64,000 nucleotides of DNA. Source: Fodinicola acaciae (GTDB lineage: Bacteria; Actinomycetota; Actinomycetes; Mycobacteriales; HKI-0501). Location of the stretch: positions 1,860,001-1,924,000 of the forward strand of contig NZ_WOTN01000002.1 of the NCBI RefSeq assembly GCF_010993745.1, read 5' to 3'. Below the pieces are notes generated by a model. That model saw nothing but the letters and a program-made list of their open reading frames with translations, had not been told where the DNA came from and did not search any database. Positions within the stretch are counted from its first letter, which is position 1, and every line of letters begins with the position of its first letter. Shown here one piece after another: positions 1 to 64,000 of this stretch. A program made the position numbers and the translations under genes.

Positions 1-342
1 GACATCCACCAGCGACGACCGGTAGCCGGTCAGCTGCTCGTCGTCGGCGCCGGACAGGATCTGCAGGTAACCGGCGACCCGGCGCAGCCGGGTGATGCCG
101 TGGTCGACGCGATAGAGCCGTTCCAGGGTGGCCGCGTCGTCCTCGTGCAGTTCCAGGTGATCCATCTCCGGCCGCAGCTGCTCGACCAGGCTGAGCATCC
201 GCAACGCGAACTGGTGGCACACGATCGGCCAGGCCGACGGCTCCGGTCGCTCCAGCTGAGCCGGCTCGGGAGCCGGTTGCTGCTGGACCGACTGCGCCGC
301 CGGATCCAGCCGGCGCGCCAGCCGCTGCCGCCACCGGCTCAC
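1..342 (-). CDS. Histidine-kinase-like ATP-binding protein, 5' part only
   Basis: The gene runs off the left edge, so only about 114 N-terminal residues are seen. After a short proline/glutamine-rich start comes a helical segment with the motif VCHQFALRMLSLVEQL and then RLYRVDHGITRLRR. This is the pattern of the dimerisation region of actinobacterial sensor kinases of the CvnA/nitrate-sensor kind, where the usual His is replaced and LDHLATRMRR-type helices follow. The catalytic ATPase domain would lie outside the window. The start is GTG at 342; a second GTG at 345 is possible and an in-frame TGA lies just upstream (352-354). There is no good ribosome site directly before it, but a short upstream reading frame overlaps the start (separate entry). 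Family assignment rests on the helix pattern only. Confidence 0.55.
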   Translation of the reverse strand, partial: MSRWRQRLARRLDPAAQSVQQQPAPEPAQLERPEPSAWPIVCHQFALRMLSLVEQLRPEMDHLELHEDDAATLERLYRVDHGITRLRRVAGYLQILSGADDEQLTGYRSSLVDV

Positions 343-377
343 CACCGGCGCTCACCACTTGGCCAGCAGTCCCGCAC
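339..377 (-). CDS. Possible 12-codon leader peptide before the kinase-like gene
   Basis: A perfect AGGAGG (387-392, minus strand) lies 9 nt before a GTG at 377. This opens a 12-residue frame, MRDCWPSGERRW, ending in TGA. An ATG at 386 is in the same frame but lies too close to the AGGAGG. The TGA overlaps the GTG start of the kinase-like gene as GTGA, the usual layout for translational coupling. Either this is a real leader peptide, or a single-base change separated an original start from its gene. The sequence cannot decide between the two. Confidence 0.3.
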   Translation of the reverse strand: MRDCWPSGERRW

Positions 378-872
378 CTTGTCCATCCTCCTGGATCCGG
401 TTCCTCCCTGCACCGCGAGCGCCGGGTCTCACGCCGGTTTCCTCGGTCCGTCGCGAAAACTCGCGCGGCCGGAAAACTCAGGCTGGTCAAAGGTAGACCA
501 TTCCGGTGGTCGCCAATGTCCCGGGCCCGGCCGCGACGGACTCGCCAGCCGGCGATCACGCAGTTAACCATCCGCCGGCTGGCGGTCGCAATGCGCGTGC
601 TTCATATCCGGACGGTGTCGGCGCGGATCGCCTGCGTTGTCAGGCAAGTTGGCCACATGCAGCCAAAACAACGCCGAGTAAGCGGCGAAATCGTGGCTCG
701 GTGACCGGGAAGCCCGGCGGTGAACTGGCAATTCGGCGCTGGCGACGGTCATCGCAATTCCTCACGCACCGCAATGTCGGACGAGTTCCCGCGCCATTCA
801 CCTTGGCACAGTCAGGACAGTGACGCGGTCGACATTTTGGTCATGCGTACGGCAGATATTCCCTACGCCGAC
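346..872. other. Non-coding spacer, 527 bp
   Basis: Apart from the leader peptide at its left end, I see no convincing gene here. The short open frames lack ribosome sites and family features. The base composition is a little more AT-rich than the neighbours (for example around 485-500, 640-690 and 895). Promoters for the minus-strand kinase-like gene should lie here, but I cannot pick out a clear -35/-10 pair. It also forms the downstream region of selB; I see no strong hairpin-plus-T-run terminator. Confidence 0.5.
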
Positions 873-2642
873 CTACGAGTCGTCAAGATCAACTTGACGG
901 ACCCGCCGGCGATCGTCCAGAAGACGTTCGGTGCTGCCGTGCCGGTCCAGGAATTCCAGCAGTGGCATGGCCACTCGGCGGCTGGTCCCGAGTGCCTGTC
1001 GTGCCGCGCTCATGGTGAACGGCTGTGGCAGTTTCGCCAGCAACCGTACGGCCTCACGCGGCGCGTCCGGCAGCAGCACCACGCCGCCGGTCAGCCGGAG
1101 CAGCTGACCGGTGCGAGCCGCCGCCGCCAGCTGTGCCGGACCGAGACCCAGATCGGCCAGCCGCTGTCCGTCCGGTGCGTCGAAAGGACTGGTCAGCAGG
1201 TGGTCGCGGAGCTGCGCCACGGCCGCGGATATCGCTGCGGGTAAAGCATTTCCCGGGTTGGTCGGCGACGTGACCACACCGTGCCCGAGCCGCAGGCCGG
1301 CGCGGTCCACCAAGGCGGCGAGGATGTCGCGATCAGGCAACGCCAACCGGTGCCGGAGCGCATCCGCCGGCATGCCGGCGGACAGCGGGTTTTCGGTCTG
1401 CCAGGCCGACAACAGCCGCGGCATCCGGCCGGCCAGCTCGGCCAGCCGGTCGGGGTCGGCCTGCCAGCCGGCGATGTTCTCGCCAGCCGGCGGCAGGCCG
1501 GCGCGGCGCAGGTCGGCCGGTGTCACAAAGCCGCGGTCGCGGATCGCCAGCAGGCTGGCCGCTTCCGGACTTCGTGCGCTGGCAAGGTGATCGGCGCGCG
1601 CGGCCGCGGCACCACGACGGCGTAACGGCGGCGGCGCGAGTGCCACGACGGTCGCGCCGGCGGCGATCTGGTGCCGGCCGGGTTCGCGGAGCAGCACGCG
1701 ATCTCCATAGCGCAGCGGCAATCCTCGCGCGAGCGTCAGCCGCGCCGCGTGTTTTCCCAGCGTACGCACGCGGACCGGCACCGCGGCCGAGCCGATGTGC
1801 AGCATCAGCCGGGCCGGCAGTCCGTCGGTCGCCACGGCCACCTCGACGACTTCGTTGACCAGCCAGGCATCCGGACTGACCAGCGCGTCTCCGGCCGGCA
1901 CCTGGTGGCGCTCGACGCCGCGCAGGTTGACCGCGACGCGAGCCGTTGCGGCGACTTCGTCGCGAGCCCTGCCAAGTGCGTGCAGGCCGCGGATTTTGAC
2001 CGGCTGGCCGGTGGAGGCGATGACCAGCTCGTCGCCGGCGTGCAGCCGGCCGGCGGCGAGCGTGCCGGTCACCACCGTGCCGGCGCCGCGCAGGGTGAAG
2101 GATCGGTCGATCCAGAGGCGCACGTCGGCGTCGGCGTCGGCTGGCGGCAATGCCTTGACCAGCGCGGAAATCGCCGATCGCAGGTCGTCCAGGCCCGCGC
2201 CGGTGACCGCGCTGACCGCGACGGAGGAGACCTGGCGCAGGCTCGTACGCGCGATGATCTCGGTGGCCTGCCGGCGTGCCGGCTCCGGATCGGCCAGGTC
2301 GGCGCGGCTGACCACCAACAGTCCACTGTGGACACCGAGCGCGTCCAACGCGGCCAGGTGCTCGGCGGACTGCGGCATCCAGCCGGCGTCGGCGGCCACC
2401 ACGATCATCGCCGCCGGCACCGGTCCGACGCCGGCCAGCATCGTCGGCACGAACTTTTCGTGTCCCGGCACGTCGACGAAGGCGATCTCGGCGCCGTCCA
2501 GCTCGGTCCAGGCGAAACCCAGGCCGATGGTCAGTCCGCGCCGCCGTTCCTCGTCCCAGCGGTCCGGCTCCATCCCGGTGAGCGCGCGTACCAGCGTCGA
2601 CTTGCCGTGGTCGACGTGGCCGGCGGTCGCGATGACCTGCAT
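873..2642 (-). CDS. selB: SelB, selenocysteine-specific elongation factor
   Basis: This 589-residue protein is the GTPase that carries Sec-tRNA to UGA codons in selenoprotein mRNAs. G1 is GHVDHGKS at residues 8-15 and G3 is DVPGH at 57-61. The guanine-recognition motif reads SRAD at 112-115, in place of the NKxD of EF-Tu. Domains II and III follow (roughly 170-340). The C-terminal 240 residues have the low-identity winged-helix character that binds the SECIS hairpin. The chosen start is the ATG at 2642, because GHVDHGKS normally begins 5-10 residues from the N-terminus; the open frame extends further upstream but inside selA. That ATG shares one base with the selA stop (TGATG), so the two are probably translationally coupled. 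Length fits actinobacterial SelB. Confidence 0.95.
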   Translation of the reverse strand: MQVIATAGHVDHGKSTLVRALTGMEPDRWDEERRRGLTIGLGFAWTELDGAEIAFVDVPGHEKFVPTMLAGVGPVPAAMIVVAADAGWMPQSAEHLAALDALGVHSGLLVVSRADLADPEPARRQATEIIARTSLRQVSSVAVSAVTGAGLDDLRSAISALVKALPPADADADVRLWIDRSFTLRGAGTVVTGTLAAGRLHAGDELVIASTGQPVKIRGLHALGRARDEVAATARVAVNLRGVERHQVPAGDALVSPDAWLVNEVVEVAVATDGLPARLMLHIGSAAVPVRVRTLGKHAARLTLARGLPLRYGDRVLLREPGRHQIAAGATVVALAPPPLRRRGAAAARADHLASARSPEAASLLAIRDRGFVTPADLRRAGLPPAGENIAGWQADPDRLAELAGRMPRLLSAWQTENPLSAGMPADALRHRLALPDRDILAALVDRAGLRLGHGVVTSPTNPGNALPAAISAAVAQLRDHLLTSPFDAPDGQRLADLGLGPAQLAAAARTGQLLRLTGGVVLLPDAPREAVRLLAKLPQPFTMSAARQALGTSRRVAMPLLEFLDRHGSTERLLDDRRRVRQVDLDDS

Positions 2643-3934
2643 CAGCCGGCTTCTCTGACCGCGCGCACCAGGTCGGCGTCTTGTTCTGGATCCACCGCGA
2701 AAAGATCGAGCAGGCACTGGTTACGCTCGGTGCGGCCAACGATCGGACGGCTGGTTTTCCGTAGTTTCGCGGCGTATTCCGGCGGCAGGCTGACCGCCGC
2801 ACTCGGCAGCCGTACGCCGGGCGCGCCGCCGCCGCCGACCGCCGCCTCGGACTCCACGGATGTCGCGGCTATGCCGGCGTTTCGCAGCTCGGCGGCGATC
2901 TTTTCGGCTCTGGCCAACAAATCCCGCGTGGGGGTGGCGAGCATCGCACGTACTGGCGGCAACGGACCGCGCAATGTCGCCTCCAGTGCCGCCAAGGTGA
3001 GCTTGTCGACGCGCAGCGCCCGGGCCGCCGGGTGGCGGCGAAGCCGTTCGACGAGCTCGGTTTTTCCCAGCATCAGGCCGGCTTGCGGCCCGCCGAGCAG
3101 CTTGTCGCCGCTGGCGGTGACCAGTGTCGCGCCTTCGGCGAGGCTGGTGGTGGCGTCCGGCTCGTCGGGCAGGAGCGGATGCGGCTTGAGCAGGCCGGAC
3201 CCGATGTCGGCGACCACCGGCACGCCGAGACCGGCCAGCTCGCGTACGCCGACTTCTCTGGTGAATCCGCTGACGATGAAGTTGGACGGATGCACTTTCA
3301 GGATGAACGCGGTGTTCTCGCCGATGACGTCGGCGTAATCGGCCAGCCGCGTGCGGTTGGTGGCGCCGACCTCGCGCAACACCGCGCCGGTCGAGGCCAG
3401 CAACTCCGGGATGCGGAACCCGTCGCCGATCTCCACCAGCTCGCCACGGCTGATCACGATTTCCCTGCCGTCACCGGCCAAAGCGAGTGCGACCAGCAGC
3501 AGCGCCGCCGCATTGTTGTTGACGACGTGCGCCGCTTCGGCGGTTGGCACGGCGTCGGCGAGTGCTTCGACGGCGCTGCGTCCACGTCGTGCGCGTTGTC
3601 CCGCGCCGAGATCGAACTCGACGTCGGTGACACCGGCGGCTCCGACGATCGCCTCGATGGCGGCCGACGACAGCGGCGCGCGGCCGAGGTTGGTGTGGAC
3701 GAGAATGCCGGTCGCGTTGACGACCGGCCGCAGGCTGGTGGCGCGCTCCGGCAGTGACCGTACGACGGTGTCCACAATGGACTCCGGTGCGATCGTGCCG
3801 TCTCTGGCTGCCTGTTGTGCCGCGGCGACCGCCGTTTTCACCAGCTGGTAACCGATCCGCTCGGCCGCCGCGACCAGCCGCGGGTCGGCGAGCAGCATGT
3901 CGGTGCGCGGGATCTGCCGCCTCGCGTCGGTCAT
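2642..3934 (-). CDS. selA: SelA, L-seryl-tRNA(Sec) selenium transferase
   Basis: This 430-residue cytosolic PLP enzyme converts seryl-tRNA(Sec) to selenocysteyl-tRNA(Sec) with selenophosphate from SelD. The N-terminal MTDARRQIPRTD is typical of the family and supports the start at 3934. The PLP-binding lysine is K278 in SGDKLLGGPQAG (275-286), and the fold-type I core includes NATGILVHTNLGRAPLS (73-89). The start codon lies only three bases after the encoded CCA of tRNA-Sec. No Shine-Dalgarno can exist unless it is part of the tRNA, whose 3' strand reads CCACCTCC (anti-SD-like). Cleavage of the tRNA 3' end would leave an almost leaderless mRNA. The gene is followed by selB with a one-base overlap. 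Confidence 0.95.
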   Translation of the reverse strand: MTDARRQIPRTDMLLADPRLVAAAERIGYQLVKTAVAAAQQAARDGTIAPESIVDTVVRSLPERATSLRPVVNATGILVHTNLGRAPLSSAAIEAIVGAAGVTDVEFDLGAGQRARRGRSAVEALADAVPTAEAAHVVNNNAAALLLVALALAGDGREIVISRGELVEIGDGFRIPELLASTGAVLREVGATNRTRLADYADVIGENTAFILKVHPSNFIVSGFTREVGVRELAGLGVPVVADIGSGLLKPHPLLPDEPDATTSLAEGATLVTASGDKLLGGPQAGLMLGKTELVERLRRHPAARALRVDKLTLAALEATLRGPLPPVRAMLATPTRDLLARAEKIAAELRNAGIAATSVESEAAVGGGGAPGVRLPSAAVSLPPEYAAKLRKTSRPIVGRTERNQCLLDLFAVDPEQDADLVRAVREAG

Positions 3935-3937
3935 CGG

Positions 3938-4032
3938 TGGCGGAGGTGGACGGGAATCGAACCCGCCAGCGACAGCTCCTGCCGCTCAACGGTTTTGAAG
4001 ACCGCGCCGGCCACCAGGCCGGAGACACCTCC
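3938..4032 (-). tRNA. selC: tRNA-Sec (anticodon TCA)
   Basis: The minus strand folds as a 95-nt tRNA with the selenocysteine hallmarks. It has an acceptor stem GGAGGTG pairing with CACCTCC, discriminator G and an encoded CCA. The anticodon loop is CTTCAAA, with TCA that reads UGA. A long variable arm, AGCGGCAG-GAG-CTGTCGCT, has eight pairs including one G-U. The T arm is CGGGTTCGATTCCCG. The D arm contains GGCCTGGTGGCC, giving the extended stem of tRNA-Sec. It lies directly upstream of selA, apparently in the same transcript. Confidence 0.96.
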
Positions 4033-4112
4033 CTGGACCATCCGCTCATCATGGCATGCCAGAGCCGGCCAAAGGACCTGCGGCGCGGCCGGCGTGCCGG
4101 CAGGATGGACCC

Positions 4113-5126
4113 ATGACGGCCTCTCCAGCGGTGCACCGGTTGACGCAGTACGCGCACGGCGGCGGCTGTGCCTGCAAAATCCCGCCCGGTGAGCTGGAGG
4201 CGGTGGTCGCCGGCCTCACCGGCTCGATGGCCGACCCTGGCCGCACTGTCGGCGACCTGCTGGTGGGGCTTGAGGACGGCGACGACGCGGCGGTCGTACG
4301 CCTGCGGGACGATCTTGCGGTCATCGCGACCACCGACTTCTTCACGCCGGTCGTCGACGACGCGTACGACTGGGGCCGGATCGCCGCCGCGAACGCGCTC
4401 TCCGACGTCTACGCGATGGGCGGCCGGCCGGTCGTCGCCGTCAACCTGCTGGCCTGGCCGCGCGAGGTGCTGCCGTTCGAACTGGCCGCCGAGACACTGC
4501 GCGGCGGTCTCGACGTGGCCAGCCAGGCCGGCTGTCACGTCGCCGGCGGCCACAGCGTCGATGATCCGGAGCCAAAATACGGTATGGCGGTGACCGGCAT
4601 CGGTGACCCCGATCACCTGATCCGCAACGACGCCGGCCGCCCCGGCGTGCCACTGTCGCTGACGAAACCGCTCGGCATCGGCGTACTCAACAGCCGCCAC
4701 AAGGCAACCGGCGAGCGCTTTCCACACGCCATCGAGGCGATGACCACCCTCAACGAAAAAGCCGCCCAAGCCGCCGTGGCCGCCGGCATCACCGCCGGCA
4801 CCGACGTCACCGGTTTCGGCCTGCTCGGCCACCTTTACAAGCTCGCACGCGCCTCCGGCGTCACCGCCATCATCGACTCCGCGTCCATACCCTATTTGTC
4901 GGGCGCCCGCGAGGCCCTTGCCGACGGTTTCGTCAGCGGCGGCACCCGCCGAAACCTCGACTGGGTCCGCCCGCACGTCGATCTGTCCACAGTGGACGAA
5001 TCGGAGGCGCTGTTGCTGGCTGATGCTCAGACGTCTGGGGGGTTGCTGTTGGCGGGGGAGGTGCCCGGTGCGCCGGTGATCGGGGAACTGGTTGAGAGGC
5101 AGGAGTTTGTCGTGGTCGTACGGTAG
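4113..5126 (+). CDS. selD: SelD, selenide water dikinase (selenophosphate synthetase)
   Basis: This 337-residue enzyme makes selenophosphate from selenide and ATP, supplying SelA. The N-terminal catalytic loop is GGGCACKIPP with C19, C21 and K22, matching the Cys form of the E. coli enzyme rather than a Sec-containing one. The glycine-rich ATP-binding segments TDVTGFGLLGH and the C-terminal AQTSGGLLLA are present. The ATG at 4113 is chosen because it places the Cys motif at the usual distance; the open frame upstream is only extra. The gene is divergent from the tRNA-Sec/selA/selB unit with 80 bp between. The last 100 bases turn noticeably G/T-rich, unlike the GC-rich body of the gene. Confidence 0.95.
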   Translation: MTASPAVHRLTQYAHGGGCACKIPPGELEAVVAGLTGSMADPGRTVGDLLVGLEDGDDAAVVRLRDDLAVIATTDFFTPVVDDAYDWGRIAAANALSDVYAMGGRPVVAVNLLAWPREVLPFELAAETLRGGLDVASQAGCHVAGGHSVDDPEPKYGMAVTGIGDPDHLIRNDAGRPGVPLSLTKPLGIGVLNSRHKATGERFPHAIEAMTTLNEKAAQAAVAAGITAGTDVTGFGLLGHLYKLARASGVTAIIDSASIPYLSGAREALADGFVSGGTRRNLDWVRPHVDLSTVDESEALLLADAQTSGGLLLAGEVPGAPVIGELVERQEFVVVVR

Positions 5127-5348
5127 GTGGGGTTGCTTGAGCAGATAGTGGTTGCGGTTGAGTTTGGTTGCGTTTCCATGATTGTTGCGTTTGGGAGGTT
5201 GTTTCGTCTTCTTTGATTGTTGCGTTTTGGGGTGGTGGCGCCTTCGCGGCGGGCGCTCCTGCGCGGAGGGCGACCTCAAGGGGAGGGGCGCGCGGGGTTT
5301 GGCTGTTGGTCCGGTTGAGTGCGGCGGGTGCGGTTGTGTTTGTGGTGT

Positions 5349-5509
5349 GGTCCGGTTTGTCCGTTCTCCCCCGTCGGCGTCCGGAGGATGAGCACATTCT
5401 GGCCGGGCCTGCCGAGCTTGGGTGGGTGGTTGCGTCGCGTACGCGGCAGGCCCGGCCAGAATGTGCTCAAGCAGAGCTCGCCGACGGGGGAGAACGGACA
5501 AACCGGACC
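5349..5509. repeat. Large imperfect palindrome with 65-nt arms
   Basis: The left arm (5349-5413) and right arm (5445-5509) are inverted copies. Starting from the outside, the first 31 bases match exactly. Then nine bases on each side do not pair, then 25 more bases match exactly, enclosing a 31-base loop (5414-5444). The symmetrical nine-base internal loop shows the two arms have the same length, so this is one structure and not two chance repeats. As RNA or single-stranded DNA it would form a very stable cruciform-like hairpin. It could be a termination structure for the convergent genes or a mobile repeat unit; I see no protein function. Confidence 0.85.
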
Positions 5510-5595
5510 AGGAGTGTGGCTGGGGCGCCGGAGCTGCGGTGGCGTCTCGGTGGGTGGCGTGAGGGTCCAGTATGTGGGATGCGAAGGCGTGTGGA

Positions 5596-5794
5596 GCGCT
5601 AAATGTCCGGCTTGTGAGGGTCGTGGATGGCATGAGTGTCGAGTTACTTGCGTTGGACGCAAGGAACAAGGCTTTCACGTCGCTGTGATCCCTGGAGGCT
5701 GTGACGGGTGTGACTACTGAGGCTGATAATGCTGTTGTGACTACGAGAGCTGCAACAAATGTCCGTTTTGATGTCTTGTTAAACAAGTGTTACG
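5596..5794. repeat. Dispersed intergenic repeat, copy A
   Basis: This segment is related to 48762-48865. Shared blocks are CGCTAAATGTC with GCTTG/CCTTG after it (5597-5614), AATGCTGTTGTGACT (5728-5742), ACAAATGT with CG (5755-5765) and TCTTGTTAAACAAGT followed by TTACG (5775-5794). Copy A has roughly 90 extra bases between the first and second block. TTGTTAAACAA is nearly palindromic. The copies are non-coding in all plausible frames and lie between genes, so they look like an old small repeat element. Confidence 0.6.
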
Positions 5795-5879
5795 CCACGC
5801 AACCACCTCGTCAACGCAACAACCAGAAAATCCGACGACCTCACCGCCGCACCATCAAAAACGCACCCCCAAGACCGGC

Positions 5880-7403
5880 CTACATAACCGTCCCAAGATG
5901 CCAGGGAACGAATTCCTCGTCCCCATAATCAAGAGCTTCACTCTTGGTCGCCTCACCCGACGCGACCCTCAACACTCGCTCAAATATCTCCCGGCCAACC
6001 GCCTCCACAGTCTGACCACCGTCGACAATCCCACCACAGTTGATGTCCATGTCCTCGCTCATGTGCTCATAAAGCGGCGTGTTGGTGGCGAGTTTGAGGC
6101 TGGGGACGGGTTTGCAGCCGAAGGCGGAGCCGCGGCCGGTGGTGAAGCAGACGATGTTGGCGCCGCCGGCGACGATGCCGGTGACCGAGACCGGATCGTA
6201 GCCGGGGGTGTCCATGAAGACGAACCCCTTGCTGGTCACCGATTCCGCGTATTCGACAACCTCGCGCAGTGTCGTGGTGCCGCCTTTGGCGACTGCGCCG
6301 AGAGATTTCTCCAGGATGGTGGTCAGGCCGCCGGCTTTGTTGCCAGGAGACGGATTGTTGTCCATCGACCCGCCGTTCTTGGCGGTGTAGTCCTTCCACC
6401 AGTCGATACGCCGCAGCAGTTTCTCACCGACCTCGCGGTTGGCGGCGCGGCGTACGAGCAGGTGTTCGGTGCCGTAGATTTCCGGGGTTTCGCCGACGAT
6501 TCCGGTGCCGCCGTGGCGTACGAGCAGGTCGACGGCGGCGCCGAGTGCGGGGTTGGCGGTGAGGCCGGAGTACGAGTCCGAGCCGCCGCAGTTGGTGCCG
6601 AGGATCAGCTCACTGGCCGGCGTCGTCTCACGGCGCGCGCGGTTGGCGTCCGGCAGCATGTCGGTCAGCCGCGCCACGCCTTCGCGTACGGTTTTCGCGG
6701 TGCCGCCAAGCTCCTGGATGGTGGCCGAGACGACCGGCAGGTCCGGCCGCAGCACCGCCTCACCGGTCAGCTTGACGATCTGGTTGTCCTCACATCCCAG
6801 CCCCAGCACCAGAAAACCGGCGAAGTTGGGGTGGCTGAGATAGCCGCGCATGACCCGGCGGAGCACGCCGATGCCCTCGCCGTCAGGTGCCATCCCGCAG
6901 CCGGTGCCGTGGGTCAGCGCGACGACGCCGTCCACGTGCGGAAAGTCGTCGAGTACGCCGGAAAACTGCATCTGCCGCGCGATGTGTTTGGCCGCTGTGG
7001 CCGAACAGTTCACGCTGGTGAGCACGCCCAGATAGTTGCGCGTGCCGACCCGGCCGTCGGACCGGCGATAGCCCTGGAAAGTGGCCTGCCGCTCGACCGG
7101 CAGGATCTCCTCTTCGCGCGCGTCCACGGAAAACTCGTACGCCCGGTCGAACTCGCGATATTCCAGATTGTGCAGGTGTACGTGCTCACCGGCGGCGATG
7201 TTCCGGCCAGCGAAACCGATCACCTGGCCATAGCGGTGTACGGCCGCGCCGGCCGGCACCGGCCGGACCGCGACTTTGTGGCCGCGCGGCACGTCCTGGC
7301 GCGTGGTGACCGTACGGCTGCCGCTGCTGGCCTCGCGACCGGCCGGCAGGTCGGTGTTGGCGATGGCGACGTCGTCGGTGTCCCGCAACTGGATGAGTTC
7401 CAC
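5880..7403 (-). CDS. UxaA-family dehydratase (altronate/galactarate type)
   Basis: This 507-residue protein has an N-terminal SAF domain (about 1-85), then the UxaA core with NCSATAAKHIA, LTHGTGCGMAP, GTNCGGSDSYSG and GRGSAFGCKP. Enzymes of this family dehydrate altronate or galactarate to 2-keto-3-deoxy acids in the cytosol, using Fe2+. The exact sugar acid is not determined here. An upstream TTG (7439) is open, but its TTGACA context is better read as a -35 box. A -10-like TACGTT follows at an 18-nt spacing, and a GTG begins six bases after it, so I place the start at GTG 7403 on a leaderless mRNA. Other sugar-acid genes lie at 27.7-31 kb but not next to it. The 3' end is G/T-rich on the coding strand. 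Confidence 0.8.
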   Translation of the reverse strand: MELIQLRDTDDVAIANTDLPAGREASSGSRTVTTRQDVPRGHKVAVRPVPAGAAVHRYGQVIGFAGRNIAAGEHVHLHNLEYREFDRAYEFSVDAREEEILPVERQATFQGYRRSDGRVGTRNYLGVLTSVNCSATAAKHIARQMQFSGVLDDFPHVDGVVALTHGTGCGMAPDGEGIGVLRRVMRGYLSHPNFAGFLVLGLGCEDNQIVKLTGEAVLRPDLPVVSATIQELGGTAKTVREGVARLTDMLPDANRARRETTPASELILGTNCGGSDSYSGLTANPALGAAVDLLVRHGGTGIVGETPEIYGTEHLLVRRAANREVGEKLLRRIDWWKDYTAKNGGSMDNNPSPGNKAGGLTTILEKSLGAVAKGGTTTLREVVEYAESVTSKGFVFMDTPGYDPVSVTGIVAGGANIVCFTTGRGSAFGCKPVPSLKLATNTPLYEHMSEDMDINCGGIVDGGQTVEAVGREIFERVLRVASGEATKSEALDYGDEEFVPWHLGTVM

Positions 7404-7439
7404 GACCTCAACGTATGGACGCCGTTTTAGCGCTGTCAA
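7404..7439 (-). promoter_or_regulatory. Promoter with leaderless GTG start for the UxaA-family gene
   Basis: On the minus strand TTGACA (7434-7439), an 18-nt spacer, TACGTT (7410-7415), then six bases and the GTG start codon at 7403. The expected transcription start falls on or next to the GTG, which fits leaderless initiation, a common mode in actinobacteria. Confidence 0.6.
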
Positions 7440-7653
7440 AGCGATCGCTGACCGGATGCGGACCGGCTACGCCCGGTTGCTAGTGTCCAGGGTCGTCGGC
7501 GATATGTCGCCCGATCGTTCCCCGCTGGAGCATTTACTAGGTTTTGCCTTGTATGCCGGGAAATTTCGCTACCTAAAGTTTGCCTTGGGTATGGCCGACA
7601 TCACCCTCCTTCGCGTACATTCCTGCACGGGAGTTTCGGGAGAGGGAGGGAAT

Positions 7654-8487
7654 ATGCACGGAATTTTCAGCCAAAAACCCGGTCGAGGCTGGAAACGGTT
7701 GACGTACGCGGCGGTTTCCGCTATCGCCGCCGTCGGTCTGGCGCTGGTGACAGTAACGCCGGCATCGGCCGCGCAGCCACTCGGTCCCGGCAACGAAGGC
7801 ATGAACGGTCCGCGTCCGACCACCAAGTCCGCGCAGCCGATGATCGTCCCGGCCGGCATCCCCGGCATCGACGTGTCCCACTACCAAGGCACGATCAACT
7901 GGAGCTCGGTGCGCGCCGCCGGCATCCAGTTCGCCTACATCAAGGCGACCGAGTCGACCAACTACAAGGACCCGACGTTCAACGCCAACTACGTCAACGC
8001 GTACAACGCCGGCGTGATCCGCGGTGCGTACCACTTCGGCCGGCCGGGGGCCTCCAGTGGCGCGGCGCAGGCCAACTACTTCGCCTCCAACGGCGGCGCG
8101 TGGAGTGCGGACAACCTGACGTTGCCTGGCGCGCTCGACCTGGAGGCCGGCTGCGCCGGCCTCAGCCAGTCGGCGATGGTCAACTGGATCCGCGACTTCT
8201 ACAACACCTACAAGACGCGGACCGGCCGTGACGTGGTGATCTACACCGCGGCTGGCTGGTGGAGCTCGTGCACCGGCAACTCCAGCGCGTTCCGGCCGCT
8301 CACCCCGCTGTGGGTCGCCAGCTGGACTTCGGCCAGCAGCCCCACCATCCCCGGTGGCTTCGGCGGCTACACCTTCTGGCAGTACACCAGCACCGGCTCG
8401 GTCAGCGGCATCGGCGGCAACGTCGACCGCGACGTGTTCAACGGCAGCCGCGACCGCCTGCTCGCGCTCGCCAACAACACCCCCTGA
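7654..8487 (+). CDS. Secreted GH25 muramidase (lysozyme)
   Basis: This 277-residue protein cleaves the MurNAc-GlcNAc bond of peptidoglycan. Residues 1-40 form a Sec signal peptide ending in ASA-AQ. The GH25 barrel starts with GIDVSHYQG (71-79; D73 is a catalytic-site acid) and contains ALDLEAG with D162 and E164, the usual catalytic pair, plus YHFGRP and FWQYTS near the end. The ATG at 7654 has the site GAGAGGGAGGG upstream and is the only start that yields a proper signal peptide. It is monocistronic, ending at a strong hairpin. Family assignment is firm; whether it remodels the own wall or attacks others is open. Confidence 0.92.
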   Translation: MHGIFSQKPGRGWKRLTYAAVSAIAAVGLALVTVTPASAAQPLGPGNEGMNGPRPTTKSAQPMIVPAGIPGIDVSHYQGTINWSSVRAAGIQFAYIKATESTNYKDPTFNANYVNAYNAGVIRGAYHFGRPGASSGAAQANYFASNGGAWSADNLTLPGALDLEAGCAGLSQSAMVNWIRDFYNTYKTRTGRDVVIYTAAGWWSSCTGNSSAFRPLTPLWVASWTSASSPTIPGGFGGYTFWQYTSTGSVSGIGGNVDRDVFNGSRDRLLALANNTP

Positions 8488-8497
8488 TTCATCGAAA

Positions 8498-8539
8498 ATC
8501 GGAGCGTTTCTTTCCGCACCTGGAAAGGGACGCTCCGAT
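8498..8539. terminator. Bidirectional hairpin terminator
   Basis: ATCGGAGCGT (8498-8507) pairs with ACGCTCCGAT (8530-8539). An inner CTTTCC/GGAAAG extends the stem, and CTTTAT follows on the plus strand. It separates the convergent muramidase and mobA-like gene. Confidence 0.8.
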
Positions 8540-8541
8540 CT

Positions 8542-9297
8542 TTATCCGAGGTGGAGAGTGTCACCGGGGGACAGTGGCGTGAGCGGGTCGGGCGCGGGAC
8601 GGCCGTCGAGAGTGGCGGCGTACGACGTCAACGACAACGCGTCGGCGGCCTCGGCGATCGTCCAGGCGGCTACGGTCACCGGCCCCGGGTAGACCGTGAC
8701 GAGCGGGGCCGGCCGGGTCAGCGCCGCCTCATAGTCGGCCGGCTCGTTGACGTTGACCAGCGACTCCAGCTCCGGATCCACGGCGACCAGCGCCGGATCG
8801 GCGAGCAGCGTCGCCTCGTCGAGTCGTACGACCCGGCAGTGCTCGAACAGAAACGCCGGCTTCAGCCGGCCGTCGGCGACCAGCGACCCGACCAGCGGCG
8901 CCAGCGAGGTCGCGTACGCGGCGGCCAGCGGCTGTTGGAATCCGCGCGCGACCGGCAGCGCCACGTCGAAGTCCTCGAGCGCGGCGACGACGCGGCGGAC
9001 GAAGACCGGATGCAGAAACGGGGCGTCGGTGGCCGTCACGAACGCGCGGTCGGCGCGTACGGCCGCCAACCCCACCGCCATGCCGTGCAGCGGCCCCAGG
9101 CCGACCTGCTCGTCCTCCAGCACGTCGACGCCTGGCGGCAGCGAGGGAAGCCGCTGACCGGCGGCGCGTACGACCACGACTGGACCATCGACAGCGCGCG
9201 CGACCGCACGGACCGTACGCGCCAACAGGGTCGAGCCGTGCCACTCCAACGCCGCCTTCGCGCGCCCCATCCGCACCGACCTGCCACCGGCCAGCAC
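8542..9297 (-). CDS. MobA-like molybdopterin guanylyltransferase with C-terminal extension
   Basis: This 251-residue cytosolic NTP transferase has the signature LAGGRSVRMGRAKAAL at its very start, the nucleotide-binding loop of MobA (LAGGxSxRMGxxK), then TATDAPFLHP and NVNEPADY. MobA adds GMP to molybdopterin for bis-MGD enzymes such as formate dehydrogenase, a classic selenoprotein, so it could serve the same enzymes as the nearby Sec genes (inference). The last 75 residues (VTVYPGPV to GDTLHLG) look like a ubiquitin/MoaD-like beta-grasp tail without the terminal Gly-Gly. The GTG at 9297 is used; the protein starts almost inside the nucleotide loop, so a few N-terminal residues from an uncommon upstream start may be missed. 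It follows the 9312 gene by 14 nt. Confidence 0.8.
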   Translation of the reverse strand: MLAGGRSVRMGRAKAALEWHGSTLLARTVRAVARAVDGPVVVVRAAGQRLPSLPPGVDVLEDEQVGLGPLHGMAVGLAAVRADRAFVTATDAPFLHPVFVRRVVAALEDFDVALPVARGFQQPLAAAYATSLAPLVGSLVADGRLKPAFLFEHCRVVRLDEATLLADPALVAVDPELESLVNVNEPADYEAALTRPAPLVTVYPGPVTVAAWTIAEAADALSLTSYAATLDGRPAPDPLTPLSPGDTLHLG

Positions 9298-9311
9298 GAC
9301 TCCGCCGCTGG

Positions 9312-9959
9312 TCAGGAGCTCACCGTGATGACGCGGATGGTCCAGTCGCCGTTGTCGGACACGGAGGCCTGGACGGTCTGCACGGTGTGGTCGCTGGTGA
9401 ACTTCACCTCGGCTCGCCGGGTCTGCAGCTTCGTCACGCGCGCGGTGTAGCCGTCCTGCGGCTGGGTGTTGGCCACCGCCATCTTGCCGTCGGTGTACGC
9501 GAAGACGACCGAGCCGTGCGACGCGTCGACCTGCCGCTGGGAGTCGATGCGTGGCGACGCCGGATTGGTGGTCGGCGTGGTGCTGGGCTCGTTGCCGTAT
9601 TCCTGCGAGCCGCCGACCTCCGGATGCGGCTGGTCGTTGTCGCTGCTCCTGCGCGTCGGCGTGCCAGTGGTCTTGCCGGTGGCCTGCTGGCCGGCGGCCG
9701 CGCGGTGGTCGCCGGCGGTGTTGCCGTCCTGCGGCGGTGCGTCGCCGGCGGCCGGTGCGTGCGTCGTACGCTGCGGTTGTCCGGCCTGCAGGCGCTGCTT
9801 GTCGGTCAGCACGCGCGGAGACTGCGTCGGCGCCGCGACCGATATCGTCTGGTCGACTGGTCGCGGCTGCAGAACCTGGTTAACTGCGTAGCAGACAGCG
9901 GCGGACGCGAGGAGGGTGAAAGCCACCCAAACCAAGCCCAACTGCCGTGTGCTGCTCAC
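9312..9959 (-). CDS. Membrane-anchored protein of unknown function
   Basis: This 215-residue protein has one N-terminal transmembrane helix (LVWVAFTLLASAAVCYAV, about 8-25). A long low-complexity linker rich in Gln, Thr, Pro and Gly follows (30-130), then a compact C-terminal domain of about 80 residues that probably lies outside the cell. I do not recognise the domain. A TATTGT hexamer (9966-9971) sits six bases before GTG 9959, so a leaderless start there is possible; GTG 9962 and an upstream TTG are alternatives. It is divergent from the response regulator at 10020 and upstream of mobA in the same direction. Confidence 0.6.
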   Translation of the reverse strand: MSSTRQLGLVWVAFTLLASAAVCYAVNQVLQPRPVDQTISVAAPTQSPRVLTDKQRLQAGQPQRTTHAPAAGDAPPQDGNTAGDHRAAAGQQATGKTTGTPTRRSSDNDQPHPEVGGSQEYGNEPSTTPTTNPASPRIDSQRQVDASHGSVVFAYTDGKMAVANTQPQDGYTARVTKLQTRRAEVKFTSDHTVQTVQASVSDNGDWTIRVITVSS

Positions 9960-10019
9960 CACCGCACAATACTTGACCAACGCCTCTCACCCGCCGACAT
10001 TGCTGGAATCACCCCCACT

Positions 10020-10724
10020 ATGAAGCTCCTGCTGGTCGAAGACGACCCGAATGTACGCCGGTTGCTCACCGACTATCTGAGGTCGAGTAAGTACGACGTA
10101 CGATCCGTGGCTACCGGTTCGGCCGGGCTGTCCGAGACCGTCTCGTGGCGACCGGACCTGATCGTGCTCGACCTCGGCCTGCCCGACCTGGACGGCGAGT
10201 CGCTGCTGCGGATGATCCGCGCGATCTACTCGGCGCCGGTGCTCATCGTGACCGCGCACGCCGACGAGGAGACCACGATCCGGCTGCTGCACGCCGGCGC
10301 CGACGACTACCTGATCAAGCCGTTCTCGCCGCCGCATCTCGGTGCGCGTGTCGAGGCGGTGCTGCGCCGCGCCGGCATGTCGACGCCGAGCGCGCCGCTG
10401 GCGGTGGGGGAGCTGGAGGTCGACCTGGCCAGCCGGGTTGCCACGCTGCGCGGCGAGCAGCTCAGCCTGTCGCGCAAGGAGTTCGACCTGCTCGCGCATC
10501 TGGCGCGGCGCGCCGGTCAGGTGGTGTCGCGGCGTGAGCTGCTGCGCGAGGTCTGGCAGCTGCCGAGCGGCGACGACGACCAGACCATCGACGTGCATCT
10601 GTCCTGGCTGCGTCGCAAGCTCGGCGAGACCGCGCAGGCGCCGCGCTATCTGCACACCGTACGCGGCGTCGGCATCAAGCTGGAGCCACCGGCCAACGCG
10701 ACCGCCGAACCCCCGCGAGGGTGA
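10020..10724 (+). CDS. OmpR-family response regulator
   Basis: This 234-residue DNA-binding regulator has a receiver domain (1-118) with acidic pocket D8/D9, phospho-acceptor D51 in VLDLGLPD and K100 in LIKPF. The C-terminal winged helix (about 128-225) has RKEFDLLAHL and TIDVHLSWLRRKLG. The partner is likely the histidine kinase on the opposite strand at 10783-12075, which it meets tail to tail. The start ATG at 10020 gives the canonical MKLLLVEDDP. Target genes are unknown. Confidence 0.9.
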   Translation: MKLLLVEDDPNVRRLLTDYLRSSKYDVRSVATGSAGLSETVSWRPDLIVLDLGLPDLDGESLLRMIRAIYSAPVLIVTAHADEETTIRLLHAGADDYLIKPFSPPHLGARVEAVLRRAGMSTPSAPLAVGELEVDLASRVATLRGEQLSLSRKEFDLLAHLARRAGQVVSRRELLREVWQLPSGDDDQTIDVHLSWLRRKLGETAQAPRYLHTVRGVGIKLEPPANATAEPPRG

Positions 10725-10773
10725 CGTTTTGACGGCGGTTTGGCCAATGTGGACCGCTAAAACGTCACCCTCG
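10716..10773. terminator. Bidirectional terminator between convergent two-component genes
   Basis: A perfect 15-bp stem, CGAGGGTGACGTTTT (10716-10730) with AAAACGTCACCCTCG (10759-10773). It starts inside the last codons of the response regulator. The A/T ends of the arms supply T-runs in both directions. Confidence 0.85.
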
Positions 10774-10782
10774 ATGGGGTCC

Positions 10783-12075
10783 TCAGGTGGCGTAGGGGAA
10801 GACCAGGGTGACGCGGGCGCCGCCGTACGGGCTGCGGCCGATCTCCATCCGGCCGCCGGTCGACTCGACGGTGCGTCGCGCGATGTCCAGGCCGAGGCCG
10901 GTCGACCCGGCCGCGCTCGCACCCCGACGCACCGCGCGTGCCGGCGCGGCGATCCCCGGCCCGGCGTCGTCGACCACCACCGACACGGCGGTGGCCAGCT
11001 GGAGGACCCGGATCCGCGCCGCCGCGCCGGCCGGCGTGTGCCGGATGACGTTGCCGAGCAGGGCGTCCAGCGCGGCCGCGAGGTCCTTGTCGGCGACCGC
11101 GACGATCGCCGGGACGTCGCCGTTGCGTTCGAACTCCCAGCGCCGGCCCTGTTCCTCGGCCAGCGCCGACCAGAAGCGCGTACGGTCGGCGACCGCGCTG
11201 GCCACGTCGGTACGTGCCGGTGGCCGGGGCGTACGCGACCGTCGGCTCTCCGCGATCAGCGCGTCGACCTCGCGCTCCAGCGAGACCGCCGCGTCGAGGA
11301 TCTGGTCCCGGTCGGAGCCGGCCGGCAACGCCTCGGCGCCGAAGCGCAGCGCGGTCAACGGCGTACGCAGCCGGTGCGACAGATCGGCGACCATCTCGCG
11401 TTCGGCCGCCAGCAGTTCGACGATCCGGCCGGCCAGTTCGTTCAACGCCTGACCGGCCGCGCGGATCTCCGGCGGACCCTCCGGCTCGACGCGCGTTTCC
11501 AGCGCGCCGGTGCCGAGTGCACGCGCGGTCGCCGCCAGCCGCTGCGTCGGGCGTACGGTGCCGGTCGCGATCCGGTCGGCCACGAGTACGGCGACGACGG
11601 CCAGCGCGAGCGTACAAACGGCGCAGATCGCCAAGGCCAACGGCAGGTTGTGGTGCAGTTGCGCGTCGGTCACGAAGATCGTCACGACCGCGACGCCGCC
11701 GTGCGGCAGTGACACCGGGCTGAGCAGGATCTCGCCACCATCGACCGGCACATACAGCGGCGTCGCCGCATCACGTACGCGTGCGAGTGAGCCGCTGGCC
11801 GCCGTCACCAGCGGCGCGCCGACCACCGAACCGTCCGGCATCGCGATCGACAACCGCTGGTCGCGCCCGGCGGCCGTCGCCGCGATCGCCTTCTCCAGCG
11901 ACGGCCGGTCGCCGGTCACCAGCAGGACGCTGCCGATGACGTACGCCTGCCGCTCGGCCTCCGCGCGCGCGGACCGCTCCGCCGTCGCCACCAGCAGCCA
12001 CACCAGCGGCACCAGGAAGACGATGGCCATCATGACGGTCACCGCGATCGCGACCAGCATGAACCTGCGTCTCAT
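10783..12075 (-). CDS. Sensor histidine kinase
   Basis: This 430-residue membrane kinase has two transmembrane helices (about 5-30 and 145-167) around a sensor region of some 115 residues, then a HAMP linker (about 168-225). The phospho-acceptor H234 is in DLSHRLRTPLTALR, and the ATPase domain has NVIRHTP, DDAGPGI and GLGLDIARRTVES. It would phosphorylate the OmpR-type regulator with which it converges. The start is uncertain: GTG 12090 and ATG 12084 are also in frame; I use ATG 12075 because MRRRF leads directly into the first helix. It lies 36 bp downstream of the SDR-like gene on the same strand. Confidence 0.88.
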   Translation of the reverse strand: MRRRFMLVAIAVTVMMAIVFLVPLVWLLVATAERSARAEAERQAYVIGSVLLVTGDRPSLEKAIAATAAGRDQRLSIAMPDGSVVGAPLVTAASGSLARVRDAATPLYVPVDGGEILLSPVSLPHGGVAVVTIFVTDAQLHHNLPLALAICAVCTLALAVVAVLVADRIATGTVRPTQRLAATARALGTGALETRVEPEGPPEIRAAGQALNELAGRIVELLAAEREMVADLSHRLRTPLTALRFGAEALPAGSDRDQILDAAVSLEREVDALIAESRRSRTPRPPARTDVASAVADRTRFWSALAEEQGRRWEFERNGDVPAIVAVADKDLAAALDALLGNVIRHTPAGAAARIRVLQLATAVSVVVDDAGPGIAAPARAVRRGASAAGSTGLGLDIARRTVESTGGRMEIGRSPYGGARVTLVFPYAT

Positions 12076-12111
12076 GCCGCACATCTTCACACGCGGCGGC
12101 GGCGCAGCCGC

Positions 12112-12738
12112 TCAGTTGGCGATGGCGATGGCCTGTCGGATCGATCCCGCGTCCGGCAGATAGCGCAGCAGCGCGTCGGCGAGGTCGGCCCGGGAGATCC
12201 GGTTGCCGCCGCGGATCGTGTGGTTGACGGCCGTACGGTAGGCCGCCGTACGCGGGCCTTCGGTCAGCATCGGCGGACGCAGGATCGTCCAGTCGAGCCG
12301 GGTCGCGCGGACGACCTCCTCCATCCGCGCCATGTCCGCCCAGCCTTCACGGAGGATCCGGCTGAGCAGCGGTTTGACGACGAAATGCGTCAGCGGACCG
12401 TCGGCGGCGTCGTTGATCATGCCGCTGTTGCTGACCACCAGCAGCCGGCGTACGCCGTGCGCGGCCATCGCCGCGGCGATGGCCGCGGTGCCCTCCGTGC
12501 AGATGGTCGCCGGCTCGCGGCCGCGCGCCCCGAGCGCCGAGATGACCGCGTCGCGGCCGGCGACGGCGGCGCCGATGGCCTCCGGGTCGCGTACGTCGGC
12601 GGTGACGACGTCGAGGTCGCGGCGGCTCAGCCGACTCGCGTCGCGTACCACTGCCGTGACCTCGTGGCCAGCGGCGACGGCCTGGTCGATGACATGGCGG
12701 CCGGTGCCGCCGGTGCCGCCGAAAACGGTGATCTTCAC
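12112..12738 (-). CDS. NAD(P)-binding SDR-like protein (NmrA/YwnB type)
   Basis: This 208-residue Rossmann protein begins with KITVFGGTGGTGRH, the dinucleotide loop of atypical short-chain reductases, followed by VISALGARG, LLVVSNSG and LDWTILRPPMLTEG. Such proteins act as NAD(P)H-dependent reductases or redox sensors; the substrate is unknown. GTG 12738 is chosen for its GGAGG site six bases upstream; the open frame above it has none. It is divergent from a TetR gene with matched operators between, so TetR very probably represses it. Confidence 0.8.
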   Translation of the reverse strand: MKITVFGGTGGTGRHVIDQAVAAGHEVTAVVRDASRLSRRDLDVVTADVRDPEAIGAAVAGRDAVISALGARGREPATICTEGTAAIAAAMAAHGVRRLLVVSNSGMINDAADGPLTHFVVKPLLSRILREGWADMARMEEVVRATRLDWTILRPPMLTEGPRTAAYRTAVNHTIRGGNRISRADLADALLRYLPDAGSIRQAIAIAN

Positions 12739-12752
12739 GTTCTGCCTCCATG

Positions 12753-12799
12753 GTGAGTGAGTGCTCACTAACCAGTATAGTTAGTAAGCACTCACTGAC
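12753..12799. promoter_or_regulatory. TetR operator, inverted pair
   Basis: A 20-bp site at 12753-12772 is repeated in inverted orientation at 12780-12799 with two mismatches, around the AT-rich centre CAGTATA. Each half contains a GTGAG-type/CTCAC palindrome (for example GTGAGTGCTCAC). It spans the promoters of both the reductase and tetR genes. Confidence 0.75.
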
Positions 12800-12809
12800 A
12801 AGGGGGACG

Positions 12810-13391
12810 ATGGCGACGACCCGGGACCGGATGCTCGACGCGGCCGCACACGTGATGCGCGTACGCGGCCTGGCCAGAGCGACGACCAAGGAGATCGCGA
12901 AGGAGGCCGGCTTCTCCGAGGCGGCGCTCTACAAGCACTTCAGCGACAAGACCGACCTGTTCGTGGCGGTCCTCACCGAGCGCGTACCGAGCGACCTGAA
13001 CGGCCTGCTGGCCGGCCTGCCGGACGCGGTCGGTCGCAAGCCGGTGCGTGAGGTGCTGGAGGAGGTGGCCCGTACGGCGGTCGGGTTCTACCGGCAGACC
13101 TTTCCGATCGCCGGCTCGCTCTTCTCCGATCCGCGGCTGCTCGCGGCGCACCGCCGGGCACTGGCCGAACGGGGATCGGGCCCGCACATTCCGCGTGACC
13201 TGCTGGCCGGCTATCTGGCCGCCGAGCAACGCGCCGGACGGATCAAACCGGCCACCGATCCGACGGCGGCGGCGCAGCTGCTGCTCGGCGCGTGCCTGCA
13301 GACGGCCTTCCTGGAGACCTTCTCCACCGAGTCAGCCGATCCGGCGGAGACGGCGTCCGTGCTGGTCAGTACGTTGGTGAACGGCTTCTAG
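12810..13391 (+). CDS. TetR-family repressor
   Basis: This 193-residue regulator has an N-terminal helix-turn-helix, ATTKEIAKEAGFSEAALYKHF (about 24-44), and a ligand-binding C-terminal part of unknown specificity. The ATG at 12810 has AGGGGGA upstream. It is divergent from the reductase gene, and the operator pair lies between. Its stop TAG shares CTAG with the stop of whiB, which converges on it. Confidence 0.88.
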   Translation: MATTRDRMLDAAAHVMRVRGLARATTKEIAKEAGFSEAALYKHFSDKTDLFVAVLTERVPSDLNGLLAGLPDAVGRKPVREVLEEVARTAVGFYRQTFPIAGSLFSDPRLLAAHRRALAERGSGPHIPRDLLAGYLAAEQRAGRIKPATDPTAAAQLLLGACLQTAFLETFSTESADPAETASVLVSTLVNGF

Positions 13392-13678
13392 GCGGATGCG
13401 CGCCGGTGGTTGGCGATCCAGGCGCGCCGGTCGTCCTCGGTCTGGCCGCCCCACACGCCGTACGGTTCCTGAGCGCGCAGTGCGTGCTGCCGGCACTGCT
13501 CGATGACCGGGCAGCTGCGGCAGATCTGTTGTGCTTCCGCGGTCCGCCGCGCGCGGGCCGCACCTCGCTCGTTGTCCGGATGGAAGAACAGCGCACTGTC
13601 CATGTTCCGGCAGGCGGCCCGCAGCTGCCACTCCCACTGGGAGACCAACGCCGCTGGCAGCAGCTTCACGTTCGGCAT
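13388..13678 (-). CDS. WhiB-family Fe-S regulator (WhiB3/WhiD-like)
   Basis: This 96-residue actinobacteria-specific transcription factor has four cluster cysteines, C23, C53, C56 and C62 (CRSCPV and EQC), and the G[VI]WGG turn at 74-78 with a basic tail. The spacing and sequence WQLRAACRNMDSALFFHPDNERG resemble WhiB3/WhiD rather than WhiB1 or WhiB2. It binds a [4Fe-4S] cluster and sigma-A, controlling development or redox responses in relatives. It overlaps the tetR stop by four bases. Confidence 0.92.
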   Translation of the reverse strand: MPNVKLLPAALVSQWEWQLRAACRNMDSALFFHPDNERGAARARRTAEAQQICRSCPVIEQCRQHALRAQEPYGVWGGQTEDDRRAWIANHRRASA

Positions 13679-13809
13679 GTCGGCGTACCTTTCGCTCTTC
13701 CGCGACCGAAGTCAGACCGTTGGTGCGCGGGATACCCGGCGCCGACATGATCGAAACCAGCGTTAAATGAAAACGGCATGAGGCTTGCCGCGGCGGCTCC
13801 GTACGTGCG

Positions 13810-14253
13810 TCAGCGCTGGCCGGAGACCCGCTCCGGTGTCACGAGTACGGCGACCCGTCGCTCCTCGCGCATCACGCGGTCGTACTCGTCGAAGTCCTCG
13901 TGCGTACCACCGGCCGCGGTGAAGATCTCGCGCAACAGCAGCCGCAGGCGTTCCGCGTCGATGCCGTCGGCCGGGTCGTCCGGACCGATCAGCTGCACCG
14001 GTCCCTCCACGCCGGCCCACTGCCAGCCGACCCGGATCGTGACGTTGGCGCGCGGCCGCGCGCGCAGGTAGTCGAGCTTTTTGGCGCCACCGACCACGAC
14101 CAGCGCCACGACCGGCTCGCCGGTGATCGGATGGTCGATGACGCCGGCGTTGACCACCGACGCCTGGATCGTGCCGTCGTCGCGCAGCGTGGCCACGGTG
14201 ACCAGGCCATGCTCGCCGGGCACCAGCTTGCGGAAACCACTCAGGTCAGTCAT
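13810..14253 (-). CDS. PPOX-class, probably F420/flavin-binding protein
   Basis: This 147-residue protein matches the split-beta-barrel pyridoxamine-phosphate-oxidase-like family. It has LVTVATLRDDGTIQASVVNAGVI at the start (residues about 17-39), then the central strand motif KLDYLRARPRANVTIRVG. Actinobacterial members of this size often bind F420 or FMN and reduce unknown substrates. ATG at 14253. The 131-bp gap to whiB downstream probably holds the whiB promoter; no terminator is evident there. Confidence 0.75.
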   Translation of the reverse strand: MTDLSGFRKLVPGEHGLVTVATLRDDGTIQASVVNAGVIDHPITGEPVVALVVVGGAKKLDYLRARPRANVTIRVGWQWAGVEGPVQLIGPDDPADGIDAERLRLLLREIFTAAGGTHEDFDEYDRVMREERRVAVLVTPERVSGQR

Positions 14254-14330
14254 GTTTTCCCACCCTAATGAGGGAACAGGTTCACCATCGGCAACTGTTC
14301 TGGCCTAGGAAGACTTCCAGGAGGCGAGAA

Positions 14331-15098
14331 GTGGGACTGACTTTCGGTGGCGCGCCGCTGGCGAGCGACGCCCCGGACACGGTGAACTACACGATCGACG
14401 GGCCGGCGCACAAGCTGTTCTTCCGGCCGTTTCCCCGGCGCGTACGCGGCGTGGTCGACGGCGTGACGGTCGTCGACACCGAGCACGGCAAGCTGCTCTA
14501 CGAGACCAACCTCGGGCCGGTGCTGTACGTGCCGGAGGAGGATCTGCGGCACGATCTGCTGACCGACACGGAGCTCAGTACGCACTGTCCGTTCAAAGGC
14601 GACGCGTCCTATCGCACGATCACGGTCGGCGACCGGGTCATCGAGGACGCGGTCTGGGCGTACAAGCAGCCGTTGGTGCCGTGGCTCCAGGGCTACGCCG
14701 CGTTCTACTGGGACAAGATCGACCAGTGGTACGACGAGGACGAGGAAGTGCTCGGCCACCTGCGCGACCCGTACCACCGCGTCGACATCCGCAAGAGCAG
14801 CCGCAAGGTGGTCGTACGCGCCGGCGACACGGTGCTCGCCGAGACCAGCCGGCCGTACGTGCTCTCCGAGACCGGCCTGCCCAACCGCTACTACATCCCG
14901 CGTGAGGACGTACGCGCCGACCTGCTGACGCCGACAGCCACCTCGACGGTGTGCCCGTACAAGGGGACGGCGTCGTACGTGCGCACCGCCGACATCGACG
15001 ACGTGGCGTGGAAATACGAGGAGCCGCTGGCCGAGTCGCTGCCGATCGCCGGCGCGCTCGCCTTCGACGACTCGAAGGTGACCGTCGAGGTCAGCTGA
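14331..15098 (+). CDS. Tandem DUF427 protein
   Basis: This 255-residue protein contains two copies of the small DUF427 beta-fold: residues about 30-110 ([19 protein letters not shown] to CPFKGDASY) and 150-235 ([20 protein letters not shown] to CPYKGTASY). The CP-[FY]-KG motif is conserved in both. Biochemical function is unknown. GTG 14331 is preceded by AGGAGGCGAGAA, an excellent ribosome site, so the longer upstream frame is rejected. The 3' end overlaps the convergent FAH-family gene by eight bases. Confidence 0.8.
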
Positions 15099-16020
15099 GC
15101 TGTACATCTGGTCGGCGTCGCGGATCGGCCGCGGCGTCGACCAGCCAGTCCAGCGCCTCGATGCCGGCGACGACCGGGTTGGTGAGGCTGCCGACCTCGT
15201 CGACGTCGATGCGTACGGTGTCGCCGGCGGTCAGCGTGAAGTCGATCGCCGGCACGATCCCCGTGCCGGTGGACAGCACCGCGCCATCGGGGAACGGCTG
15301 GCACTGGAACAGATAGTCGACCAGGTCGGTGAGCTTGCGGTGGAAGGCCGCCGTGGTGATCGACTCGTCGAAGACCGTCTCACCTGCGCGGGTGATCGTC
15401 AGCCGGATCGTCAGCGCCGTCTGTGGCAGCTCCCAGGCCGGCCGGATGCCGGCCGAGATCGCGCAGCTGCCGGCGTAGATCTTCGCCTGCGGCAGATAGA
15501 GCGGGTTTTCGCCTTCGATCGACCGCGAGCTCACGTCGTCGGCGACCAGATAGCCGACGATCTCGGCCTGTCGGTTGACCACCACTGCCAGCTCCGGCTC
15601 GGGCACGTTGAGCGGTGAGTCGGCGCGTACGGCGATCGGCTCGCCGTCGGTGACGACCCGCCACGGCAACGCCTTGAAGAACAGCTCTGGCCGTTGCGCG
15701 TCGTAGACCTTCTCGTAGACCGACTGCTCGGTGCTCTCCTCCACGCGCGCCTCGCGAGAGCGTTGGTAGGTGACGCCGGCGGCCCAGATCTCGGTGCGGC
15801 CGTCGACCGGCGGCAGCAGCTGCACGTCGCCGACCGCCGACACCGGGCCGGTGCTGGCCGTACGCTCGGTCAGCTCGCGCAGGTCGTCGGTGGCCAGCCG
15901 GAGCAGCGAGCCGACCTTCAGCTGCTCGGCGTAGACGCGCAGCGGCGCGTCGGCCCGCATCGCCTCGGCCAGACCGATCCGCACGTCGCCGTACTGGTCC
16001 ACGAATCTGACGATCAGCAT
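15091..16020 (-). CDS. Fumarylacetoacetate-hydrolase-family enzyme
   Basis: This 309-residue protein has the FAH fold with the metal-binding acids E141 and E143 in EPELAVVVN and D161/D162 in VADDVSSRS. Related enzymes hydrolyse or dehydrate acylpyruvates and 2,4-diketo- or 2-keto-3-deoxy sugar acids. The motif [11 protein letters not shown] and the length of the N-terminal domain suggest the sugar-acid branch, but this is an inference. It is divergent from the acyl-CoA oxidase gene. Confidence 0.8.
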
Positions 16021-16066
16021 GAGCCCACCCTATGGCCGCCGGTTTTCCGCAGGCGGGCCGGGTGAG

Positions 16067-16089
16067 GCCGTTTTACCCTGAGAAACGGC
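16067..16089. promoter_or_regulatory. Inverted repeat in a divergent promoter
   Basis: GCCGTTT (16067-16073) and AAACGGC (16083-16089) form a 7-bp inverted repeat with a 9-bp spacer, upstream of the acyl-CoA oxidase start. It may be an operator; no cognate regulator is evident. Confidence 0.35.
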
Positions 16090-16106
16090 ACATTTCGGAG
16101 GGGTGA

Positions 16107-17930
16107 ATGTCGATCACGGCGAGTTTGCGGCAGCTGTTGGACGGCCGGTGGTCCGCGGCGAAGGCGGCGGCCAGGGACGGCCTGGAGAAGGCCGGTTTCG
16201 AGCCGACCGACCAGCTCGGCACCGAGGAGCACCGCGCTCGGATCCATGAGCAGATGCGGCTGCTGGCCGACAGCGGTCACGCGCGGCTCGGTTTCTCCAG
16301 CGCGGTCGGTGGGGCCGACGATCTCGGCGGATCTGTTGCGTCGTTCGAAATGCTCGCGTACGGCGACCTGTCGCTGATGGTGAAAGCCGGCGTCCAGTGG
16401 GGACTGTTCGGCGGCGCGATCCAGGCGCTGGGCACCGAACGGCACCACATGGCGTACTTGCCGGCGGTGATGAGTTTCCAGCTGCCAGGCTGTTTCGCGA
16501 TGACCGAGACCGGCCACGGCTCGGACGTGCAGCACCTGCGTACGACCGCGACGTACGACGTCTCCGCGGAAGAGTTCGTCATTCACTCGCCGGATCCCGC
16601 TGCTCGCAAGGATTACATCGGCAATGCCGCGCGCGACGGCCGGATGGCGGTGGTTTTCGCGCAGTTGGAGGACCACGGGGTTCATGCGTTCCTGGTGCCG
16701 ATCCGCGACGAGAGTGGCGCGCCGATGCCGGGTGTGTGGATCGGTGACTGTGGACGAAAAGCCGGCCTGAACGGTGTCGACAATGGACGGTTGCTCTTCG
16801 ATCGGGTGCGGGTGCCGCGTTCGGCGCTGCTCAACCGCTATGGCGATGTGGCTCCGGACGGCACGTACACGAGCCCGATCGAGAGCGCGTCGCGGCGGTT
16901 TTTCACCATGCTCGGCACGCTGATCCGCGGCCGGATCAGCGTGGCCGGCGCCGCCGGCAGTGCGACCAAGGTGGCGCTGGCGATCGCGATCGGCTATGGC
17001 GAGCGGCGGCGGCAGTTCGCCGCGCCTGGCGGCGAGGAAAACCTGATCCTGGACTACCTTGTGCACCAACGCAAACTCCTGCCGGCGCTGGCGCGGACGT
17101 ATGCACTGCATTTCGCGCAGGAACAACTGGTCGCCACCATGCACGACGGCCCGGCCGACGAGCAGGGCCAGCGCGAGCTGGAGGCACGCGCGGCCGGCAT
17201 CAAGGCGGTGGCCACCCAACACGCCACCGAGACCATCCAGATGTGCCGGCAGGCCTGCGGCGGCGCCGGCTATCTGTCGGCAAACCGGTTGCCGCAGCTG
17301 AAAGCCGACACCGACGTGTTCACCACCTTCGAAGGCGACAACACGGTTTTGCTGCAGCTGGTGGCAAAAGGCCTGCTGACCAGTTATCGTGACCATTTCG
17401 GCGAGCTGGACGTGCTCGGCACGGTCCGGTTCGTCGCCGACCAGGTGGTGGAGAGCGTGATCGAGGCGACCGCCGCGCGTACGCTCCTGCAGGCCGACCT
17501 CGGCGACCGCGCGTACCATCTGAAACTCTTCGAGGACCGGGAAAAACACCTGCTCGACGGCGCGGCCCGGCGGCTGCGCCGGGCCGGCAAGGACAACGCG
17601 TTCGAGGTTTTCAACGCCAGCCAGGATCATCTGCTGGCAGCGGCACGCGCGCACATCGACCGGCACGTGCTGGAGGCCTTCGTCGCCGGCATCGCCGCGT
17701 GTCCGGACGAGGAAGCCGTGGCGTTGCTGGAAAAGGTGTGCGACCTGTACGTACTGTCCACAGTGGAGTCCGACCGCGGCTGGTTCCTGGAGCACGGCCG
17801 GCTGTCGCCGAGCCGCGCGAAGGAGGTCACGCAGCGGGTCAACGCGCTGTGCGGCGAGCTGCGGCCGCACGTGGACGTCCTGATCGACGCGTTCGGCATC
17901 CCGGATGCGTGCCTGAGCACCGAAATGTAG
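16107..17930 (+). CDS. Acyl-CoA oxidase/dehydrogenase, long form
   Basis: This 607-residue flavoprotein oxidises acyl-CoA to the enoyl-CoA. The FAD site is marked by CFAMTETGHGSDV (129-141), and the catalytic base is E409 in TFEGDN. That motif and the long C-terminal helical region (430-600) resemble acyl-CoA oxidases (ACOX) more than the 380-residue dehydrogenases. ATG 16107 follows GGAGGGGTG. It ends six bases before the convergent SARP gene stop. One of the dispersed TCCACAGTGGA sites lies near its 3' end (17757-17767). Confidence 0.88.
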   Translation: MSITASLRQLLDGRWSAAKAAARDGLEKAGFEPTDQLGTEEHRARIHEQMRLLADSGHARLGFSSAVGGADDLGGSVASFEMLAYGDLSLMVKAGVQWGLFGGAIQALGTERHHMAYLPAVMSFQLPGCFAMTETGHGSDVQHLRTTATYDVSAEEFVIHSPDPAARKDYIGNAARDGRMAVVFAQLEDHGVHAFLVPIRDESGAPMPGVWIGDCGRKAGLNGVDNGRLLFDRVRVPRSALLNRYGDVAPDGTYTSPIESASRRFFTMLGTLIRGRISVAGAAGSATKVALAIAIGYGERRRQFAAPGGEENLILDYLVHQRKLLPALARTYALHFAQEQLVATMHDGPADEQGQRELEARAAGIKAVATQHATETIQMCRQACGGAGYLSANRLPQLKADTDVFTTFEGDNTVLLQLVAKGLLTSYRDHFGELDVLGTVRFVADQVVESVIEATAARTLLQADLGDRAYHLKLFEDREKHLLDGAARRLRRAGKDNAFEVFNASQDHLLAAARAHIDRHVLEAFVAGIAACPDEEAVALLEKVCDLYVLSTVESDRGWFLEHGRLSPSRAKEVTQRVNALCGELRPHVDVLIDAFGIPDACLSTEM

Positions 17931-17936
17931 TCGTCG

Positions 17937-20729
17937 TCAGACCAGCGCCGCCGGTGGGCGGTCGGTGCCGAGGTCGGAGTAGGCGTGCGCCAGATGGCGC
18001 TCGGCCACCGCCCGCTCCAGCGGCTCCTCGGTCGCCTGCGCGATGGCGAGCGCTCGCCGGTGGTGCTTCAGCGCCACCACCGGCGCGCCGTGCCGGCGCG
18101 CCAGCTCGCCGAGGTTGTTCAGGATTTCGGCCTGGTGGCTGCGGTTTCCGGTGTCGCGCGCGACACCGTAGGCGTGCTGGAAATGCGTGCCGGCGCGCCG
18201 GTCGTCGCCGAGCAGCCGGTGCGTACGACCGAGGCCGTTGAGCGCATTGCTTTCCACGTAACGGTTTCCGCTGCGCCGCGCGACCATCAGCGCCTGTTCG
18301 AACCTGCTCTGCGCGTGGCCGAGCTGTCCGATGCGGCTGTGGATCAGGCCGAGGTTGGTCAGCGCGTGCGCCGCCACGTACGGATTTCCGGTGCGGCGCG
18401 CCAACATCAGGCCCTGCCGCGAGCAGTGCAGCGCGTTCTCGTCGTCGCCGGCGAACCAGTACGCGATGCCAAGGCCGACCAGGCACCGTCCGTGCAGGTC
18501 GTGGTCGCCGATCTCGCCGGCGACCGCCACACTTTTCCGTGCCGTGGCAACGGCTTCGTCGTATCCGCCCAGACGCGCGGTGGCGGCGCTGAGATGGTGC
18601 AACGCATATCCTTCGACGTCCAAGTCGCCTTGCTGCTGAGCGATGTCGATCGCGTGGCGAAAATCGGCGGCGGCGCGTGCGTAGCGGCTCCAGCGCCAAT
18701 GCACGACGCCGAGCGCGTGTGCCGCATGTGCCTCACGGCCGTCCGCGGTCAAAGCGGCTTTGTGCAATGCGTGTGCGTCGTCGTTGTAGCCGCGGAGGTC
18801 GAGAAAGTGCCACAGCGTACGGGAAAGCTCGCCGAGCGCGCGCCGGTCGCGGTGTGCCAGCGCGAGGAGGTTGTGGCGTTCGGTTTCCAACCATGTCATC
18901 GCCTGCGCATAGCCGTCCACCGAGTCGTGCGAGGAGATGGCGTCGGAAGCCGCGGCGGCGGACCGCAGGTAATAGCCGGCGATCCGGTGCAGGCCAGCGT
19001 CATGGTCGCCCGCGTGCTCGGCGGCGTACAGGCGGACCAGGTCGTGCATGCCGAAGCGGCCCGGTTTGGCTTCCTGCAACAGATGTATGTCCACGAGCTG
19101 CCGCAGGCACGCGCGCGTCGGACCGGTCGGCAGGTCGAGCAGGCTCGCCGCGGCCGGCACCCCGACGTCCGGGCCAGGCGCCAGGGCCAGCTGCCCGAGC
19201 AGTGCGGCGGCAGGTGGGTCGAGCGCCTCGTACGAGCTGGACAACACCGTCCGGACGTTCGCGGTCAGGTCAGCGCTGGCCAGCACGTCCAACCGGTCCG
19301 ACGCTTTTTCCAGGTCCGCGGCCAAACTCGCCAGCGAGAAGTCCGGCTGGCTGTGCAGCCGCGCGGCGACGATCCCCAATGCGAACGGCAGTCGCGCGCA
19401 TCGCCGCACCAGTGCCGCCGCGGCCGCCGGTTCGGCGGCCAACCGTTCGCGGCCGACAGCGCGCTCCAGTACTGCCACCGCGTCGGCCATGTCGACGACG
19501 TCCAACGGCAGCTGCAGCGCGTTGTGACCGCTCACCAAACCGGTCAACCTGTTGCGGCTGGTGACGATGACGGTGCAGCCGTCGACACCCGGCAGCAGCG
19601 GAGCGACCTGACCGCTGTCACGAGCGTTGTCCAACACGACAAGGATCCGTTTGCCGGCCACCAGGCTGCGAAACAGGCCGGTCTGGGCCTGTGGCTCGGC
19701 CGGAATCGCGGTGACGCCGAGACCTTCCAGGAGCGCGCGCATCGCCGCGGCTGCCGGCAACGGCGGATCGGCCGCGGAGAAACCGTGCAGCTGGACGAAA
19801 AGTTGTCCGTCCGGGAAGTCGTCGAGGTGGTCGTGCGACCAGCGCAGCGCGAGCCAGGTCTTGCCGACTCCGGCGCCGCCGGTCACCGCGATCACCGAGC
19901 TGTCACTCCGCTGCACCAGCCCGGTCAGGCCGGCCAGATCCTTGGCGCGGCCGGCAAACCTGCGCGGTGCGGCCGGCAGTTGACGCGGCACCAGGCCGGT
20001 CGCCGCAGGTCCTGGCGGCGATTTCTCGGCCAGCACGTCGGCGTACGCCTGCCGCAGCGCCGGCGTAGGATCCGTGCCGAGCTCGGTGGCGATCTGACGG
20101 CGTACGGCCTCATAACACCGTAATGCCTCGGCCGACCGTCCGTTCTGGTGCAGCAGAAGGATCAGCCTGACCCACAATGACTCACGCAACGGATATCGCG
20201 CGGTGAGCGCGGTCAGCTCGGCGATCAACGGCGTGCCGACACCTTTGGCGATATCGATGTCGATGCGGCGTTCGACCGCGGTCAGATAGCGCTCGACCAG
20301 CAGCGGACTCGCGGTGCGGCGCAGCCATTCGCACTCCAGGCCGTCGAATGGCTCGCCTCGCCACAACGCCAACGCCTCGGCCAGCACGGCGCGCTCGGTG
20401 GTGGATTGGTCAAGCAAGGCGCCAAAACGCAGGGCGTCCACGGCGTACGGACTGACATCCAGCCGAAAACCCTCCGGCCGGGTCTGGACGTACGGTCCGC
20501 GCAACGCCGTCCGCAGTCGGGTCGCGTACGTCTGCAGGGTCCGCCGCGGACTGACCGGCGGCCGCTCGTCCCAGACGATCTCGGTCAGCCGGTGGACCGA
20601 CACGGACCTGCCGGCCGACATCGCCAGCGCGGCCAGCATCGCCGGCAACCGGCCGGCCGGCAGCGGCACCGGTCGACCATCGACCTCGACCTCGACCGGG
20701 CCGAGCACATTTATCGTTATCGCAGGCAC
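17937..20729 (-). CDS. SARP/AfsR-type transcriptional regulator with NB-ARC and TPR domains
   Basis: This 930-residue regulator has an OmpR-like DNA-binding domain (1-95) and a bacterial transcriptional activation domain (100-235). An NB-ARC ATPase follows, with Walker A GGAGVGKT (284-291) and LVVLDN as Walker B. From about 620 to the end come tetratricopeptide repeats (for example AYWFAGDDENALHCSRQGL, AQSRFEQALMVARR). Members activate secondary-metabolite or developmental genes. GTG 20729 with GGAGGAG upstream is used; it starts the domain at the usual ITINVLGPVEV. It is divergent from the CHAP hydrolase by 206 bp, so it may control the two cell-wall hydrolases (inference). Confidence 0.88.
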   Translation of the reverse strand: MPAITINVLGPVEVEVDGRPVPLPAGRLPAMLAALAMSAGRSVSVHRLTEIVWDERPPVSPRRTLQTYATRLRTALRGPYVQTRPEGFRLDVSPYAVDALRFGALLDQSTTERAVLAEALALWRGEPFDGLECEWLRRTASPLLVERYLTAVERRIDIDIAKGVGTPLIAELTALTARYPLRESLWVRLILLLHQNGRSAEALRCYEAVRRQIATELGTDPTPALRQAYADVLAEKSPPGPAATGLVPRQLPAAPRRFAGRAKDLAGLTGLVQRSDSSVIAVTGGAGVGKTWLALRWSHDHLDDFPDGQLFVQLHGFSAADPPLPAAAAMRALLEGLGVTAIPAEPQAQTGLFRSLVAGKRILVVLDNARDSGQVAPLLPGVDGCTVIVTSRNRLTGLVSGHNALQLPLDVVDMADAVAVLERAVGRERLAAEPAAAAALVRRCARLPFALGIVAARLHSQPDFSLASLAADLEKASDRLDVLASADLTANVRTVLSSSYEALDPPAAALLGQLALAPGPDVGVPAAASLLDLPTGPTRACLRQLVDIHLLQEAKPGRFGMHDLVRLYAAEHAGDHDAGLHRIAGYYLRSAAAASDAISSHDSVDGYAQAMTWLETERHNLLALAHRDRRALGELSRTLWHFLDLRGYNDDAHALHKAALTADGREAHAAHALGVVHWRWSRYARAAADFRHAIDIAQQQGDLDVEGYALHHLSAATARLGGYDEAVATARKSVAVAGEIGDHDLHGRCLVGLGIAYWFAGDDENALHCSRQGLMLARRTGNPYVAAHALTNLGLIHSRIGQLGHAQSRFEQALMVARRSGNRYVESNALNGLGRTHRLLGDDRRAGTHFQHAYGVARDTGNRSHQAEILNNLGELARRHGAPVVALKHHRRALAIAQATEEPLERAVAERHLAHAYSDLGTDRPPAALV

Positions 20730-20935
20730 GGCTCCTCCGTGGGGGGTGCGCAACCCAAGCCGGCAGGCAGATCTACCATAACGCCACCACCGGCGCGCTC
20801 GATCAGAAAATGTTCGCAGTGATGAGATTTGTTGCTGTTTTGCCGAAATGTCGGTGAAGCTGTTGTGAAGCAGTTGAGAAGACACCGGCTGTTTCGATCT
20901 CTCCGGCTTTCTGTCTGAGCGCGGAGGAGGAATGG

Positions 20936-22360
20936 ATGTACGGACGAATCAGCCGGCGGTTGCTGCTTGCGTTAGCTCTGGCCGTCGTGATGGCGCTGGC
21001 GCTGACTGGCCAGCAGCATGCCGCGTACGCGGCGGTGACGCGGGCCGGGATCGCGGAGACGGCACGCGCCGAGGTCGGTTATGTGGCGTCGCCGAGCCAA
21101 TGCCAGAAATACGGACCGCTGTGCGACGACTGGTGCGCGATGTTCGCCACCTGGGTCTGGGAACACGCCGGTGTCGCCGGTGCGCCACGATCGACGTACG
21201 TGGCGACCGCCATCGGCAGCTGGGGTGTGAACAACGGCCTGTTCAAACGGCGTCCGGCCGGCGGCGTCGGTTCGCCGCTGCCGGGTGACCTCGCCGTCTA
21301 CGGCGAGCCGGGTTCCGGGCAGGGCGGCCACGTCTCGGTCGTCTACTCGGTGAACACCAACGGGACGATCACCACGATTGACGGAAACTACAACAACGCC
21401 GTGAAAATGCGCGAGATCAACCCGGCGACCGCCAGGGCCGGCGCGCGTAACGTCCTCATCTCCGGATATGTCGCGCCGCCCGGCGTGACCGACGAACCCT
21501 TGCCGCCGAGCGGAAACGTCGGCGATTTCTCCGGCGACGGATATTCCGACGTGCTCGGGGTCGACGGCGCCGGGATGTTGTGGTTCTACGGCAACAACTC
21601 CAGGTCCAGCGGGCAGTTCGTGCCGAGCCTGGCCGTGCGTGCCGGCATCGGAAACGGCGGCTGGCAGTCGTTCCGACGTGTCGTTTCCGCCGACTTCTCC
21701 GGCGACCGCTACGCCGACGTACTCGGTGTCGATGGCGCTGGAATGCTGTGGTATTACGGCAACAACTCGATGAGCAGTGGCTCTTTCGTGCCGAGCCTGG
21801 CCGCGCGTACGCAGGTCGGCAACGGTGGCTGGCAGAACTTCACGTTCTTCCAGGCCGGTGATTTCTCCGGTGACGGCTTCGCCGACGTACTGGCCGTCGA
21901 CTCAGCGGGCATGTTGTGGTTCTATCCCAACAGTTCCAAGAGCACCGGCTCTTTCGTGCCGAGTCTTGGCGCGCGGGTGCAGGTCGGCAACGGCGGCTGG
22001 CAGAACTTCAGGTTCCTCCAGGTTGGTGATTTCTCCGGTGACGGCTTCGCCGACGTACTGGCCGTCGACGCCAACGGACAGCTGTGGTTCTATGGCAACA
22101 ACTCGATGAGCACCGGCACCTTCGTGCCGAGCCTGGCCGCCCGTGTCCAGGTTGGCAACGGCGGCTGGCAGAACTTCTCGTTCATGCAGGCGGCCGACTT
22201 CTCCGGCGACCACTTCGCCGACATCCAGGCGGTCGACGCCAACGGACAGCTCTGGTATTACCCCAATTCCTCGATGAGCAGCGGCCATTTCGTCCCGAGC
22301 CTCGGCGCGCGCGTCCAGGTTGGCAACGGTGGCTGGCAGTCGTTCACGTTCTTCGCCTGA
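20936..22360 (+). CDS. Secreted CHAP-domain peptidoglycan hydrolase with five-unit tachylectin-like propeller
   Basis: This 474-residue exported protein has a Sec signal peptide (1-33), then a CHAP domain (about 36-180) with catalytic C67 in DDWCAMFATW and H132 in GGHVSVV. CHAP enzymes cut peptidoglycan peptides or the amide bond. From about 193, five repeats of roughly 56 residues follow. Each has DFSGD-xx-DV near the start, LWFY in the middle and VGNGGW near the end. The IGNGGW-x-xFxF pattern is that of tachylectin-2, a five-bladed propeller that binds GlcNAc, so five units would close one propeller. GGAGGAGG lies six bases before ATG 20936. The next gene starts ten bases downstream. Confidence 0.88.
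   Translation: MYGRISRRLLLALALAVVMALALTGQQHAAYAAVTRAGIAETARAEVGYVASPSQCQKYGPLCDDWCAMFATWVWEHAGVAGAPRSTYVATAIGSWGVNNGLFKRRPAGGVGSPLPGDLAVYGEPGSGQGGHVSVVYSVNTNGTITTIDGNYNNAVKMREINPATARAGARNVLISGYVAPPGVTDEPLPPSGNVGDFSGDGYSDVLGVDGAGMLWFYGNNSRSSGQFVPSLAVRAGIGNGGWQSFRRVVSADFSGDRYADVLGVDGAGMLWYYGNNSMSSGSFVPSLAARTQVGNGGWQNFTFFQAGDFSGDGFADVLAVDSAGMLWFYPNSSKSTGSFVPSLGARVQVGNGGWQNFRFLQVGDFSGDGFADVLAVDANGQLWFYGNNSMSTGTFVPSLAARVQVGNGGWQNFSFMQAADFSGDHFADIQAVDANGQLWYYPNSSMSSGHFVPSLGARVQVGNGGWQSFTFFA
21526..22357 (+). repeat. Five propeller-unit repeats, first array
   Basis: Five in-frame units of about 165-168 bp encode the C-terminal propeller of the CHAP protein. Units begin GNVGDF, VSADF, QAGDF, QVGDF and QAADF in that order. 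The same order of unit-specific starts recurs in the array of the next gene, so the arrays are related unit by unit. Confidence 0.85.
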
Positions 22361-22370
22361 TAGGAAAACC

Positions 22371-23783
22371 ATGAAGACTCTTCTGAGATGGCCGCTCGTG
22401 GCAGCGGTCACGACGGTGTTGCTCGCCGCCGTCGCGGCGCCGGCCTACGCGGACGCGAACACGGATTACATCAACGCGGCCGCGCCGTCGGCGCAGCAGG
22501 TGCAGGCGGAGTTTCGCGTGCCGGCCTCGGTCGCGATCGGCCAGTCGGCCCTGGAGTCCAACTGGGGTCGCAGCAAGCTGACGGTGAACGACAGGAACTA
22601 TTTCGGGTTCAAATGCACCTCGGCTGGCGATCCGGGACCGATCGCGACCGGCTGCCACGACTATCCGACGCAGGAGTGCGGACCGTCCGGTTGCCAGACG
22701 GTGCACGCGTACTTCCGTGTCTACGCCACCGCCGCCGACTCGTTCCGCGACTATGGCCGTCTGCTGGCCACGTCGTCGCGTTACGCACCGGCGTTTCAGT
22801 ACGTCGACAATCCGGACCAGTTCATCCGCGAGGTCGCCAAGGCTGGCTATGCCACCGATCCTGACTATGCCAGCAAAGTCATCGGCCTGATGCAGACCTA
22901 CGACCTCTACCGGTTCAACCAGTTGCGCCACTCCGGCGCAGTGAGCGACTTCTCCGGCGACGGATATTCCGACGTGCTCGGCGCGGACAGCGCCGGAATG
23001 CTCTGGTATTACCCCAACAGCTCCAAGAGCACCGGCGCGTTCGTGCCCGCACTCGGTGCGCGTACGCAGGTCGGCAACGGTGGCTGGCAGTCGTTCCAAC
23101 GTGTCGTCTCCGCCGATTTCTCCGGTGACGGTTACGCGGACGTGCTCGGCGTCGACTCCGGCGGACAGTTGTGGTTCTATGGCAACACTTCCAGGACCAC
23201 AGGCACCTTCGTGCCCAGCCTCGGCGCGCGGGTGCAGGTCGGAAATGGGGGATGGCAGAGCTTCAGGTTTGTCCAGGCCGGCGATTTCTCCGGTGACGGT
23301 TACGCGGACGTACTCGCCGTCGACTCGGCCGGACAACTGTGGTTCTATCCCAACAACTCCAAGAGCACCGGCTCCTTCGTGCCGAGTCTGGGCGCGCGGG
23401 TGCAGGTCGGAAATGGGGGATGGCAGAACTTCACGTTCTTCCAGGTCGGTGACTTCTCCGGTGACGGTTACGCGGACGTACTCGCCGTCGACTCGGCCGG
23501 ACAACTGTGGTTCTATCCCAACAACTCCAAGAGCACCGGCTCCTTCGTGCCGAGTCTCGGTGCGCGCGTGCAGGTCGGAAATGGGGGATGGCAGGGCTTC
23601 AGGTTCTTCCAGGCGGCCGATTTCTCCGCCGACGGCTACGTCGATGTGCAGGCCGTCGACGGCAACGGCCAGCTGTGGTTCTACCCGAACAGTTCCAAGA
23701 GCAGCGGCGGGTTCGTACCGGCACTCGGTGCGCGGACGCAGGTCGGCAACGGTGGTTGGCAGTCCTTCCGGTTCTTCACCTGA
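22371..23783 (+). CDS. Secreted glucosaminidase with five-unit tachylectin-like propeller
   Basis: This 470-residue exported protein has a signal peptide (1-27, AYA-DA). A GH73-type N-acetylglucosaminidase domain (about 30-185) follows, with catalytic E62 in ALESNWGRS and NYFGFKC, FRVYAT and SFRDYGRLL typical of LytG/FlgJ-like enzymes. Residues 190-470 are five propeller units nearly identical to those of the upstream CHAP protein. ATG 22371 has AGGA upstream and lies ten bases after the previous stop, so the two form an operon. Together they would cut both the glycan (glucosaminidase) and the peptide (CHAP) of peptidoglycan. A strong terminator follows. Confidence 0.88.
   Translation: MKTLLRWPLVAAVTTVLLAAVAAPAYADANTDYINAAAPSAQQVQAEFRVPASVAIGQSALESNWGRSKLTVNDRNYFGFKCTSAGDPGPIATGCHDYPTQECGPSGCQTVHAYFRVYATAADSFRDYGRLLATSSRYAPAFQYVDNPDQFIREVAKAGYATDPDYASKVIGLMQTYDLYRFNQLRHSGAVSDFSGDGYSDVLGADSAGMLWYYPNSSKSTGAFVPALGARTQVGNGGWQSFQRVVSADFSGDGYADVLGVDSGGQLWFYGNTSRTTGTFVPSLGARVQVGNGGWQSFRFVQAGDFSGDGYADVLAVDSAGQLWFYPNNSKSTGSFVPSLGARVQVGNGGWQNFTFFQVGDFSGDGYADVLAVDSAGQLWFYPNNSKSTGSFVPSLGARVQVGNGGWQGFRFFQAADFSADGYVDVQAVDGNGQLWFYPNSSKSSGGFVPALGARTQVGNGGWQSFRFFT
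22946..23780 (+). repeat. Five propeller-unit repeats, second array
   Basis: Five units of about 165 bp. Units 3 and 4 are almost identical in DNA, and the stretch around GTGCAGGTCGGAAATGGGGG recurs exactly at about 23220, 23399 and 23568. This points to recent homogenisation. Unit order matches the first array. Confidence 0.85.
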
Positions 23784-23796
23784 TCCGGTTGCCTGT

Positions 23797-23836
23797 GGTC
23801 GCGTGCCGGGGCGCCGTCGCCGCCCGGCACGCGACC
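23797..23836 (+). terminator. Hairpin terminator after the hydrolase pair
   Basis: A perfect 14-bp GC-rich stem, GGTCGCGTGCCGGG (23797-23810) with CCCGGCACGCGACC (23823-23836) and a 12-base loop, 14 bases after the glucosaminidase stop. Confidence 0.8.
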
Positions 23837-24081
23837 GCCCATCTCGGCTGGCCGGTCCCGAAGCCGGGTCGCGAGTATTGGGCGGGGGAAGCGGCGTCGG
23901 AGTTTGACGAAGCATGTAGAAGTATTCTGGCCGACGTTCGTGGTCGCGAGGCAGGTGTTCACCCCGCCCACGCCCGGCACCGCCTGGACGGCGGGGTGCC
24001 AGCGCTGGACCTGCGCCACCGCCAGCACGCTCGGGTCGAAGACCGTATCCGGCAACGCCGCCTGGCTCCAGATCGTGCTGA
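23837..24081. other. Spacer between hydrolase operon and IS5 remnant
   Basis: There is no gene here that I can defend. Short open frames exist on both strands but none has a ribosome site or recognisable family. The left boundary of the IS is not visible: no copy of its right-end sequence is found here in inverted orientation. Host DNA and the lost 5' part of the element therefore cannot be separated. Confidence 0.4.
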
Positions 24082-25021
24082 CCGCCATCGAAGTGGAAGG
24101 GGAATGGTCGGCCGATCTCGGATATGCGGCGGGTGGTGGAGGGGATCGCGTGGCGGTTTCGGACCGGGGCGCCGTGGCGGGATATGCCGGAGCGTTTCGG
24201 GCACTGGAACACGATTTATGGCTGGTTCTGGGACTGGTCGAAAGACGGTACCTGGGATCGAGTGCTGCAGGAGGTGCGGAAACAGGCCGCCAGCGCTGGT
24301 GACCTGGAGTGGGTGGTGTCGGTGGACGGGTCGATCGTGCGTGTCCATCAGCACGGCGCAACCCTCGCGCGCGACACGAGTGATGCAGGTGACCACACAG
24401 GGGGCTCTACAGGGGGCTCTACAGGGGGCTCTACAGGGGGCTCTACAGGGGGCTCTACAGGGGGCTCTACAGGGGGCTCTGTCGAATTACAAGAAAACCC
24501 GCGACCCCGGACCAGGTGAACCGGCCGGTCACGGAATCGGTAAGTCCAGGGGTGGCCTGACGACGAAGTTCCACGTCGCGGCCGACCTCAAGCAGCGACC
24601 GTTGGGGCTGGTGGTCACCGGCGGACACGCCGCGGACTCCACGTTCATGCACGTGGTACTGGAGACCATCAGCATCTCCAATGGCCGGCCCGGCCGGCCG
24701 CGGACCAGGCCGGACCGGGTGATCGCCGACAAGGCGTACACCGGCAAGCCGTGCCGCGACTACCTGGCCCGGCGCGGCATCAAAGCCACCATCCCCGAAC
24801 GTGGGGACCAAAAACGTGGTCGCGCCAACCGCGGGTCCGCCGGCGGCCGACCTCGCACTTTCGATCCAGAAATCTACAAAGGCCGCAACGTCGTGGAACG
24901 CTGCAACAACAAACTCAAACAATGGCGCGGCATCGCCATGAGAACAGACAAAACCGCACGCAGCTACCTCGCCGGACTCACCCTCGCCGCCACGCTCATC
25001 TGGACCAAATCACTAGTTTAG
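24082..25021 (+). pseudogene. IS5-family transposase, broken
   Basis: The N-terminal part is in one frame: RRVVEGIAWRFRTGAPWRDMPERFG to VVSVDGSIVRVHQHGA, with the first catalytic Asp in VDGS. The frame then ends downstream of the repeat block. The C-terminal part is in the +1 frame: KSRGGLTTKFHVAADL, a second acidic site in VIADKAYTG, and the Glu-bearing VERCNNKLKQWRGIAMRTDK. A DDE enzyme could be made only by +1 frameshifting, for instance on the runs of five G in the tandem repeats. The 5' end is blocked by a TGA at 24079-24081, with no typical LTDEQW start. Confidence 0.75.
24397..24480 (+). repeat. Seven exact 12-bp tandem repeats inside the transposase
   Basis: The unit ACAGGGGGCTCT is repeated seven times without a mismatch. 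In one frame it reads Thr-Gly-Gly-Ser and in the next Gln-Gly-Ala-Leu, so both transposase frames stay open through it. Each unit carries a run of five G. Confidence 0.95.
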
Positions 25022-25032
25022 AAACACGGCCT

Positions 25033-25074
25033 AGATAACGAAGACAGCGCTGTGTGACGCTGCTTTCGTTATCT
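25033..25074. terminator. Hairpin terminator at the right edge of the IS remnant
   Basis: AGATAACGAA (25033-25042) pairs with TTCGTTATCT (25065-25074), and an inner CAGCG/CGCTG continues the stem. It lies between the convergent transposase remnant and the HNH gene and can serve both. Confidence 0.7.
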
Positions 25075-25115
25075 GACGTGATGATCTGGTTGGAGAGGAG
25101 GTCCACCTGTTCTGT

Positions 25116-26372
25116 TCAGTTGAACAGGTGGTAGGTATTTCGTAGCGGCTTTTGCTCGAAGTCCACGTACTGCGGTGGAATGAATTCCGGCACGCCGTCG
25201 ACGATGCGGACTTGCCAGTCGCCGTGGTGGATCTGCCGGTGGTGGAACTCGCACAGCAGCACGCAATTGTCGATGGAGGTCTCACCTCCGTCGGCCCAGT
25301 GCCGCACGTGGTGTGCTCTCGTCCAGCGTACGGGCCGGGTGCAGCCGATCATCGCGCAGCCACGGTCACGCGCGATCAACGCTTTGCGCAGTTCATCGGT
25401 GACCAGCCGTTCGGTGCGGCCGACGTCCAATGCTTCGCTTTGGGTGCCGAGCACGAGCGGGGTGATGTCGCAGTCGCACGCTAGCCGGCGGGCGGCTTCG
25501 GGGCTGAGGACGGTGTTTTCGTACGCGCGGACCTGGCCGAGCTTGTCCCTGAGCATCTCCCACGACAAGGTGATCGTCAGGTGGGGACGCTCGCGGCCCT
25601 GGATCGGCAGCTTCTCACTGTCGGCGATCAAGTTCAGCGCATCGGCCAACGCATCACCATTGCGCTCAGCAGCCGAGCGGCGGTCTCTGGTTTTGCCTTT
25701 GTCGTCGGTCCGTGGCTTGGCCAGCGGCGAGAGGAGTTCCTGCATCAGGCTGCCCGTCTCGGCATCGAAGCTGCCGCGGAAGGCGAGCCGACCATCGGTG
25801 CCGGTGCGCAAATACAGCTCGCGGCGTGGCGTGGCGTTTTCTTCTTCCGAGGGCTGTGTTCCGTCGGGGTCGAGGTGGCCGTGGACGCGGTTGCCGAGCT
25901 GGTGCAACTCACGCGCCCGCAACTGCGATGCCGCGTCGACCAACGTTTTCTCGGCGAACCGCCGCTCCTGGATACCGATCCGACGCGGCAACTTGGTGAT
26001 AATCGTCCGGATCGCGTCCAACTGCGAGTCGGCCAGCTCGCCGCGGCGCATGGCCTCGCCGGCGTATTCCAACTGCGGCGCCAGCTTCTCACCGGTGGCC
26101 AACGCGCGGCTGCCGCAGAACGTGCGAGCGCGCTGCACGCATCGGCTGGCCTCGGTGGGGGAGAACTTCAGGAAATCCTCCAGGAACGCGGCCGTGTCGG
26201 CGTGCCCGAACTTCGTCGCGATCGTCTGGTCATCGGCGGCTTTCACCACCGCCAGAAGCGCGGCTTTGGCCGTACGCACCGCCTGCTCCGCACACCGCAA
26301 CGCGGCCGCGAACTCCTCCTTGCCGGACAGCAACGACGGATCACCCGCCAGCTGAAACGAAGGAGTGGTCAT
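25116..26372 (-). CDS. DUF222/HNH endonuclease-domain protein (13E12 family)
   Basis: This 418-residue protein has an N-terminal helical DUF222 domain (about 15-300). The C-terminal HNH domain (about 335-395) reads ARDRGCAMIGCTRPVRWTRAHHVRHWADGG, then NCVLLCEFHHRQIHHGDW. The zinc Cys pair, the HH pair, Asn and final His residues are all present. The family is multi-copy in actinobacteria; in mycobacteria the 13E12 repeats are phage attachment targets. Its natural role is not known. ATG 26372. Position beside an IS remnant fits a mobile or hot-spot neighbourhood. Confidence 0.88.
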   Translation of the reverse strand: MTTPSFQLAGDPSLLSGKEEFAAALRCAEQAVRTAKAALLAVVKAADDQTIATKFGHADTAAFLEDFLKFSPTEASRCVQRARTFCGSRALATGEKLAPQLEYAGEAMRRGELADSQLDAIRTIITKLPRRIGIQERRFAEKTLVDAASQLRARELHQLGNRVHGHLDPDGTQPSEEENATPRRELYLRTGTDGRLAFRGSFDAETGSLMQELLSPLAKPRTDDKGKTRDRRSAAERNGDALADALNLIADSEKLPIQGRERPHLTITLSWEMLRDKLGQVRAYENTVLSPEAARRLACDCDITPLVLGTQSEALDVGRTERLVTDELRKALIARDRGCAMIGCTRPVRWTRAHHVRHWADGGETSIDNCVLLCEFHHRQIHHGDWQVRIVDGVPEFIPPQYVDFEQKPLRNTYHLFN

Positions 26373-26595
26373 GCCGCCAATAATACCTCACCGGCCGACA
26401 AAACCAGACTGCCAGGGTTGCGCGTTTCCGTTGTCGCGAAATGTAAATCGCAGCGCGCGCGTTGGACAGCAATAGATGCAAAGCTGTCAAGCGATGTCCC
26501 TCTCGCGATGGCTGTTGATGCTGCCGTCCACCTCGGAGGCGAAAGTGATATCACTATGATATGCTGAGGACAGCAGTCGGACGGAGGGGCGACTC

Positions 26596-27522
26596 ATGCC
26601 GGACATGGATGCCAACGAGCTGGGTTTGGAGCTGCCGGCGCCGCAGGTCCGCGAGCGGCTGACGCCGGGTGCTCCGGGGTTGGGGATGCTGGCCGTGGGA
26701 TTGCTGCTTCTCCTCGGCGCGGCCGCATTCCTGGTCATCGGCCTCATGCAGTCGGGTGGCGGCGGCGCGGGCTTTTTCGCGCTCGGCGTGCTGTGCCTGA
26801 TCGCCACCTGGATCGCGCTCAAAGGCCTCACCGCGGTCGCTCCCGGCGAGGCGCGCGTGCTGCAGCTGTTTGGCCGTTATGCTGGCACCGTACGAAAAGA
26901 CGGCCTGCGCTGGGTCAACCCGTTCTACAACCTGCGAAAGATCTCCACCAGGATCCGCAACCACGAGACCGCCGCGTTGAAGGTCAACGACGCCGACGGC
27001 AATCCGATCGAGATCGCGGCGGTCGTAGTGTGGCAGGTCGCCGACACCGCGCGAGCGGTCTTCGAGGTGGATGATTTCGTCGCGTTCGTGGCGATACAGA
27101 CCGAGACCGCGGTGCGGCACATCGCCAACGGCTATCCGTACGATGCGCACGACCCGAGCCAGCTTTCGTTGCGGGACAACGCCGACGAGATCACCGCGAA
27201 GCTGTCCGCCGAGGTGGCGGCGCGAGTCGAGGCGGCCGGTGTGCGGATTGTCGAGTCGCGGATCACGCATCTGGCCTACGCGCCGGAGATCGCGCAGGCG
27301 ATGTTGCGCCGCCAGCAGGCAAACGCGGTCGTCGCCGCGCGGCAGCGGATCGTCGAAGGCGCGGTCGGCATGGTCAAGCTGGCGCTCGACCAACTCGCCG
27401 CCTCGGAGGTCGTCGCGCTCGACGAGGAACGCAAGGCGACGATGGTGTCCAACCTGTTGGTCGTGTTGTGTGGCGACCGTGACACGCAGCCGGTCGTCAA
27501 TGCCGGCTCGCTGTATTCGTAA
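26596..27522 (+). CDS. SPFH/prohibitin-domain membrane protein
   Basis: This 308-residue protein has two N-terminal transmembrane stretches (about 27-50 and 58-76). An SPFH domain follows, from [30 protein letters not shown] onward, with a coiled C-terminal helix region rich in Ala/Glu/Gln (about 210-290). Such proteins form large membrane-bound rings or scaffolds. ATG 26596 follows GGAGGGG. The promoter region holds the palindrome GTGATATCAC and a nearby TGATAT repeat (about 26546-26563). It is followed four bases later by the small ribbon-helix-helix gene, a pairing I take as one operon. Confidence 0.85.
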
Positions 27523-27526
27523 AGCC

Positions 27527-27724
27527 GTGGCAGACCGGAAAAGTCTCCTGCTCCGGCTCGATCCGGCGGTCCACGACGCACTCGCCAAATGGGCCGCCGA
27601 CGAGCTGCGCAGCACCAACGCGCAGATCGAGTTTCTGTTACGGCGCGCGCTGACCGAGGCCGGCCGGATGCCGCGCTCCGCCGGCGACATCCCGCGTCGC
27701 GGCCGACCGCGCCAGGATTCCTAG
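27527..27724 (+). CDS. Small Arc/ribbon-helix-helix-type protein
   Basis: This 65-residue protein reads [19 protein letters not shown] then [12 protein letters not shown], the strand-helix-helix pattern of Arc/MetJ/HicB-like DNA-binding proteins. A basic Arg-rich tail follows. GTG 27527 lies four bases after the SPFH stop. It probably works with the SPFH protein, or autoregulates the operon (inference). Its stop shares CTAG with the stop of the convergent dehydratase. Confidence 0.75.
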
Positions 27725-29439
27725 CGGGGATCCGGAGTGGGGTTATTGCCCTGCCTGGCCAGGAAATCGAAGTCGCAGCCTTGGTCGGCCTGGGTCACGT
27801 GCTGCTGATAGAGCGCACCATAGCCGCGCTCGTAGCGCGGCGGCGGCGCCGTCCACGCGGCTTTTCGCGAGGCGAGCTCCTCGTCGCTGATTTCCAGCGT
27901 GAGTTTTCGGGCGGCCACGTCCAAAGTGACCAGATCGCCGTCGCGTACGAGCGCGAGCGAGCCGCCGACGTACGACTCCGGCGCCACGTGCAGCACGCAC
28001 GCGCCATAGCTCGTGCCGCTCATCCGCGCGTCGGAAATCCGTACCATGTCACGGACTCCCTGTTTCAGCAGCCGGTCGGGGATCGGCAGCATGCCATACT
28101 CCGGCATGCCGGGACCGCCCAGCGGACCGGCATTTTGCAGCACCAGCACCGAATCAGCGTCAACCACCAGGCCAGGATCGTTCACTCGCGCCTGCATGTC
28201 CTGGTAGTCGCGGAAAACCACCGCCGGGCCGGTGTGCTTGAGCAACCGCCGCTCGGCGGCGATGTGCTTGATGACGGCTCCGTCCGGCGCGAGGTTTCCG
28301 GACAGTACGGCAAGTCCACCGTCCGGCGACAGCGGATTGGACCGCGGCCGGATCACCTCCGGCTTGTGGATCGCCGCACCGTCCAACTGCTCGCCGAGCG
28401 TACGGCCGCTGACCGTACGCCGCTCGGTGTGCAGCAGATCGCGGATCTCGTTGAGCAGCGCCGGCAGTCCACCGGCGAAATAGAAGTCCTCCATCAGAAA
28501 CTGGCCACCTGGCCGGATGTTGGCCAGCACCGGCGTTTCCCGCGCTATCCGGTCGAAATCGCGCAGGCTCAGGCCGACCCGGCCGCGCCGCGCCATCGCG
28601 ATGAGGTGGATGACCGCGTTGGTGGAGCCGCCGAGCGCGATGACGGTCGTGACGGCGTCGGCGTACGCTTCGGCAGTGAGGACCTCACCAATGGACAGGT
28701 TTTCCCAGACCATGTCGACGATCCGCATTCCGGTCGCGGCCGCCGCGCGGTGGTGTGCCGAGTCGACCGCCGGAATCGACGCCACGCCAGGCAGGGTCAT
28801 GCCGAGCACCTCGGCCGCCGAGGTCATCGTCGAGGCGGTCCCCATCGTCATGCAGTGGCCCGGGGAGCGCGCCAACCCCGACTCCAGCTCGGACCACTCG
28901 CAGTCGCTGACGTTGCCGGCGCGCCGCTCGTCCCAGTATTTCCACATGTCGGTGCCGCTGCCGAGCTCCTGGCCGCGCCAGTTGCCTCGCAACATCGGTC
29001 CAGCCGGCAGGAAAATCGCCGGCAGACCGGCGCTCGCGGCCCCCATCAGCAGCGCTGGCGTGGTCTTGTCGCAGCCACCCATCAGCACTGCGCCGTCGAT
29101 CGGATACGACCGCAGCAGCTCCTCGGTTTCCATCGCCAGCAGGTTGCGATAGAGCATCGGCGTCGGTTTTTGGAAGGTCTCCGACAGTGTGGCGACCGGA
29201 AACTCGACAGGATAGCCACCGGCCTGCCAGACGCCACGAGCGACTTCCTCGGCGCGCTCACGGAAATGCAGGTGACAGGGGTTGATGCCGCTGTAGGTGT
29301 TGAGGATGCCGATGACCGGCTTTCCGAGATGTTCCTCGGGATTGAGGCCGAGCTGACGGCTGCGCGCGCGGTGGCTGAAAGAGCGCAGGCCGTCGCCGCC
29401 GTACCAGGCCTGGCTGCGCAGGTCCTCGCGTTTTCTCAT
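27721..29439 (-). CDS. IlvD/Edd-family sugar-acid dehydratase (L-arabinonate dehydratase type)
   Basis: This 572-residue Fe-S enzyme has C55 (NPCHLHF), C123 (GGCDKTTPA, with K125) and C196 ([12 protein letters not shown]), the cluster and substrate residues of the family. The length and the sequence around [19 protein letters not shown] fit the pentonate dehydratases (arabinonate, xylonate) rather than IlvD itself. It would convert an aldonate to the 2-keto-3-deoxy acid, which the aldolase-like neighbour then processes. ATG 29439 overlaps the neighbour's stop by four bases (ATGA). It is the last gene of the GntR-led operon. Confidence 0.85.
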
Positions 29440-30344
29440 GCCACGTCCCAGGTTTTCAGGATCTCCGTGACCGCTGCCGCGTCCTTTTCCGACGGCGTCG
29501 TGCTCGGCGCGCGTACGTCCCGCCGGCACAGGCCGAGCTGTGCCAGTGCTTCCTTGACAATGCTGACATTGTTGGCGCTTTCCGAGGCGGCGCGCAGCTC
29601 CTCGAACCGTCGGATCAACCGCCACACCTCGCGAGCCGTCGCGAAATCGTTGCCCCGCAAGGCATGCAGCATGCGCAGCGACACGTGCGGTGCGACATTG
29701 GCCAGGCCCGAGGTGAATCCGGTCGCTCCGGCGGCGAACGCACTCGGCGCGTACGGCTCGGCGAGACCGGCGATCCAGGCGAACCGGTCGGCGCCGGCGT
29801 CGGCGATGGTGGCCGCGAACCGCACCGGATCCGGCACGGCGTATTTGATGCCGACCACGTTCTGGCACCGGTCGCCGAGCTCTTTCAGTTGCTGGCCACC
29901 GATTCTCGCGTTGCGTACGTAGAGGACGACGCCGATTTCCGGCACCGCACCGGCGATCGCGGCGTGATAGTCGACCCAGCCGGTCAGCGACACGTGCGGA
30001 TGGACCGGTTGGTGGATCATGATCAGCTCGGCACCGGAGTCACGCGCGTGCTGCGCCGCGTCGACCGCGGTCGGCACGTCGTGGCCCACACCGACCAGCA
30101 CTTTGGCCCGTGACGACACGGTTTTTACGGTGATCTCGGTAGCCAACCGGGCCTCGGCGCGGCTGAGCGCGTAGAACTCGCTGGTGTTTCCGTTTGGCGT
30201 CACCACGGTGATGCCGCCGACGATCAATCGCTCGAGCAGCGCCGCGTACGCGCCGGCGTCGAGCCAGCCGTCCGCGTCGTACGGCGTGACCGGAATGGCG
30301 ACCACAGTGGACAGTGCGGCTTTCAGTGACTCGGCGTCCATCAT
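29436..30344 (-). CDS. DapA/NAL-family lyase or dehydratase for 2-keto-3-deoxy sugar acids
   Basis: This 302-residue class I enzyme has Schiff-base K167 in VVGIKYAV and Y142 in VVLYVRN. The phosphate-binding loop of DapA (GTTGE) is replaced by TPNGNTSEF (49-57), typical of sugar-acid members such as 5-dehydro-4-deoxyglucarate or L-2-keto-3-deoxyarabonate dehydratases. With the dehydratase it would form a non-phosphorylating route toward 2-oxoglutarate semialdehyde, or an aldol cleavage. A dispersed-palindrome variant encodes its S12-T13-V14. It starts three bases after the gntR stop. Confidence 0.8.
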   Translation of the reverse strand: MMDAESLKAALSTVVAIPVTPYDADGWLDAGAYAALLERLIVGGITVVTPNGNTSEFYALSRAEARLATEITVKTVSSRAKVLVGVGHDVPTAVDAAQHARDSGAELIMIHQPVHPHVSLTGWVDYHAAIAGAVPEIGVVLYVRNARIGGQQLKELGDRCQNVVGIKYAVPDPVRFAATIADAGADRFAWIAGLAEPYAPSAFAAGATGFTSGLANVAPHVSLRMLHALRGNDFATAREVWRLIRRFEELRAASESANNVSIVKEALAQLGLCRRDVRAPSTTPSEKDAAAVTEILKTWDVA

Positions 30345-30347
30345 CCC

Positions 30348-30992
30348 TCACCCTGGCAGCTCGGCGAAAACTCGGTCGATGAAACTCTGGATGTGTTGCT
30401 GGAGCAGGCCCGCGGCCTGTGCGGCGTCGGATTTCCGTGCTGCCGCGAGGATCGCGGCGTGTTCGGCGGCCTCGTCGCGCCAGCTCGCGGTGATTCCCCA
30501 ACCGGCGACGGTGATCAGCGCCGCCTGGTCGCGCAGGCCGTCGAGCGTCTGGACCATCAGCGGATTGCCGCAGCCGGCGTAAAGTGCGCGATGAAAGTCG
30601 CGGTTGGCCATGCTGCGCTCGGCATCCGACCGCGCCTGAGCCGCTTTTTCCAGCTCCGCCGCGGCTTTGTCGAAGCCGGCGCCGGCGCGTACGGCTCGCG
30701 CCAGTGCTGCCGGCTCGAGCACCAGGCGGAGGTCATAGACGGAATACGCCATGTCGGCGTCGACGATGCGGACGGACGCGCCTTTGAACTGGCTCATGGT
30801 GACCAGGCCGCTGCCGGCCAGCGTCTTCAGCGCCTCGCGCACCGGCGTCTTCGACACGCCGAACCGCTCGGCCAGCTCTGTCTCGACCAGTTGCTGGCCC
30901 GGCGCCAGCTCACCGGTGAGGATCATCCGCCGCACCGTCGCCAGCACGAACTCCGTACGCGACGCCGGCGCCGCCACCATCTGGTCACTCAT
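30348..30992 (-). CDS. GntR-family repressor (FCD subfamily)
   Basis: This 214-residue regulator has a winged helix with ETELAERFGVSKTPVREAL (about 37-55) and an FCD ligand domain with DLRLVLEPAALARA, the metal/acid-binding helical bundle. It is the first gene of its operon and likely senses a sugar acid or keto-deoxy acid from the pathway it controls. ATG 30992 lies inside an AT-rich palindromic stretch that is probably its own operator. Confidence 0.85.
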   Translation of the reverse strand: MSDQMVAAPASRTEFVLATVRRMILTGELAPGQQLVETELAERFGVSKTPVREALKTLAGSGLVTMSQFKGASVRIVDADMAYSVYDLRLVLEPAALARAVRAGAGFDKAAAELEKAAQARSDAERSMANRDFHRALYAGCGNPLMVQTLDGLRDQAALITVAGWGITASWRDEAAEHAAILAAARKSDAAQAAGLLQQHIQSFIDRVFAELPG

Positions 30993-31038
30993 ATCTCATA
31001 TATGATACGCGACGACGCAATCGGATTCCGATTGCGTC
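30993..31038 (-). promoter_or_regulatory. Operator region upstream of gntR
   Basis: TCATATATGA (30996-31005) is a perfect palindrome directly before the gntR start. A second, exact 25-bp palindrome covers 31014-31038 with 12-bp arms around one central base. The first fits a GntR operator. The second could be another operator or a terminator for the gene ending at 31152. Confidence 0.5.
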
Positions 31039-31151
31039 TCCTGATGTGCCGCTACCTGCAGCTTTGTCGCGCCAGGCGGCAATCGGACAGCCCAAATGCC
31101 ACCCAGATGTAACTTTGTTGGCCGCTTTCGCCGCCGAAGTGGTCAAGAAGG

Positions 31152-31826
31152 CTACAAACGGACAAGAAGGTCATCGAGCAGCGCCAGCTGGAGGCGCAAA
31201 GACTCCGCCGGCGGCGCGGACAGCAGCGTACGGACCCGGCCGGGTGCGTCGGCGGGCTGAGTGAGATCGTCGAGGTGTCGCTGGACCGTGCCGAGGTCGA
31301 GCGACGGGTTGGGCAGGTCGTTCGCGGCCCAGGCGGTACGCAGCAGCTCGTTGGCCATCACCGCCGCCGACCAGCCGATCTCGACCGGATCGCCGCCCCG
31401 GAGCGTCGCCACCATCTTCGGCCGCACATGCTGCCAAAACTGGCGATAGTGCGCTTTGATCGCCGGAGGCGTGCGATATTCCGCATGCATCCGCCGCGCA
31501 TCGGCGACCAAGCCGGCGGCGATGCCATGAGGATCATGGAGAATCACGGCGTCGAGAAACGCATATCCCCACGACTCGTCGCCGACGCCCGAAGGTTGAA
31601 AGCGCTGCCGCCAGCCATCGGCCGTACGCACCAGCAGGTCGACGGGCATTGGATAGTCATCACGACGCGGTACGGCGTCATCCGCCACGACCAGGATGTC
31701 CACGTCGGAATCACGGCGGGCGGTGCCTCGCGCGAGCGAACCGGCCAGCAGGATGGCTCGTACGCCGGGAGAACACCGCAGCTCGGCGACGACCTGGTCC
31801 ACCAACACCCGATGCGCGTTTGTCAC
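31152..31826 (-). CDS. Nucleotidyltransferase-fold protein
   Basis: This 224-residue protein has the pol-beta nucleotidyltransferase signature GSLARGTARRDSDVDILVV (29-47), with the GS motif and D-x-D metal ligands. A helical C-terminal half follows, similar to aminoglycoside or tRNA-type substrate domains. The acceptor is unknown: modification of an antibiotic or a protein is possible. It starts nine bases after the MFS gene stop on the same strand, so the two are probably co-transcribed, and both could belong to a resistance function. Confidence 0.78.
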   Translation of the reverse strand: MTNAHRVLVDQVVAELRCSPGVRAILLAGSLARGTARRDSDVDILVVADDAVPRRDDYPMPVDLLVRTADGWRQRFQPSGVGDESWGYAFLDAVILHDPHGIAAGLVADARRMHAEYRTPPAIKAHYRQFWQHVRPKMVATLRGGDPVEIGWSAAVMANELLRTAWAANDLPNPSLDLGTVQRHLDDLTQPADAPGRVRTLLSAPPAESLRLQLALLDDLLVRL

Positions 31827-31835
31827 CGCCGAAGT

Positions 31836-33185
31836 CTAGGCCCGAGAACGGGATCGCCAGGCGATCGTCGCGATGGTCGCGAACGCGGCGCAGGCGACGA
31901 CCGCCAGCAACAACATGGCCGCGACGAACGAGCCGCCGAAGAGCCGGAAGACGCTCAGACTGACGGCCAGCCCGATCGCGCCGCCGACGTTGTGTACGGT
32001 CCAGGTCGCGCCGACCGCGAGCCCGGTCTGGTCGCCGGCGACCGACAGCATCGCCGCGGTGGCGGACGGACCGAGTACGCAGGCCCAGCCGATCCCCATC
32101 GGTACGCCGGCCGCGACGAGATAGCCGATCGGACTGTCAGCGGCCAGTCCACCGAGCAGCACCGCGGACAACGTAAACGCGGCGAAGCCGACAAGGATGA
32201 CGGCCAGCGGACCGAACCTGTCAACGAAACGTCCGGTTATCGGTGACAGGACGGCGACGGTCAGCGTGATCGGCAGCATCAACAGGCCAACGGCGGCCGG
32301 ACCATACCCACGAACGGTGGTCAGGTAGAGCGGAAGCAGGAACAACACGGTGGTGTAGAAGAACGCCAGGCCGAGCTCGGCCGTCATCGCGGCCCGCAGT
32401 AATGGATGGCGCAGCAGTCGAGGTGGAATCAACGGATCCCGATGGCGCCATTCCACCACGACGAAGGCGATGATCGCGGCGCCTCCGGTGACCAACGCGG
32501 TCAGGACAGGCCAGGACGACCAGCCGAGCAGGTCGTGGAAGGTCAGCGCGAAGATGAGACCACATACGCCGGTGGCCAGCAGCGCGAGGCCCGGCCAGTC
32601 GAGACTCCGCTGGTGCCGCTCGGATTCCCGCAGCCTGGTCGCGCAGAGACCGAGCGCGACGATCACCAGCGGGACATTGAGCAGGAAGATCCAGTGCCAG
32701 TCCAGCACGGCGACGATCAACCCACCGAGCAGCGGTCCGATCGCGAGTCCGGCACCGTTGACCGCGAACAGCGCGCCGACAGCGCGGCCGCGTCGGCTTT
32801 CCGGGAAGGCCTCGGCGACCAGTGTGCTCGACGTCGTGTACAGCGCCGCGCACGACAGGCCTTGTACGAAGCGGCAGGCGATGAGCGCGGGGATGGTCGG
32901 CGCGAGACCGGCGCCAAGTGAGGCGAGGCCAAACAACACCGCACCCGCGTACAGGACTCGATGGCGTCCGTACGTGTCGGCGAGCCGCCCGGCGGCGACC
33001 ATCGCCATCGACAGCGCCACGACGAAGACGTTGACGATCAGTTGCAGCTGTTCGACGTTCGCACCGAGGTCGGTGCCGATCCGGGGCGCCGCGGTGTTGA
33101 CGATCGTGAGGTCGACACACCCCAGAAAGCTCAGGACACTGACACCGGCCAACGCGAGCCACTGTCGTGCTGCGGATCCAGGCAC
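31836..33185 (-). CDS. MFS exporter, DHA2 (14-TM drug) type
   Basis: This 449-residue membrane transporter has motif A GRLADTYGRHRVLYAGA and motif C-like GLAIGPLLGGLIV, and ends with a basic RSRSRA tail. Hydropathy suggests 12-14 helices. Related pumps export drugs and dyes. GTG 33185 with AAGGAG nine bases upstream is preferred over the longer arginine-rich frame. It is divergent from an XRE regulator, which probably controls it, and is followed by the nucleotidyltransferase gene. Confidence 0.85.
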   Translation of the reverse strand: MPGSAARQWLALAGVSVLSFLGCVDLTIVNTAAPRIGTDLGANVEQLQLIVNVFVVALSMAMVAAGRLADTYGRHRVLYAGAVLFGLASLGAGLAPTIPALIACRFVQGLSCAALYTTSSTLVAEAFPESRRGRAVGALFAVNGAGLAIGPLLGGLIVAVLDWHWIFLLNVPLVIVALGLCATRLRESERHQRSLDWPGLALLATGVCGLIFALTFHDLLGWSSWPVLTALVTGGAAIIAFVVVEWRHRDPLIPPRLLRHPLLRAAMTAELGLAFFYTTVLFLLPLYLTTVRGYGPAAVGLLMLPITLTVAVLSPITGRFVDRFGPLAVILVGFAAFTLSAVLLGGLAADSPIGYLVAAGVPMGIGWACVLGPSATAAMLSVAGDQTGLAVGATWTVHNVGGAIGLAVSLSVFRLFGGSFVAAMLLLAVVACAAFATIATIAWRSRSRA

Positions 33186-33314
33186 CGCGTCGCGCTCCTT
33201 TCGTTGCGGACCTCGATCAGCGTGCGGTGACCGGCGCCGGCGCGACCAGACCGCGGTTTGGCACCCCACGCCATGGTGTGGATAGCGGGCGTACAGGGAG
33301 GGACAATCGGCTGC

Positions 33315-34145
33315 GTGACCAGCCTCGGTGAGTTCCTACGAGCGCGGCGCGCTCAACTGGAGCCGATCGACGTCGGGCTGATCGGATACGGCCGCCGACG
33401 CGTGCCCGGCCTGCGCCGCGAGGAGCTGGCGCAGCTCGCCGGCGTCAGCGCGTCGTACTACGCCAGGCTGGAGCAGGGGTACGTACGCGGCGCGTCACCG
33501 ATGGTCCTCGACGCGATCGCCGGCGCGTTGTGCCTGGGCGAGGACGAGCGTGACCATCTGCGCCGGCTCGCGGCGGCCGACAGCCGGCCGCGGCCACCGC
33601 GCCGGGCCGCGCCGGAGCGGGTCACGCCGGCGACCCGTCACCTGCTCGGGCAGATGAGCGACGTGCCGGCGATCGTGCAGGGCGTCCGTACGGACATCCT
33701 TGCCTGGAACGAGCGCGGTCACCGGCTGCTGGCGGGGCACCTCGACACGAGTACGGACCGGCCGAACACGGCGCGGATGGTCTTCCTCGACCCGCACACG
33801 CGCGACCTCTACGCCGACTGGCCGCGCAAGGCGCGAGCGATCGTCGGCAACCTGCGCCTGGCCGTCGGCCGCTATCCGGACGACGAACCGCTGGCCAGTC
33901 TGATCGGCGAGCTGTCCATGAAAAGCGACGAGTTCGCGCAGCTGTGGACCGACCATCGCATCCGCCAGTGCGACGCCGCCGACTACGTCATGCGCCATCC
34001 GCTGATCGGCATGGTCACCGTGACCCAGCAAAGCCTCGCGCTGGTCGCGTCTCCCGGGCAGTCGCTGATCACCTTCACCGCGGCCGCCGGCTCGCCGTCA
34101 CATCACGCGATTCAGTTGCTGGACGCCGAGCTTCGAGAGAAATAG
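33315..34145 (+). CDS. XRE-family regulator with MmyB-type ligand domain
   Basis: This 276-residue protein has an N-terminal helix-turn-helix, RREELAQLAGVSASYYARLEQG (about 36-57). A PAS-like MmyB domain follows, with ILAWNERGHRLLAGHL, MVFLDPHTRDLYADW and DHRIRQCDAADYVMRHPLIG. Such regulators bind fatty acids or small molecules and often sit opposite a transporter or reductase, as here. GTG 33315 is used. Its last 34 bases overlap the convergent LuxR-type regulator. Confidence 0.88.
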   Translation: MTSLGEFLRARRAQLEPIDVGLIGYGRRRVPGLRREELAQLAGVSASYYARLEQGYVRGASPMVLDAIAGALCLGEDERDHLRRLAAADSRPRPPRRAAPERVTPATRHLLGQMSDVPAIVQGVRTDILAWNERGHRLLAGHLDTSTDRPNTARMVFLDPHTRDLYADWPRKARAIVGNLRLAVGRYPDDEPLASLIGELSMKSDEFAQLWTDHRIRQCDAADYVMRHPLIGMVTVTQQSLALVASPGQSLITFTAAAGSPSHHAIQLLDAELREK

Positions 34146-34762
34146 ACGGCCAGCTGCGTACGGTCGCGGAGTCCGAGCTTGCGCAGAGCGCTGGAAATGT
34201 GGTTTTTCACCGTACCTTTGGTGATGAACAGCTGCGCCGCGATCTCCCCGTTGGTCGCAGCGGCCGCGACGAGCCGGCAGACTTCGGCTTCACGTAACGA
34301 CAATCCGGCCAGGTCAGGGTCGCGCGGCGGTGGCGCCGTACGGCGGAGCTCGGCGACGACGCGGGTCGCGACCGTGCCGGCGAGCGGGGTTTCCCCGCGA
34401 GCCGCTTTCTCGATGGCCGCGACCAGTTCCTCCGGCGCCGCGTCCTTCAGCAGATAGCCCCGCGCGCCGGCGCGCAGGGCACCAAAAACCAGCTCGTCCT
34501 CATCGAAGGTCGTCAGCATGATCGACGCGACATCGGGATGGTCGCGGGAAAGCCGCTCGATCAGCGCGACTCCGTCCATCCGCGGCATACGCGCGTCGAC
34601 CAGCACGACATCGGGACGGAGCCGGTTGGCCTCCGCCAAAGCCTCGACGCCGTCGGCGGCCTCGCCGACGACCTCCACACCGTCTTCCAGATCCAGCAGG
34701 TTGCGCAGGCCGCGCCGCATCAGGCTCTGGTCGTCGACGATCAGTACGCGGACGGCCGGCAT
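34112..34762 (-). CDS. NarL/LuxR-type response regulator
   Basis: This 216-residue protein has a receiver domain with D10/D11, phospho-acceptor D56 in VLVDARMPRMDG and K105 in YLLKDA. The C-terminal LuxR helix-turn-helix reads LSLREAEVCRLVAAAATNGEIAAQL then KNHISSALRKLGLRDR, slightly varied from the usual GxxNxEIA. It is read from the same message as the kinase, with its ATG 22 bases inside the kinase 3' end. Confidence 0.9.
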   Translation of the reverse strand: MPAVRVLIVDDQSLMRRGLRNLLDLEDGVEVVGEAADGVEALAEANRLRPDVVLVDARMPRMDGVALIERLSRDHPDVASIMLTTFDEDELVFGALRAGARGYLLKDAAPEELVAAIEKAARGETPLAGTVATRVVAELRRTAPPPRDPDLAGLSLREAEVCRLVAAAATNGEIAAQLFITKGTVKNHISSALRKLGLRDRTQLAVYFSRSSASSN

Positions 34763-35916
34763 GGCAGATCAGCTCGCAGCACGAATCCTCCTTCGCGGCC
34801 GTTTTCCGTGGTCAGTGTGCCACCGACGGCACGTGCGCGTTCGCTCAGCGACGACAGGCCGAAGCCTTCGTCGGTCCGCGCGGCCGCGCCGGTCCCGTCG
34901 TCGCCGACCTCCAGCATCACGTTGTCAGCGCCGAAAACCAGCCGCGCCACGGCTTTGCCGGCGTTTCCGTGCCGTACGGCGTTGACCAGGCCTTCCTGCA
35001 GCACGCGATAGAGGACCAGCTCGACATCGGAGTCCAGCGGCCGCTCCGGGCCTTCCACCTCAAGCCGTACGGAAATTCCAGTGCCTTCGAATGATTTCGC
35101 CAGCGCCTCGAGTGCGGCGCTGCCGACCGCCCCGTCGAGTGCGAGTGGACGCAACGCGCGCACCCATCGCCGCGTCTCGGCCAACGCGTCCTCGGTCAGC
35201 TCTCGCGCCTGCCGCACCTCGTCCCAGGCACTTTCCGGCCGCTTCTTCCGAAAACGCTCGGCATTGCGCAGACCGACGGTGATGACGGTGAGGTGGTGAC
35301 CGACCGAGTCGTGCATTTCCCGCGCCATCCTTGCTCGCTCCCGCGCCACCGTGAGCTCGCGTACGCGATCGGCATAGCGCGCCAGCTCCGCATGCGCGGA
35401 TTCCAGCTGAGCCAACAGCTCGCGGGCCTTCACCACCGCGGCGGCGATGCCGAAAACGAAGGTGGAGATCAGCGTCAGCTGCAACGCCTGAAAGAACAGG
35501 TCGCTGGGAGAACGGTGGTAGAACAACGGCAGCGCGACCAGATACATCGGTGCGATGGCGAGCAAGGCGAGCGCGATCGCCGACCGCATGCCAAACATGA
35601 TCAGGATGTTGGCCAGCGCGACCATCATCAGCGGCGCACCGAGACCGGTGCCGTCGAAGGTCACCACGGCGGTGGCGAACAGCAGGAACAGCGGTGAGAA
35701 AAGCTTGCGCCGCCCGGTCGTACGCGCGTCCCACGGCATCAGCAACCAACTGCCGACCGTGCCGACGACCAACGGCGCGACCACCGGAAAGCCGAATGGC
35801 AGAGTCGGCACCTGTCGATACGCGTACGCGGAAAACCCGAGCGTCGCGGCGATCGACAGCCAGAAGGCGACGGTCAGCGCGAACGGCCGGTCGGTGACGG
35901 TGAACGTGCGCCCCAC
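34741..35916 (-). CDS. HisKA_3-type sensor kinase (NarX/DesK-like)
   Basis: This 391-residue membrane kinase has five or six transmembrane helices (about 12-160) with no large extracellular domain. A coiled linker follows, then the phospho-acceptor H202 in REMHDSVGHHLTVI and the ATPase domain with EGLVNAVRHGNA and DDGTG. The partner is the overlapping LuxR-type regulator. GTG 35916 or GTG 35925 can start it; TAATGT upstream of 35916 has -10 character. The overlap with the regulator suggests coupled synthesis in fixed ratio. Confidence 0.88.
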   Translation of the reverse strand: MGRTFTVTDRPFALTVAFWLSIAATLGFSAYAYRQVPTLPFGFPVVAPLVVGTVGSWLLMPWDARTTGRRKLFSPLFLLFATAVVTFDGTGLGAPLMMVALANILIMFGMRSAIALALLAIAPMYLVALPLFYHRSPSDLFFQALQLTLISTFVFGIAAAVVKARELLAQLESAHAELARYADRVRELTVARERARMAREMHDSVGHHLTVITVGLRNAERFRKKRPESAWDEVRQARELTEDALAETRRWVRALRPLALDGAVGSAALEALAKSFEGTGISVRLEVEGPERPLDSDVELVLYRVLQEGLVNAVRHGNAGKAVARLVFGADNVMLEVGDDGTGAAARTDEGFGLSSLSERARAVGGTLTTENGREGGFVLRADLPCRPSAY

Positions 35917-36072
35917 GACCCGCACATTAGCCAATGAGTCGCGCGTCCGCGTCGGTCGTACGTAGGGGATGCCCCCATGACCGCGGTCATGGCCGGCTCT
36001 ATCGGCGGCGCGATGCGACCGGCACCGACCTTTCCTTAATCTGCGGTCGACACTGAGAAAGGAATCTCCTCC

Positions 36073-36657
36073 ATGACTGATCGACGCACCGTCATAGGCG
36101 CTTCGCTGGCGACCATCGCCGGCGCCGGACTTGGGCTGTCGGCAACCACGCCGGCAGCCGCGGAGACCACCGGCCAGACCGTACGCTGCTCGTTCAAGGT
36201 GGTCGACAAGCGTGGCCGGCAACGCTTCCTCGCCGTCACCACGAAACCGCCGGCGATCGTCGGCGGCAAGGAATATCCCCGCCAGGGACCGGAAAACTCC
36301 TCCTATCTCGTTTTCAACGACGAGAACGGCGACGAGAAAGGCGGGATCGTCGCCGACAGCCACGGCGCGTTGGTCTCGCTCGACTACGCGACCGGCGACG
36401 CGATCCATCTGCAGACCGGCTGGCAGGACAAGCGCGGCGGTGCCTCGCTCATCATGAACCACATGCCGGATCCGGCTTCGGGGTTGGGGATCCGGCACTT
36501 TCCCGGTGTCGAGCTGTTCACCTCAACCGAGCTGGGATCGGTGCTGTCCCTGTGCGATACGCAGGGCCGGCCGCGGATCCGGCTGCGGGTCGCGATGGAC
36601 GGCACGCCGTCGATCTCGGTCCTGGACGAGGACGGCACGACCGTACGGAGCCTGTGA
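36073..36657 (+). CDS. Tat-exported protein of unknown function
   Basis: This 194-residue protein has a twin-arginine signal, DRRTVIGASLATIAG, cleaved near TPAAAET (about 30). The mature part is beta-rich, with FKVVDKRGRQRFLAV, YLVFNDENGDEKGGIV, MNHMPDPA and RIRLRVAMDGTPSISVLDEDG. I know no domain name for it. The next gene is a clear paralogue without a signal. ATG 36073 follows GGAATCTCCTCC, with no classic site. Confidence 0.7.
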   Translation: MTDRRTVIGASLATIAGAGLGLSATTPAAAETTGQTVRCSFKVVDKRGRQRFLAVTTKPPAIVGGKEYPRQGPENSSYLVFNDENGDEKGGIVADSHGALVSLDYATGDAIHLQTGWQDKRGGASLIMNHMPDPASGLGIRHFPGVELFTSTELGSVLSLCDTQGRPRIRLRVAMDGTPSISVLDEDGTTVRSL

Positions 36658-37154
36658 TGATCGCGCCTGGATCGTTCACCGTCGTCGACAACCGTGGACG
36701 GCAGCGTTTCCTTGTCGATACGAAGAAACCGCCGATCATCATCGGCGGAAAGACCTATCCGCCGGAGCAGCGCAGCGGTGCGCCTGACGACCTGTCGTGC
36801 CTGGTCTTCAACGCCGACAACGGCGACGAGAAAGGCGCCATCGCCGTATACTCGACCGGCGGGATCGTCTCGCTCGATTTCGCCAATGCCGATGGCGTCC
36901 ACCTGGAGACGTCATGGGAAGGCAGCGTCGGTGGCGCCGTGTTGCAGTTGCGGCACATGCCGGATCCGGCGTTGCCGCCCGAGCAGGCACGAAACCCGGT
37001 CGGTGCGGTGCTGGCCGCGCACTCCGAGTCGGGTTCGTCGCTGCAGTTGTGCGATCCGGCCGGCAAGCCGCGCCTCAGCGTACGGGTCGCGATGGACGGG
37101 CGGCCGTCGATCGCGTTCCTGGACGAGCGCGGCGAGGTGGTGAAAGAGCTGTAG
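36657..37154 (+). CDS. Cytosolic paralogue of the Tat-exported protein
   Basis: This 165-residue protein aligns along its length with residues 38-194 of its neighbour: FTVVDNRGRQRFLVDTKKPP, LVFNADNGDEKGAIAV, LRHMPDPA and VRVAMDGRPSIAFLDERG. It lacks any signal peptide. Its ATG 36657 overlaps the neighbour's TGA by one base (TGATG; a GTG three bases earlier is also possible), so the two are translationally coupled. Function is unknown. The pair suggests one partner acts outside and one inside the cell. Confidence 0.7.
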   Translation: MIAPGSFTVVDNRGRQRFLVDTKKPPIIIGGKTYPPEQRSGAPDDLSCLVFNADNGDEKGAIAVYSTGGIVSLDFANADGVHLETSWEGSVGGAVLQLRHMPDPALPPEQARNPVGAVLAAHSESGSSLQLCDPAGKPRLSVRVAMDGRPSIAFLDERGEVVKEL

Positions 37155-37165
37155 AACACAGCGGC

Positions 37166-37293
37166 TTGACGCCACGCGCATCGATGCGGTTATAGTCGGA
37201 CCATCATGGAGAGCTGACATCGCGACCCCGACCCGCGCCCGCGGCCTGTTGCGCCCGGTGGGTCACCAATCCGATTTCCTCGGTGGTGTCTCG
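37166..37293 (+). promoter_or_regulatory. Promoter and leader of the ABC-F gene with a three-codon ORF
   Basis: TTGACG (37166-37171), a 19-bp spacer and TATAGT (37191-37196) form a likely promoter. Just after the expected start comes ATG GAG AGC TGA (37206-37217), a three-codon frame. A GC-rich hairpin anchored by GACCC and GGGTC (37230-37264) precedes the gene start at 37294, which has no strong ribosome site. This layout resembles ribosome-mediated attenuation of ABC-F resistance genes. Confidence 0.45.
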
Positions 37294-38877
<1,584 letters not shown>

Positions 38878-38880
38878 AAA

Positions 38881-38926
38881 TTCGCTGGCCACCTCGACCG
38901 GAGAATACCGGTCGATGGCCAGCGAA
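38881..38926. terminator. Two-step hairpin terminator
   Basis: TTCGCTGGCCA (38881-38891) pairs with TGGCCAGCGAA (38916-38926). Inside, TCGACCGG (38894-38901) pairs with CCGGTCGA (38908-38915). AAAATT flanks the left end. It lies between the convergent ABC-F and Tra-like genes. Confidence 0.85.
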
Positions 38927-38938
38927 GCCGGTCAGTGA

Positions 38939-39628
38939 TCAGGCCACCGACGGGCTTTTGGAACGACCTGGCTGGTGGGGTCGCGGCGTCAGCGTGGTGA
39001 CCCCGCCGGTGCGGTGAAAGTCCAGCCAGAGCCGCGACGGGTCGGTGTCGCGGCGGATTGTCATGCGTACGGCCCCAAACGTGGCCGCCAGCTGGCTCGC
39101 CACCTCGGCGAAATCCGAGGCGGTCTGGCCGGCGGTCATGGAAACCTGCACCAGATCGCGGCGGTCGGTGCTGCGTACCCGCCGGATGATCGGCAGGTAT
39201 TCGCTGCCGTGCACCGTCCGGCCGAGGCCGGTGAGCACCATCGCCGGCTGCCAGTTGCGTTCGTAAACCCAACGGCGGCGCCATTTCGAGCGCGCCGGCG
39301 TGCGTACCCATCTGCCGAAGGTGACCTCGTCGGCATAGCGCCAGACCAGGCCGCCGGCGACGGCGGTGAAAACGATGGAGCCGACGACGATGGCCAGCGT
39401 GGTGGGACCCCACGCGATCCAGCCGGCCAGCAGGGCTCCGGTGATCAGTGTCGCGACTGGATGGCGCCACATCGCGCCGAGCAGCCGGAGCAGTCCGCGA
39501 CCGATCAGCAGCACCGCGACGGTGCCGATGCTCAGTCGCACGGTGGGGACCAGGAACAGTCCACGGTCACGGGTCCGCCTGCGGTGCGGCCGGCCGATGA
39601 ACGCTTCCGGGCCTCGGTCGGTGTTCAT
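38939..39628 (-). CDS. N-terminal part of an AICE FtsK/SpoIIIE-type transfer protein (TraSA-like)
   Basis: This 229-residue protein starts MNTDRGPEAFIGRP and continues RDRGLFLVPTVRLSI, two transmembrane helices (about 33-50 and 58-92). A membrane-proximal domain follows with WVYERNWQPAMVLTGLG and MTAGQTASDFAEVASQLAATFG. This matches the N-terminal third of the double-strand-DNA translocase of actinomycete integrative conjugative elements. The FtsK motor domain (Walker A/B) is missing; the frame ends after PRPHQPGRSKSPSVA beside the terminator. It is either a truncated remnant or a stand-alone derivative. Its promoter carries a 16-bp operator shared with the neighbouring GntR gene. Confidence 0.65.
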   Translation of the reverse strand: MNTDRGPEAFIGRPHRRRTRDRGLFLVPTVRLSIGTVAVLLIGRGLLRLLGAMWRHPVATLITGALLAGWIAWGPTTLAIVVGSIVFTAVAGGLVWRYADEVTFGRWVRTPARSKWRRRWVYERNWQPAMVLTGLGRTVHGSEYLPIIRRVRSTDRRDLVQVSMTAGQTASDFAEVASQLAATFGAVRMTIRRDTDPSRLWLDFHRTGGVTTLTPRPHQPGRSKSPSVA

Positions 39629-39744
39629 TGTCTGCCTCCCCGACTTCGGTATGTCGTCCGTTGCTCGGCGGGCTCCGCGACGCTGAGGCTCCGGCCGTGC
39701 TCTGGCATCCCCCCTGGTAGTGCCGAAAGATCCGTGTGTTCAAC

Positions 39745-39824
39745 TTGTACCAACAATAGGGACCATACAGCATGGCGAGTCGGTGCGCATCCACCTTTGG
39801 GTACTGAACCTATTGTTGGTACAA
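39745..39824. promoter_or_regulatory. Paired 16-bp operators in the tra/gntR divergent promoter
   Basis: TTGTACCAACAATAGG (39745-39760) and its exact inverse CCTATTGTTGGTACAA (39809-39824) flank the intergenic region. The right copy overlaps a -10, TACAAT (39820-39825), placed 17 bases after TTGGGT (39797-39802). It therefore can repress gntR, and the left copy faces the Tra-like gene. Each copy contains a TTGT/ACAA half-site pair. Confidence 0.75.
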
Positions 39825-39873
39825 TTAGACGCTAGCAGTCGTCGGCAAACAGCGCCGGACCGGGAGACGAACC

Positions 39874-40632
39874 GTGACAGTAGAGCCGGAGACCGGCCCC
39901 AAATACCGGCAAATCGCCGCCTGGCTGCGGACGAAGATCACTCGTGGTGAGCTTCGGCCGGGCCAGACCGTGCCGACCGAGAAAGAGCTCTCCGACAAGT
40001 ACGGCGTGTCGCGCAACACCGTACGGCTGGCGCTCGGCGCGCTGACCAACGAAGGCCTGATCACCGGTGGCCGTGGCCGCGGCCGGGTCGTACGCAAGAT
40101 GGAGCCACTCGTCTACTATGCGCATCGTCGCAGGTCAGACGAGCTGGACGGGGTCAGCAGCACGGACGCGTTCCTCCAACAGGTGAAGTCGCAGGGCCAC
40201 GAGACCGTGCAGCAGATCGAGGTGTCGATCGTGCTGGCCAACGCCGACATGGCCAAGGCGCTGGAGGTCAACGTCGGCGAAAACGTGGTCGTACGACGAC
40301 GGTTGCAGATCATCGACGGCCAGGCCTGGTCGACATCCGACTCGTACTATCCGCTGGAGGTCGTGCAGGGCTCGGCGATCATGAGCCCGGCCTCGATCCC
40401 GCAGGGCGTACGCAAGCTGCTGGCCGACATGGGGTTCGAGCAGACGCATTATGTCGACGAGCTGACCGTACGGATGCCGCGGCCGCCGGAGGCCAACCGG
40501 CTGGACATCGGTCCCGGCATCCCGGTCATGGTGCACGAGCGGATCGGCATGACCGCGAACGGGCCGGTGCGCTGGACCAGGACGATCTTCCCCGGCGACC
40601 GGCACAGCATCGTCTACGAGGTGCCGGCGTAG
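39874..40632 (+). CDS. GntR/UTRA regulator (KorSA-like)
   Basis: This 252-residue protein has a winged helix, VPTEKELSDKYGVSRNTVRLALGAL (about 33-57), and a UTRA ligand domain (about 90-245; VQQIEVSIVLAN, GENVVVRRRLQIIDGQ, PGIPVMVHERIG). In AICEs such as pSAM2, a GntR protein (KorSA) represses the transfer and activation genes. Location beside a Tra-like gene and the matched operators support that role. GTG-containing contexts upstream are not needed: the GTG at 39874 begins TVEPETGPKYRQIA. The 3' end overlaps the convergent membrane-protein gene by 19 bases. Confidence 0.82.
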   Translation: MTVEPETGPKYRQIAAWLRTKITRGELRPGQTVPTEKELSDKYGVSRNTVRLALGALTNEGLITGGRGRGRVVRKMEPLVYYAHRRRSDELDGVSSTDAFLQQVKSQGHETVQQIEVSIVLANADMAKALEVNVGENVVVRRRLQIIDGQAWSTSDSYYPLEVVQGSAIMSPASIPQGVRKLLADMGFEQTHYVDELTVRMPRPPEANRLDIGPGIPVMVHERIGMTANGPVRWTRTIFPGDRHSIVYEVPA

Positions 40633-40982
40633 ACCCGCCGATACGTCCAGCCGGCGATCGCCGCGCTGGCCAGCACAAACGGTCCCTCGACGGTGACCGC
40701 GAGCAGGATCGAGGCTCCAAGCCAGCCGGCCTCGGCGGTGGTCACGTCGAACCAACCGTCCAGCAGCACCGCCGCGCCGGTGGCCGCCGCGACCAGCCCC
40801 AGCCGCGGGTCGCCGCGATGGGCCAGCCGCGCGGCCAGCAGAAACGCGACGACCAGGGCGCCGTCCAAGCCGACCCAGGTGACGATGTCCGGCGGCTGGT
40901 CGAACAGCAGGCCGACCGTCCAGACGGTGAGGACCGCGGCGGCCACCAGATAGCCGGCGCAGATCCACCTGTACGTCCGCAT
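40614..40982 (-). CDS. Small four-helix membrane protein
   Basis: This 122-residue protein has four hydrophobic helices (about 7-25, 37-52, 60-75 and 85-108) and no recognised domain. ATG 40982 is used; another start lies six bases upstream. Convergent overlap with the GntR gene. Confidence 0.6.
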   Translation of the reverse strand: MRTYRWICAGYLVAAAVLTVWTVGLLFDQPPDIVTWVGLDGALVVAFLLAARLAHRGDPRLGLVAAATGAAVLLDGWFDVTTAEAGWLGASILLAVTVEGPFVLASAAIAGWTYRRVYAGTS

Positions 40983-41026
40983 GACCACCAGTCTCGGACG
41001 CGCACCTGTGACCGCACTGTGAACGG

Positions 41027-41482
41027 CTATCCGGCGAGCAGGCGGCGCGGACCGGGTCCTTCCTTGGCGTACGCGTCGTACGGATTGGACAGCATGCAGG
41101 TCTTCAGCGACAGGCAGCCGCAGCCGATGCAGTCGGTCAGATCGTCGCGCAGCCGGGTCAGCTGGTTGATCCGCGCGTCCAGCTCCTCGCGCCAGCCGGC
41201 GGACAGCGCGGCCCAGTCCTCCTTGGTGGGCGTACGCTCGTCCGGCAGGCTTTCCAACGCCTCCCGGATCGTCTTGAGCGGGATGCCGACCCGCTGCGAA
41301 ACCTTGATGAACGCGACCCGGCGCAGCGTGTCACGTGCGTAGCGGCGCTGGTTGCCGCTGGTGCGCCGGCTGCTGATCAGGCCTTTGGCCTCGTAGAAAT
41401 GCAGCGCCGAGACGGCCACGCCGCTGCGCTCGGCCAGCTGTCCGACGGTCAGCTCGCGCAGGATCGGCGGACGATCGCTCAC
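41027..41482 (-). CDS. soxR: SoxR, redox-sensing MerR-family regulator
   Basis: This 151-residue protein has a MerR helix-turn-helix (LTVGQLAERSGVAVSALHFYE, 11-31) and the [2Fe-2S] loop CIGCGCLSLKTC with C118, C121, C123 and C129. In actinomycetes SoxR answers redox-active metabolites rather than superoxide and usually controls a few oxidoreductases or pumps. GTG 41482 is chosen; a longer frame from 41518 exists. No SoxR target is obvious among its immediate neighbours. Confidence 0.92.
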   Translation of the reverse strand: MSDRPPILRELTVGQLAERSGVAVSALHFYEAKGLISSRRTSGNQRRYARDTLRRVAFIKVSQRVGIPLKTIREALESLPDERTPTKEDWAALSAGWREELDARINQLTRLRDDLTDCIGCGCLSLKTCMLSNPYDAYAKEGPGPRRLLAG

Positions 41483-41566
41483 GCCACCGAGCGTACCTCG
41501 CGTTTGGTTGAGGTCCACGAAAAGTGCGGCCGGCCACCTCGGCCGGCCGCACTTTGGGTCGTACGG

Positions 41567-42436
41567 TCAGTAAACCTGCACGCCGTAGGCGTTGAGCGCC
41601 TCGACGACCGGCTGGAAGAACGTCGTGCCACCGGAGCTGCAGTTGCCGCTGCCGCCGGAGGTCAGGCCGAGCGCGGTGCTGCCGGCGTAGAGCGGACCGC
41701 CACTGTCGCCACCCTCGGCGCAGACGGTGGTCTGGATCATGCCGGTGACGGTGCCTTCGGCGTACCGCACGGTCGCGTTAAGCGCGGTCACGCGGCCGCT
41801 GTGGATGCCGGTCGTGCTGCCGCGCCGCGTCACCGTCTGGCCGACGCTCGGCGTGCCGGCGGAAGTGATGTCCTGGCTGCCGACGGTGCCGGGGTGGTTG
41901 GTGAAGCTGCTGGCATAGCGCACGATCGCGTAGTCGTTGCCGGGGAAGCTGCTGTTTTGCGTGTTGCCGATCAGCGTGGTGTGCGAGGAGTTCGAATACC
42001 ACGAGGAGGCGATGTTGCCGCAGTGGCCGGCGGTCAGGAAGTAGTACGTGCTGCCGCTGCGGACGTTGAAGCCCAGCGAGCAGCGGTACTGGCCGCCGTA
42101 GATCGCGTCGCCGCCGCTGATGTAGGTGTGGAACTCACCGGCGGTGCGCTGGATGCGTACGGCGTTGCCGTACTGCTGCGTGAGTGCCTTGACGCGGTCG
42201 AGTTTCGCGCCGGTCACGGTGCTGTCGAGGGTGACCAGGATCTGGCCGGTCGCCGCGTCGACGGCCCACGCCGAGCCGGGGACCATCGTGGACTTGTCCA
42301 GCGCGGCTTTCACGCTGTTGAGCTTGGCGGCGCCGTAATGCGGCGCGGCCTGCGCGGGTTGCGCGGCGGCCAGGCCGGCGGCCACCAGGCCGACAGCCGC
42401 GGCGGCGATCGCGATACGACGGAACGTGAGCCTCAC
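41567..42436 (-). CDS. Secreted streptogrisin-type serine protease (S1)
   Basis: This 289-residue preproprotein has a signal peptide (1-30, AQA-AP). A short propeptide (about 31-105) includes [16 protein letters not shown], the foldase prodomain of streptogrisins. The chymotrypsin-fold protease follows, with H138 (LTAGHCG), D168 (NDYAIV) and S245 (GGDSGGP). Cysteine pairs match the family. GTG 42436 has AGGAGGCGCAC directly upstream. Monocistronic. Confidence 0.92.
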
Positions 42437-42752
42437 GTGCGCCTCCTGTGGGGGTGCGGACACGGCCGGGGTGACGTGTCCTTCAGGTGGCCCGGATCGA
42501 CGCCAGGCACCACGAGTCGCGGCGTCGAGGCGGCATAATTGCCGCACATTGCCTTGATGGGGCCAATGCCAAGCCGTTGGAAGTATCGACGCAAGACGGC
42601 CGGCAACACAAGACTTTCCTGTGATACCGGAAATATTACGTTAAGCTGCTGACGGACCGTAACGATGGCGACGACATTTCGGTCATCGGCCACCAAAAAA
42701 GCCGCTGGACCCGGAAGTTGTCCATTTCCATCCGGGTCCCCGCGGCGGCTAC
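42437..42752. other. Spacer between S1 protease and SDR gene, 316 bp
   Basis: It holds the protease promoter region (AT-richer around 42590-42650, e.g. ATATTACGTTAAG) and the SDR terminator at its right edge. No gene is seen. Confidence 0.6.
42695..42750 (-). terminator. Rho-independent terminator after the sugar operon
   Basis: On the minus strand AGCCGC...GGACCCGG pairs with CCGGGTCC...GCGGCT, followed by six T. It starts a few bases after the SDR stop. Confidence 0.85.
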
Positions 42753-43520
42753 TTAGTAAATCGTGTAACCACCGTCGATGACGAGGACGGATCCGGTCAT
42801 GAAAGCGGACGCGTCGCTGGCCAGATAGAGGACACTCGGCGCGATCTCCTCCGGCGTCGCGTAGCGTTGCTGCGCCGAGTCCTCGATCCACATCCGGCGA
42901 AACTCCGGCCGGTCCACCGGCGCCATCTCGGTTTTCACATAGCCGGGCGCCAAAGCGTTGATCCTGATGTTGTGCGGGGCCCATTCCGCGGCCAGTGACT
43001 TGGTCAGCTGATGCACCGCGGCCTTCGAGGCGTTGTACGTCGCCTGCAGCTGCGGCCGGTTGACGATGAGTGCCGAGATCGAGCCGACGTTGACGATCAC
43101 GCCACCACCGCTGTCGGCCAGGTGCCGGCCGAAAACCGTGCTGCAGAGCCAAAGGCCGCGTACGTTGAGGTCGAAGATCTGGTCGAACTCGGCATCTGGC
43201 ACGTCGAACGCGGCTTTGTGGATGCACAGGCCGGCGTTGTTGACCAGGATGTCGACACCGCCGAGTCCATCGACGGTTTCGACGAGCATCCGTTCGACAT
43301 CGGCGCGCTGCGTCACGTCACCGGTGATGGCGACCGCGGTGTGGCCGGCGTCTTTGAGCTCTGCCAACACATCCGCGTTACGGCCGGCGTCGCGGCCGGT
43401 GATCGCGACGCTCGCGCCGGCCTCGGCCAGCGCCACCGCGAAGGCCCTGCCGAGGCCGCGGTTGGCGCCGGTGACCAGCGCGCGTTTGCCGGTCAGGTCG
43501 AAACTGTCGAGCACCGTCAC
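42753..43520 (-). CDS. Short-chain dehydrogenase/reductase (SDR)
   Basis: This 255-residue classical SDR has the cofactor loop TGANRGLG, NNAG, catalytic Ser in VGSISA, and Tyr/Lys in ATYNASKAA. The C-terminal end MTGSVLVIDGGY is typical. Together with the upstream polyol-type dehydrogenase it would oxidise an imported sugar or polyol (inference). GTG 43520 overlaps the preceding stop as GTGA. Last gene of the operon. Confidence 0.88.
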   Translation of the reverse strand: MTVLDSFDLTGKRALVTGANRGLGRAFAVALAEAGASVAITGRDAGRNADVLAELKDAGHTAVAITGDVTQRADVERMLVETVDGLGGVDILVNNAGLCIHKAAFDVPDAEFDQIFDLNVRGLWLCSTVFGRHLADSGGGVIVNVGSISALIVNRPQLQATYNASKAAVHQLTKSLAAEWAPHNIRINALAPGYVKTEMAPVDRPEFRRMWIEDSAQQRYATPEEIAPSVLYLASDASAFMTGSVLVIDGGYTIY

Positions 43521-44509
43521 GGAATGACCACCGCCTTCATCGCATCCGGGCGCTCGTCCGCGCGCAGCGCCGCCTCCACGTCGGTGAGTCCGAACGTACC
43601 GGTCACCAACCGATCCAGCTCGACGGACCGGCTCGCCGCCAGCGCGATCGCGGTCGGCCAGGTGTTGGCGTACCGGAAAACGCCGGTCAGCCAGAGTTCG
43701 CGGTTCTGGATCAGCGAAACCGGCAGCGTCAGCTGGTCGGATCCCATCCCCACCAGCACGATCCGGCCGCCGCCGCGGACCGCCGGGATGCCGCTCGCGA
43801 TCGCCGGCGGCGCGCCGGAGCACTCGATCAGAGCGTCCACATCGGACACCTCGGCGACCTGCGCCGGTTCGGCGGCGGTGAAGCCGAAATCGGCGACGCG
43901 GGTGCGGCGAGCGGGCACGGGGTCGCTCACGATCACCTCGGTCGCGCCGGCAGCGCGAGCTGTTTGTGCCGCGATCAGGCCGATCGGACCGGCGCCGGTG
44001 ACGAGTACGCGCGAGCCGGTGCCGACATCGGCCTTACGGCAGGCCCAAACGCCGACCGACAGTGGCTCCAGCAAGGCGGCGGCCGTGTCGGAAACAGCGT
44101 CGGGGACCGGATGCGCGAAATCCGCCGGCACGGTCACGTACTCGCAGAACGCGCCGTCGACCGGTGGCGTCGCGAAGAAACGCATGTCCGGGCAGAGGTT
44201 GTAGCGGCCGGCCTTGCACTGCGCGCAGCGCCGGCACGGAAGCTGCGGCTCGATCGCCACGCGCTCACCGATCCGGCCGGCGGCGATCGTGGAGCCGACA
44301 CCGGTGATCCGGCCGGACACCTCGTGGCCGAGCACGATCGGCTCGCGTACGACGAAATCGCCGATCCGGCCGTGTTTGTAGTAATGCACGTCCGATCCGC
44401 AGACACCGACCGCAGCGACCCTGATCAGCACCTCGTCCGGTTTCGGCTCGGGCACTGGCCTTTCGCGCACCTCGATGACGCCGGTCCCGACCAGCACACT
44501 GGCTTTCAT
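43517..44509 (-). CDS. Zinc-dependent polyol-type dehydrogenase (MDR)
   Basis: This 330-residue enzyme has catalytic zinc ligands C37 (GVCGSD), H62 and E63 (GHE). Structural zinc cysteines are C92, C95, C98 and C106, and the NAD loop is GAGPIGLIAAQTA. It most resembles sorbitol/xylitol/L-iditol dehydrogenases. ATG 44509 overlaps the permease stop by four bases. Confidence 0.85.
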   Translation of the reverse strand: MKASVLVGTGVIEVRERPVPEPKPDEVLIRVAAVGVCGSDVHYYKHGRIGDFVVREPIVLGHEVSGRITGVGSTIAAGRIGERVAIEPQLPCRRCAQCKAGRYNLCPDMRFFATPPVDGAFCEYVTVPADFAHPVPDAVSDTAAALLEPLSVGVWACRKADVGTGSRVLVTGAGPIGLIAAQTARAAGATEVIVSDPVPARRTRVADFGFTAAEPAQVAEVSDVDALIECSGAPPAIASGIPAVRGGGRIVLVGMGSDQLTLPVSLIQNRELWLTGVFRYANTWPTAIALAASRSVELDRLVTGTFGLTDVEAALRADERPDAMKAVVIP

Positions 44510-45312
44510 TCTCCGGTCACCGCTCCGAGGGTCAGACCGGTGACCAGCCACCGGCGTACGGCCAGGCCGGCCAGCATCATCGGGATCACCACGATGGTGC
44601 CGATCGCTGTCATCCTGCCCCAGTCGATGCCGGTCGAGGTGACCAACTGGCTGGCCGCGATCGGCAGCGTCTGCGAGTGCGGACCGGCGAAAACCGTGGC
44701 GAAGGCGTAGTCGTTCCAGGCGAAAACCAGGCACAGCACGCCGGTCGTCACCAGGCCGGTCTTGGACAGCGGCAGCACCACGTGCCAGAAGGTCTGCCAC
44801 CGGCCGGCACCCTCCACCGTCGCGGACTCCTCCAGCGACTCCGGAATGTCGGCGAAAAACGCGCTCATCAGCCAGATCGCGAACGGCAGGTTGAAGGTGA
44901 GATAGGCCAGCACCAGGCCGGGCAGCGAGTCGACCAGGCCGAGGCCGCGAAACATCAGGAAAAGCGGCAGCACCACGGCCGCGATCGGCGCCATCCGGGT
45001 CGAGATGATCCAGAAGGACAGGTGCTTCTTGCCGCGCATCCTGGTGCGCGCCAGGCCATAGCCGGCGAGCGTACCGAGGACCAGCGAGATTGCCGTCGCG
45101 CTGACCGCCGCGACCACGCTGTGCCACAGGTACGGCCAGAGGTTGTTGCCTTCGCTGAACAGCCCGGCGTAGTTTTCCAGCGTAGGACTGAAAAGCAGGT
45201 CACCGATGGCGGCAGGTGTCTTCAGCGAGCCGAGCAGCATCCACAGCAGCGGCACCAGCGTCCAGGCCAGCGCGACGGCCAGTCCAATGTAGACAATGAC
45301 CTTGGTTTTCAT
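44506..45312 (-). CDS. Sugar ABC transporter permease, MalG type
   Basis: This 268-residue inner-membrane protein has six helices. The EAA loop ESLEESATVEGAGRWQTFWHVVLPL (about 177-201) docks the ATPase. It pairs with the upstream permease. Four-base ATGA overlaps join it to both neighbours. Confidence 0.9.
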   Translation of the reverse strand: MKTKVIVYIGLAVALAWTLVPLLWMLLGSLKTPAAIGDLLFSPTLENYAGLFSEGNNLWPYLWHSVVAAVSATAISLVLGTLAGYGLARTRMRGKKHLSFWIISTRMAPIAAVVLPLFLMFRGLGLVDSLPGLVLAYLTFNLPFAIWLMSAFFADIPESLEESATVEGAGRWQTFWHVVLPLSKTGLVTTGVLCLVFAWNDYAFATVFAGPHSQTLPIAASQLVTSTGIDWGRMTAIGTIVVIPMMLAGLAVRRWLVTGLTLGAVTGE

Positions 45313-46175
45313 CCGGCCAACCCCCGCACGTCGAGCATGCGTACGAAACCTCGCGCGAGCGCGATGGTGAAGACCAACATCACGATGCCGATCACCGCGG
45401 CATAGCCGAAGTCGAGAAACTGGAACGCCGTCTCGAAAACCCGGACCGGCGCGGTCTTGGTCGCATCGGCTGGTCCGCCGTTGGTGGTGATCGTGATGAT
45501 GTCGAAATAACGGACCGCGTCCATCGTGCGGATCAAAAGGCCGACCAGCAGCACGTTGGAGATCGCCGGCAACGTGATGTGGCGCAGCTTTTTCCAGCCG
45601 TACGCGCCGTCGAGCGCCGCGGCCTCCTGCACCGACTGGTTCATCGAGGTGAGACCGGCCAGCGCGATCAGCGTGATCAGCGGCGTCCATTCCCACACGT
45701 CCATCAGCGCCACCGCGACGAACGAGCTGACCGGGTTGACGAAGATGTCGCCGCCGAGACCGACCGCCTGCAGGATCCGAGCGTACAGACCGAAAGTCGA
45801 GTCGGTGAGAAACCGTCCGAGCAGGCCGACGATGACCGGCGCGACGAACATCGGCAGCAACAGCATCGACAACAGTGCGCCGCGTCCGCGTACCAACCGG
45901 AAAAGACCCAGCGCCAGGGCGACACCGAGCAGCATTTCCAGGCCGAGGGTGAGGACGAGATAGAGCACCGTCGTCCCCCAGCTCCGCCACACGTCGCCGT
46001 CGGTGAAGACGCGGGCCCAGTTGGTCAGGCCGGCCCATTCCAGCCGCGCGCCGCCGATCAGCCGTACGTGCGCGAAACTCATGGCCAGCAGGGCAACAGT
46101 CGGGATGATCGACAGCGCGGCCAGCAGGATGACACCGGGGGAGAGCATGCCGCCGGCGAAGGTCAGGCGCCTCAT
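45309..46175 (-). CDS. Sugar ABC transporter permease, MalF/UgpA type
   Basis: This 288-residue membrane protein has six helices and the EAA loop VQEAAALDGAYGWKKLRHITLPA. I start it at ATG 46175, which overlaps the binding-protein stop as ATGA; an ATG nine bases earlier is also open. Confidence 0.9.
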   Translation of the reverse strand: MRRLTFAGGMLSPGVILLAALSIIPTVALLAMSFAHVRLIGGARLEWAGLTNWARVFTDGDVWRSWGTTVLYLVLTLGLEMLLGVALALGLFRLVRGRGALLSMLLLPMFVAPVIVGLLGRFLTDSTFGLYARILQAVGLGGDIFVNPVSSFVAVALMDVWEWTPLITLIALAGLTSMNQSVQEAAALDGAYGWKKLRHITLPAISNVLLVGLLIRTMDAVRYFDIITITTNGGPADATKTAPVRVFETAFQFLDFGYAAVIGIVMLVFTIALARGFVRMLDVRGLAG

Positions 46176-47614
46176 ACCGACCATCCCCGCGAGACGATCC
46201 GGTCGAACCGGTCACGGATGTTGCGCATGGTCACGTCGGCGGCCTGGCCACCGACCATTTTGGACAGTTCGGTGAACTGCGCGGTGTTGCATTCTCCCCA
46301 CATCGGGATTTTCGGTCGACGGCCGATGTTCTTCTCCTCCCAGGCCACCTTCACCGCCTGCGCCGAGAGCATGTTCGGCAGTTTGCTCGGCCGTTTTTCC
46401 GCGGCCACCACTTCCGGCATGGCGTAGACGGACGTACGCGTCGGCGTGCCGCCGCCGACCTTCGAGGCCAGGTTGGCCAGCTCGATGGACGGCTGCGTGG
46501 CCCAGTTGGCGAACAGCCAGGCGGCGCCACGCTCGGCACCCTTGGCGGTGCCGTTGATGCCGATCCCGGTGCCGCCGAAGATGTGCGCGCTCCGTTTCGG
46601 GCCGCGCGGCAGCGGCGCGTACGCGATCTTGCCGGGCAGCGCGGCCTCGTTACCGGCCGCGTTTTCGTGCCAGTTGGGACACATCACGATCTGCTGGCCG
46701 CGCAGCGCGGCGGTCACCCCGTCCCAGTCCCACGCCGCCGAGCCGGGATGCGCGATCTTCAGCAGCTTCTGGTAAAACTCGGCCGCTGCTATCGCCGCGT
46801 TGGAGTCCAAAGTGGACGGTCCTGGCGCCACCTTGCCGATCTTGCCGACGGTGTCGCCGTCATGGAAATAGTCGCCGCCATAGCTGACCAGCACGTTGAG
46901 GAAGTCGCAGCCGAGCGAGTCGTGCTGTTTGGCCATGTGGCCGGTGCCGTACGGGATTTCCTTGACGTTGTCGTTGAGCCAGCCGGCGATCCGGAAATAC
47001 TGGTCCCAGCTGAGCTCGCCGCGCGGTGTCGGGTCGAAGCCGAGCGCGTTGGCCATGGCGTCGTGATATTTGGCGAAAATATCGGCGCGATAGTGCCAGA
47101 TCATCGTCGGGCAGTCGTACGGCAGCGCGTACACCGCGTCCGGACGGCCAAACCTGCCGCAGATGTCCAGCTGCGCCGGCACGAAGTCGCCGATGCCGCC
47201 GGGCACCTTCGGATAGCCGGGTTGGTCGATGAACTCGCGCAGGTCGGCGAAGCCTTTCGCGTACGGCGCCAGGATCTGGTAGGGATCGGCGTAAATCACG
47301 TGATACTGGCAGTCGCCGCTGGCGAAGTCGAGCGCCACTCGCTGCGCCACCGAGCCGAGATCGGTGATCGCGATGTTGACCTCGATGCCGGTCAGCTCGG
47401 TGAACGGCCGCAAATTCGCCGCGATCGCGACGGTCGGCGCGGTGTTCTCCGAAATGAAGTTGATGGTGGTGCCGGCGAACCGGCGCCATTCCTGATCGGG
47501 TACGGCCGGCGGCGCCGGCCTGATGTCGGAGCCGCAACCGGCCGCGCCGGCGGCCAGTGCGGTGACGCCGGCTGCCATCAGCGCGCGGCGGCTGATGCCT
47601 GATGGTGTGCGCAT
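46172..47614 (-). CDS. Sugar-binding lipoprotein of an ABC importer
   Basis: This 480-residue extracellular lipoprotein has a Tat-like RR (9-10) signal and the lipobox AAGC (C27). The family-1 binding-protein fold shows NFISENTAPTVAIAANL, LTGIEVNIAITDL, YALPYDCPTMIWHYRADIF and many aromatic residues for sugar stacking. The substrate is not predictable, though the downstream dehydrogenases suggest a polyol or sugar. There is no ATPase gene in the operon, so a shared MsiK-like ATPase is probably used. Confidence 0.88.
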   Translation of the reverse strand: MRTPSGISRRALMAAGVTALAAGAAGCGSDIRPAPPAVPDQEWRRFAGTTINFISENTAPTVAIAANLRPFTELTGIEVNIAITDLGSVAQRVALDFASGDCQYHVIYADPYQILAPYAKGFADLREFIDQPGYPKVPGGIGDFVPAQLDICGRFGRPDAVYALPYDCPTMIWHYRADIFAKYHDAMANALGFDPTPRGELSWDQYFRIAGWLNDNVKEIPYGTGHMAKQHDSLGCDFLNVLVSYGGDYFHDGDTVGKIGKVAPGPSTLDSNAAIAAAEFYQKLLKIAHPGSAAWDWDGVTAALRGQQIVMCPNWHENAAGNEAALPGKIAYAPLPRGPKRSAHIFGGTGIGINGTAKGAERGAAWLFANWATQPSIELANLASKVGGGTPTRTSVYAMPEVVAAEKRPSKLPNMLSAQAVKVAWEEKNIGRRPKIPMWGECNTAQFTELSKMVGGQAADVTMRNIRDRFDRIVSRGWSV

Positions 47615-47642
47615 GGGAAACCTCGTACGTCGCTGGACTCGG

Positions 47643-47706
47643 TTGACAACCTCAGGTGAATCAGCTCATATGGTCAAGATCGTATGCTCAGATGAGCAGT
47701 TGGCTG
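47643..47706. promoter_or_regulatory. Divergent operator/promoter of the sugar operon
   Basis: TGCTCA-GA-TGAGCA (47685-47698) is a perfect 6-bp-arm palindrome just before the regulator gene, with another GCTCA at 47664-47668 and GCTGCTCA at 47703. TTGACA (47643-47648) may be a -35. Probable binding site of the SorC-type regulator. Confidence 0.5.
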
Positions 47707-47726
47707 CTCAAAGCGGTGGAGGATCG

Positions 47727-48653
47727 ATGGGACCTGACGAGGCGCTGCAGGCCGCGCTGGTGGCTCGCCGGTTTTTCCTGGAGCGGCGCACCAAGACCGA
47801 AATCGCTGCGGAGTTGGGCCTGTCCCGCTTCAAAATCGCCAGACTGTTGGATGCCTGCCTGGCCGAGGGGATCGTCCGGATCGAGATCAACCTGCCGGGT
47901 CAGCTCGACGCGGATCTGTCTGACCAGTTCCGGCGCGCTTTCGGTCTGCGCCGCGCGATGGTGTTGGTGACACCGCCGGATCCGGCCGGTTTACGCGACC
48001 ATCTCGGCCGGGCCGCCGCCGAGCTGCTCGGCGACATCGTCACCGAGGACGACGTGCTCGGCATCGGCTGGGGCCGCACTTTGTCAGCGATGGCGCGACA
48101 ACTGCGTACGCTCGCGACCTGTCCGGTGGTCCAGCTCACCGGGGTGACCGGTTCGGTCTCGGAAAACTCGATGGAGCTGGTGCGGCAGGTGACCGCGGTG
48201 TCCGGCGGCTCGGCCTATCCGATCTATGCTCCGCTGGTCGTTTCCGACGGCGGCACGGCGGCCGCGATCCGTCGCCAGCCCGGCATCCGCGCCGCGATGG
48301 CACAGTTTGACCACATCACCATCGCCGCGGTGACGGTCGGCAGCTGGGACCCGCCGGACTCGCAGCTGCGCGACAGCCTCAGTGCTCGCGACCGCACGGA
48401 GTTGACCACTCGTGGCGTACGTGCCGAGGTCTGCACCACGTTGTTGCGCGAGGACGGTCGTCCGGTGGTCGAGCTGGACGACCGCAGCATCGCGATCACG
48501 CTGGACCAGTTGCGCGCCATTCCAGAGCTGATTCTGGTCGCCGGCGGCGAAACCAAGACCGGCGCCATCGCCGCCGTACTGGCGACCGGGATGGTGTCGT
48601 CGGTGATCACCGACGCCGGTGTGGCCAGGCGGCTGCTGTCCACAGTGGACTAA
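47727..48653 (+). CDS. SorC/DeoR-type sugar-responsive regulator
   Basis: This 308-residue protein has an N-terminal helix-turn-helix (KTEIAAELGLSRFKIARLLDACL, about 23-45). A SorC sugar-phosphate-binding domain follows (GIGWGRTLSAMARQL, TVGSWDPPDSQL, AGGETKTGAIAAVLATG). It is divergent from, and probably controls, the ABC/dehydrogenase operon. ATG 47727 with GGTGGAGG upstream is preferred. The last codons are a TCCACAGTGGA site. Confidence 0.85.
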   Translation: MGPDEALQAALVARRFFLERRTKTEIAAELGLSRFKIARLLDACLAEGIVRIEINLPGQLDADLSDQFRRAFGLRRAMVLVTPPDPAGLRDHLGRAAAELLGDIVTEDDVLGIGWGRTLSAMARQLRTLATCPVVQLTGVTGSVSENSMELVRQVTAVSGGSAYPIYAPLVVSDGGTAAAIRRQPGIRAAMAQFDHITIAAVTVGSWDPPDSQLRDSLSARDRTELTTRGVRAEVCTTLLREDGRPVVELDDRSIAITLDQLRAIPELILVAGGETKTGAIAAVLATGMVSSVITDAGVARRLLSTVD

Positions 48654-48761
48654 CACGATTCTCGTAGGCAAAGAACGGATCGCGCGCGACCGCAGCTGCG
48701 CGATGATGGCGTCCCGGCAAGTGACGAGAAGGTCCAGCATGGGGGACCCGCAGCGAGTGTA

Positions 48762-48865
48762 ACGCTAAATGTCTGCCTTGAGAGGTTCATTGATGCTGGC
48801 AATGCTGTTGTGACTGCCAGGCGGCGACAAATGTTCGGTCGATATCTTGTTAAACAAGTATTACG
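48762..48865. repeat. Dispersed intergenic repeat, copy B
   Basis: Shares CGCTAAATGTC, AATGCTGTTGTGACT (48801-48815), ACAAATGT and TCTTGTTAAACAAGT (48846-48860) with 5596-5794 in the same order and orientation. The central part of copy A is missing. Confidence 0.6.
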
Positions 48866-48879
48866 TGGCCAGGCCGCCT

Positions 48880-49050
48880 CACCTTCCGGTTGACCAGGTT
48901 TTTTGCTCGGTCGGTGGCCGGGTCGCTGATCGTGCACCCGCGCCGGCGACGCCGGTAGATGCCGGTACGGGGCCCTGGATCCCGGCCTCGCGAATCAGCC
49001 GGGCGACCCGCTTGCGGTTCACCTCCAAGCCAGCCTCCGCTACTTTGGGA
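48880..49050 (-). pseudogene. IS3-family transposase (OrfB) fragment
   Basis: Minus-strand translation gives GLEVNRKRVARLIREAGIQG in one frame and then GCTISDPATDRAKNLVNRK in another. These are the successive N-terminal motifs of IS3-type OrfB (RVNRKRVARLMREAGLQG, then RDPAADLVNRxF). A frame change separates them and the DDE domain is absent, so this is a small dead fragment. No terminal repeats are seen. Confidence 0.7.
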
Positions 49051-49088
49051 GAATATGACGTGACCTTACTGGGAATGGGTGGCGACTG

Positions 49089-50174
49089 GTGACGAGACGG
49101 TGTCGCCCGCATCCGCAGCTGGTCGGGGCGGACAACTGGCTGCCGGTCGAGGCATTCGAGGTCGGCTGGGCCATGGCCGTCGGCTGCAACAATCTGCGCT
49201 GCCCGGACTGCGGGGAGACGGTGCGGTCGGATGGACAGCAGGGCCATACGGTGCGCCGCTACTGGTGCGCCTGCCTGGAGCACCTGGAGACCTGGACGTA
49301 TTGGGTCGGCGGTGAGCCGGAGGACCTGTACCCGGAAAGGCTCAGCTGGATCTGCGCCGGCCATCCGAGCCTGAAGCTGCCGGCCATTCTGGACGGCGTG
49401 ACGCTGGACGCCGGGACGGACTGGGTCGCGGTCGCCGCTGCCGCCATGGTGGAGGAGCCGTTCCGGCCGCCGGGCATCGACATTCGCCAGGCGTGGCTGG
49501 TCCGACTGCTCCACCTGCTCCCCCGGGAGCAGCGGGTGGCGTTGGGCACGGCGATCGCCACGCTGTTGTACTCCACCGATCCGCGCCAGGTCTCGGGCGC
49601 TATCCGCTTCTTCATCACCGAGTGGAAGGCTCCCGGCGCGGAACGCATCAGCGCTATGGTGATCTCGCGCCGGGACTGGCTGGCGGAGACTCCGGCCCCG
49701 GATACGCCGTCGGCGTCGCTGTTCGACAATGCGTTGCTCCTGCTGCACTCCCGTCTCCTGGACACCGGCCGAAACGCTGACCGGCCGGCGTTGGCCCTTG
49801 CCAAAGAGCTGGCGCTTTCGGGTGTCGGCCCCGGCAACACCGCGATCTCACTGCTCAATCACGATCCGAAGTGGCTCTGGGCGAACGCGCGTTCGCTGGT
49901 TCGCGCCCGTCCGGACTGGGCGGACCTGCTCGCTTACCTGGCCATCCTGCAACGTCCCACAAGGCGCTCCCGGCTGCTGCGCGATCTTGCCGCCGTCGCG
50001 CCGGACGCGGTCCGTAAGGCCGTCATGGAACGCATCTTCGAGCCGGAACGGCAGCGGCTCCTCGATCTGCTTCAAGAAGACGAGGTGAAAGCCGACACCG
50101 AATTCGTCGGCTCGCCCACGCTCACCGACAAACGAAACGCCAGAAAAGCTAGCCAGAGAGGGAAAATCCCGTGA
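49089..50174 (+). CDS. Unrecognised protein with an N-terminal zinc-ribbon-like region
   Basis: This 361-residue soluble protein is one I cannot assign. Cysteines C33, C38, C41 (CPDCG), C60 and C62 (WCAC) near the start suggest metal binding. The central and C-terminal parts are helix-rich (LVRLLHLLPREQ, LALAKELALSGVGP, LRDLAAVAPDAVRKAVMERIF), and the tail is basic. GTG 49089 is the first start after the IS3 remnant and has GGGTGG upstream. Codon use is similar to the neighbours, though position between an IS fragment and a repeat suggests a variable locus. Confidence 0.55.
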   Translation: MTRRCRPHPQLVGADNWLPVEAFEVGWAMAVGCNNLRCPDCGETVRSDGQQGHTVRRYWCACLEHLETWTYWVGGEPEDLYPERLSWICAGHPSLKLPAILDGVTLDAGTDWVAVAAAAMVEEPFRPPGIDIRQAWLVRLLHLLPREQRVALGTAIATLLYSTDPRQVSGAIRFFITEWKAPGAERISAMVISRRDWLAETPAPDTPSASLFDNALLLLHSRLLDTGRNADRPALALAKELALSGVGPGNTAISLLNHDPKWLWANARSLVRARPDWADLLAYLAILQRPTRRSRLLRDLAAVAPDAVRKAVMERIFEPERQRLLDLLQEDEVKADTEFVGSPTLTDKRNARKASQRGKIP

Positions 50175-50328
50175 CGCTGTCGAAGAGGCGACGCACGGTC
50201 TGATCAACCTTGTGAAAATGGGGCAAGCTTTCCCTTTCGGGTAGCGATTTGGTCCCTGGCGGACATTGCGACGGTTTGTACGGTTGGTAACTTGGCTGAC
50301 AGTTGACCAAGACCGAAAGTAGGCAGTC

Positions 50329-50781
50329 GTGCGTGTGTCCAACAACGTTCTCGTCGGTGCGGTCGTGGCCGTGTCATTGTTCGGCATCGGTGGCGCCGCG
50401 CCAGCGGTCGCGTCCGGAGCGGTCGACGCCGTGCCGGCCGGCACCACCGTGCGATCCGACCTCTATCAGCGCACCGAGCTGTATTTTGGCTCCAGCGAAC
50501 CAAATGGCGGCGTGGTCACGCCGGCCGAGTTCGACAACTTCGTCGACAAGGACATCACGCCGGCGTTTCCGGACGGCCTCACGCAGCTGACCGGCAAGGG
50601 GCAGTGGCGGGACAGCTCAGGTCACATCGAGAAGGAAACCTCGTACGTCGTCATCATTCTCTATCCGGTCACCGACCGGAAAGCCGACGCGAAGATCGAG
50701 CACATCCGCGCCGACTACAAGACCTTCTTCCATCAGGAGTCGGTGTTGCGCGCGGACAGCTTCCAGAAGGTTTCCTTCTAG
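50329..50781 (+). CDS. Secreted DUF3574 protein
   Basis: This 150-residue exported protein has a signal peptide (1-29, AVAS-GA). The DUF3574 domain follows, with RTELYFGSSEPNGGVVTPAEFDNFVDKDITPAFPDGLT and the conserved KGQWRDSSG. Function is unknown. GTG 50329. Its stop shares CTAG with the convergent TetR gene. Confidence 0.78.
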   Translation: MRVSNNVLVGAVVAVSLFGIGGAAPAVASGAVDAVPAGTTVRSDLYQRTELYFGSSEPNGGVVTPAEFDNFVDKDITPAFPDGLTQLTGKGQWRDSSGHIEKETSYVVIILYPVTDRKADAKIEHIRADYKTFFHQESVLRADSFQKVSF

Positions 50782-51341
50782 CGCGATCGCAGGCCGTCGA
50801 TCAGTACGTCCAGGAAACGCTCGACCCTGGCCGGATCCTCGGCGGCGCGTTCGGCGGCCCAGCTGATGCCGGCGGCCATCAGGAACGCGTCCGGCGCCGA
50901 CACGTCCTTGCGTACGGTGCCGGCTTTCTGTGCGCGCTGCCAAAGTTTGGCCGCCGACTCCTGCATAGCGTGGCAGCTGGCGTAAAGCTGCGACTCTGGA
51001 TCGGTCAGTACGGCCATCACCGACTCCGGCAGCCCTCGATAGGCACTGGCGCCACGGATGAATTCACGCAGCCAGCTGCGCAGCGCGTCGACCGGGTCCG
51101 GCTCGGACAACAGTTGGCCCGCGGAGTCCGCGGCACGCTGGAACCGCTCCGCCATCAACGCCTCCAACAACGCGTCGCGCGTCGGAAAATGCCGGTAAAG
51201 CGTGCCGATGCCGACCTCCGCGGCCCGCGCGATGTCCTCCAGCGACGCGTCGACGCCGTGCGCGTTGAAAGCTTCCTGTGCGCACGCGAGCAGTCGCTCG
51301 TAGTTGCGCCGGGCGTCCGCACGCATCGGCTTGACCGTCAT
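50778..51341 (-). CDS. TetR-family repressor of the LLM oxidoreductases
   Basis: This 187-residue protein has helix-turn-helix ASLEDIARAAEVGIGTLYRHF (about 32-52) and a C-terminal domain of the SbtR/AcrR type. It is divergent from two LLM genes; two GGAGG/CCTC operators lie between, so it likely controls both. Confidence 0.85.
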   Translation of the reverse strand: MTVKPMRADARRNYERLLACAQEAFNAHGVDASLEDIARAAEVGIGTLYRHFPTRDALLEALMAERFQRAADSAGQLLSEPDPVDALRSWLREFIRGASAYRGLPESVMAVLTDPESQLYASCHAMQESAAKLWQRAQKAGTVRKDVSAPDAFLMAAGISWAAERAAEDPARVERFLDVLIDGLRSR

Positions 51342-51360
51342 CGCCGGCTCCCTTGCAAAT

Positions 51361-51404
51361 CGGAGGCAGCCTCCGTATATTAACCGGAGGGGCCCTCATA
51401 TTAA
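51361..51404. promoter_or_regulatory. Tandem TetR operators
   Basis: CGGAGGCAGCCTCCG (51361-51375) is a perfect palindrome followed by TATATTAA. A degenerate copy CGGAGGGGCCCTC (51385-51397) is followed by ATATTAA. Two direct copies of operator plus AT-rich box in the tetR/LLM promoter. Confidence 0.65.
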
Positions 51405-51452
51405 CTCTCGCGCGCCGGCTCCGCTCGGCGACGCGTCATGAAAGGTGCTCGA

Positions 51453-52382
51453 ATGACCTCGATAGTGACCGAAACCCGTCAGAGAATGGGAAAAGTCGGT
51501 GTCTTCGGCAGCGGTGTCGGCTCGTTGGCCGGCATCAGCGCGGACGGCGAACGCCGTCATGCCGAGGCCGTCGAACGGCTCGGCTACGGCTCGCTGTGGA
51601 TCGGGGAGGCGATCGGCGGCAAGGACGTGTTCGTCCGGCAGGCGGTCTCGCTGGCAGTGACCTCGCGGCTGGTGACCGGGACCGGCATCGCGAACGTCTG
51701 GTCGCGGCACGCGCGTACGTCCCATGCCGCCGCCGCGACCCTCGCGGACGCCTATCCCGGCCGGTTCGTGCTCGGACTCGGCATCGGGAATCCGTTGCAG
51801 GCCAAGGCGGTCGGAGCGGACTACCGGCCATTGCGGCAGTTGCGGGAATATCTCGACCGGATGGACGCGCCGCTGCAGGACGAGGGACGTGCCGAGGTGC
51901 CGTCACCGGCCGCGCCGTACGCACGCATCCTCGGCGCCGTGGGACCGAAAATGCTTGCGCTGTCGGCAGAACGCGCAGACGGCGCGCAACCATTCGTGCA
52001 GCCGGTGGAACATACGGCGGCGGCGCGGAAGATTCTCGGACCGGACAAGCTGTTGATCCAGCCGCTGGCGGTGTTGCTCGCCGACGACAGGGCGGAGGGG
52101 ATGGCGACGGCGACGGTTCTTTTCGAACGAGTCCGGGAGGTCCCCGCCTACGCGCGAAGCTGGCGCCAACTCGGCTTTTCGCAGGATGCCATCGATACGT
52201 CTGATCCACGACTGGTCGAGGCGATCATCGCGGTCGGTGACGCGGACACGATCGCGGCGAAGGTACGCGAGCACCTCGATGCCGGTGCCGACCACGTGCC
52301 GGTCCTGCCGATCGTGCCGACACCGGAGGAAGCCGTCACGCAGCTGGAGAAACTGGCACCTACGCTGCTGGGAGCGTTGTGA
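51453..52382 (+). CDS. LLM-class oxidoreductase, F420 type, first copy
   Basis: This 309-residue luciferase-like TIM-barrel protein has GKVGVFGSGVG, LGYGSLWIGEAIGG, YPGRFVLGLGIGN, PQLIQPLAVLL-type strand and HLDAGADHVPVLPIVPTPEEAVTQL. The close family is the small TIGR03620-type group that uses F420. The substrate is unknown. ATG 51453 is used; ATG 51438 is also in frame. The stop overlaps the next start by GTGA. Confidence 0.82.
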   Translation: MTSIVTETRQRMGKVGVFGSGVGSLAGISADGERRHAEAVERLGYGSLWIGEAIGGKDVFVRQAVSLAVTSRLVTGTGIANVWSRHARTSHAAAATLADAYPGRFVLGLGIGNPLQAKAVGADYRPLRQLREYLDRMDAPLQDEGRAEVPSPAAPYARILGAVGPKMLALSAERADGAQPFVQPVEHTAAARKILGPDKLLIQPLAVLLADDRAEGMATATVLFERVREVPAYARSWRQLGFSQDAIDTSDPRLVEAIIAVGDADTIAAKVREHLDAGADHVPVLPIVPTPEEAVTQLEKLAPTLLGAL

Positions 52383-53281
52383 ACACGGGGAAAGTCGGCC
52401 TGTGGACGTTTGCTTTCGATGGCCAGCCGGCCGGTGCCGTGCGTGATGCGGCGGCGGAGATCGACGAGCTCGGCTTCGGCGCGTTGTGGTTTGGTGAGGC
52501 CGGCGGTCGCGAAGCCTTCACCCAGGCCGCGATGTTGCTCGCCGCGACCAGCCGGATCGTGGTGGCCACCGGCATCGCGCGCGTGTTCTGGCGCGAGCCG
52601 GCGGCCGCCGCGCACGCTCAGCTGACGCTGGCCGAGGCCCATCCGGACCGCTTTCTGCTCGGTCTCGGCGGCAAGATCGCCAGCAATCAGCAGCGCGTTC
52701 CCGGATTCGTCGAGCGCACTGGTACGCCACGACCGGTCGAGGCGATGCGTGGCTATCTCGACGCCATGGACGCCGCCGCGCGGAAGTCGGCCGTACGGCC
52801 GGAAAATCCGCCACGCCGAGTGCTCGCGGCCCTAGGGCCGGCGATGTTGCGGCTCGCTGCCGAGCGAAGTTGGGGCGCTCATCCCTACTTCGTCACCGTC
52901 GACCACACCGCCCAGGCGCGGAAAATCATGGGTCCGGACGCGTTCATCGGTGTGGAGCAGGCGGTTGTGCTGGAGCCGAGCCGCGACCTCGCGCGGCAGC
53001 ACATCCAACCGTACGTGAAGATCGCGCAACACCACCAAAACAACCTGCGCCGGCTCGGGTTCGGCGACGACGACCTGGTCGACGGCGGCAGCGACCGGCT
53101 GGTCGACGCACTCGTCGTCGGTCACACCGGCGGCGATCCGCTGCCGCTGATCCGGCAGCGGATCGAGGACCATCTGCGGGCCGGCGCGGATCACGTCTGC
53201 CTGCAGGTGGTCACCGCCGATCAGCGCATTCCGCTCGCGGAATGGCGAGAACTGGCACCGATCCTGGCGGATGTCAGATAG
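52379..53281 (+). CDS. LLM-class oxidoreductase, F420 type, second copy
   Basis: This 300-residue protein is a paralogue of the preceding gene (GKVGLWTFAF, GFGALWFGEAGG, HPDRFLLGLGG, HLRAGADHVCLQVV). GTG 52379 overlaps the first copy's stop by four bases, so the two may be made together and could form a heteromer. The 3' end overlaps the convergent WYL gene by eight bases. Confidence 0.82.
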   Translation: MNTGKVGLWTFAFDGQPAGAVRDAAAEIDELGFGALWFGEAGGREAFTQAAMLLAATSRIVVATGIARVFWREPAAAAHAQLTLAEAHPDRFLLGLGGKIASNQQRVPGFVERTGTPRPVEAMRGYLDAMDAAARKSAVRPENPPRRVLAALGPAMLRLAAERSWGAHPYFVTVDHTAQARKIMGPDAFIGVEQAVVLEPSRDLARQHIQPYVKIAQHHQNNLRRLGFGDDDLVDGGSDRLVDALVVGHTGGDPLPLIRQRIEDHLRAGADHVCLQVVTADQRIPLAEWRELAPILADVR

Positions 53282-53969
53282 CTGAGGCACCACCGAGACG
53301 AGTGACCACTGTGGACTCGGCGAGCATGACCGCGGCGTCGTGTTCCGGCGACGGCTCGCCGGTGAGCTCGGCGGACTCGACGCGGTCGAGCCGGAATCCG
53401 CGGCCGGCGCGGCGTTTCCGGCACCAGCCGATCAGATACCAGTGTTGGCGCGAGGTGAGCAGACCGGCCGGCTCGACCTCGCGTACGCTCGACCCGCCGC
53501 CGGCGTCGACATAGCCGATCCGGATCACCACGCGTCGCGTGACGGCGTTTTCCACCGCTTCCAGGATGTTTCGCCGGTCCGCGCGCGGGATCGTATGGAT
53601 GGCAACACTTTTGGCCTCGGCAGCGATCGCCGGAGACATCGCCGCGGTGAGTTTTTGTACGGCCGTACGCGCCGCCGAGCCGAACGGGGCGTCGCGCTCA
53701 GCCGCGGCGGCGGCCGCGGTGAGCGCGATCGCTTCGGAAACCGTCAGGTTGACCGGCGGCAGCGTCATCGTGGGATCGATGAACCAACCACCGGCAGGAC
53801 CCGGCACCGCACGCACCGGCACACCGGTGGCCATGAGCGCCTGCAGGTCGCGCTGGATCGTCCGCACCGATACGTCGAAACGCTCGGCGAGCCACGGAAC
53901 GGTCCGTTGCCGCGGCGCTGTCGCGCGGAGTTCTTCGACCAGCGCGTAAAGACGTTCGGTGCGGTTCAT
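53274..53969 (-). CDS. WYL-domain transcriptional regulator
   Basis: This 231-residue protein has an HTH_11 domain (LAERFDVSVRTIQRDLQAL, about 27-45) and a WYL domain with VEPAGLLTSRQHWYLIGWCRKR. Such regulators sense nucleic acids or metabolites. It starts two bases after the esterase stop, in the same operon. Confidence 0.85.
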   Translation of the reverse strand: MNRTERLYALVEELRATAPRQRTVPWLAERFDVSVRTIQRDLQALMATGVPVRAVPGPAGGWFIDPTMTLPPVNLTVSEAIALTAAAAAAERDAPFGSAARTAVQKLTAAMSPAIAAEAKSVAIHTIPRADRRNILEAVENAVTRRVVIRIGYVDAGGGSSVREVEPAGLLTSRQHWYLIGWCRKRRAGRGFRLDRVESAELTGEPSPEHDAAVMLAESTVVTRLGGASAI

Positions 53970-53971
53970 GC

Positions 53972-54889
53972 CTACGCTTTCGCGATGAATTCTTCCTGCC
54001 GGTGGTGCTCACGTTCGCTGATCGCCAGCGGATAGAGGGTGAATCCGTGGCCGGCCTCGGCGACCACCTCCAATTCTGCCTGATTTCCGGCGGCTCGCCA
54101 GCGCGCGTGCATGAACAGGGTGTCGTCCAGCAGCGAATCGGCCGTGCCGACGGTGAACCGGGCCGGCGGCAGGCAGCGCAGATCGGCGTAGAGCGGCGAG
54201 ACGGCCGGATCGCGGCGTTCCTCCGCGGTGGTGCCTGGGACGAACATCTCGGCGAACCACGACGGTCCAGGCGTACGGTCGAGCCAGCCGCCGGCCATCG
54301 ACCGGCGGCTCGGCGTGAGTGACAGGTCGTACATGCCGAAAGTCAGCTGTGCGGCGCGAAATGCGGTGTGACCGCGGTCGCGCATGCGGAGCAGGGTGAG
54401 CACGCTGAGGTGAGCACCGGCCGACTCGCCGCCGATCATCAGCCGGTCCGTACTGAACTCGCGCTCGCTGTTGTCCACCAACCACAGCGCGACCCGTTCG
54501 CAGTCGTCCGGACCGGCCGGATACGGATTTTCCGGCGCCAGGCGATAATCGACGCTCACCACCGCGACCGACGCGCGTTCGGCCAGCCGCCAGAGCCGAT
54601 CGTCCTGGCCGTGCGCCGACCCGAGCGACCAGCCGCCTCCGTGGATGTGCAGGAAAACTCCGCGTACGTCGGCCGGCGTGAACACTCTGACCGGTACGTC
54701 GTCGACGATCCGGTCCTGCCCGTGCGCGAGCGGGACCGGCGCGGTCGTGCCGTCGAACTGCCGTGTACGCGCCGCCTGGATGGCCGCCAGGTCGGTCAGC
54801 GGCGGTCGTGTCGCGTTGTCTGCCTGGAGTCGTCGCGCGAAGGCGCGCGTCTGGTCGAGATCTTCGTCGCCAGTGGTCACAATGCTCAT
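53972..54889 (-). CDS. HSL-family alpha/beta-hydrolase (esterase)
   Basis: This 305-residue enzyme has the oxyanion motif HGGGW (83-87) and nucleophile S156 in GGESAG. A C-terminal Asp in GTADSLLDD and His in AGHGFTLYP complete the triad. It hydrolyses short acyl esters; the natural substrate is unknown. ATG 54889. Confidence 0.88.
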   Translation of the reverse strand: MSIVTTGDEDLDQTRAFARRLQADNATRPPLTDLAAIQAARTRQFDGTTAPVPLAHGQDRIVDDVPVRVFTPADVRGVFLHIHGGGWSLGSAHGQDDRLWRLAERASVAVVSVDYRLAPENPYPAGPDDCERVALWLVDNSEREFSTDRLMIGGESAGAHLSVLTLLRMRDRGHTAFRAAQLTFGMYDLSLTPSRRSMAGGWLDRTPGPSWFAEMFVPGTTAEERRDPAVSPLYADLRCLPPARFTVGTADSLLDDTLFMHARWRAAGNQAELEVVAEAGHGFTLYPLAISEREHHRQEEFIAKA

Positions 54890-54934
54890 GTGGCGAGCGT
54901 GCCAGCTGGTCGCGACACCGTTATGTCACCGTTA

Positions 54935-55110
54935 GGGTCTGTTTCGAAGTCCCACGCGGATGAGAGTCGAGATCCAAACGTCGCCTGCCGGTGCCGGGCG
55001 GAAGCCCAAACAGCAGCGCTGTGGTGGGTTTTCGGCCGGTGCCGGCAGGCGGCCCGAGAAAGATGTGACAGCGGCTCGGCTATCGCCGCGTGGGACTTCG
55101 AAACAGACCC
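54935..55110. mobile_element. 176-bp MITE with TA target duplication
   Basis: Terminal inverted repeats 54935-54959 and 55086-55110 match exactly over 25 bases, or 26 if the flanking base is counted. TA lies on both sides (54933-54934 and 55111-55112), as expected for a TA-targeting (IS630/mariner-like) element. Internal sequence folds back on itself (CGCCTGCCGG with CCGGCAGGCG). There is no coding capacity. Transposase donor unknown. Confidence 0.85.
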
Positions 55111-56575
55111 TAGCCGGCGGAGTTTGTCGCCGTCGTCTCAATGACGCGCGGAATGTGGCGGAGCGCGTAGAGCACCGCGACCGCCAACACCGCGACGACG
55201 GCTGCCGAAGTGAACAGGGTGACCTGCATTCCGTCCACATATGCCGCGCGCGCCACCGCCAGGTCGGCCGGTGCCGCGCCGACGGCGTTTCCCAGCGACT
55301 CACGGATTGCCGGTGTCGCGTTGGCCGGCAGATGCAGCCGATAGACCACGCTCAGCAGGCTGCCGAGCACCGCGATCCCCAGGGCGCCGCCGAGCTCCAT
55401 CGCCGTTTCCGAGATCGCGGAGGCGGCGCCGGCTCGCTCTTTTGGCACGGCGGCGAGGATCGTGTCGGTGGCGACCGTCATCGTCAGCGCCAGGCCAGGC
55501 CGAAGATGAGCATGGTGACCAGCAGATAGCCGTACGTCGGCCGCAGCCCGAGCAGACCGTACAAAACCATGCCAATGGCCGACAAGACCAGGCCAGCTGT
55601 CATCGTGGCGGCTCGGCCGAGCACGTTGATGGCGGCCGGGCTCATCAGCGCGCCGGCGACCGCCGCGACGATCGCCGGCAGTCCGGCGACACCGGCCAGC
55701 AGCGGTGACCAGCCGAGGACGAGCTGCAGATATTGTGCCAACACCAACGAAATCGCCAGCTGCGCGAACATCGCGGCCAGCGCGGCGCCGACGGTCAGCG
55801 AGAACGGACCGCGGCGAAACAGTCGCACGTCGATCAACGGCTCGGGCAACCGCGTCTGCCGGCGGATGAACACGATGATTGTCACCACCCCGACTGCCAG
55901 GGAAATCAGGACCTCGGCGGTGAATCCGTTGTGTGCGGCCTGTTTGATCGCGTAGACGACGGCGACCACGCCGACGATCGACAACGGTACGCTCAGCCAG
56001 TCGAGCCGGCCGGGCGACGGGTTGCGAGACTCCGGAAGGACAATGCCGCCGGCCACCAGGATGAGCAGCACGACCGGCACGTTGATCAGGAAAACCGATC
56101 CCCACCAGAAATGGTCGAGCAACGCGCCGCCGATCAGCGGTCCGAGGCCGAAGCCGGCGATCGCGACGCCGTTCCACAGGCCGATCGCGGCCGTACGCTC
56201 CTTGGGATCGGTGAAGACGTTACGCACCAACGAAAGTGTCGACGGCATGATCGTCGCGCCGGCGACGCCGAGGAGCGCGCGAGCCGCGATGAGCAACTCG
56301 GCGGTCGGCGCGTACGCGGTGATCACCGACGCCACACCGAAAGTCGCGGCGCCGACGAGCAGCAGCTTCTTGCGGCCGATCCGGTCGCCGATGTTCCCCA
56401 TCGTGACAAGCAGCCCGGCCAGCGCGAAGCCGTACGCGTCGACGATCCACAGCAGCTGCGTGGACGTGGGAGCCAGCTCGGCGGTGAGTTTCGGTACGGC
56501 CAGATGCAGGACGGTCAGGTCGAGCGCGAGCATCAGCATCGCCAGGCAGGCGACGCCGAGCGTCCCCCACTTCAT
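55110..56575 (-). pseudogene. MFS multidrug exporter with a frameshift
   Basis: The first part, to about codon 361, encodes a normal 14-helix DHA2 exporter: GNIGDRIGRKKLLLVGA (motif A) and GFGLGPLIGGALLDHFWWGSVF. At about 55490-55502 the frame runs into TGA after IFGLAWR. The next frame continues with LALTMTVATDTILAAVP, the expected following motif. One base is missing in GGCCTGGCCTGGCGCTG. The remaining 130 codons are intact (KERAGAASAISETAMELGGALG). Either a real mutation or a sequencing error. The stop codon at 55110-55112 is formed at the MITE edge. ATG 56575 overlaps the upstream stop by four bases. Confidence 0.8.
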
Positions 56576-57702
56576 CGGCGCACCTCGAAGACGATCTCCT
56601 CGCTGTGCCGGAGGTGTCCGGCCGCGTCCTCGCCGAGATGGAACCGGGTCGTCATGGATCGACCGGACAGGTCGAAAACCGAGCGCCACAGCGTACGCCA
56701 CGGCCATCCCGGCGCGGCTTTCTGCGCGACCTCGTCCAGTGCCTCGCGGATGCCGGCGGCCGAGGAGGCCGGATGCTTGGAGATCGTCCGCAACCGTTCG
56801 TACGTCGCGAAAGTCTCCGGCGTGTCCGGCGGAAGGTCGTCCACCGACGGAAACTTGTGCAGCGGATGGTTGGTGACGCAGAGCGGGCCGTCGGCGAGCG
56901 GGATGATGTGCTCCGAGTCGTACGCGCCGCGTTCCCACACGAACCCGTCTCCGGAGGCGTCCGCGACCAGGTAGTGGCAGGCGACAGAGGCGTTGTCATA
57001 TTGTTTGCCGCTGAGCAGAGCCACTCGTGCCTCGGCGGCGGAAGTGCAGGTGTCCAACAGAAAACGCGGCACCTGAGTCGGATCCAGGCCGGCCTGCGGA
57101 CCGCGGCCGAAGTCCGGCGGCGCGGTGGCGGTGATGTCGGCCAGCAGCAGCACGACGGCCAGACCCGCCTCGTTGATCCCGTCCATGCAGCCGTCCACAT
57201 TGGACATCGTCAGCACCGTGCTGGCCAGGCCGTCGTCGGGATACGAGGTGATGACGTACGGCCGAGACGCCATCGGGGGCTCGTCGCTCGGCTGCGGCGC
57301 CGCACCGGACAGGCTCTCGACCAGCTGTTTCTGGCTCAGGGTGAAGAAATCGTAGTTGCGGCCGAGCCGGCCGCGGCCGTCGGCCGAGGCGGCTGGCGGG
57401 CAGAAGGTCGCCGAGCAACCGGACCCGGCGATGCTGGACATGCCGTCCATGCTCATCGGATCGGCCTGGAAGACCTCGGCGGCGCCGGTCATCCGGTCGC
57501 GGTGTTGTGGCCAGTTTCGCGCGAACCACACATCACGGGCGCGCGAGACGAGCGGATCGACCGCGCGCGGCTGCCAATCCGAGGCCGCCTGGATGTCCAG
57601 CGCGAGTGCGCGGCCGATTTCTCGTTGGCCGCCGCGAAGAACGAGGTGCCGGACGGTCATGAAGTCGTTGCGGCCACCGGCCACGATGGAAGTTGTCGTC
57701 AT
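56572..57702 (-). CDS. C45-type autoproteolytic acyltransferase/amidase
   Basis: This 376-residue protein belongs to the Ntn-hydrolase superfamily (acyl-CoA:6-aminopenicillanate acyltransferase / NAAA / choloylglycine-hydrolase relatives). The predicted nucleophile is C96 in AGSGCSATF, followed by GRLGRNYDFF. NVDGCMDGINEAGLAVVLL and CVTNHPLHKF supply the other active-site residues. It would cleave itself before C96 and then act on amides or acyl-CoA. It starts its operon with the MFS exporter, and the AfsR-like gene lies 54 bp upstream on the same strand. Confidence 0.8.
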   Translation of the reverse strand: MTTTSIVAGGRNDFMTVRHLVLRGGQREIGRALALDIQAASDWQPRAVDPLVSRARDVWFARNWPQHRDRMTGAAEVFQADPMSMDGMSSIAGSGCSATFCPPAASADGRGRLGRNYDFFTLSQKQLVESLSGAAPQPSDEPPMASRPYVITSYPDDGLASTVLTMSNVDGCMDGINEAGLAVVLLLADITATAPPDFGRGPQAGLDPTQVPRFLLDTCTSAAEARVALLSGKQYDNASVACHYLVADASGDGFVWERGAYDSEHIIPLADGPLCVTNHPLHKFPSVDDLPPDTPETFATYERLRTISKHPASSAAGIREALDEVAQKAAPGWPWRTLWRSVFDLSGRSMTTRFHLGEDAAGHLRHSEEIVFEVRR

Positions 57703-57756
57703 GCCGCGAGGATCGCCGGTGCCGCTGACCGCCCGCGCACCGATCGCTGACGGTGG

Positions 57757-60700
57757 TCAGCGCAGGCCGGTCAGCGTCAGCGCTTCCGCACGGTCCAACG
57801 CACGTCCGGCCGCGTACGTCCGCTCGAACTCCTCGCTCCCAAGCCGCATGCGAGCCATATCCGTGATAGTCCCCGATATGTCGAGGCCGCGGAAAGTGGC
57901 GCCGGCGCCGAGCAGCATGGCGGCGCGCTCCGGATCGCCCGATGCCACCGCCGCGCCAGCCAACGCCTCGAAAATCCTGGACACCAGTTCGAACTGCTCG
58001 CGAGCCGTCGCCTCGTCCAGCGCCGGCCGCAGATGGTCGGCGGCAGACCGGCCGGAATCGACCGCGAGCACACCCAAGGTGATCCGGATGCGCGTACGCA
58101 CCTCGTCCGGCCGAAACCATCCCTCCGGACACTCTCGCAACGCCTGCTCGCACAACCGCCACGCCGCCGGCAGATTTCCGCGCGTATGCTCCAAAAGTCC
58201 GAGCGTGTGGTGGCCACTCGCGACGAGGTCTCGAGCACCGCAGCGTTTGGCCAGCGTCAGAGCGCGCAGGCAGTCGGCCTCGGCGCCGGACTGGTCGCCG
58301 ACGACCAACCGCTCGGCGGCGCGTTGCAGCAGGATTTCGGCGAGGTCGTCGATCGCGCGCAGCGGTGTGATCAGCTCGATCGCCTCGCCGAGCAACGAAA
58401 CCGCCTCCGCGTGCCGTCCCTGCCAGCTGGAAACCTGAGCCAGCGCACCGATCGTCAGCGTGAGACCCCAGCGCTCGCCGATCACCCGAAACCGTTCGAG
58501 CGCGACCAGGATCGATTTTTCCGCATCGCGAGGTTGCGCGCGAAAAAGCTGGAGGAGCCCATGGCCGAGCGGTTCGAGCGCCTGGCACCACGGATCGTCG
58601 CTGAGCGTGGTCAGCTCGACCAGGTCGCGACCCAGCTGGCCAGGCGGCGGACCGGCCACGATGCCCCACATCATTTGCAGGAACGGTCGCCGCAGCGCCT
58701 GCCGGTGGGTGGCGATCACGCTTACGTTCCGTAGCGACTGCTGCCAGCGCTCGGCGTCTGGGGCATGGATGATCGCGTTCAGGACGGCCAGTGCGTAGTC
58801 CTCGCGGCGCTCCACCGACAGCACCGGTCCGATGGCGTCGACCAACTCGCCGGCCAGCGGCGCGCCCTCCGAGCGGCGGCCGGCCATCCACCAGTACATC
58901 GACAGCGCGGCGACCAGCCGCAGCGCCAGGTCGGTGTCCGAGCGTACGGCCCAGCGCAGCGCCGCCAGCAGATTGTCGTTGTCGGCTTCCAGTCGCGTGA
59001 GCCATTTCAGCTGGTCAGCGGTCCGCAGCCGCGCGTCGCCGAGCTCGGCGAGAGCCAGGAAGTAGGTCGCGTGAGCGCGCTGGTCGGTGTCCTCGGCATG
59101 CTCGGCGCAGTACGCCCGGATCGTCTCGAGCATCCGGTAGCGGTCGCCGGACAGCTCGATGAGCGACCGGTCGACGAGCCGCGCCAGCTGATCGGCGCCG
59201 GCGCCACACACGGCCTCGACGGCCTCGACGGTCGCGCCGCCGGCGAAGACGGTCAGCTTGCCGGCCAGCGCGCGCTCGTCCTCGTCGAGCAGATCCCAGC
59301 TCCACTCGACTACAGCGCGTAGCGTACGGTGGCGCGCCGCGGCGCTCCGGCTGCCGCGGGACAGCAAGGCGAAACGGTCGTGCAGCCGGTCCGCGATCTC
59401 GGTGACGGGCAGTGACCGTACGCGCGCCGCCGCCAGCTCGATCCCCAGCGGCATCCCGTCCAGCTCAGCACAGATCCGCGCGACGGCGTCGACGTTTTCT
59501 TTGTCCACGGCAAAACCGGCGCGCGCGGCGGCGGCGCGATCGGCAAACAACCGTACGGCTGGGAAACTCAGCGCGGTCTCCGGATCCGTTCCCGGTGGCG
59601 GTGCGGCCAGCCGCGGCACGGCGTACAACGTCTCGCCGGTGATCTCCAACGGCTCGCGACTTGTTGCCAGTACGCGCAAAGACCGGCAGTTTGCCAACAA
59701 CGTCGTCACCACCTCGGCGGCGCTTTCGACGACGTGTTCGCAATTATCGAGTATCAGCAGGAATGTCCGGTCGGTCAACGCGCTGACCAACCGCTCGAGC
59801 GTTGGCAGCTGCCGGTGCGGTGTCATCGTCGCGTCGCGCAGCCCGAGCGCGGACAACATCTGCCGCGACACGTCGGCGCCGCGGACAAGCGTTGCCAGAT
59901 CGACGAAACAGACCGGCGTGGCGATGCCGGCCGCGACCTCGACCGCGAGCCGCGTCTTGCCGGCGCCGCCTGGCCCGGTGAGCGTCACCAGCCGCGCGTG
60001 CGCCAGCGCGTCGGTCACGTCCGAGATTTCCTCGGCGCGACCGACAAAACTCGTCAGCTGCGCCGGCGGCCGGGTTGGATCGAGGGATTCGTCGCGCAAC
60101 GCGGCGGCATGTGCTTCGGCGAGCTCGCTGGACGGGTCGGCGCCGAGCTCCTCGGCCAACGTGCGCCGCGCGTCCTCGTACGCGAGCAATGCCTGCGCCG
60201 ACTCGCCGTTGGCGGTGAGAGCGCGGACAAGCTGAGCACGCGGTCGCTCACGCAGCGGATGCGCGGCGATGAGTTCGCGCAGCCGCGGGACTTGCTCGCG
60301 GTGGCGGTGCAGGGCGAGCTGCGTGTCGACATGGTCCTCGGTCGCTTCCAGCCAACGTTGCTGGAGGTTCGCGCGCGTGGCCTCGTCGACTTCCGGTTCA
60401 CCGCGCCAAAGTCGCAGCGCCTCGTCCAGGGCGCCGGCCGCGTGGTCGTACGCGCCGGCCTCCAGAGCGGACCGGCCCTCCTCCGCCAATCGCAGGAATC
60501 GGTGCAGGTCAACGTCATCCGGGTCGACCGCCAGCCGATAGCCGCGCTCGGTGAACTCGATCGGCGCGTCGAGCTGCTTGCGCAGCCGTGAAACCTGCGA
60601 CTGCAGCGCGTTGGCGGCGCCTGTTGGCGGTGCGCCGTCGTACATGCCGTCGATCAGCCGGTCGGCGCTCACGTATTTTCCAGCGTCGGCAAGCAGCATC

Positions 60701-60792
60701 GCCAGCAGCGCATGCGTGCGCCGGCCACCGAGTGTGACCGGGTGGCCGCCGGAGTCCTCGGCGCGTACCGGACCGAGGATGCCGAACCGCAT
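57757..60792 (-). CDS. BTAD/AfsR-type regulator with ATPase domain
   Basis: This 1011-residue protein has an OmpR-like DNA-binding domain (1-90), BTAD (95-235), and an NTPase with Walker A GPGGAGKT (273-280) and LLILDNCEHV. A long helical TPR-like region runs to the end. Such regulators activate neighbouring genes, here plausibly the C45/MFS pair. ATG 60792 gives the canonical MRFGILGPVRAE. It is divergent from the CocE-type gene. Confidence 0.88.
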   Translation of the reverse strand: MRFGILGPVRAEDSGGHPVTLGGRRTHALLAMLLADAGKYVSADRLIDGMYDGAPPTGAANALQSQVSRLRKQLDAPIEFTERGYRLAVDPDDVDLHRFLRLAEEGRSALEAGAYDHAAGALDEALRLWRGEPEVDEATRANLQQRWLEATEDHVDTQLALHRHREQVPRLRELIAAHPLRERPRAQLVRALTANGESAQALLAYEDARRTLAEELGADPSSELAEAHAAALRDESLDPTRPPAQLTSFVGRAEEISDVTDALAHARLVTLTGPGGAGKTRLAVEVAAGIATPVCFVDLATLVRGADVSRQMLSALGLRDATMTPHRQLPTLERLVSALTDRTFLLILDNCEHVVESAAEVVTTLLANCRSLRVLATSREPLEITGETLYAVPRLAAPPPGTDPETALSFPAVRLFADRAAAARAGFAVDKENVDAVARICAELDGMPLGIELAAARVRSLPVTEIADRLHDRFALLSRGSRSAAARHRTLRAVVEWSWDLLDEDERALAGKLTVFAGGATVEAVEAVCGAGADQLARLVDRSLIELSGDRYRMLETIRAYCAEHAEDTDQRAHATYFLALAELGDARLRTADQLKWLTRLEADNDNLLAALRWAVRSDTDLALRLVAALSMYWWMAGRRSEGAPLAGELVDAIGPVLSVERREDYALAVLNAIIHAPDAERWQQSLRNVSVIATHRQALRRPFLQMMWGIVAGPPPGQLGRDLVELTTLSDDPWCQALEPLGHGLLQLFRAQPRDAEKSILVALERFRVIGERWGLTLTIGALAQVSSWQGRHAEAVSLLGEAIELITPLRAIDDLAEILLQRAAERLVVGDQSGAEADCLRALTLAKRCGARDLVASGHHTLGLLEHTRGNLPAAWRLCEQALRECPEGWFRPDEVRTRIRITLGVLAVDSGRSAADHLRPALDEATAREQFELVSRIFEALAGAAVASGDPERAAMLLGAGATFRGLDISGTITDMARMRLGSEEFERTYAAGRALDRAEALTLTGLR

Positions 60793-60863
60793 GCCGTCTA
60801 TTTGAGCACGTTTGGCGGTTGTCTGATTTGATCGACTCGATGGACGGCGAAAGGAGCACGCTC

Positions 60864-62483
60864 GTGCGCAACAGTCTCGCCGCGGCGGCGATCGACCGGC
60901 TGCTCGGCCTGCCACCGGCGACGACGCCGGATGTCGAGATCCACCGGGAGCTGACGCCGATGCCGGACGGTGTCGTGCTGGTGGCCGATCGCCTTCGGCC
61001 GCGCGGCGACAAGCCACTGCCGGTTGTGATCGTCCGCACCCCGTACGGTCGCGACGCGCTCAGCCGGCAGCTGTTCGGTGCCGCCCTGGCCAGACGGGGA
61101 TTCCAGATCTTCCTGCAGAGCGTACGCGGCACTTTCGGCTCAGGAGGGCGGTTTCAGGCCTTTCACCACGAACGCGACGACGGCATCGCTACGGCGGAAT
61201 GGGTCCGCGCGCAGCCGTGGTGTGACGGCAGGATCGCGACCGCCGGCGCGAGCTATCTGGGATATACGCAGTGGTCGATGGCGCCGTATCTGGAGGAGCA
61301 GCCGCGCGCCGTCTGTTTGGGGGTTACCGCGTCGAATTTCGACGCGATCCACTACGACGGCCAGACCGTCGGCCTGCAGACAGCCCTTACCTGGTCGGCG
61401 ATGACTGCGACGCAGGAAGGGCCGCTCGGGCTGCTGCGCCAGCCGCTGCGGGACCGCCGTACGAATGCCGCGATGTCCACGATTCCGTTGAACGGCGCCG
61501 ATATCGCCGCGATCGGGAAACAGTGGCCGTATTGGCGCGAAGTCATCGAACACACCGGTCCCGGCGGCGACTTCTGGTCCGGCATCGACCACAGCGGCGC
61601 GGTCGAGCGGTTGACCGCGCCGGTGTCCATGGTGACCGGCTGGTGGGACATCTTCCTTCCGTGGCAGCTGGCCGATTTCACCGCGCTCGCCGCGGCCGGC
61701 CGGTCGCCGCGGATCACCGTCGGGCCGTGGCGGCACGCGGAGTTCGGTGGCCTGAAGGCGATGGTCGACGACCAGCTGAGTTTTCTGGCCGCACACCTGC
61801 AGGACGACACGGCCGGCCTGCGGCGTGCGCCGGTGCGCGTCTATCTGCAGGGTGCGCATCGCTGGTTGGACCTGGAAACCTGGCCACCGGCCGAGGCTTG
61901 TGACCACGTGCTGCATTTCCTGCCGGCCGGCCGGCTCGGCCTCGAGCCGGCGGCGGCCAGCACGCCGGACGTCTTCCGCTATGACCCCGCCGATCCGACG
62001 CCCAACGTCGGAGGACCGGTTTTCGCCGGAAAACCGAAACAGCAGGATCAGTCCACAGTGGAGAGTCGGCCGGACGTACTCACCTTCACCGGACGACCAC
62101 TGGCAAAGCCGCTCGACCTGGTCGGCACGGCCGTGGCCGAGGTTTACCTCGACACCGACACCGGTTTCGGTGACCTGGTCGTACGGCTCTGCGATGTCGA
62201 TCCGGCCGGTCGGTCGCGCAACGTGTGCGACCGGATCGTACGGCTGCCGGCCGGTCTGGACGGGGCGATGCGGCTGGAGCTCTGGCCGACGGCATACCGT
62301 TTTCGGCCTGGCCACCGCGTACGCGTGCAGGTCACCGCCGGCGCCTTTCCCAGATATCCCCGAAACCATGGTTTCGGCGAGCCGGCGGCGACCGCGACGG
62401 CGATGCGGCCGACGACGTTTCGCGTACACCACGACGCCGACCATCCGTCACGCGTCGTCCTGCCGGTGCTGGCCGGCACGTGA
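60864..62483 (+). CDS. CocE/NonD-family X-Pro dipeptidyl-peptidase-like hydrolase
   Basis: This 539-residue alpha/beta-hydrolase has nucleophile S130 in AGASYLGYTQ, a catalytic-type Asp region (TGWWDIFLPWQ) and His in VGPWRHAEF. A C-terminal jelly-roll domain follows (about 370-539). Substrates may be acyl esters or proline peptides. GTG 60864 with AAGGAG seven bases before is preferred over ATG 60840. A dispersed-palindrome copy lies at 62052-62062. Confidence 0.82.
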   Translation: MRNSLAAAAIDRLLGLPPATTPDVEIHRELTPMPDGVVLVADRLRPRGDKPLPVVIVRTPYGRDALSRQLFGAALARRGFQIFLQSVRGTFGSGGRFQAFHHERDDGIATAEWVRAQPWCDGRIATAGASYLGYTQWSMAPYLEEQPRAVCLGVTASNFDAIHYDGQTVGLQTALTWSAMTATQEGPLGLLRQPLRDRRTNAAMSTIPLNGADIAAIGKQWPYWREVIEHTGPGGDFWSGIDHSGAVERLTAPVSMVTGWWDIFLPWQLADFTALAAAGRSPRITVGPWRHAEFGGLKAMVDDQLSFLAAHLQDDTAGLRRAPVRVYLQGAHRWLDLETWPPAEACDHVLHFLPAGRLGLEPAAASTPDVFRYDPADPTPNVGGPVFAGKPKQQDQSTVESRPDVLTFTGRPLAKPLDLVGTAVAEVYLDTDTGFGDLVVRLCDVDPAGRSRNVCDRIVRLPAGLDGAMRLELWPTAYRFRPGHRVRVQVTAGAFPRYPRNHGFGEPAATATAMRPTTFRVHHDADHPSRVVLPVLAGT

Positions 62484-62989
62484 CGGCGGTCCGGCTGCGC
62501 CGGTTTCAGGAGGCCGACGCTCACGCGCTGCTGCGGTGGATCAGATCCGAGGAAGAGATGGTGATGTGGTCGGGTCCGTCCTTCCGCTGGCCGCTGGATG
62601 TCGAGCAGTTGATGGCTTTTCCTGACACGCTGCGGGTTTTCGCTGCCATCGACGCGGAAACCGGCCGGCTGGCCGGACATCTGCGGCTGTGGGTGGCCGA
62701 ACCGTATCGTCTCGGCCGGTTTGGCGCGGTGCTGGTCGATCCGGAACTTCGCGGCAGAGGCTATGGAAGCGCGCTGATCGGGGCCGCGCTGGAGGTCGCT
62801 TTCGGCGAGTTGCGGCTGCACCGAGTCGGGCTCGGCGTCTACACCCAAAACGAAGGTGCACGACGGGTCTATGAAAAGGCCGGCTTCGTCCGTGAAGGCC
62901 TGATCCGGGACGCTGTCTTCGTCAACGGCGCGTACTGGTCGGACATCGAGATGGGAATCCTGGAGTCGGAAAGACGTGCGAAGCTGTGA
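62480..62989 (+). CDS. GNAT-family acetyltransferase
   Basis: This 169-residue enzyme has the acetyl-CoA loop RGRGYGSALIGAAL (R-x-x-G-x-G/A) and the RimJ/RimL-like C-terminus NEGARRVYEKAGFVREGLIRD. The acceptor is unknown. GTG 62480 overlaps the CocE stop by GTGA and its own stop overlaps the next start, so all three are coupled. Confidence 0.85.
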   Translation: MTAVRLRRFQEADAHALLRWIRSEEEMVMWSGPSFRWPLDVEQLMAFPDTLRVFAAIDAETGRLAGHLRLWVAEPYRLGRFGAVLVDPELRGRGYGSALIGAALEVAFGELRLHRVGLGVYTQNEGARRVYEKAGFVREGLIRDAVFVNGAYWSDIEMGILESERRAKL

Positions 62990-63825
62990 GCATGCGGAGA
63001 AGGCGGCTCGCGGCGGCGTTGGTGCTGGTGCTGGCCGTTGCCGGCTGTGCGACACCTTCGTCGCAGGCGAGGCCGCTGCCGCCGGCGCACGGCGTTTTCG
63101 ACTACCAGATCGGCGGTCCGTACGCGCCGGATCCGTCGGTGCAAATCATCAGCCGTGACCGGCGGGCCGCGCCAGTGGCCGGAAAATACAACATATGTTA
63201 CCTAAACGCGCTGCAAACCCAGCCTGACCCGGTGCAGCCCAACGGCGCGGAAGGCACGCTGACCTGGTGGGTCAGGAACCATCCGGATCTGGTGCTCAAG
63301 GACTCCGACGGCGATCCGGTGATCGACGACGACTGGGCCGAGGCCGTCCTCGACGTGTCCACATCGGACAAACGGAGGCGCCTTCTGGAGATCGAAAAAC
63401 CGTGGATCGACGGCTGCCGCGCCGCCGGCTTCCAGGCGATAGAGCCGGACAACCTCGACTCGTACGATCGCTCGGACGGCAATTTCCTGTTTGACGCCGA
63501 CCGTGACTTCGCGGTCTCCTTCGTGGCGTACGCGCACTCGCGTAACCTTGCCGTGGCGCAGAAAAACGCCGGCGACGACTTCGGCGCGGCCGGCCGCACC
63601 GAGGTCGGTTTCGACTTCGCGATCGCCGAGGAATGCGCGGACTATGACGAGTGTGCCGACTACACGGCGGCGTACGGCGATCACTACATCGACATCGAAT
63701 ACGACGACCAGGACGGCTTTCGCAAGGCCTGCCGCGATTATGGCCGCGCGATCTCGGTCATCCTGCGCGACCGCAAGGTCGTGCCGAAGGGGACAGCCGG
63801 CTATCGCTACGAAACCTGCGCCTGA
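62986..63825 (+). CDS. GH114-type lipoprotein (endo-alpha-1,4-polygalactosaminidase-like)
   Basis: This 279-residue exported protein has a lipobox VAGC (C21). The GH114 (TM1410-like) TIM-barrel follows: FDYQIGGPY, YNICYLNALQTQP, AAGFQAIEPDNLDSY and NLAVAQKNAGD, with acids D and E of the active site visible. It would cut galactosamine-containing polymers such as Pel-like or fungal galactosaminogalactan. GTG 62986 overlaps the GNAT stop by GTGA; ATG 62992 is an alternative. Confidence 0.82.
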   Translation: MSMRRRRLAAALVLVLAVAGCATPSSQARPLPPAHGVFDYQIGGPYAPDPSVQIISRDRRAAPVAGKYNICYLNALQTQPDPVQPNGAEGTLTWWVRNHPDLVLKDSDGDPVIDDDWAEAVLDVSTSDKRRRLLEIEKPWIDGCRAAGFQAIEPDNLDSYDRSDGNFLFDADRDFAVSFVAYAHSRNLAVAQKNAGDDFGAAGRTEVGFDFAIAEECADYDECADYTAAYGDHYIDIEYDDQDGFRKACRDYGRAISVILRDRKVVPKGTAGYRYETCA

Positions 63826-63826
63826 A

Positions 63827-63842
63827 GTTACCTGTCGGTAAC
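63827..63842. promoter_or_regulatory. Short inverted repeat downstream of GH114 gene
   Basis: GTTACC-TGTC-GGTAAC just after the stop codon. It resembles operator half-sites of TetR/MarR-type regulators; it could belong to the next gene or be a weak terminator. Confidence 0.35.
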
Positions 63843-64000
63843 ATATCGTCCTCGTATGGAAAAGCCGATACGCGCTGACAACATCGTGCCCCGTTCACTG
63901 GGCGCATGTGCTACAACGAAGCAGCACGCGCAGCGGCGAGCACGCTGACGTCCTCGGCCGTCGCTGGGACCGGGATCACGATCTACGGATGCGGACCGGA
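63843..64000. other. Right-edge sequence, no gene assigned
   Basis: A plus-strand frame from ATG 63907 (MCYNEAARAAASTL) and a short frame from ATG 63856 are both open, but neither has a ribosome site or a family match. A minus-strand frame is also open. The window ends before any can be judged. Confidence 0.4.

What the first reader, a model, noticed from the sequence alone, without database searches (positions are those of the whole stretch)
20936..23783. Twin peptidoglycan hydrolases with matched five-blade GlcNAc-binding-type propellers
Two adjacent genes pair a CHAP domain and a glucosaminidase domain with the same five-unit array. Units carry VGNGGW plus an aromatic strand, the tachylectin-2 signature, and five units is exactly one such propeller. 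The nth unit of one array matches the nth of the other, so the complete propeller was copied, not built twice. One enzyme cuts glycan and the other peptide, and both could dock on the same sugar. A SARP regulator lies divergent. This looks like an uncharacterised two-enzyme wall-degrading module for lysis, development or predation.
Basis: partly seen in the sequence, partly recalled or inferred. Interest (0 to 1): 0.68.

Follow-up and report, generated by a model that had tools for sequence, protein, structure and literature searches.

The report
Twin wall-cutting enzymes sharing one lectin
Two neighbouring soil-bacterium genes make cell-wall-cutting enzymes, one predicted to cut peptide links and one the sugar chains, that carry nearly the same sugar-binding propeller, and the same kind of matched enzyme set recurs elsewhere, suggesting paired enzymes aimed jointly at one wall sugar.

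Summary
Gene A (20936-22360, CHAP) and gene B (22371-23783, GH73 glucosaminidase) lie 10 bp apart. Each ends in five 56-residue units, 79% identical between the genes. The units are VCBS/FG-GAP type, not Pfam Tachylectin. The best structural match is the teichuronic-acid-binding propeller of the umbrella-toxin lectin UmbA4 (Z 22.4), then tachylectin-2 (Z 16.0).

The pair is one case of a wider pattern. The same genome holds three more such pairs, each with its own repeat domain, 91-100% identical within the pair. I found 17 clusters in 11 actinomycete genomes. All 17 combine a peptide-bond enzyme (CHAP, M23, NlpC/P60-like) with a glycan enzyme (GH73, Rpf, SLT_3, GH184-like). Where CHAP domains are 54-88% identical, their terminal domains are at most 36% identical or unalignable in 13 of 15 comparisons, yet match their neighbour's at 59-100%. 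In one Nonomuraea the shared 690 bp are identical between the two genes, with sharp edges. One shared lectin type also sits on three UmbA proteins.

Best reading: secreted two-enzyme wall-lytic modules guided by a shared lectin to one wall glycopolymer. Use against competitors is favoured but unproven. The GlcNAc ligand is not supported. No activity was tested.

The parts
20936..22360 (+). Gene A: CHAP-domain wall hydrolase with C-terminal five-unit propeller (474 aa), probably secreted
   Evidence: ORF; PF05257 E 3.8e-10 and PF13517 E 2.9e-21; N-terminal hydrophobic signal-like stretch read by eye
21128..21388 (+). CHAP catalytic domain of gene A (residues 65-151); Cys67, His132 and Asn151 present
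   Evidence: Pfam stretch; the three residues are invariant in the six sequences aligned; their catalytic roles are recalled
21524..22357 (+). Propeller array A, units A1-A5 (starts 21524, 21692, 21860, 22028, 22196; 168 bp period)
   Evidence: FG-GAP_3 stretches
22371..23783 (+). Gene B: GH73 glucosaminidase with C-terminal five-unit propeller (470 aa), ATG start, probably secreted
   Evidence: PF01832 E 9.9e-33 and PF13517 E 6.3e-27; GsmA model NF038016 236.1 bits, cut-off 240
22482..22907 (+). GH73 catalytic domain of gene B (residues 38-179); Glu62 in ALES aligns with FlgJ
   Evidence: Pfam stretch; FlgJ alignment; residue number; the catalytic role is recalled
22947..23780 (+). Propeller array B, units B1-B5 (starts 22947, 23115, 23283, 23451, 23619; 168 bp period)
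   Evidence: AlphaFold2 model of 22923-23780 and fold matches
17937..20885 (-). Divergent SARP-type regulator (BTAD, NB-ARC, TPR); the true start is probably near 20729
   Evidence: the start is my inference; link to the module is only by position

Best explanation
Genes A and B encode a secreted two-enzyme wall-lytic module. A (CHAP) is predicted to cut peptide or amide bonds and B (GH73) the glycan strand. Both carry the same VCBS-type propeller lectin, which docks them on the same wall glycopolymer so that both bond types are cut at one spot. The propeller was copied as a whole domain between neighbouring genes. In this genome and others such modules exist in several versions, each with its own lectin-like domain, and the genes of a module mostly change that domain together, through domain copying or gene conversion. 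Shown by sequence: the enzyme families, the matched domains, their joint replacement and, in Nonomuraea, recent homogenisation. Inferred: secretion, activity, ligand class and synergy. The use I favour, at about 0.45, is lysis of other bacteria with a given surface glycopolymer, because one genome holds four lectin versions and such lectins also occur on umbrella toxins.
For: Both enzymes and arrays. Fold: UmbA4 bound to S. griseus teichuronic acid is the top match (Foldseek E 6e-9; Z 22.4, 2.8 A over 258 residues, next best Z 16.0). Sequence profile: UmbA1 1.6e-12 ahead of tachylectin-2 2.2e-6. Three further pairs in the same genome, shared domain 95, 91 and 99-100% identical. 17 clusters in 11 genomes, 17 of 17 with one peptide-bond and one glycan enzyme. 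Of 15 CHAP pairs with at least 53% identical catalytic domains, 13 have terminal domains at most 36% identical or unalignable. A domain's best match is in its own cluster for 29 of 36 proteins; the catalytic part's, for 0 of 35. Nonomuraea SBT364: 690 identical bases, divergent within a few bases on both sides, while the pair has an orthologue in N. antri. Lectin-first searches: 7 of 7 genes in matched clusters, 2 of 2. Three UmbA proteins carry a lectin 43-47% identical to that of a hydrolase triplet.
Against: No activity, binding or secretion was measured. The model is of moderate confidence (pLDDT 75.8, four sequences) and ring closure was not seen. In G233c and G379 the domains follow orthology, not the neighbour, so homogenisation is not universal. 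In the window pair itself synonymous sites are nearly randomised (0.54 against 0.37), so recent conversion is not shown there. One NlpC-like enzyme with a repeat domain in the same genome has no matched neighbour (L183), nor has the Pilimelia CHAP enzyme (L047) or L171. The source genome has no clear UmbA (only E 7e-4), and I saw no immunity gene, though I did not search for one. Clusters were found by searching for these enzymes and opening part of the hits, so frequencies are not population estimates. In the whole-genome searches of groups of genomes only the best few candidates per genome were scored (7-10).
Confidence: 0.62

Rival explanations
1. Self-wall remodelling: the pair acts on the producer's own wall in sporulation, spore release or germination, and the propellers hold the enzymes on the producer's own glycopolymers. 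Different pairs would serve different stages. (This shares the co-targeting part of the best explanation and differs in the use.)
For: Gene B is close to the GsmA sporangiospore-maturation model (236.1 bits, cut-off 240). Rpf-type partners in other clusters belong to a family linked to resuscitation and germination (recalled). A SARP regulator lies divergent.
Against: Four different lectin-like domains on equivalent enzyme pairs in one genome; only G000 of 101 genomes searched has a full-length match to B; lectin versions are rare (3 of 296 and 1 of 246 genomes); one version is shared with umbrella toxins. These fit foreign targets better.
Confidence: 0.3
2. Duplication by-product: a tandem duplication followed by catalytic-domain replacement left two similar propellers, and gene conversion between neighbours keeps them alike with no selection for a common ligand.
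For: Long direct repeats close together convert readily (general knowledge); Nonomuraea SBT364 shows perfect identity; G240, G224 and G233d are 98-99.6% identical.
Against: 17 of 17 clusters join complementary bond specificities. In the window pair 79% protein identity persists although synonymous sites are nearly randomised, which points to purifying constraint. Some partners are divergent or about 1-4 kb apart (L119, L179, L113).
Confidence: 0.15
3. GlcNAc-binding tachylectin-2-type propellers that dock directly on peptidoglycan glycan.
For: GNGGW and phmmer matches to tachylectin-2 (1.3e-8 for array B); Z 16.0 to 1tl2 and about 15.8 to GlcNAc-binding fungal lectins.
Against: UmbA4 is far ahead (Z 22.4); Pfam gives FG-GAP_3 and no Tachylectin match for this pair; unit length is 56.
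Confidence: 0.12

Closest known systems
Umbrella-toxin lectin proteins UmbA (Streptomyces; 8w20, 9oee; PMC11062931, PMC13274773)
   Same: Propeller lectin at the C-terminus behind an unrelated N-terminal module, several diversified versions per genome; best fold and profile match for this array; one lectin type is shared by UmbA and a hydrolase triplet
   Different: UmbA has a trypsin-like domain that docks on UmbB in a toxin particle; here the lectin is fused to wall hydrolases, no clear UmbA was found in this genome, and lectins are matched in neighbouring genes
Tachylectin-2 (1tl2)
   Same: GNGGW motif and propeller fold
   Different: Shorter units (recalled); PF14517 does not match this pair, though it matches the third pair and Phytohabitans
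PLL lectins of Photorhabdus (solved, e.g. 6rfz)
   Same: The shared domain of the fourth pair of this genome matches PLL2 at 4.8e-61; they also appear among the fold matches of array B (Z about 13-15)
   Different: Stand-alone lectins (recalled); here fused to a CHAP enzyme and a GH184-like muramidase side by side
GsmA sporangiospore maturation hydrolase (NF038016)
   Same: GH73 domain, 236.1 bits
   Different: Below the equivalog cut-off of 240; the match covers only profile positions 154-315 of 316; a propeller follows
Choline-binding wall hydrolases of pneumococcus (CbpD with CHAP, LytB with GH73; recalled, not looked up)
   Same: CHAP and glucosaminidase enzymes aimed by a common module at a teichoic-acid feature; used in lysis of related cells
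   Different: One module type for the whole genome, genes scattered, solenoid repeats; here each neighbouring set has its own lectin
Rpf-LysM-M23 proteins (22 of 24 Rpf loci opened, domains read by eye)
   Same: Glycan and peptide cutting combined
   Different: One polypeptide with LysM, not two genes with a shared propeller

Membership tests
CHAP hydrolase (PF05257) | Match above the Pfam cut-off with catalytic Cys and His | tested here: met
   40.6 bits, cut-off 26; Cys67, His132, Asn151 invariant in six aligned sequences
GH73 glucosaminidase (PF01832) | Match above the Pfam cut-off with conserved Glu | tested here: met
   113.9 bits, cut-off 30.2; ALES aligned with FlgJ
VCBS/FG-GAP propeller (PF13517) | Repeat match above the Pfam cut-off | tested here: met
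   76.2 and 94.4 bits, cut-off 26.9
Tachylectin (PF14517) | Match to the Pfam Tachylectin model | tested here: not met
   Absent from the lists at E up to 1 for both proteins
Tachylectin-2-like fold | Closed five-bladed propeller | tested here: inconclusive
   Z 16.0 to 1tl2, but ring closure not inspected and pLDDT 75.8
UmbA | N-terminal trypsin-like domain | tested here: not met
   N-terminal domains are CHAP and GH73
UmbA-type wall-glycopolymer lectin | Propeller fold of UmbA4 | tested here: met
   Z 22.4, 2.8 A over 258 residues, on a model of moderate confidence
UmbA-type wall-glycopolymer lectin | Binding of teichuronic or teichoic acid | not testable with these tools
   Needs binding assays
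GsmA (NF038016) | Score above the equivalog cut-off | tested here: not met
   236.1 against 240 bits
AfsR (NF053617), for the neighbour | Score above the equivalog cut-off | tested here: not met
   412.7 against 1430 bits

The most novel reading that the evidence does not exclude
Lectin-guided binary lysins: a recurrent, so far undescribed kind of actinomycete antibacterial weapon, in which a peptide cutter and a glycan cutter share one lectin version that is swapped and homogenised in both genes together, drawing on the same lectin repertoire as umbrella toxins to follow hypervariable wall glycopolymers of competitors.
Probability: 0.35. Interest if true: 0.82.

Novelty: new variant of a known kind. 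Interest (0 to 1): 0.64.

Why it matters
Each part is known: wall hydrolases, propeller lectins and concerted evolution (its long-lasting form is reported as very rare in prokaryotes; PMC6053082, start of abstract seen in the listing). What is new is that neighbouring, non-homologous wall enzymes carry one set-specific lectin-like domain that changes in both genes together. If the reading is right, a genome lists its target glycopolymers as lectin versions, each backed by a matched pair of cutters. That gives a direct test of what these secreted VCBS propellers bind, links wall hydrolases to umbrella toxins, and offers ready-made targeted lysins.

Tried and rejected
Rejected: (1) that the two five-unit arrays arose independently, because they are 79% identical and the same kind of matched set recurs elsewhere. 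(2) That the pair is phage-borne: a scan of viral contigs with the array alignment gave 41 pattern matches and no relative. (3) A riboswitch upstream: one sub-threshold match at E 0.35 elsewhere in the 15 kb searched. (4) Simple orthology of this pair: of 101 genomes only G000 has a match over the full length of B; of the 18 others with a match, 12 match in the GH73 part and 8 in the repeats (G062 and G069 both, at separate places); G097's match runs over 146-445.

Led nowhere: a second AlphaFold2 job, on the Nonomuraea shared domain, gave pLDDT 67.1 and generic propeller matches with TM (query) below 0.5 in the 50 rows shown, so I do not claim its fold. Of 24 long-frame Rpf loci of genus g64 opened, 22 read as Rpf-LysM-M23, one as Rpf-LysM, and one (L149) has a repeat domain and is paired. 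My first repeat regex and first pair script missed several sets, found later. The CHAP profile list holds 129 matches; I examined 38. Of those, 10 have a repeat domain after the CHAP domain and 9 of the 10 have a matched neighbour; the exception is L171. Of the nine best GH184-like matches, all examined, five carry a repeat domain and all five are matched; two (L112, L114) share an NlpC-like domain with neighbours instead, and two have none. Paper searches for GsmA: no paper held all three terms, and the six listed of 20 do not hold the word.
Full report
OBSERVATION. Gene A (20936-22360) has a CHAP domain and gene B (ATG 22371-23783) a GH73 glucosaminidase domain, both Pfam matches above cut-off. 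The gap is 10 bp, so co-transcription is likely (inference). Each ends in five units of 56 residues; the arrays are 79% identical in protein and in DNA. The colinear pairing of units is the best of 120 on DNA and third on protein. B3 and B4 are 93% identical, and array A has a two-unit period. So the whole array was shared between the genes, but copying within arrays blurred the unit-to-unit match. Fourfold sites agree at 0.54 (0.37 expected), so the event is probably old.

WHAT THE PROPELLER IS. Pfam assigns FG-GAP_3, with no Tachylectin match. Sequence searches find tachylectin-2 through GNGGW; UmbA1 (8w20) is found with gene B and array B but not with gene A at E up to 1. A four-sequence profile puts UmbA1 first (1.6e-12) and tachylectin-2 second (2.2e-6). 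The AlphaFold2 model of array B (four sequences, pLDDT 75.8, pTM 0.79) matches UmbA4 bound to teichuronic acid best (Z 22.4), with tachylectin-2 at Z 16.0. That VCBS, FG-GAP and tachylectin-2 propellers form one supercluster and that new propellers are amplified from single blades is known (PMC9218822, title and passages). Two UmbA proteins are reported to bind species-specific teichuronic-acid-like wall polymers, and 41 UmbA terminal-domain families, 12 of them five-bladed propellers, are listed (PMC13274773: abstract, sections 12 and 13, passages). Term searches of the two umbrella papers show no mention of CHAP-domain hydrolases.

THE SAME GENOME. Searching it with array A gave two more adjacent gene sets: CHAP with SLT_3 (six units, 95% identical) and an NlpC-like enzyme with a GH184-like muramidase (five units, 91%). 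A fourth, CHAP with a GH184-like muramidase, shares a domain of the PLL lectin family (PLL2, 4.8e-61): 98.8% over a 343-residue alignment, and a 337-residue query matches both copies at 100%. The GH184-like label rests on profile matches to the solved muramidases 8b2h (1.1e-14) and 8b2e (3.4e-11) (PMC10394673, title and passages). 'NlpC-like' in the third pair and in L179 has no Pfam match; it rests on 32-36% identity to the NlpC/P60 proteins of G224 and G463.

OTHER GENOMES. The one named scan gave Phytohabitans maris, two Nonomuraea, Pilimelia and a distant MAG match. Phytohabitans and both Nonomuraea have matched neighbours; Pilimelia has none that I found. Partners are CHAP, M23, NlpC/P60 or NlpC-like on one side and GH73, Rpf, SLT_3, GH184-like on the other; 17 of 17 have one of each. 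The CHAP domain of G403 was found by my profile but was not listed by Pfam at E up to 1e-4. Finding one enzyme type was by selection; finding its complement was not. Not every shared domain is proven to be a propeller: those of G463, G379, G233b, G233c, G224 and Nonomuraea have no Pfam propeller match in my calls, and I call them lectin-like by their repeats.

JOINT REPLACEMENT. Among 12 CHAP enzymes, 15 pairs have catalytic domains at least 53% identical. In 13 of 15 the terminal domains are at most 36% identical or not alignable, whereas each enzyme's domain matches its neighbour's at 59-100%. The two exceptions are orthologous clusters (the two Nonomuraea; G233c with G379). Best domain match lies in the own cluster for 29 of 36 proteins, best catalytic match for 0 of 35; the seven misses are G233c and G379 (four), G215 (two) and one N. 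antri protein. In Nonomuraea SBT364 the 230-codon domain is identical base for base between the two genes, with 4 identical bases before it and divergence right after the stop. In N. antri the first half is 99% identical and the rest about 82-92%. The catalytic parts of the two species are 86-90% identical and in the same order. That is best explained by gene conversion within an inherited pair. A caution: SBT364 is a scaffolded draft and a perfect repeat could be an assembly error; G240, G224 and G233d (98-99.6%) are independent cases.

LECTIN-FIRST SEARCHES. The lectin of the fourth pair occurs in 3 of 296 genomes at E up to 1e-20, in 7 genes, all in matched clusters. That of L149 occurs in 1 of 246, two adjacent genes. 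That of L118 occurs in 4 of 246, seven matches: the triplet, three proteins with an UmbA trypsin-like domain (best E 2.2e-49, 7.1e-44 and 2.3e-49 to UmbA1 or UmbA4; the second also matches UmbB), and one NlpC-like single gene of the source genome. Only the best 7-10 candidates per genome were scored in these three searches.

MECHANISM. Two enzymes with complementary cuts and the same lectin should meet on the same wall patch. A change of lectin in one gene would be of little use unless the other follows, which copying between neighbours provides. Several lectins per genome point to several targets, hence antagonism over self-remodelling; but GsmA resemblance and Rpf partners keep development alive as a rival. 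Ligand, activity and secretion are inferred.

VERDICT. A real feature, rightly spotted; the GlcNAc/tachylectin reading is replaced by an UmbA-like wall-glycopolymer lectin, and the pair is one instance of a recurrent architecture. Paper searches listed no description of it; they cover an open-access library, and I saw only the listed papers.

Noticed in passing
L012 5538-7637 (own genome, contig C4): A serine/threonine kinase with a transmembrane-like stretch (by eye) followed by an FG-GAP-type repeat domain, possibly a sensor using the same kind of lectin.
   Followed up: no
L112 5350-8756 and L114 5764-9380: An NlpC-like domain is repeated, up to 98% identical, in three neighbouring genes: behind a muramidase, as second copy in an NlpC-like protein, and behind a helix-turn-helix-like protein (by eye). 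The shared copies read TDGSGY where the first copy reads TDCSGY, so they may be inactive binding modules.
   Followed up: partly
window 24124-25021 and 24397-24480: Transposase-like reading frames (by eye) just downstream of gene B with a perfect seven-copy 12-bp tandem repeat near the frame junction.
   Followed up: no
L119 3108-4760: An SGNH-type hydrolase (by eye) next to the matched CHAP/Rpf set carries a related repeat domain at 30% identity.
   Followed up: no
L183 3913-5553 (own genome, contig C2): An NlpC-like enzyme (by eye) with a repeat domain and no matched neighbour in the 10 kb fetched; an unpaired counter-example.
   Followed up: partly
L180, L181, L182 (own genome): Secreted glycosidase-like proteins, one resembling a GH20 hexosaminidase (by eye), with lectin repeats related to those of the fourth pair, unpaired.
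   Followed up: no
L185 3689-5785: A protein that matches UmbB (8.1e-14) at its N-terminus and UmbA (7.1e-44) after it, apparently a fused UmbB-UmbA with a lectin.
   Followed up: no
L186 8467-10003: Two neighbouring reading frames near an UmbA gene are 95% identical over 174 residues.
   Followed up: no
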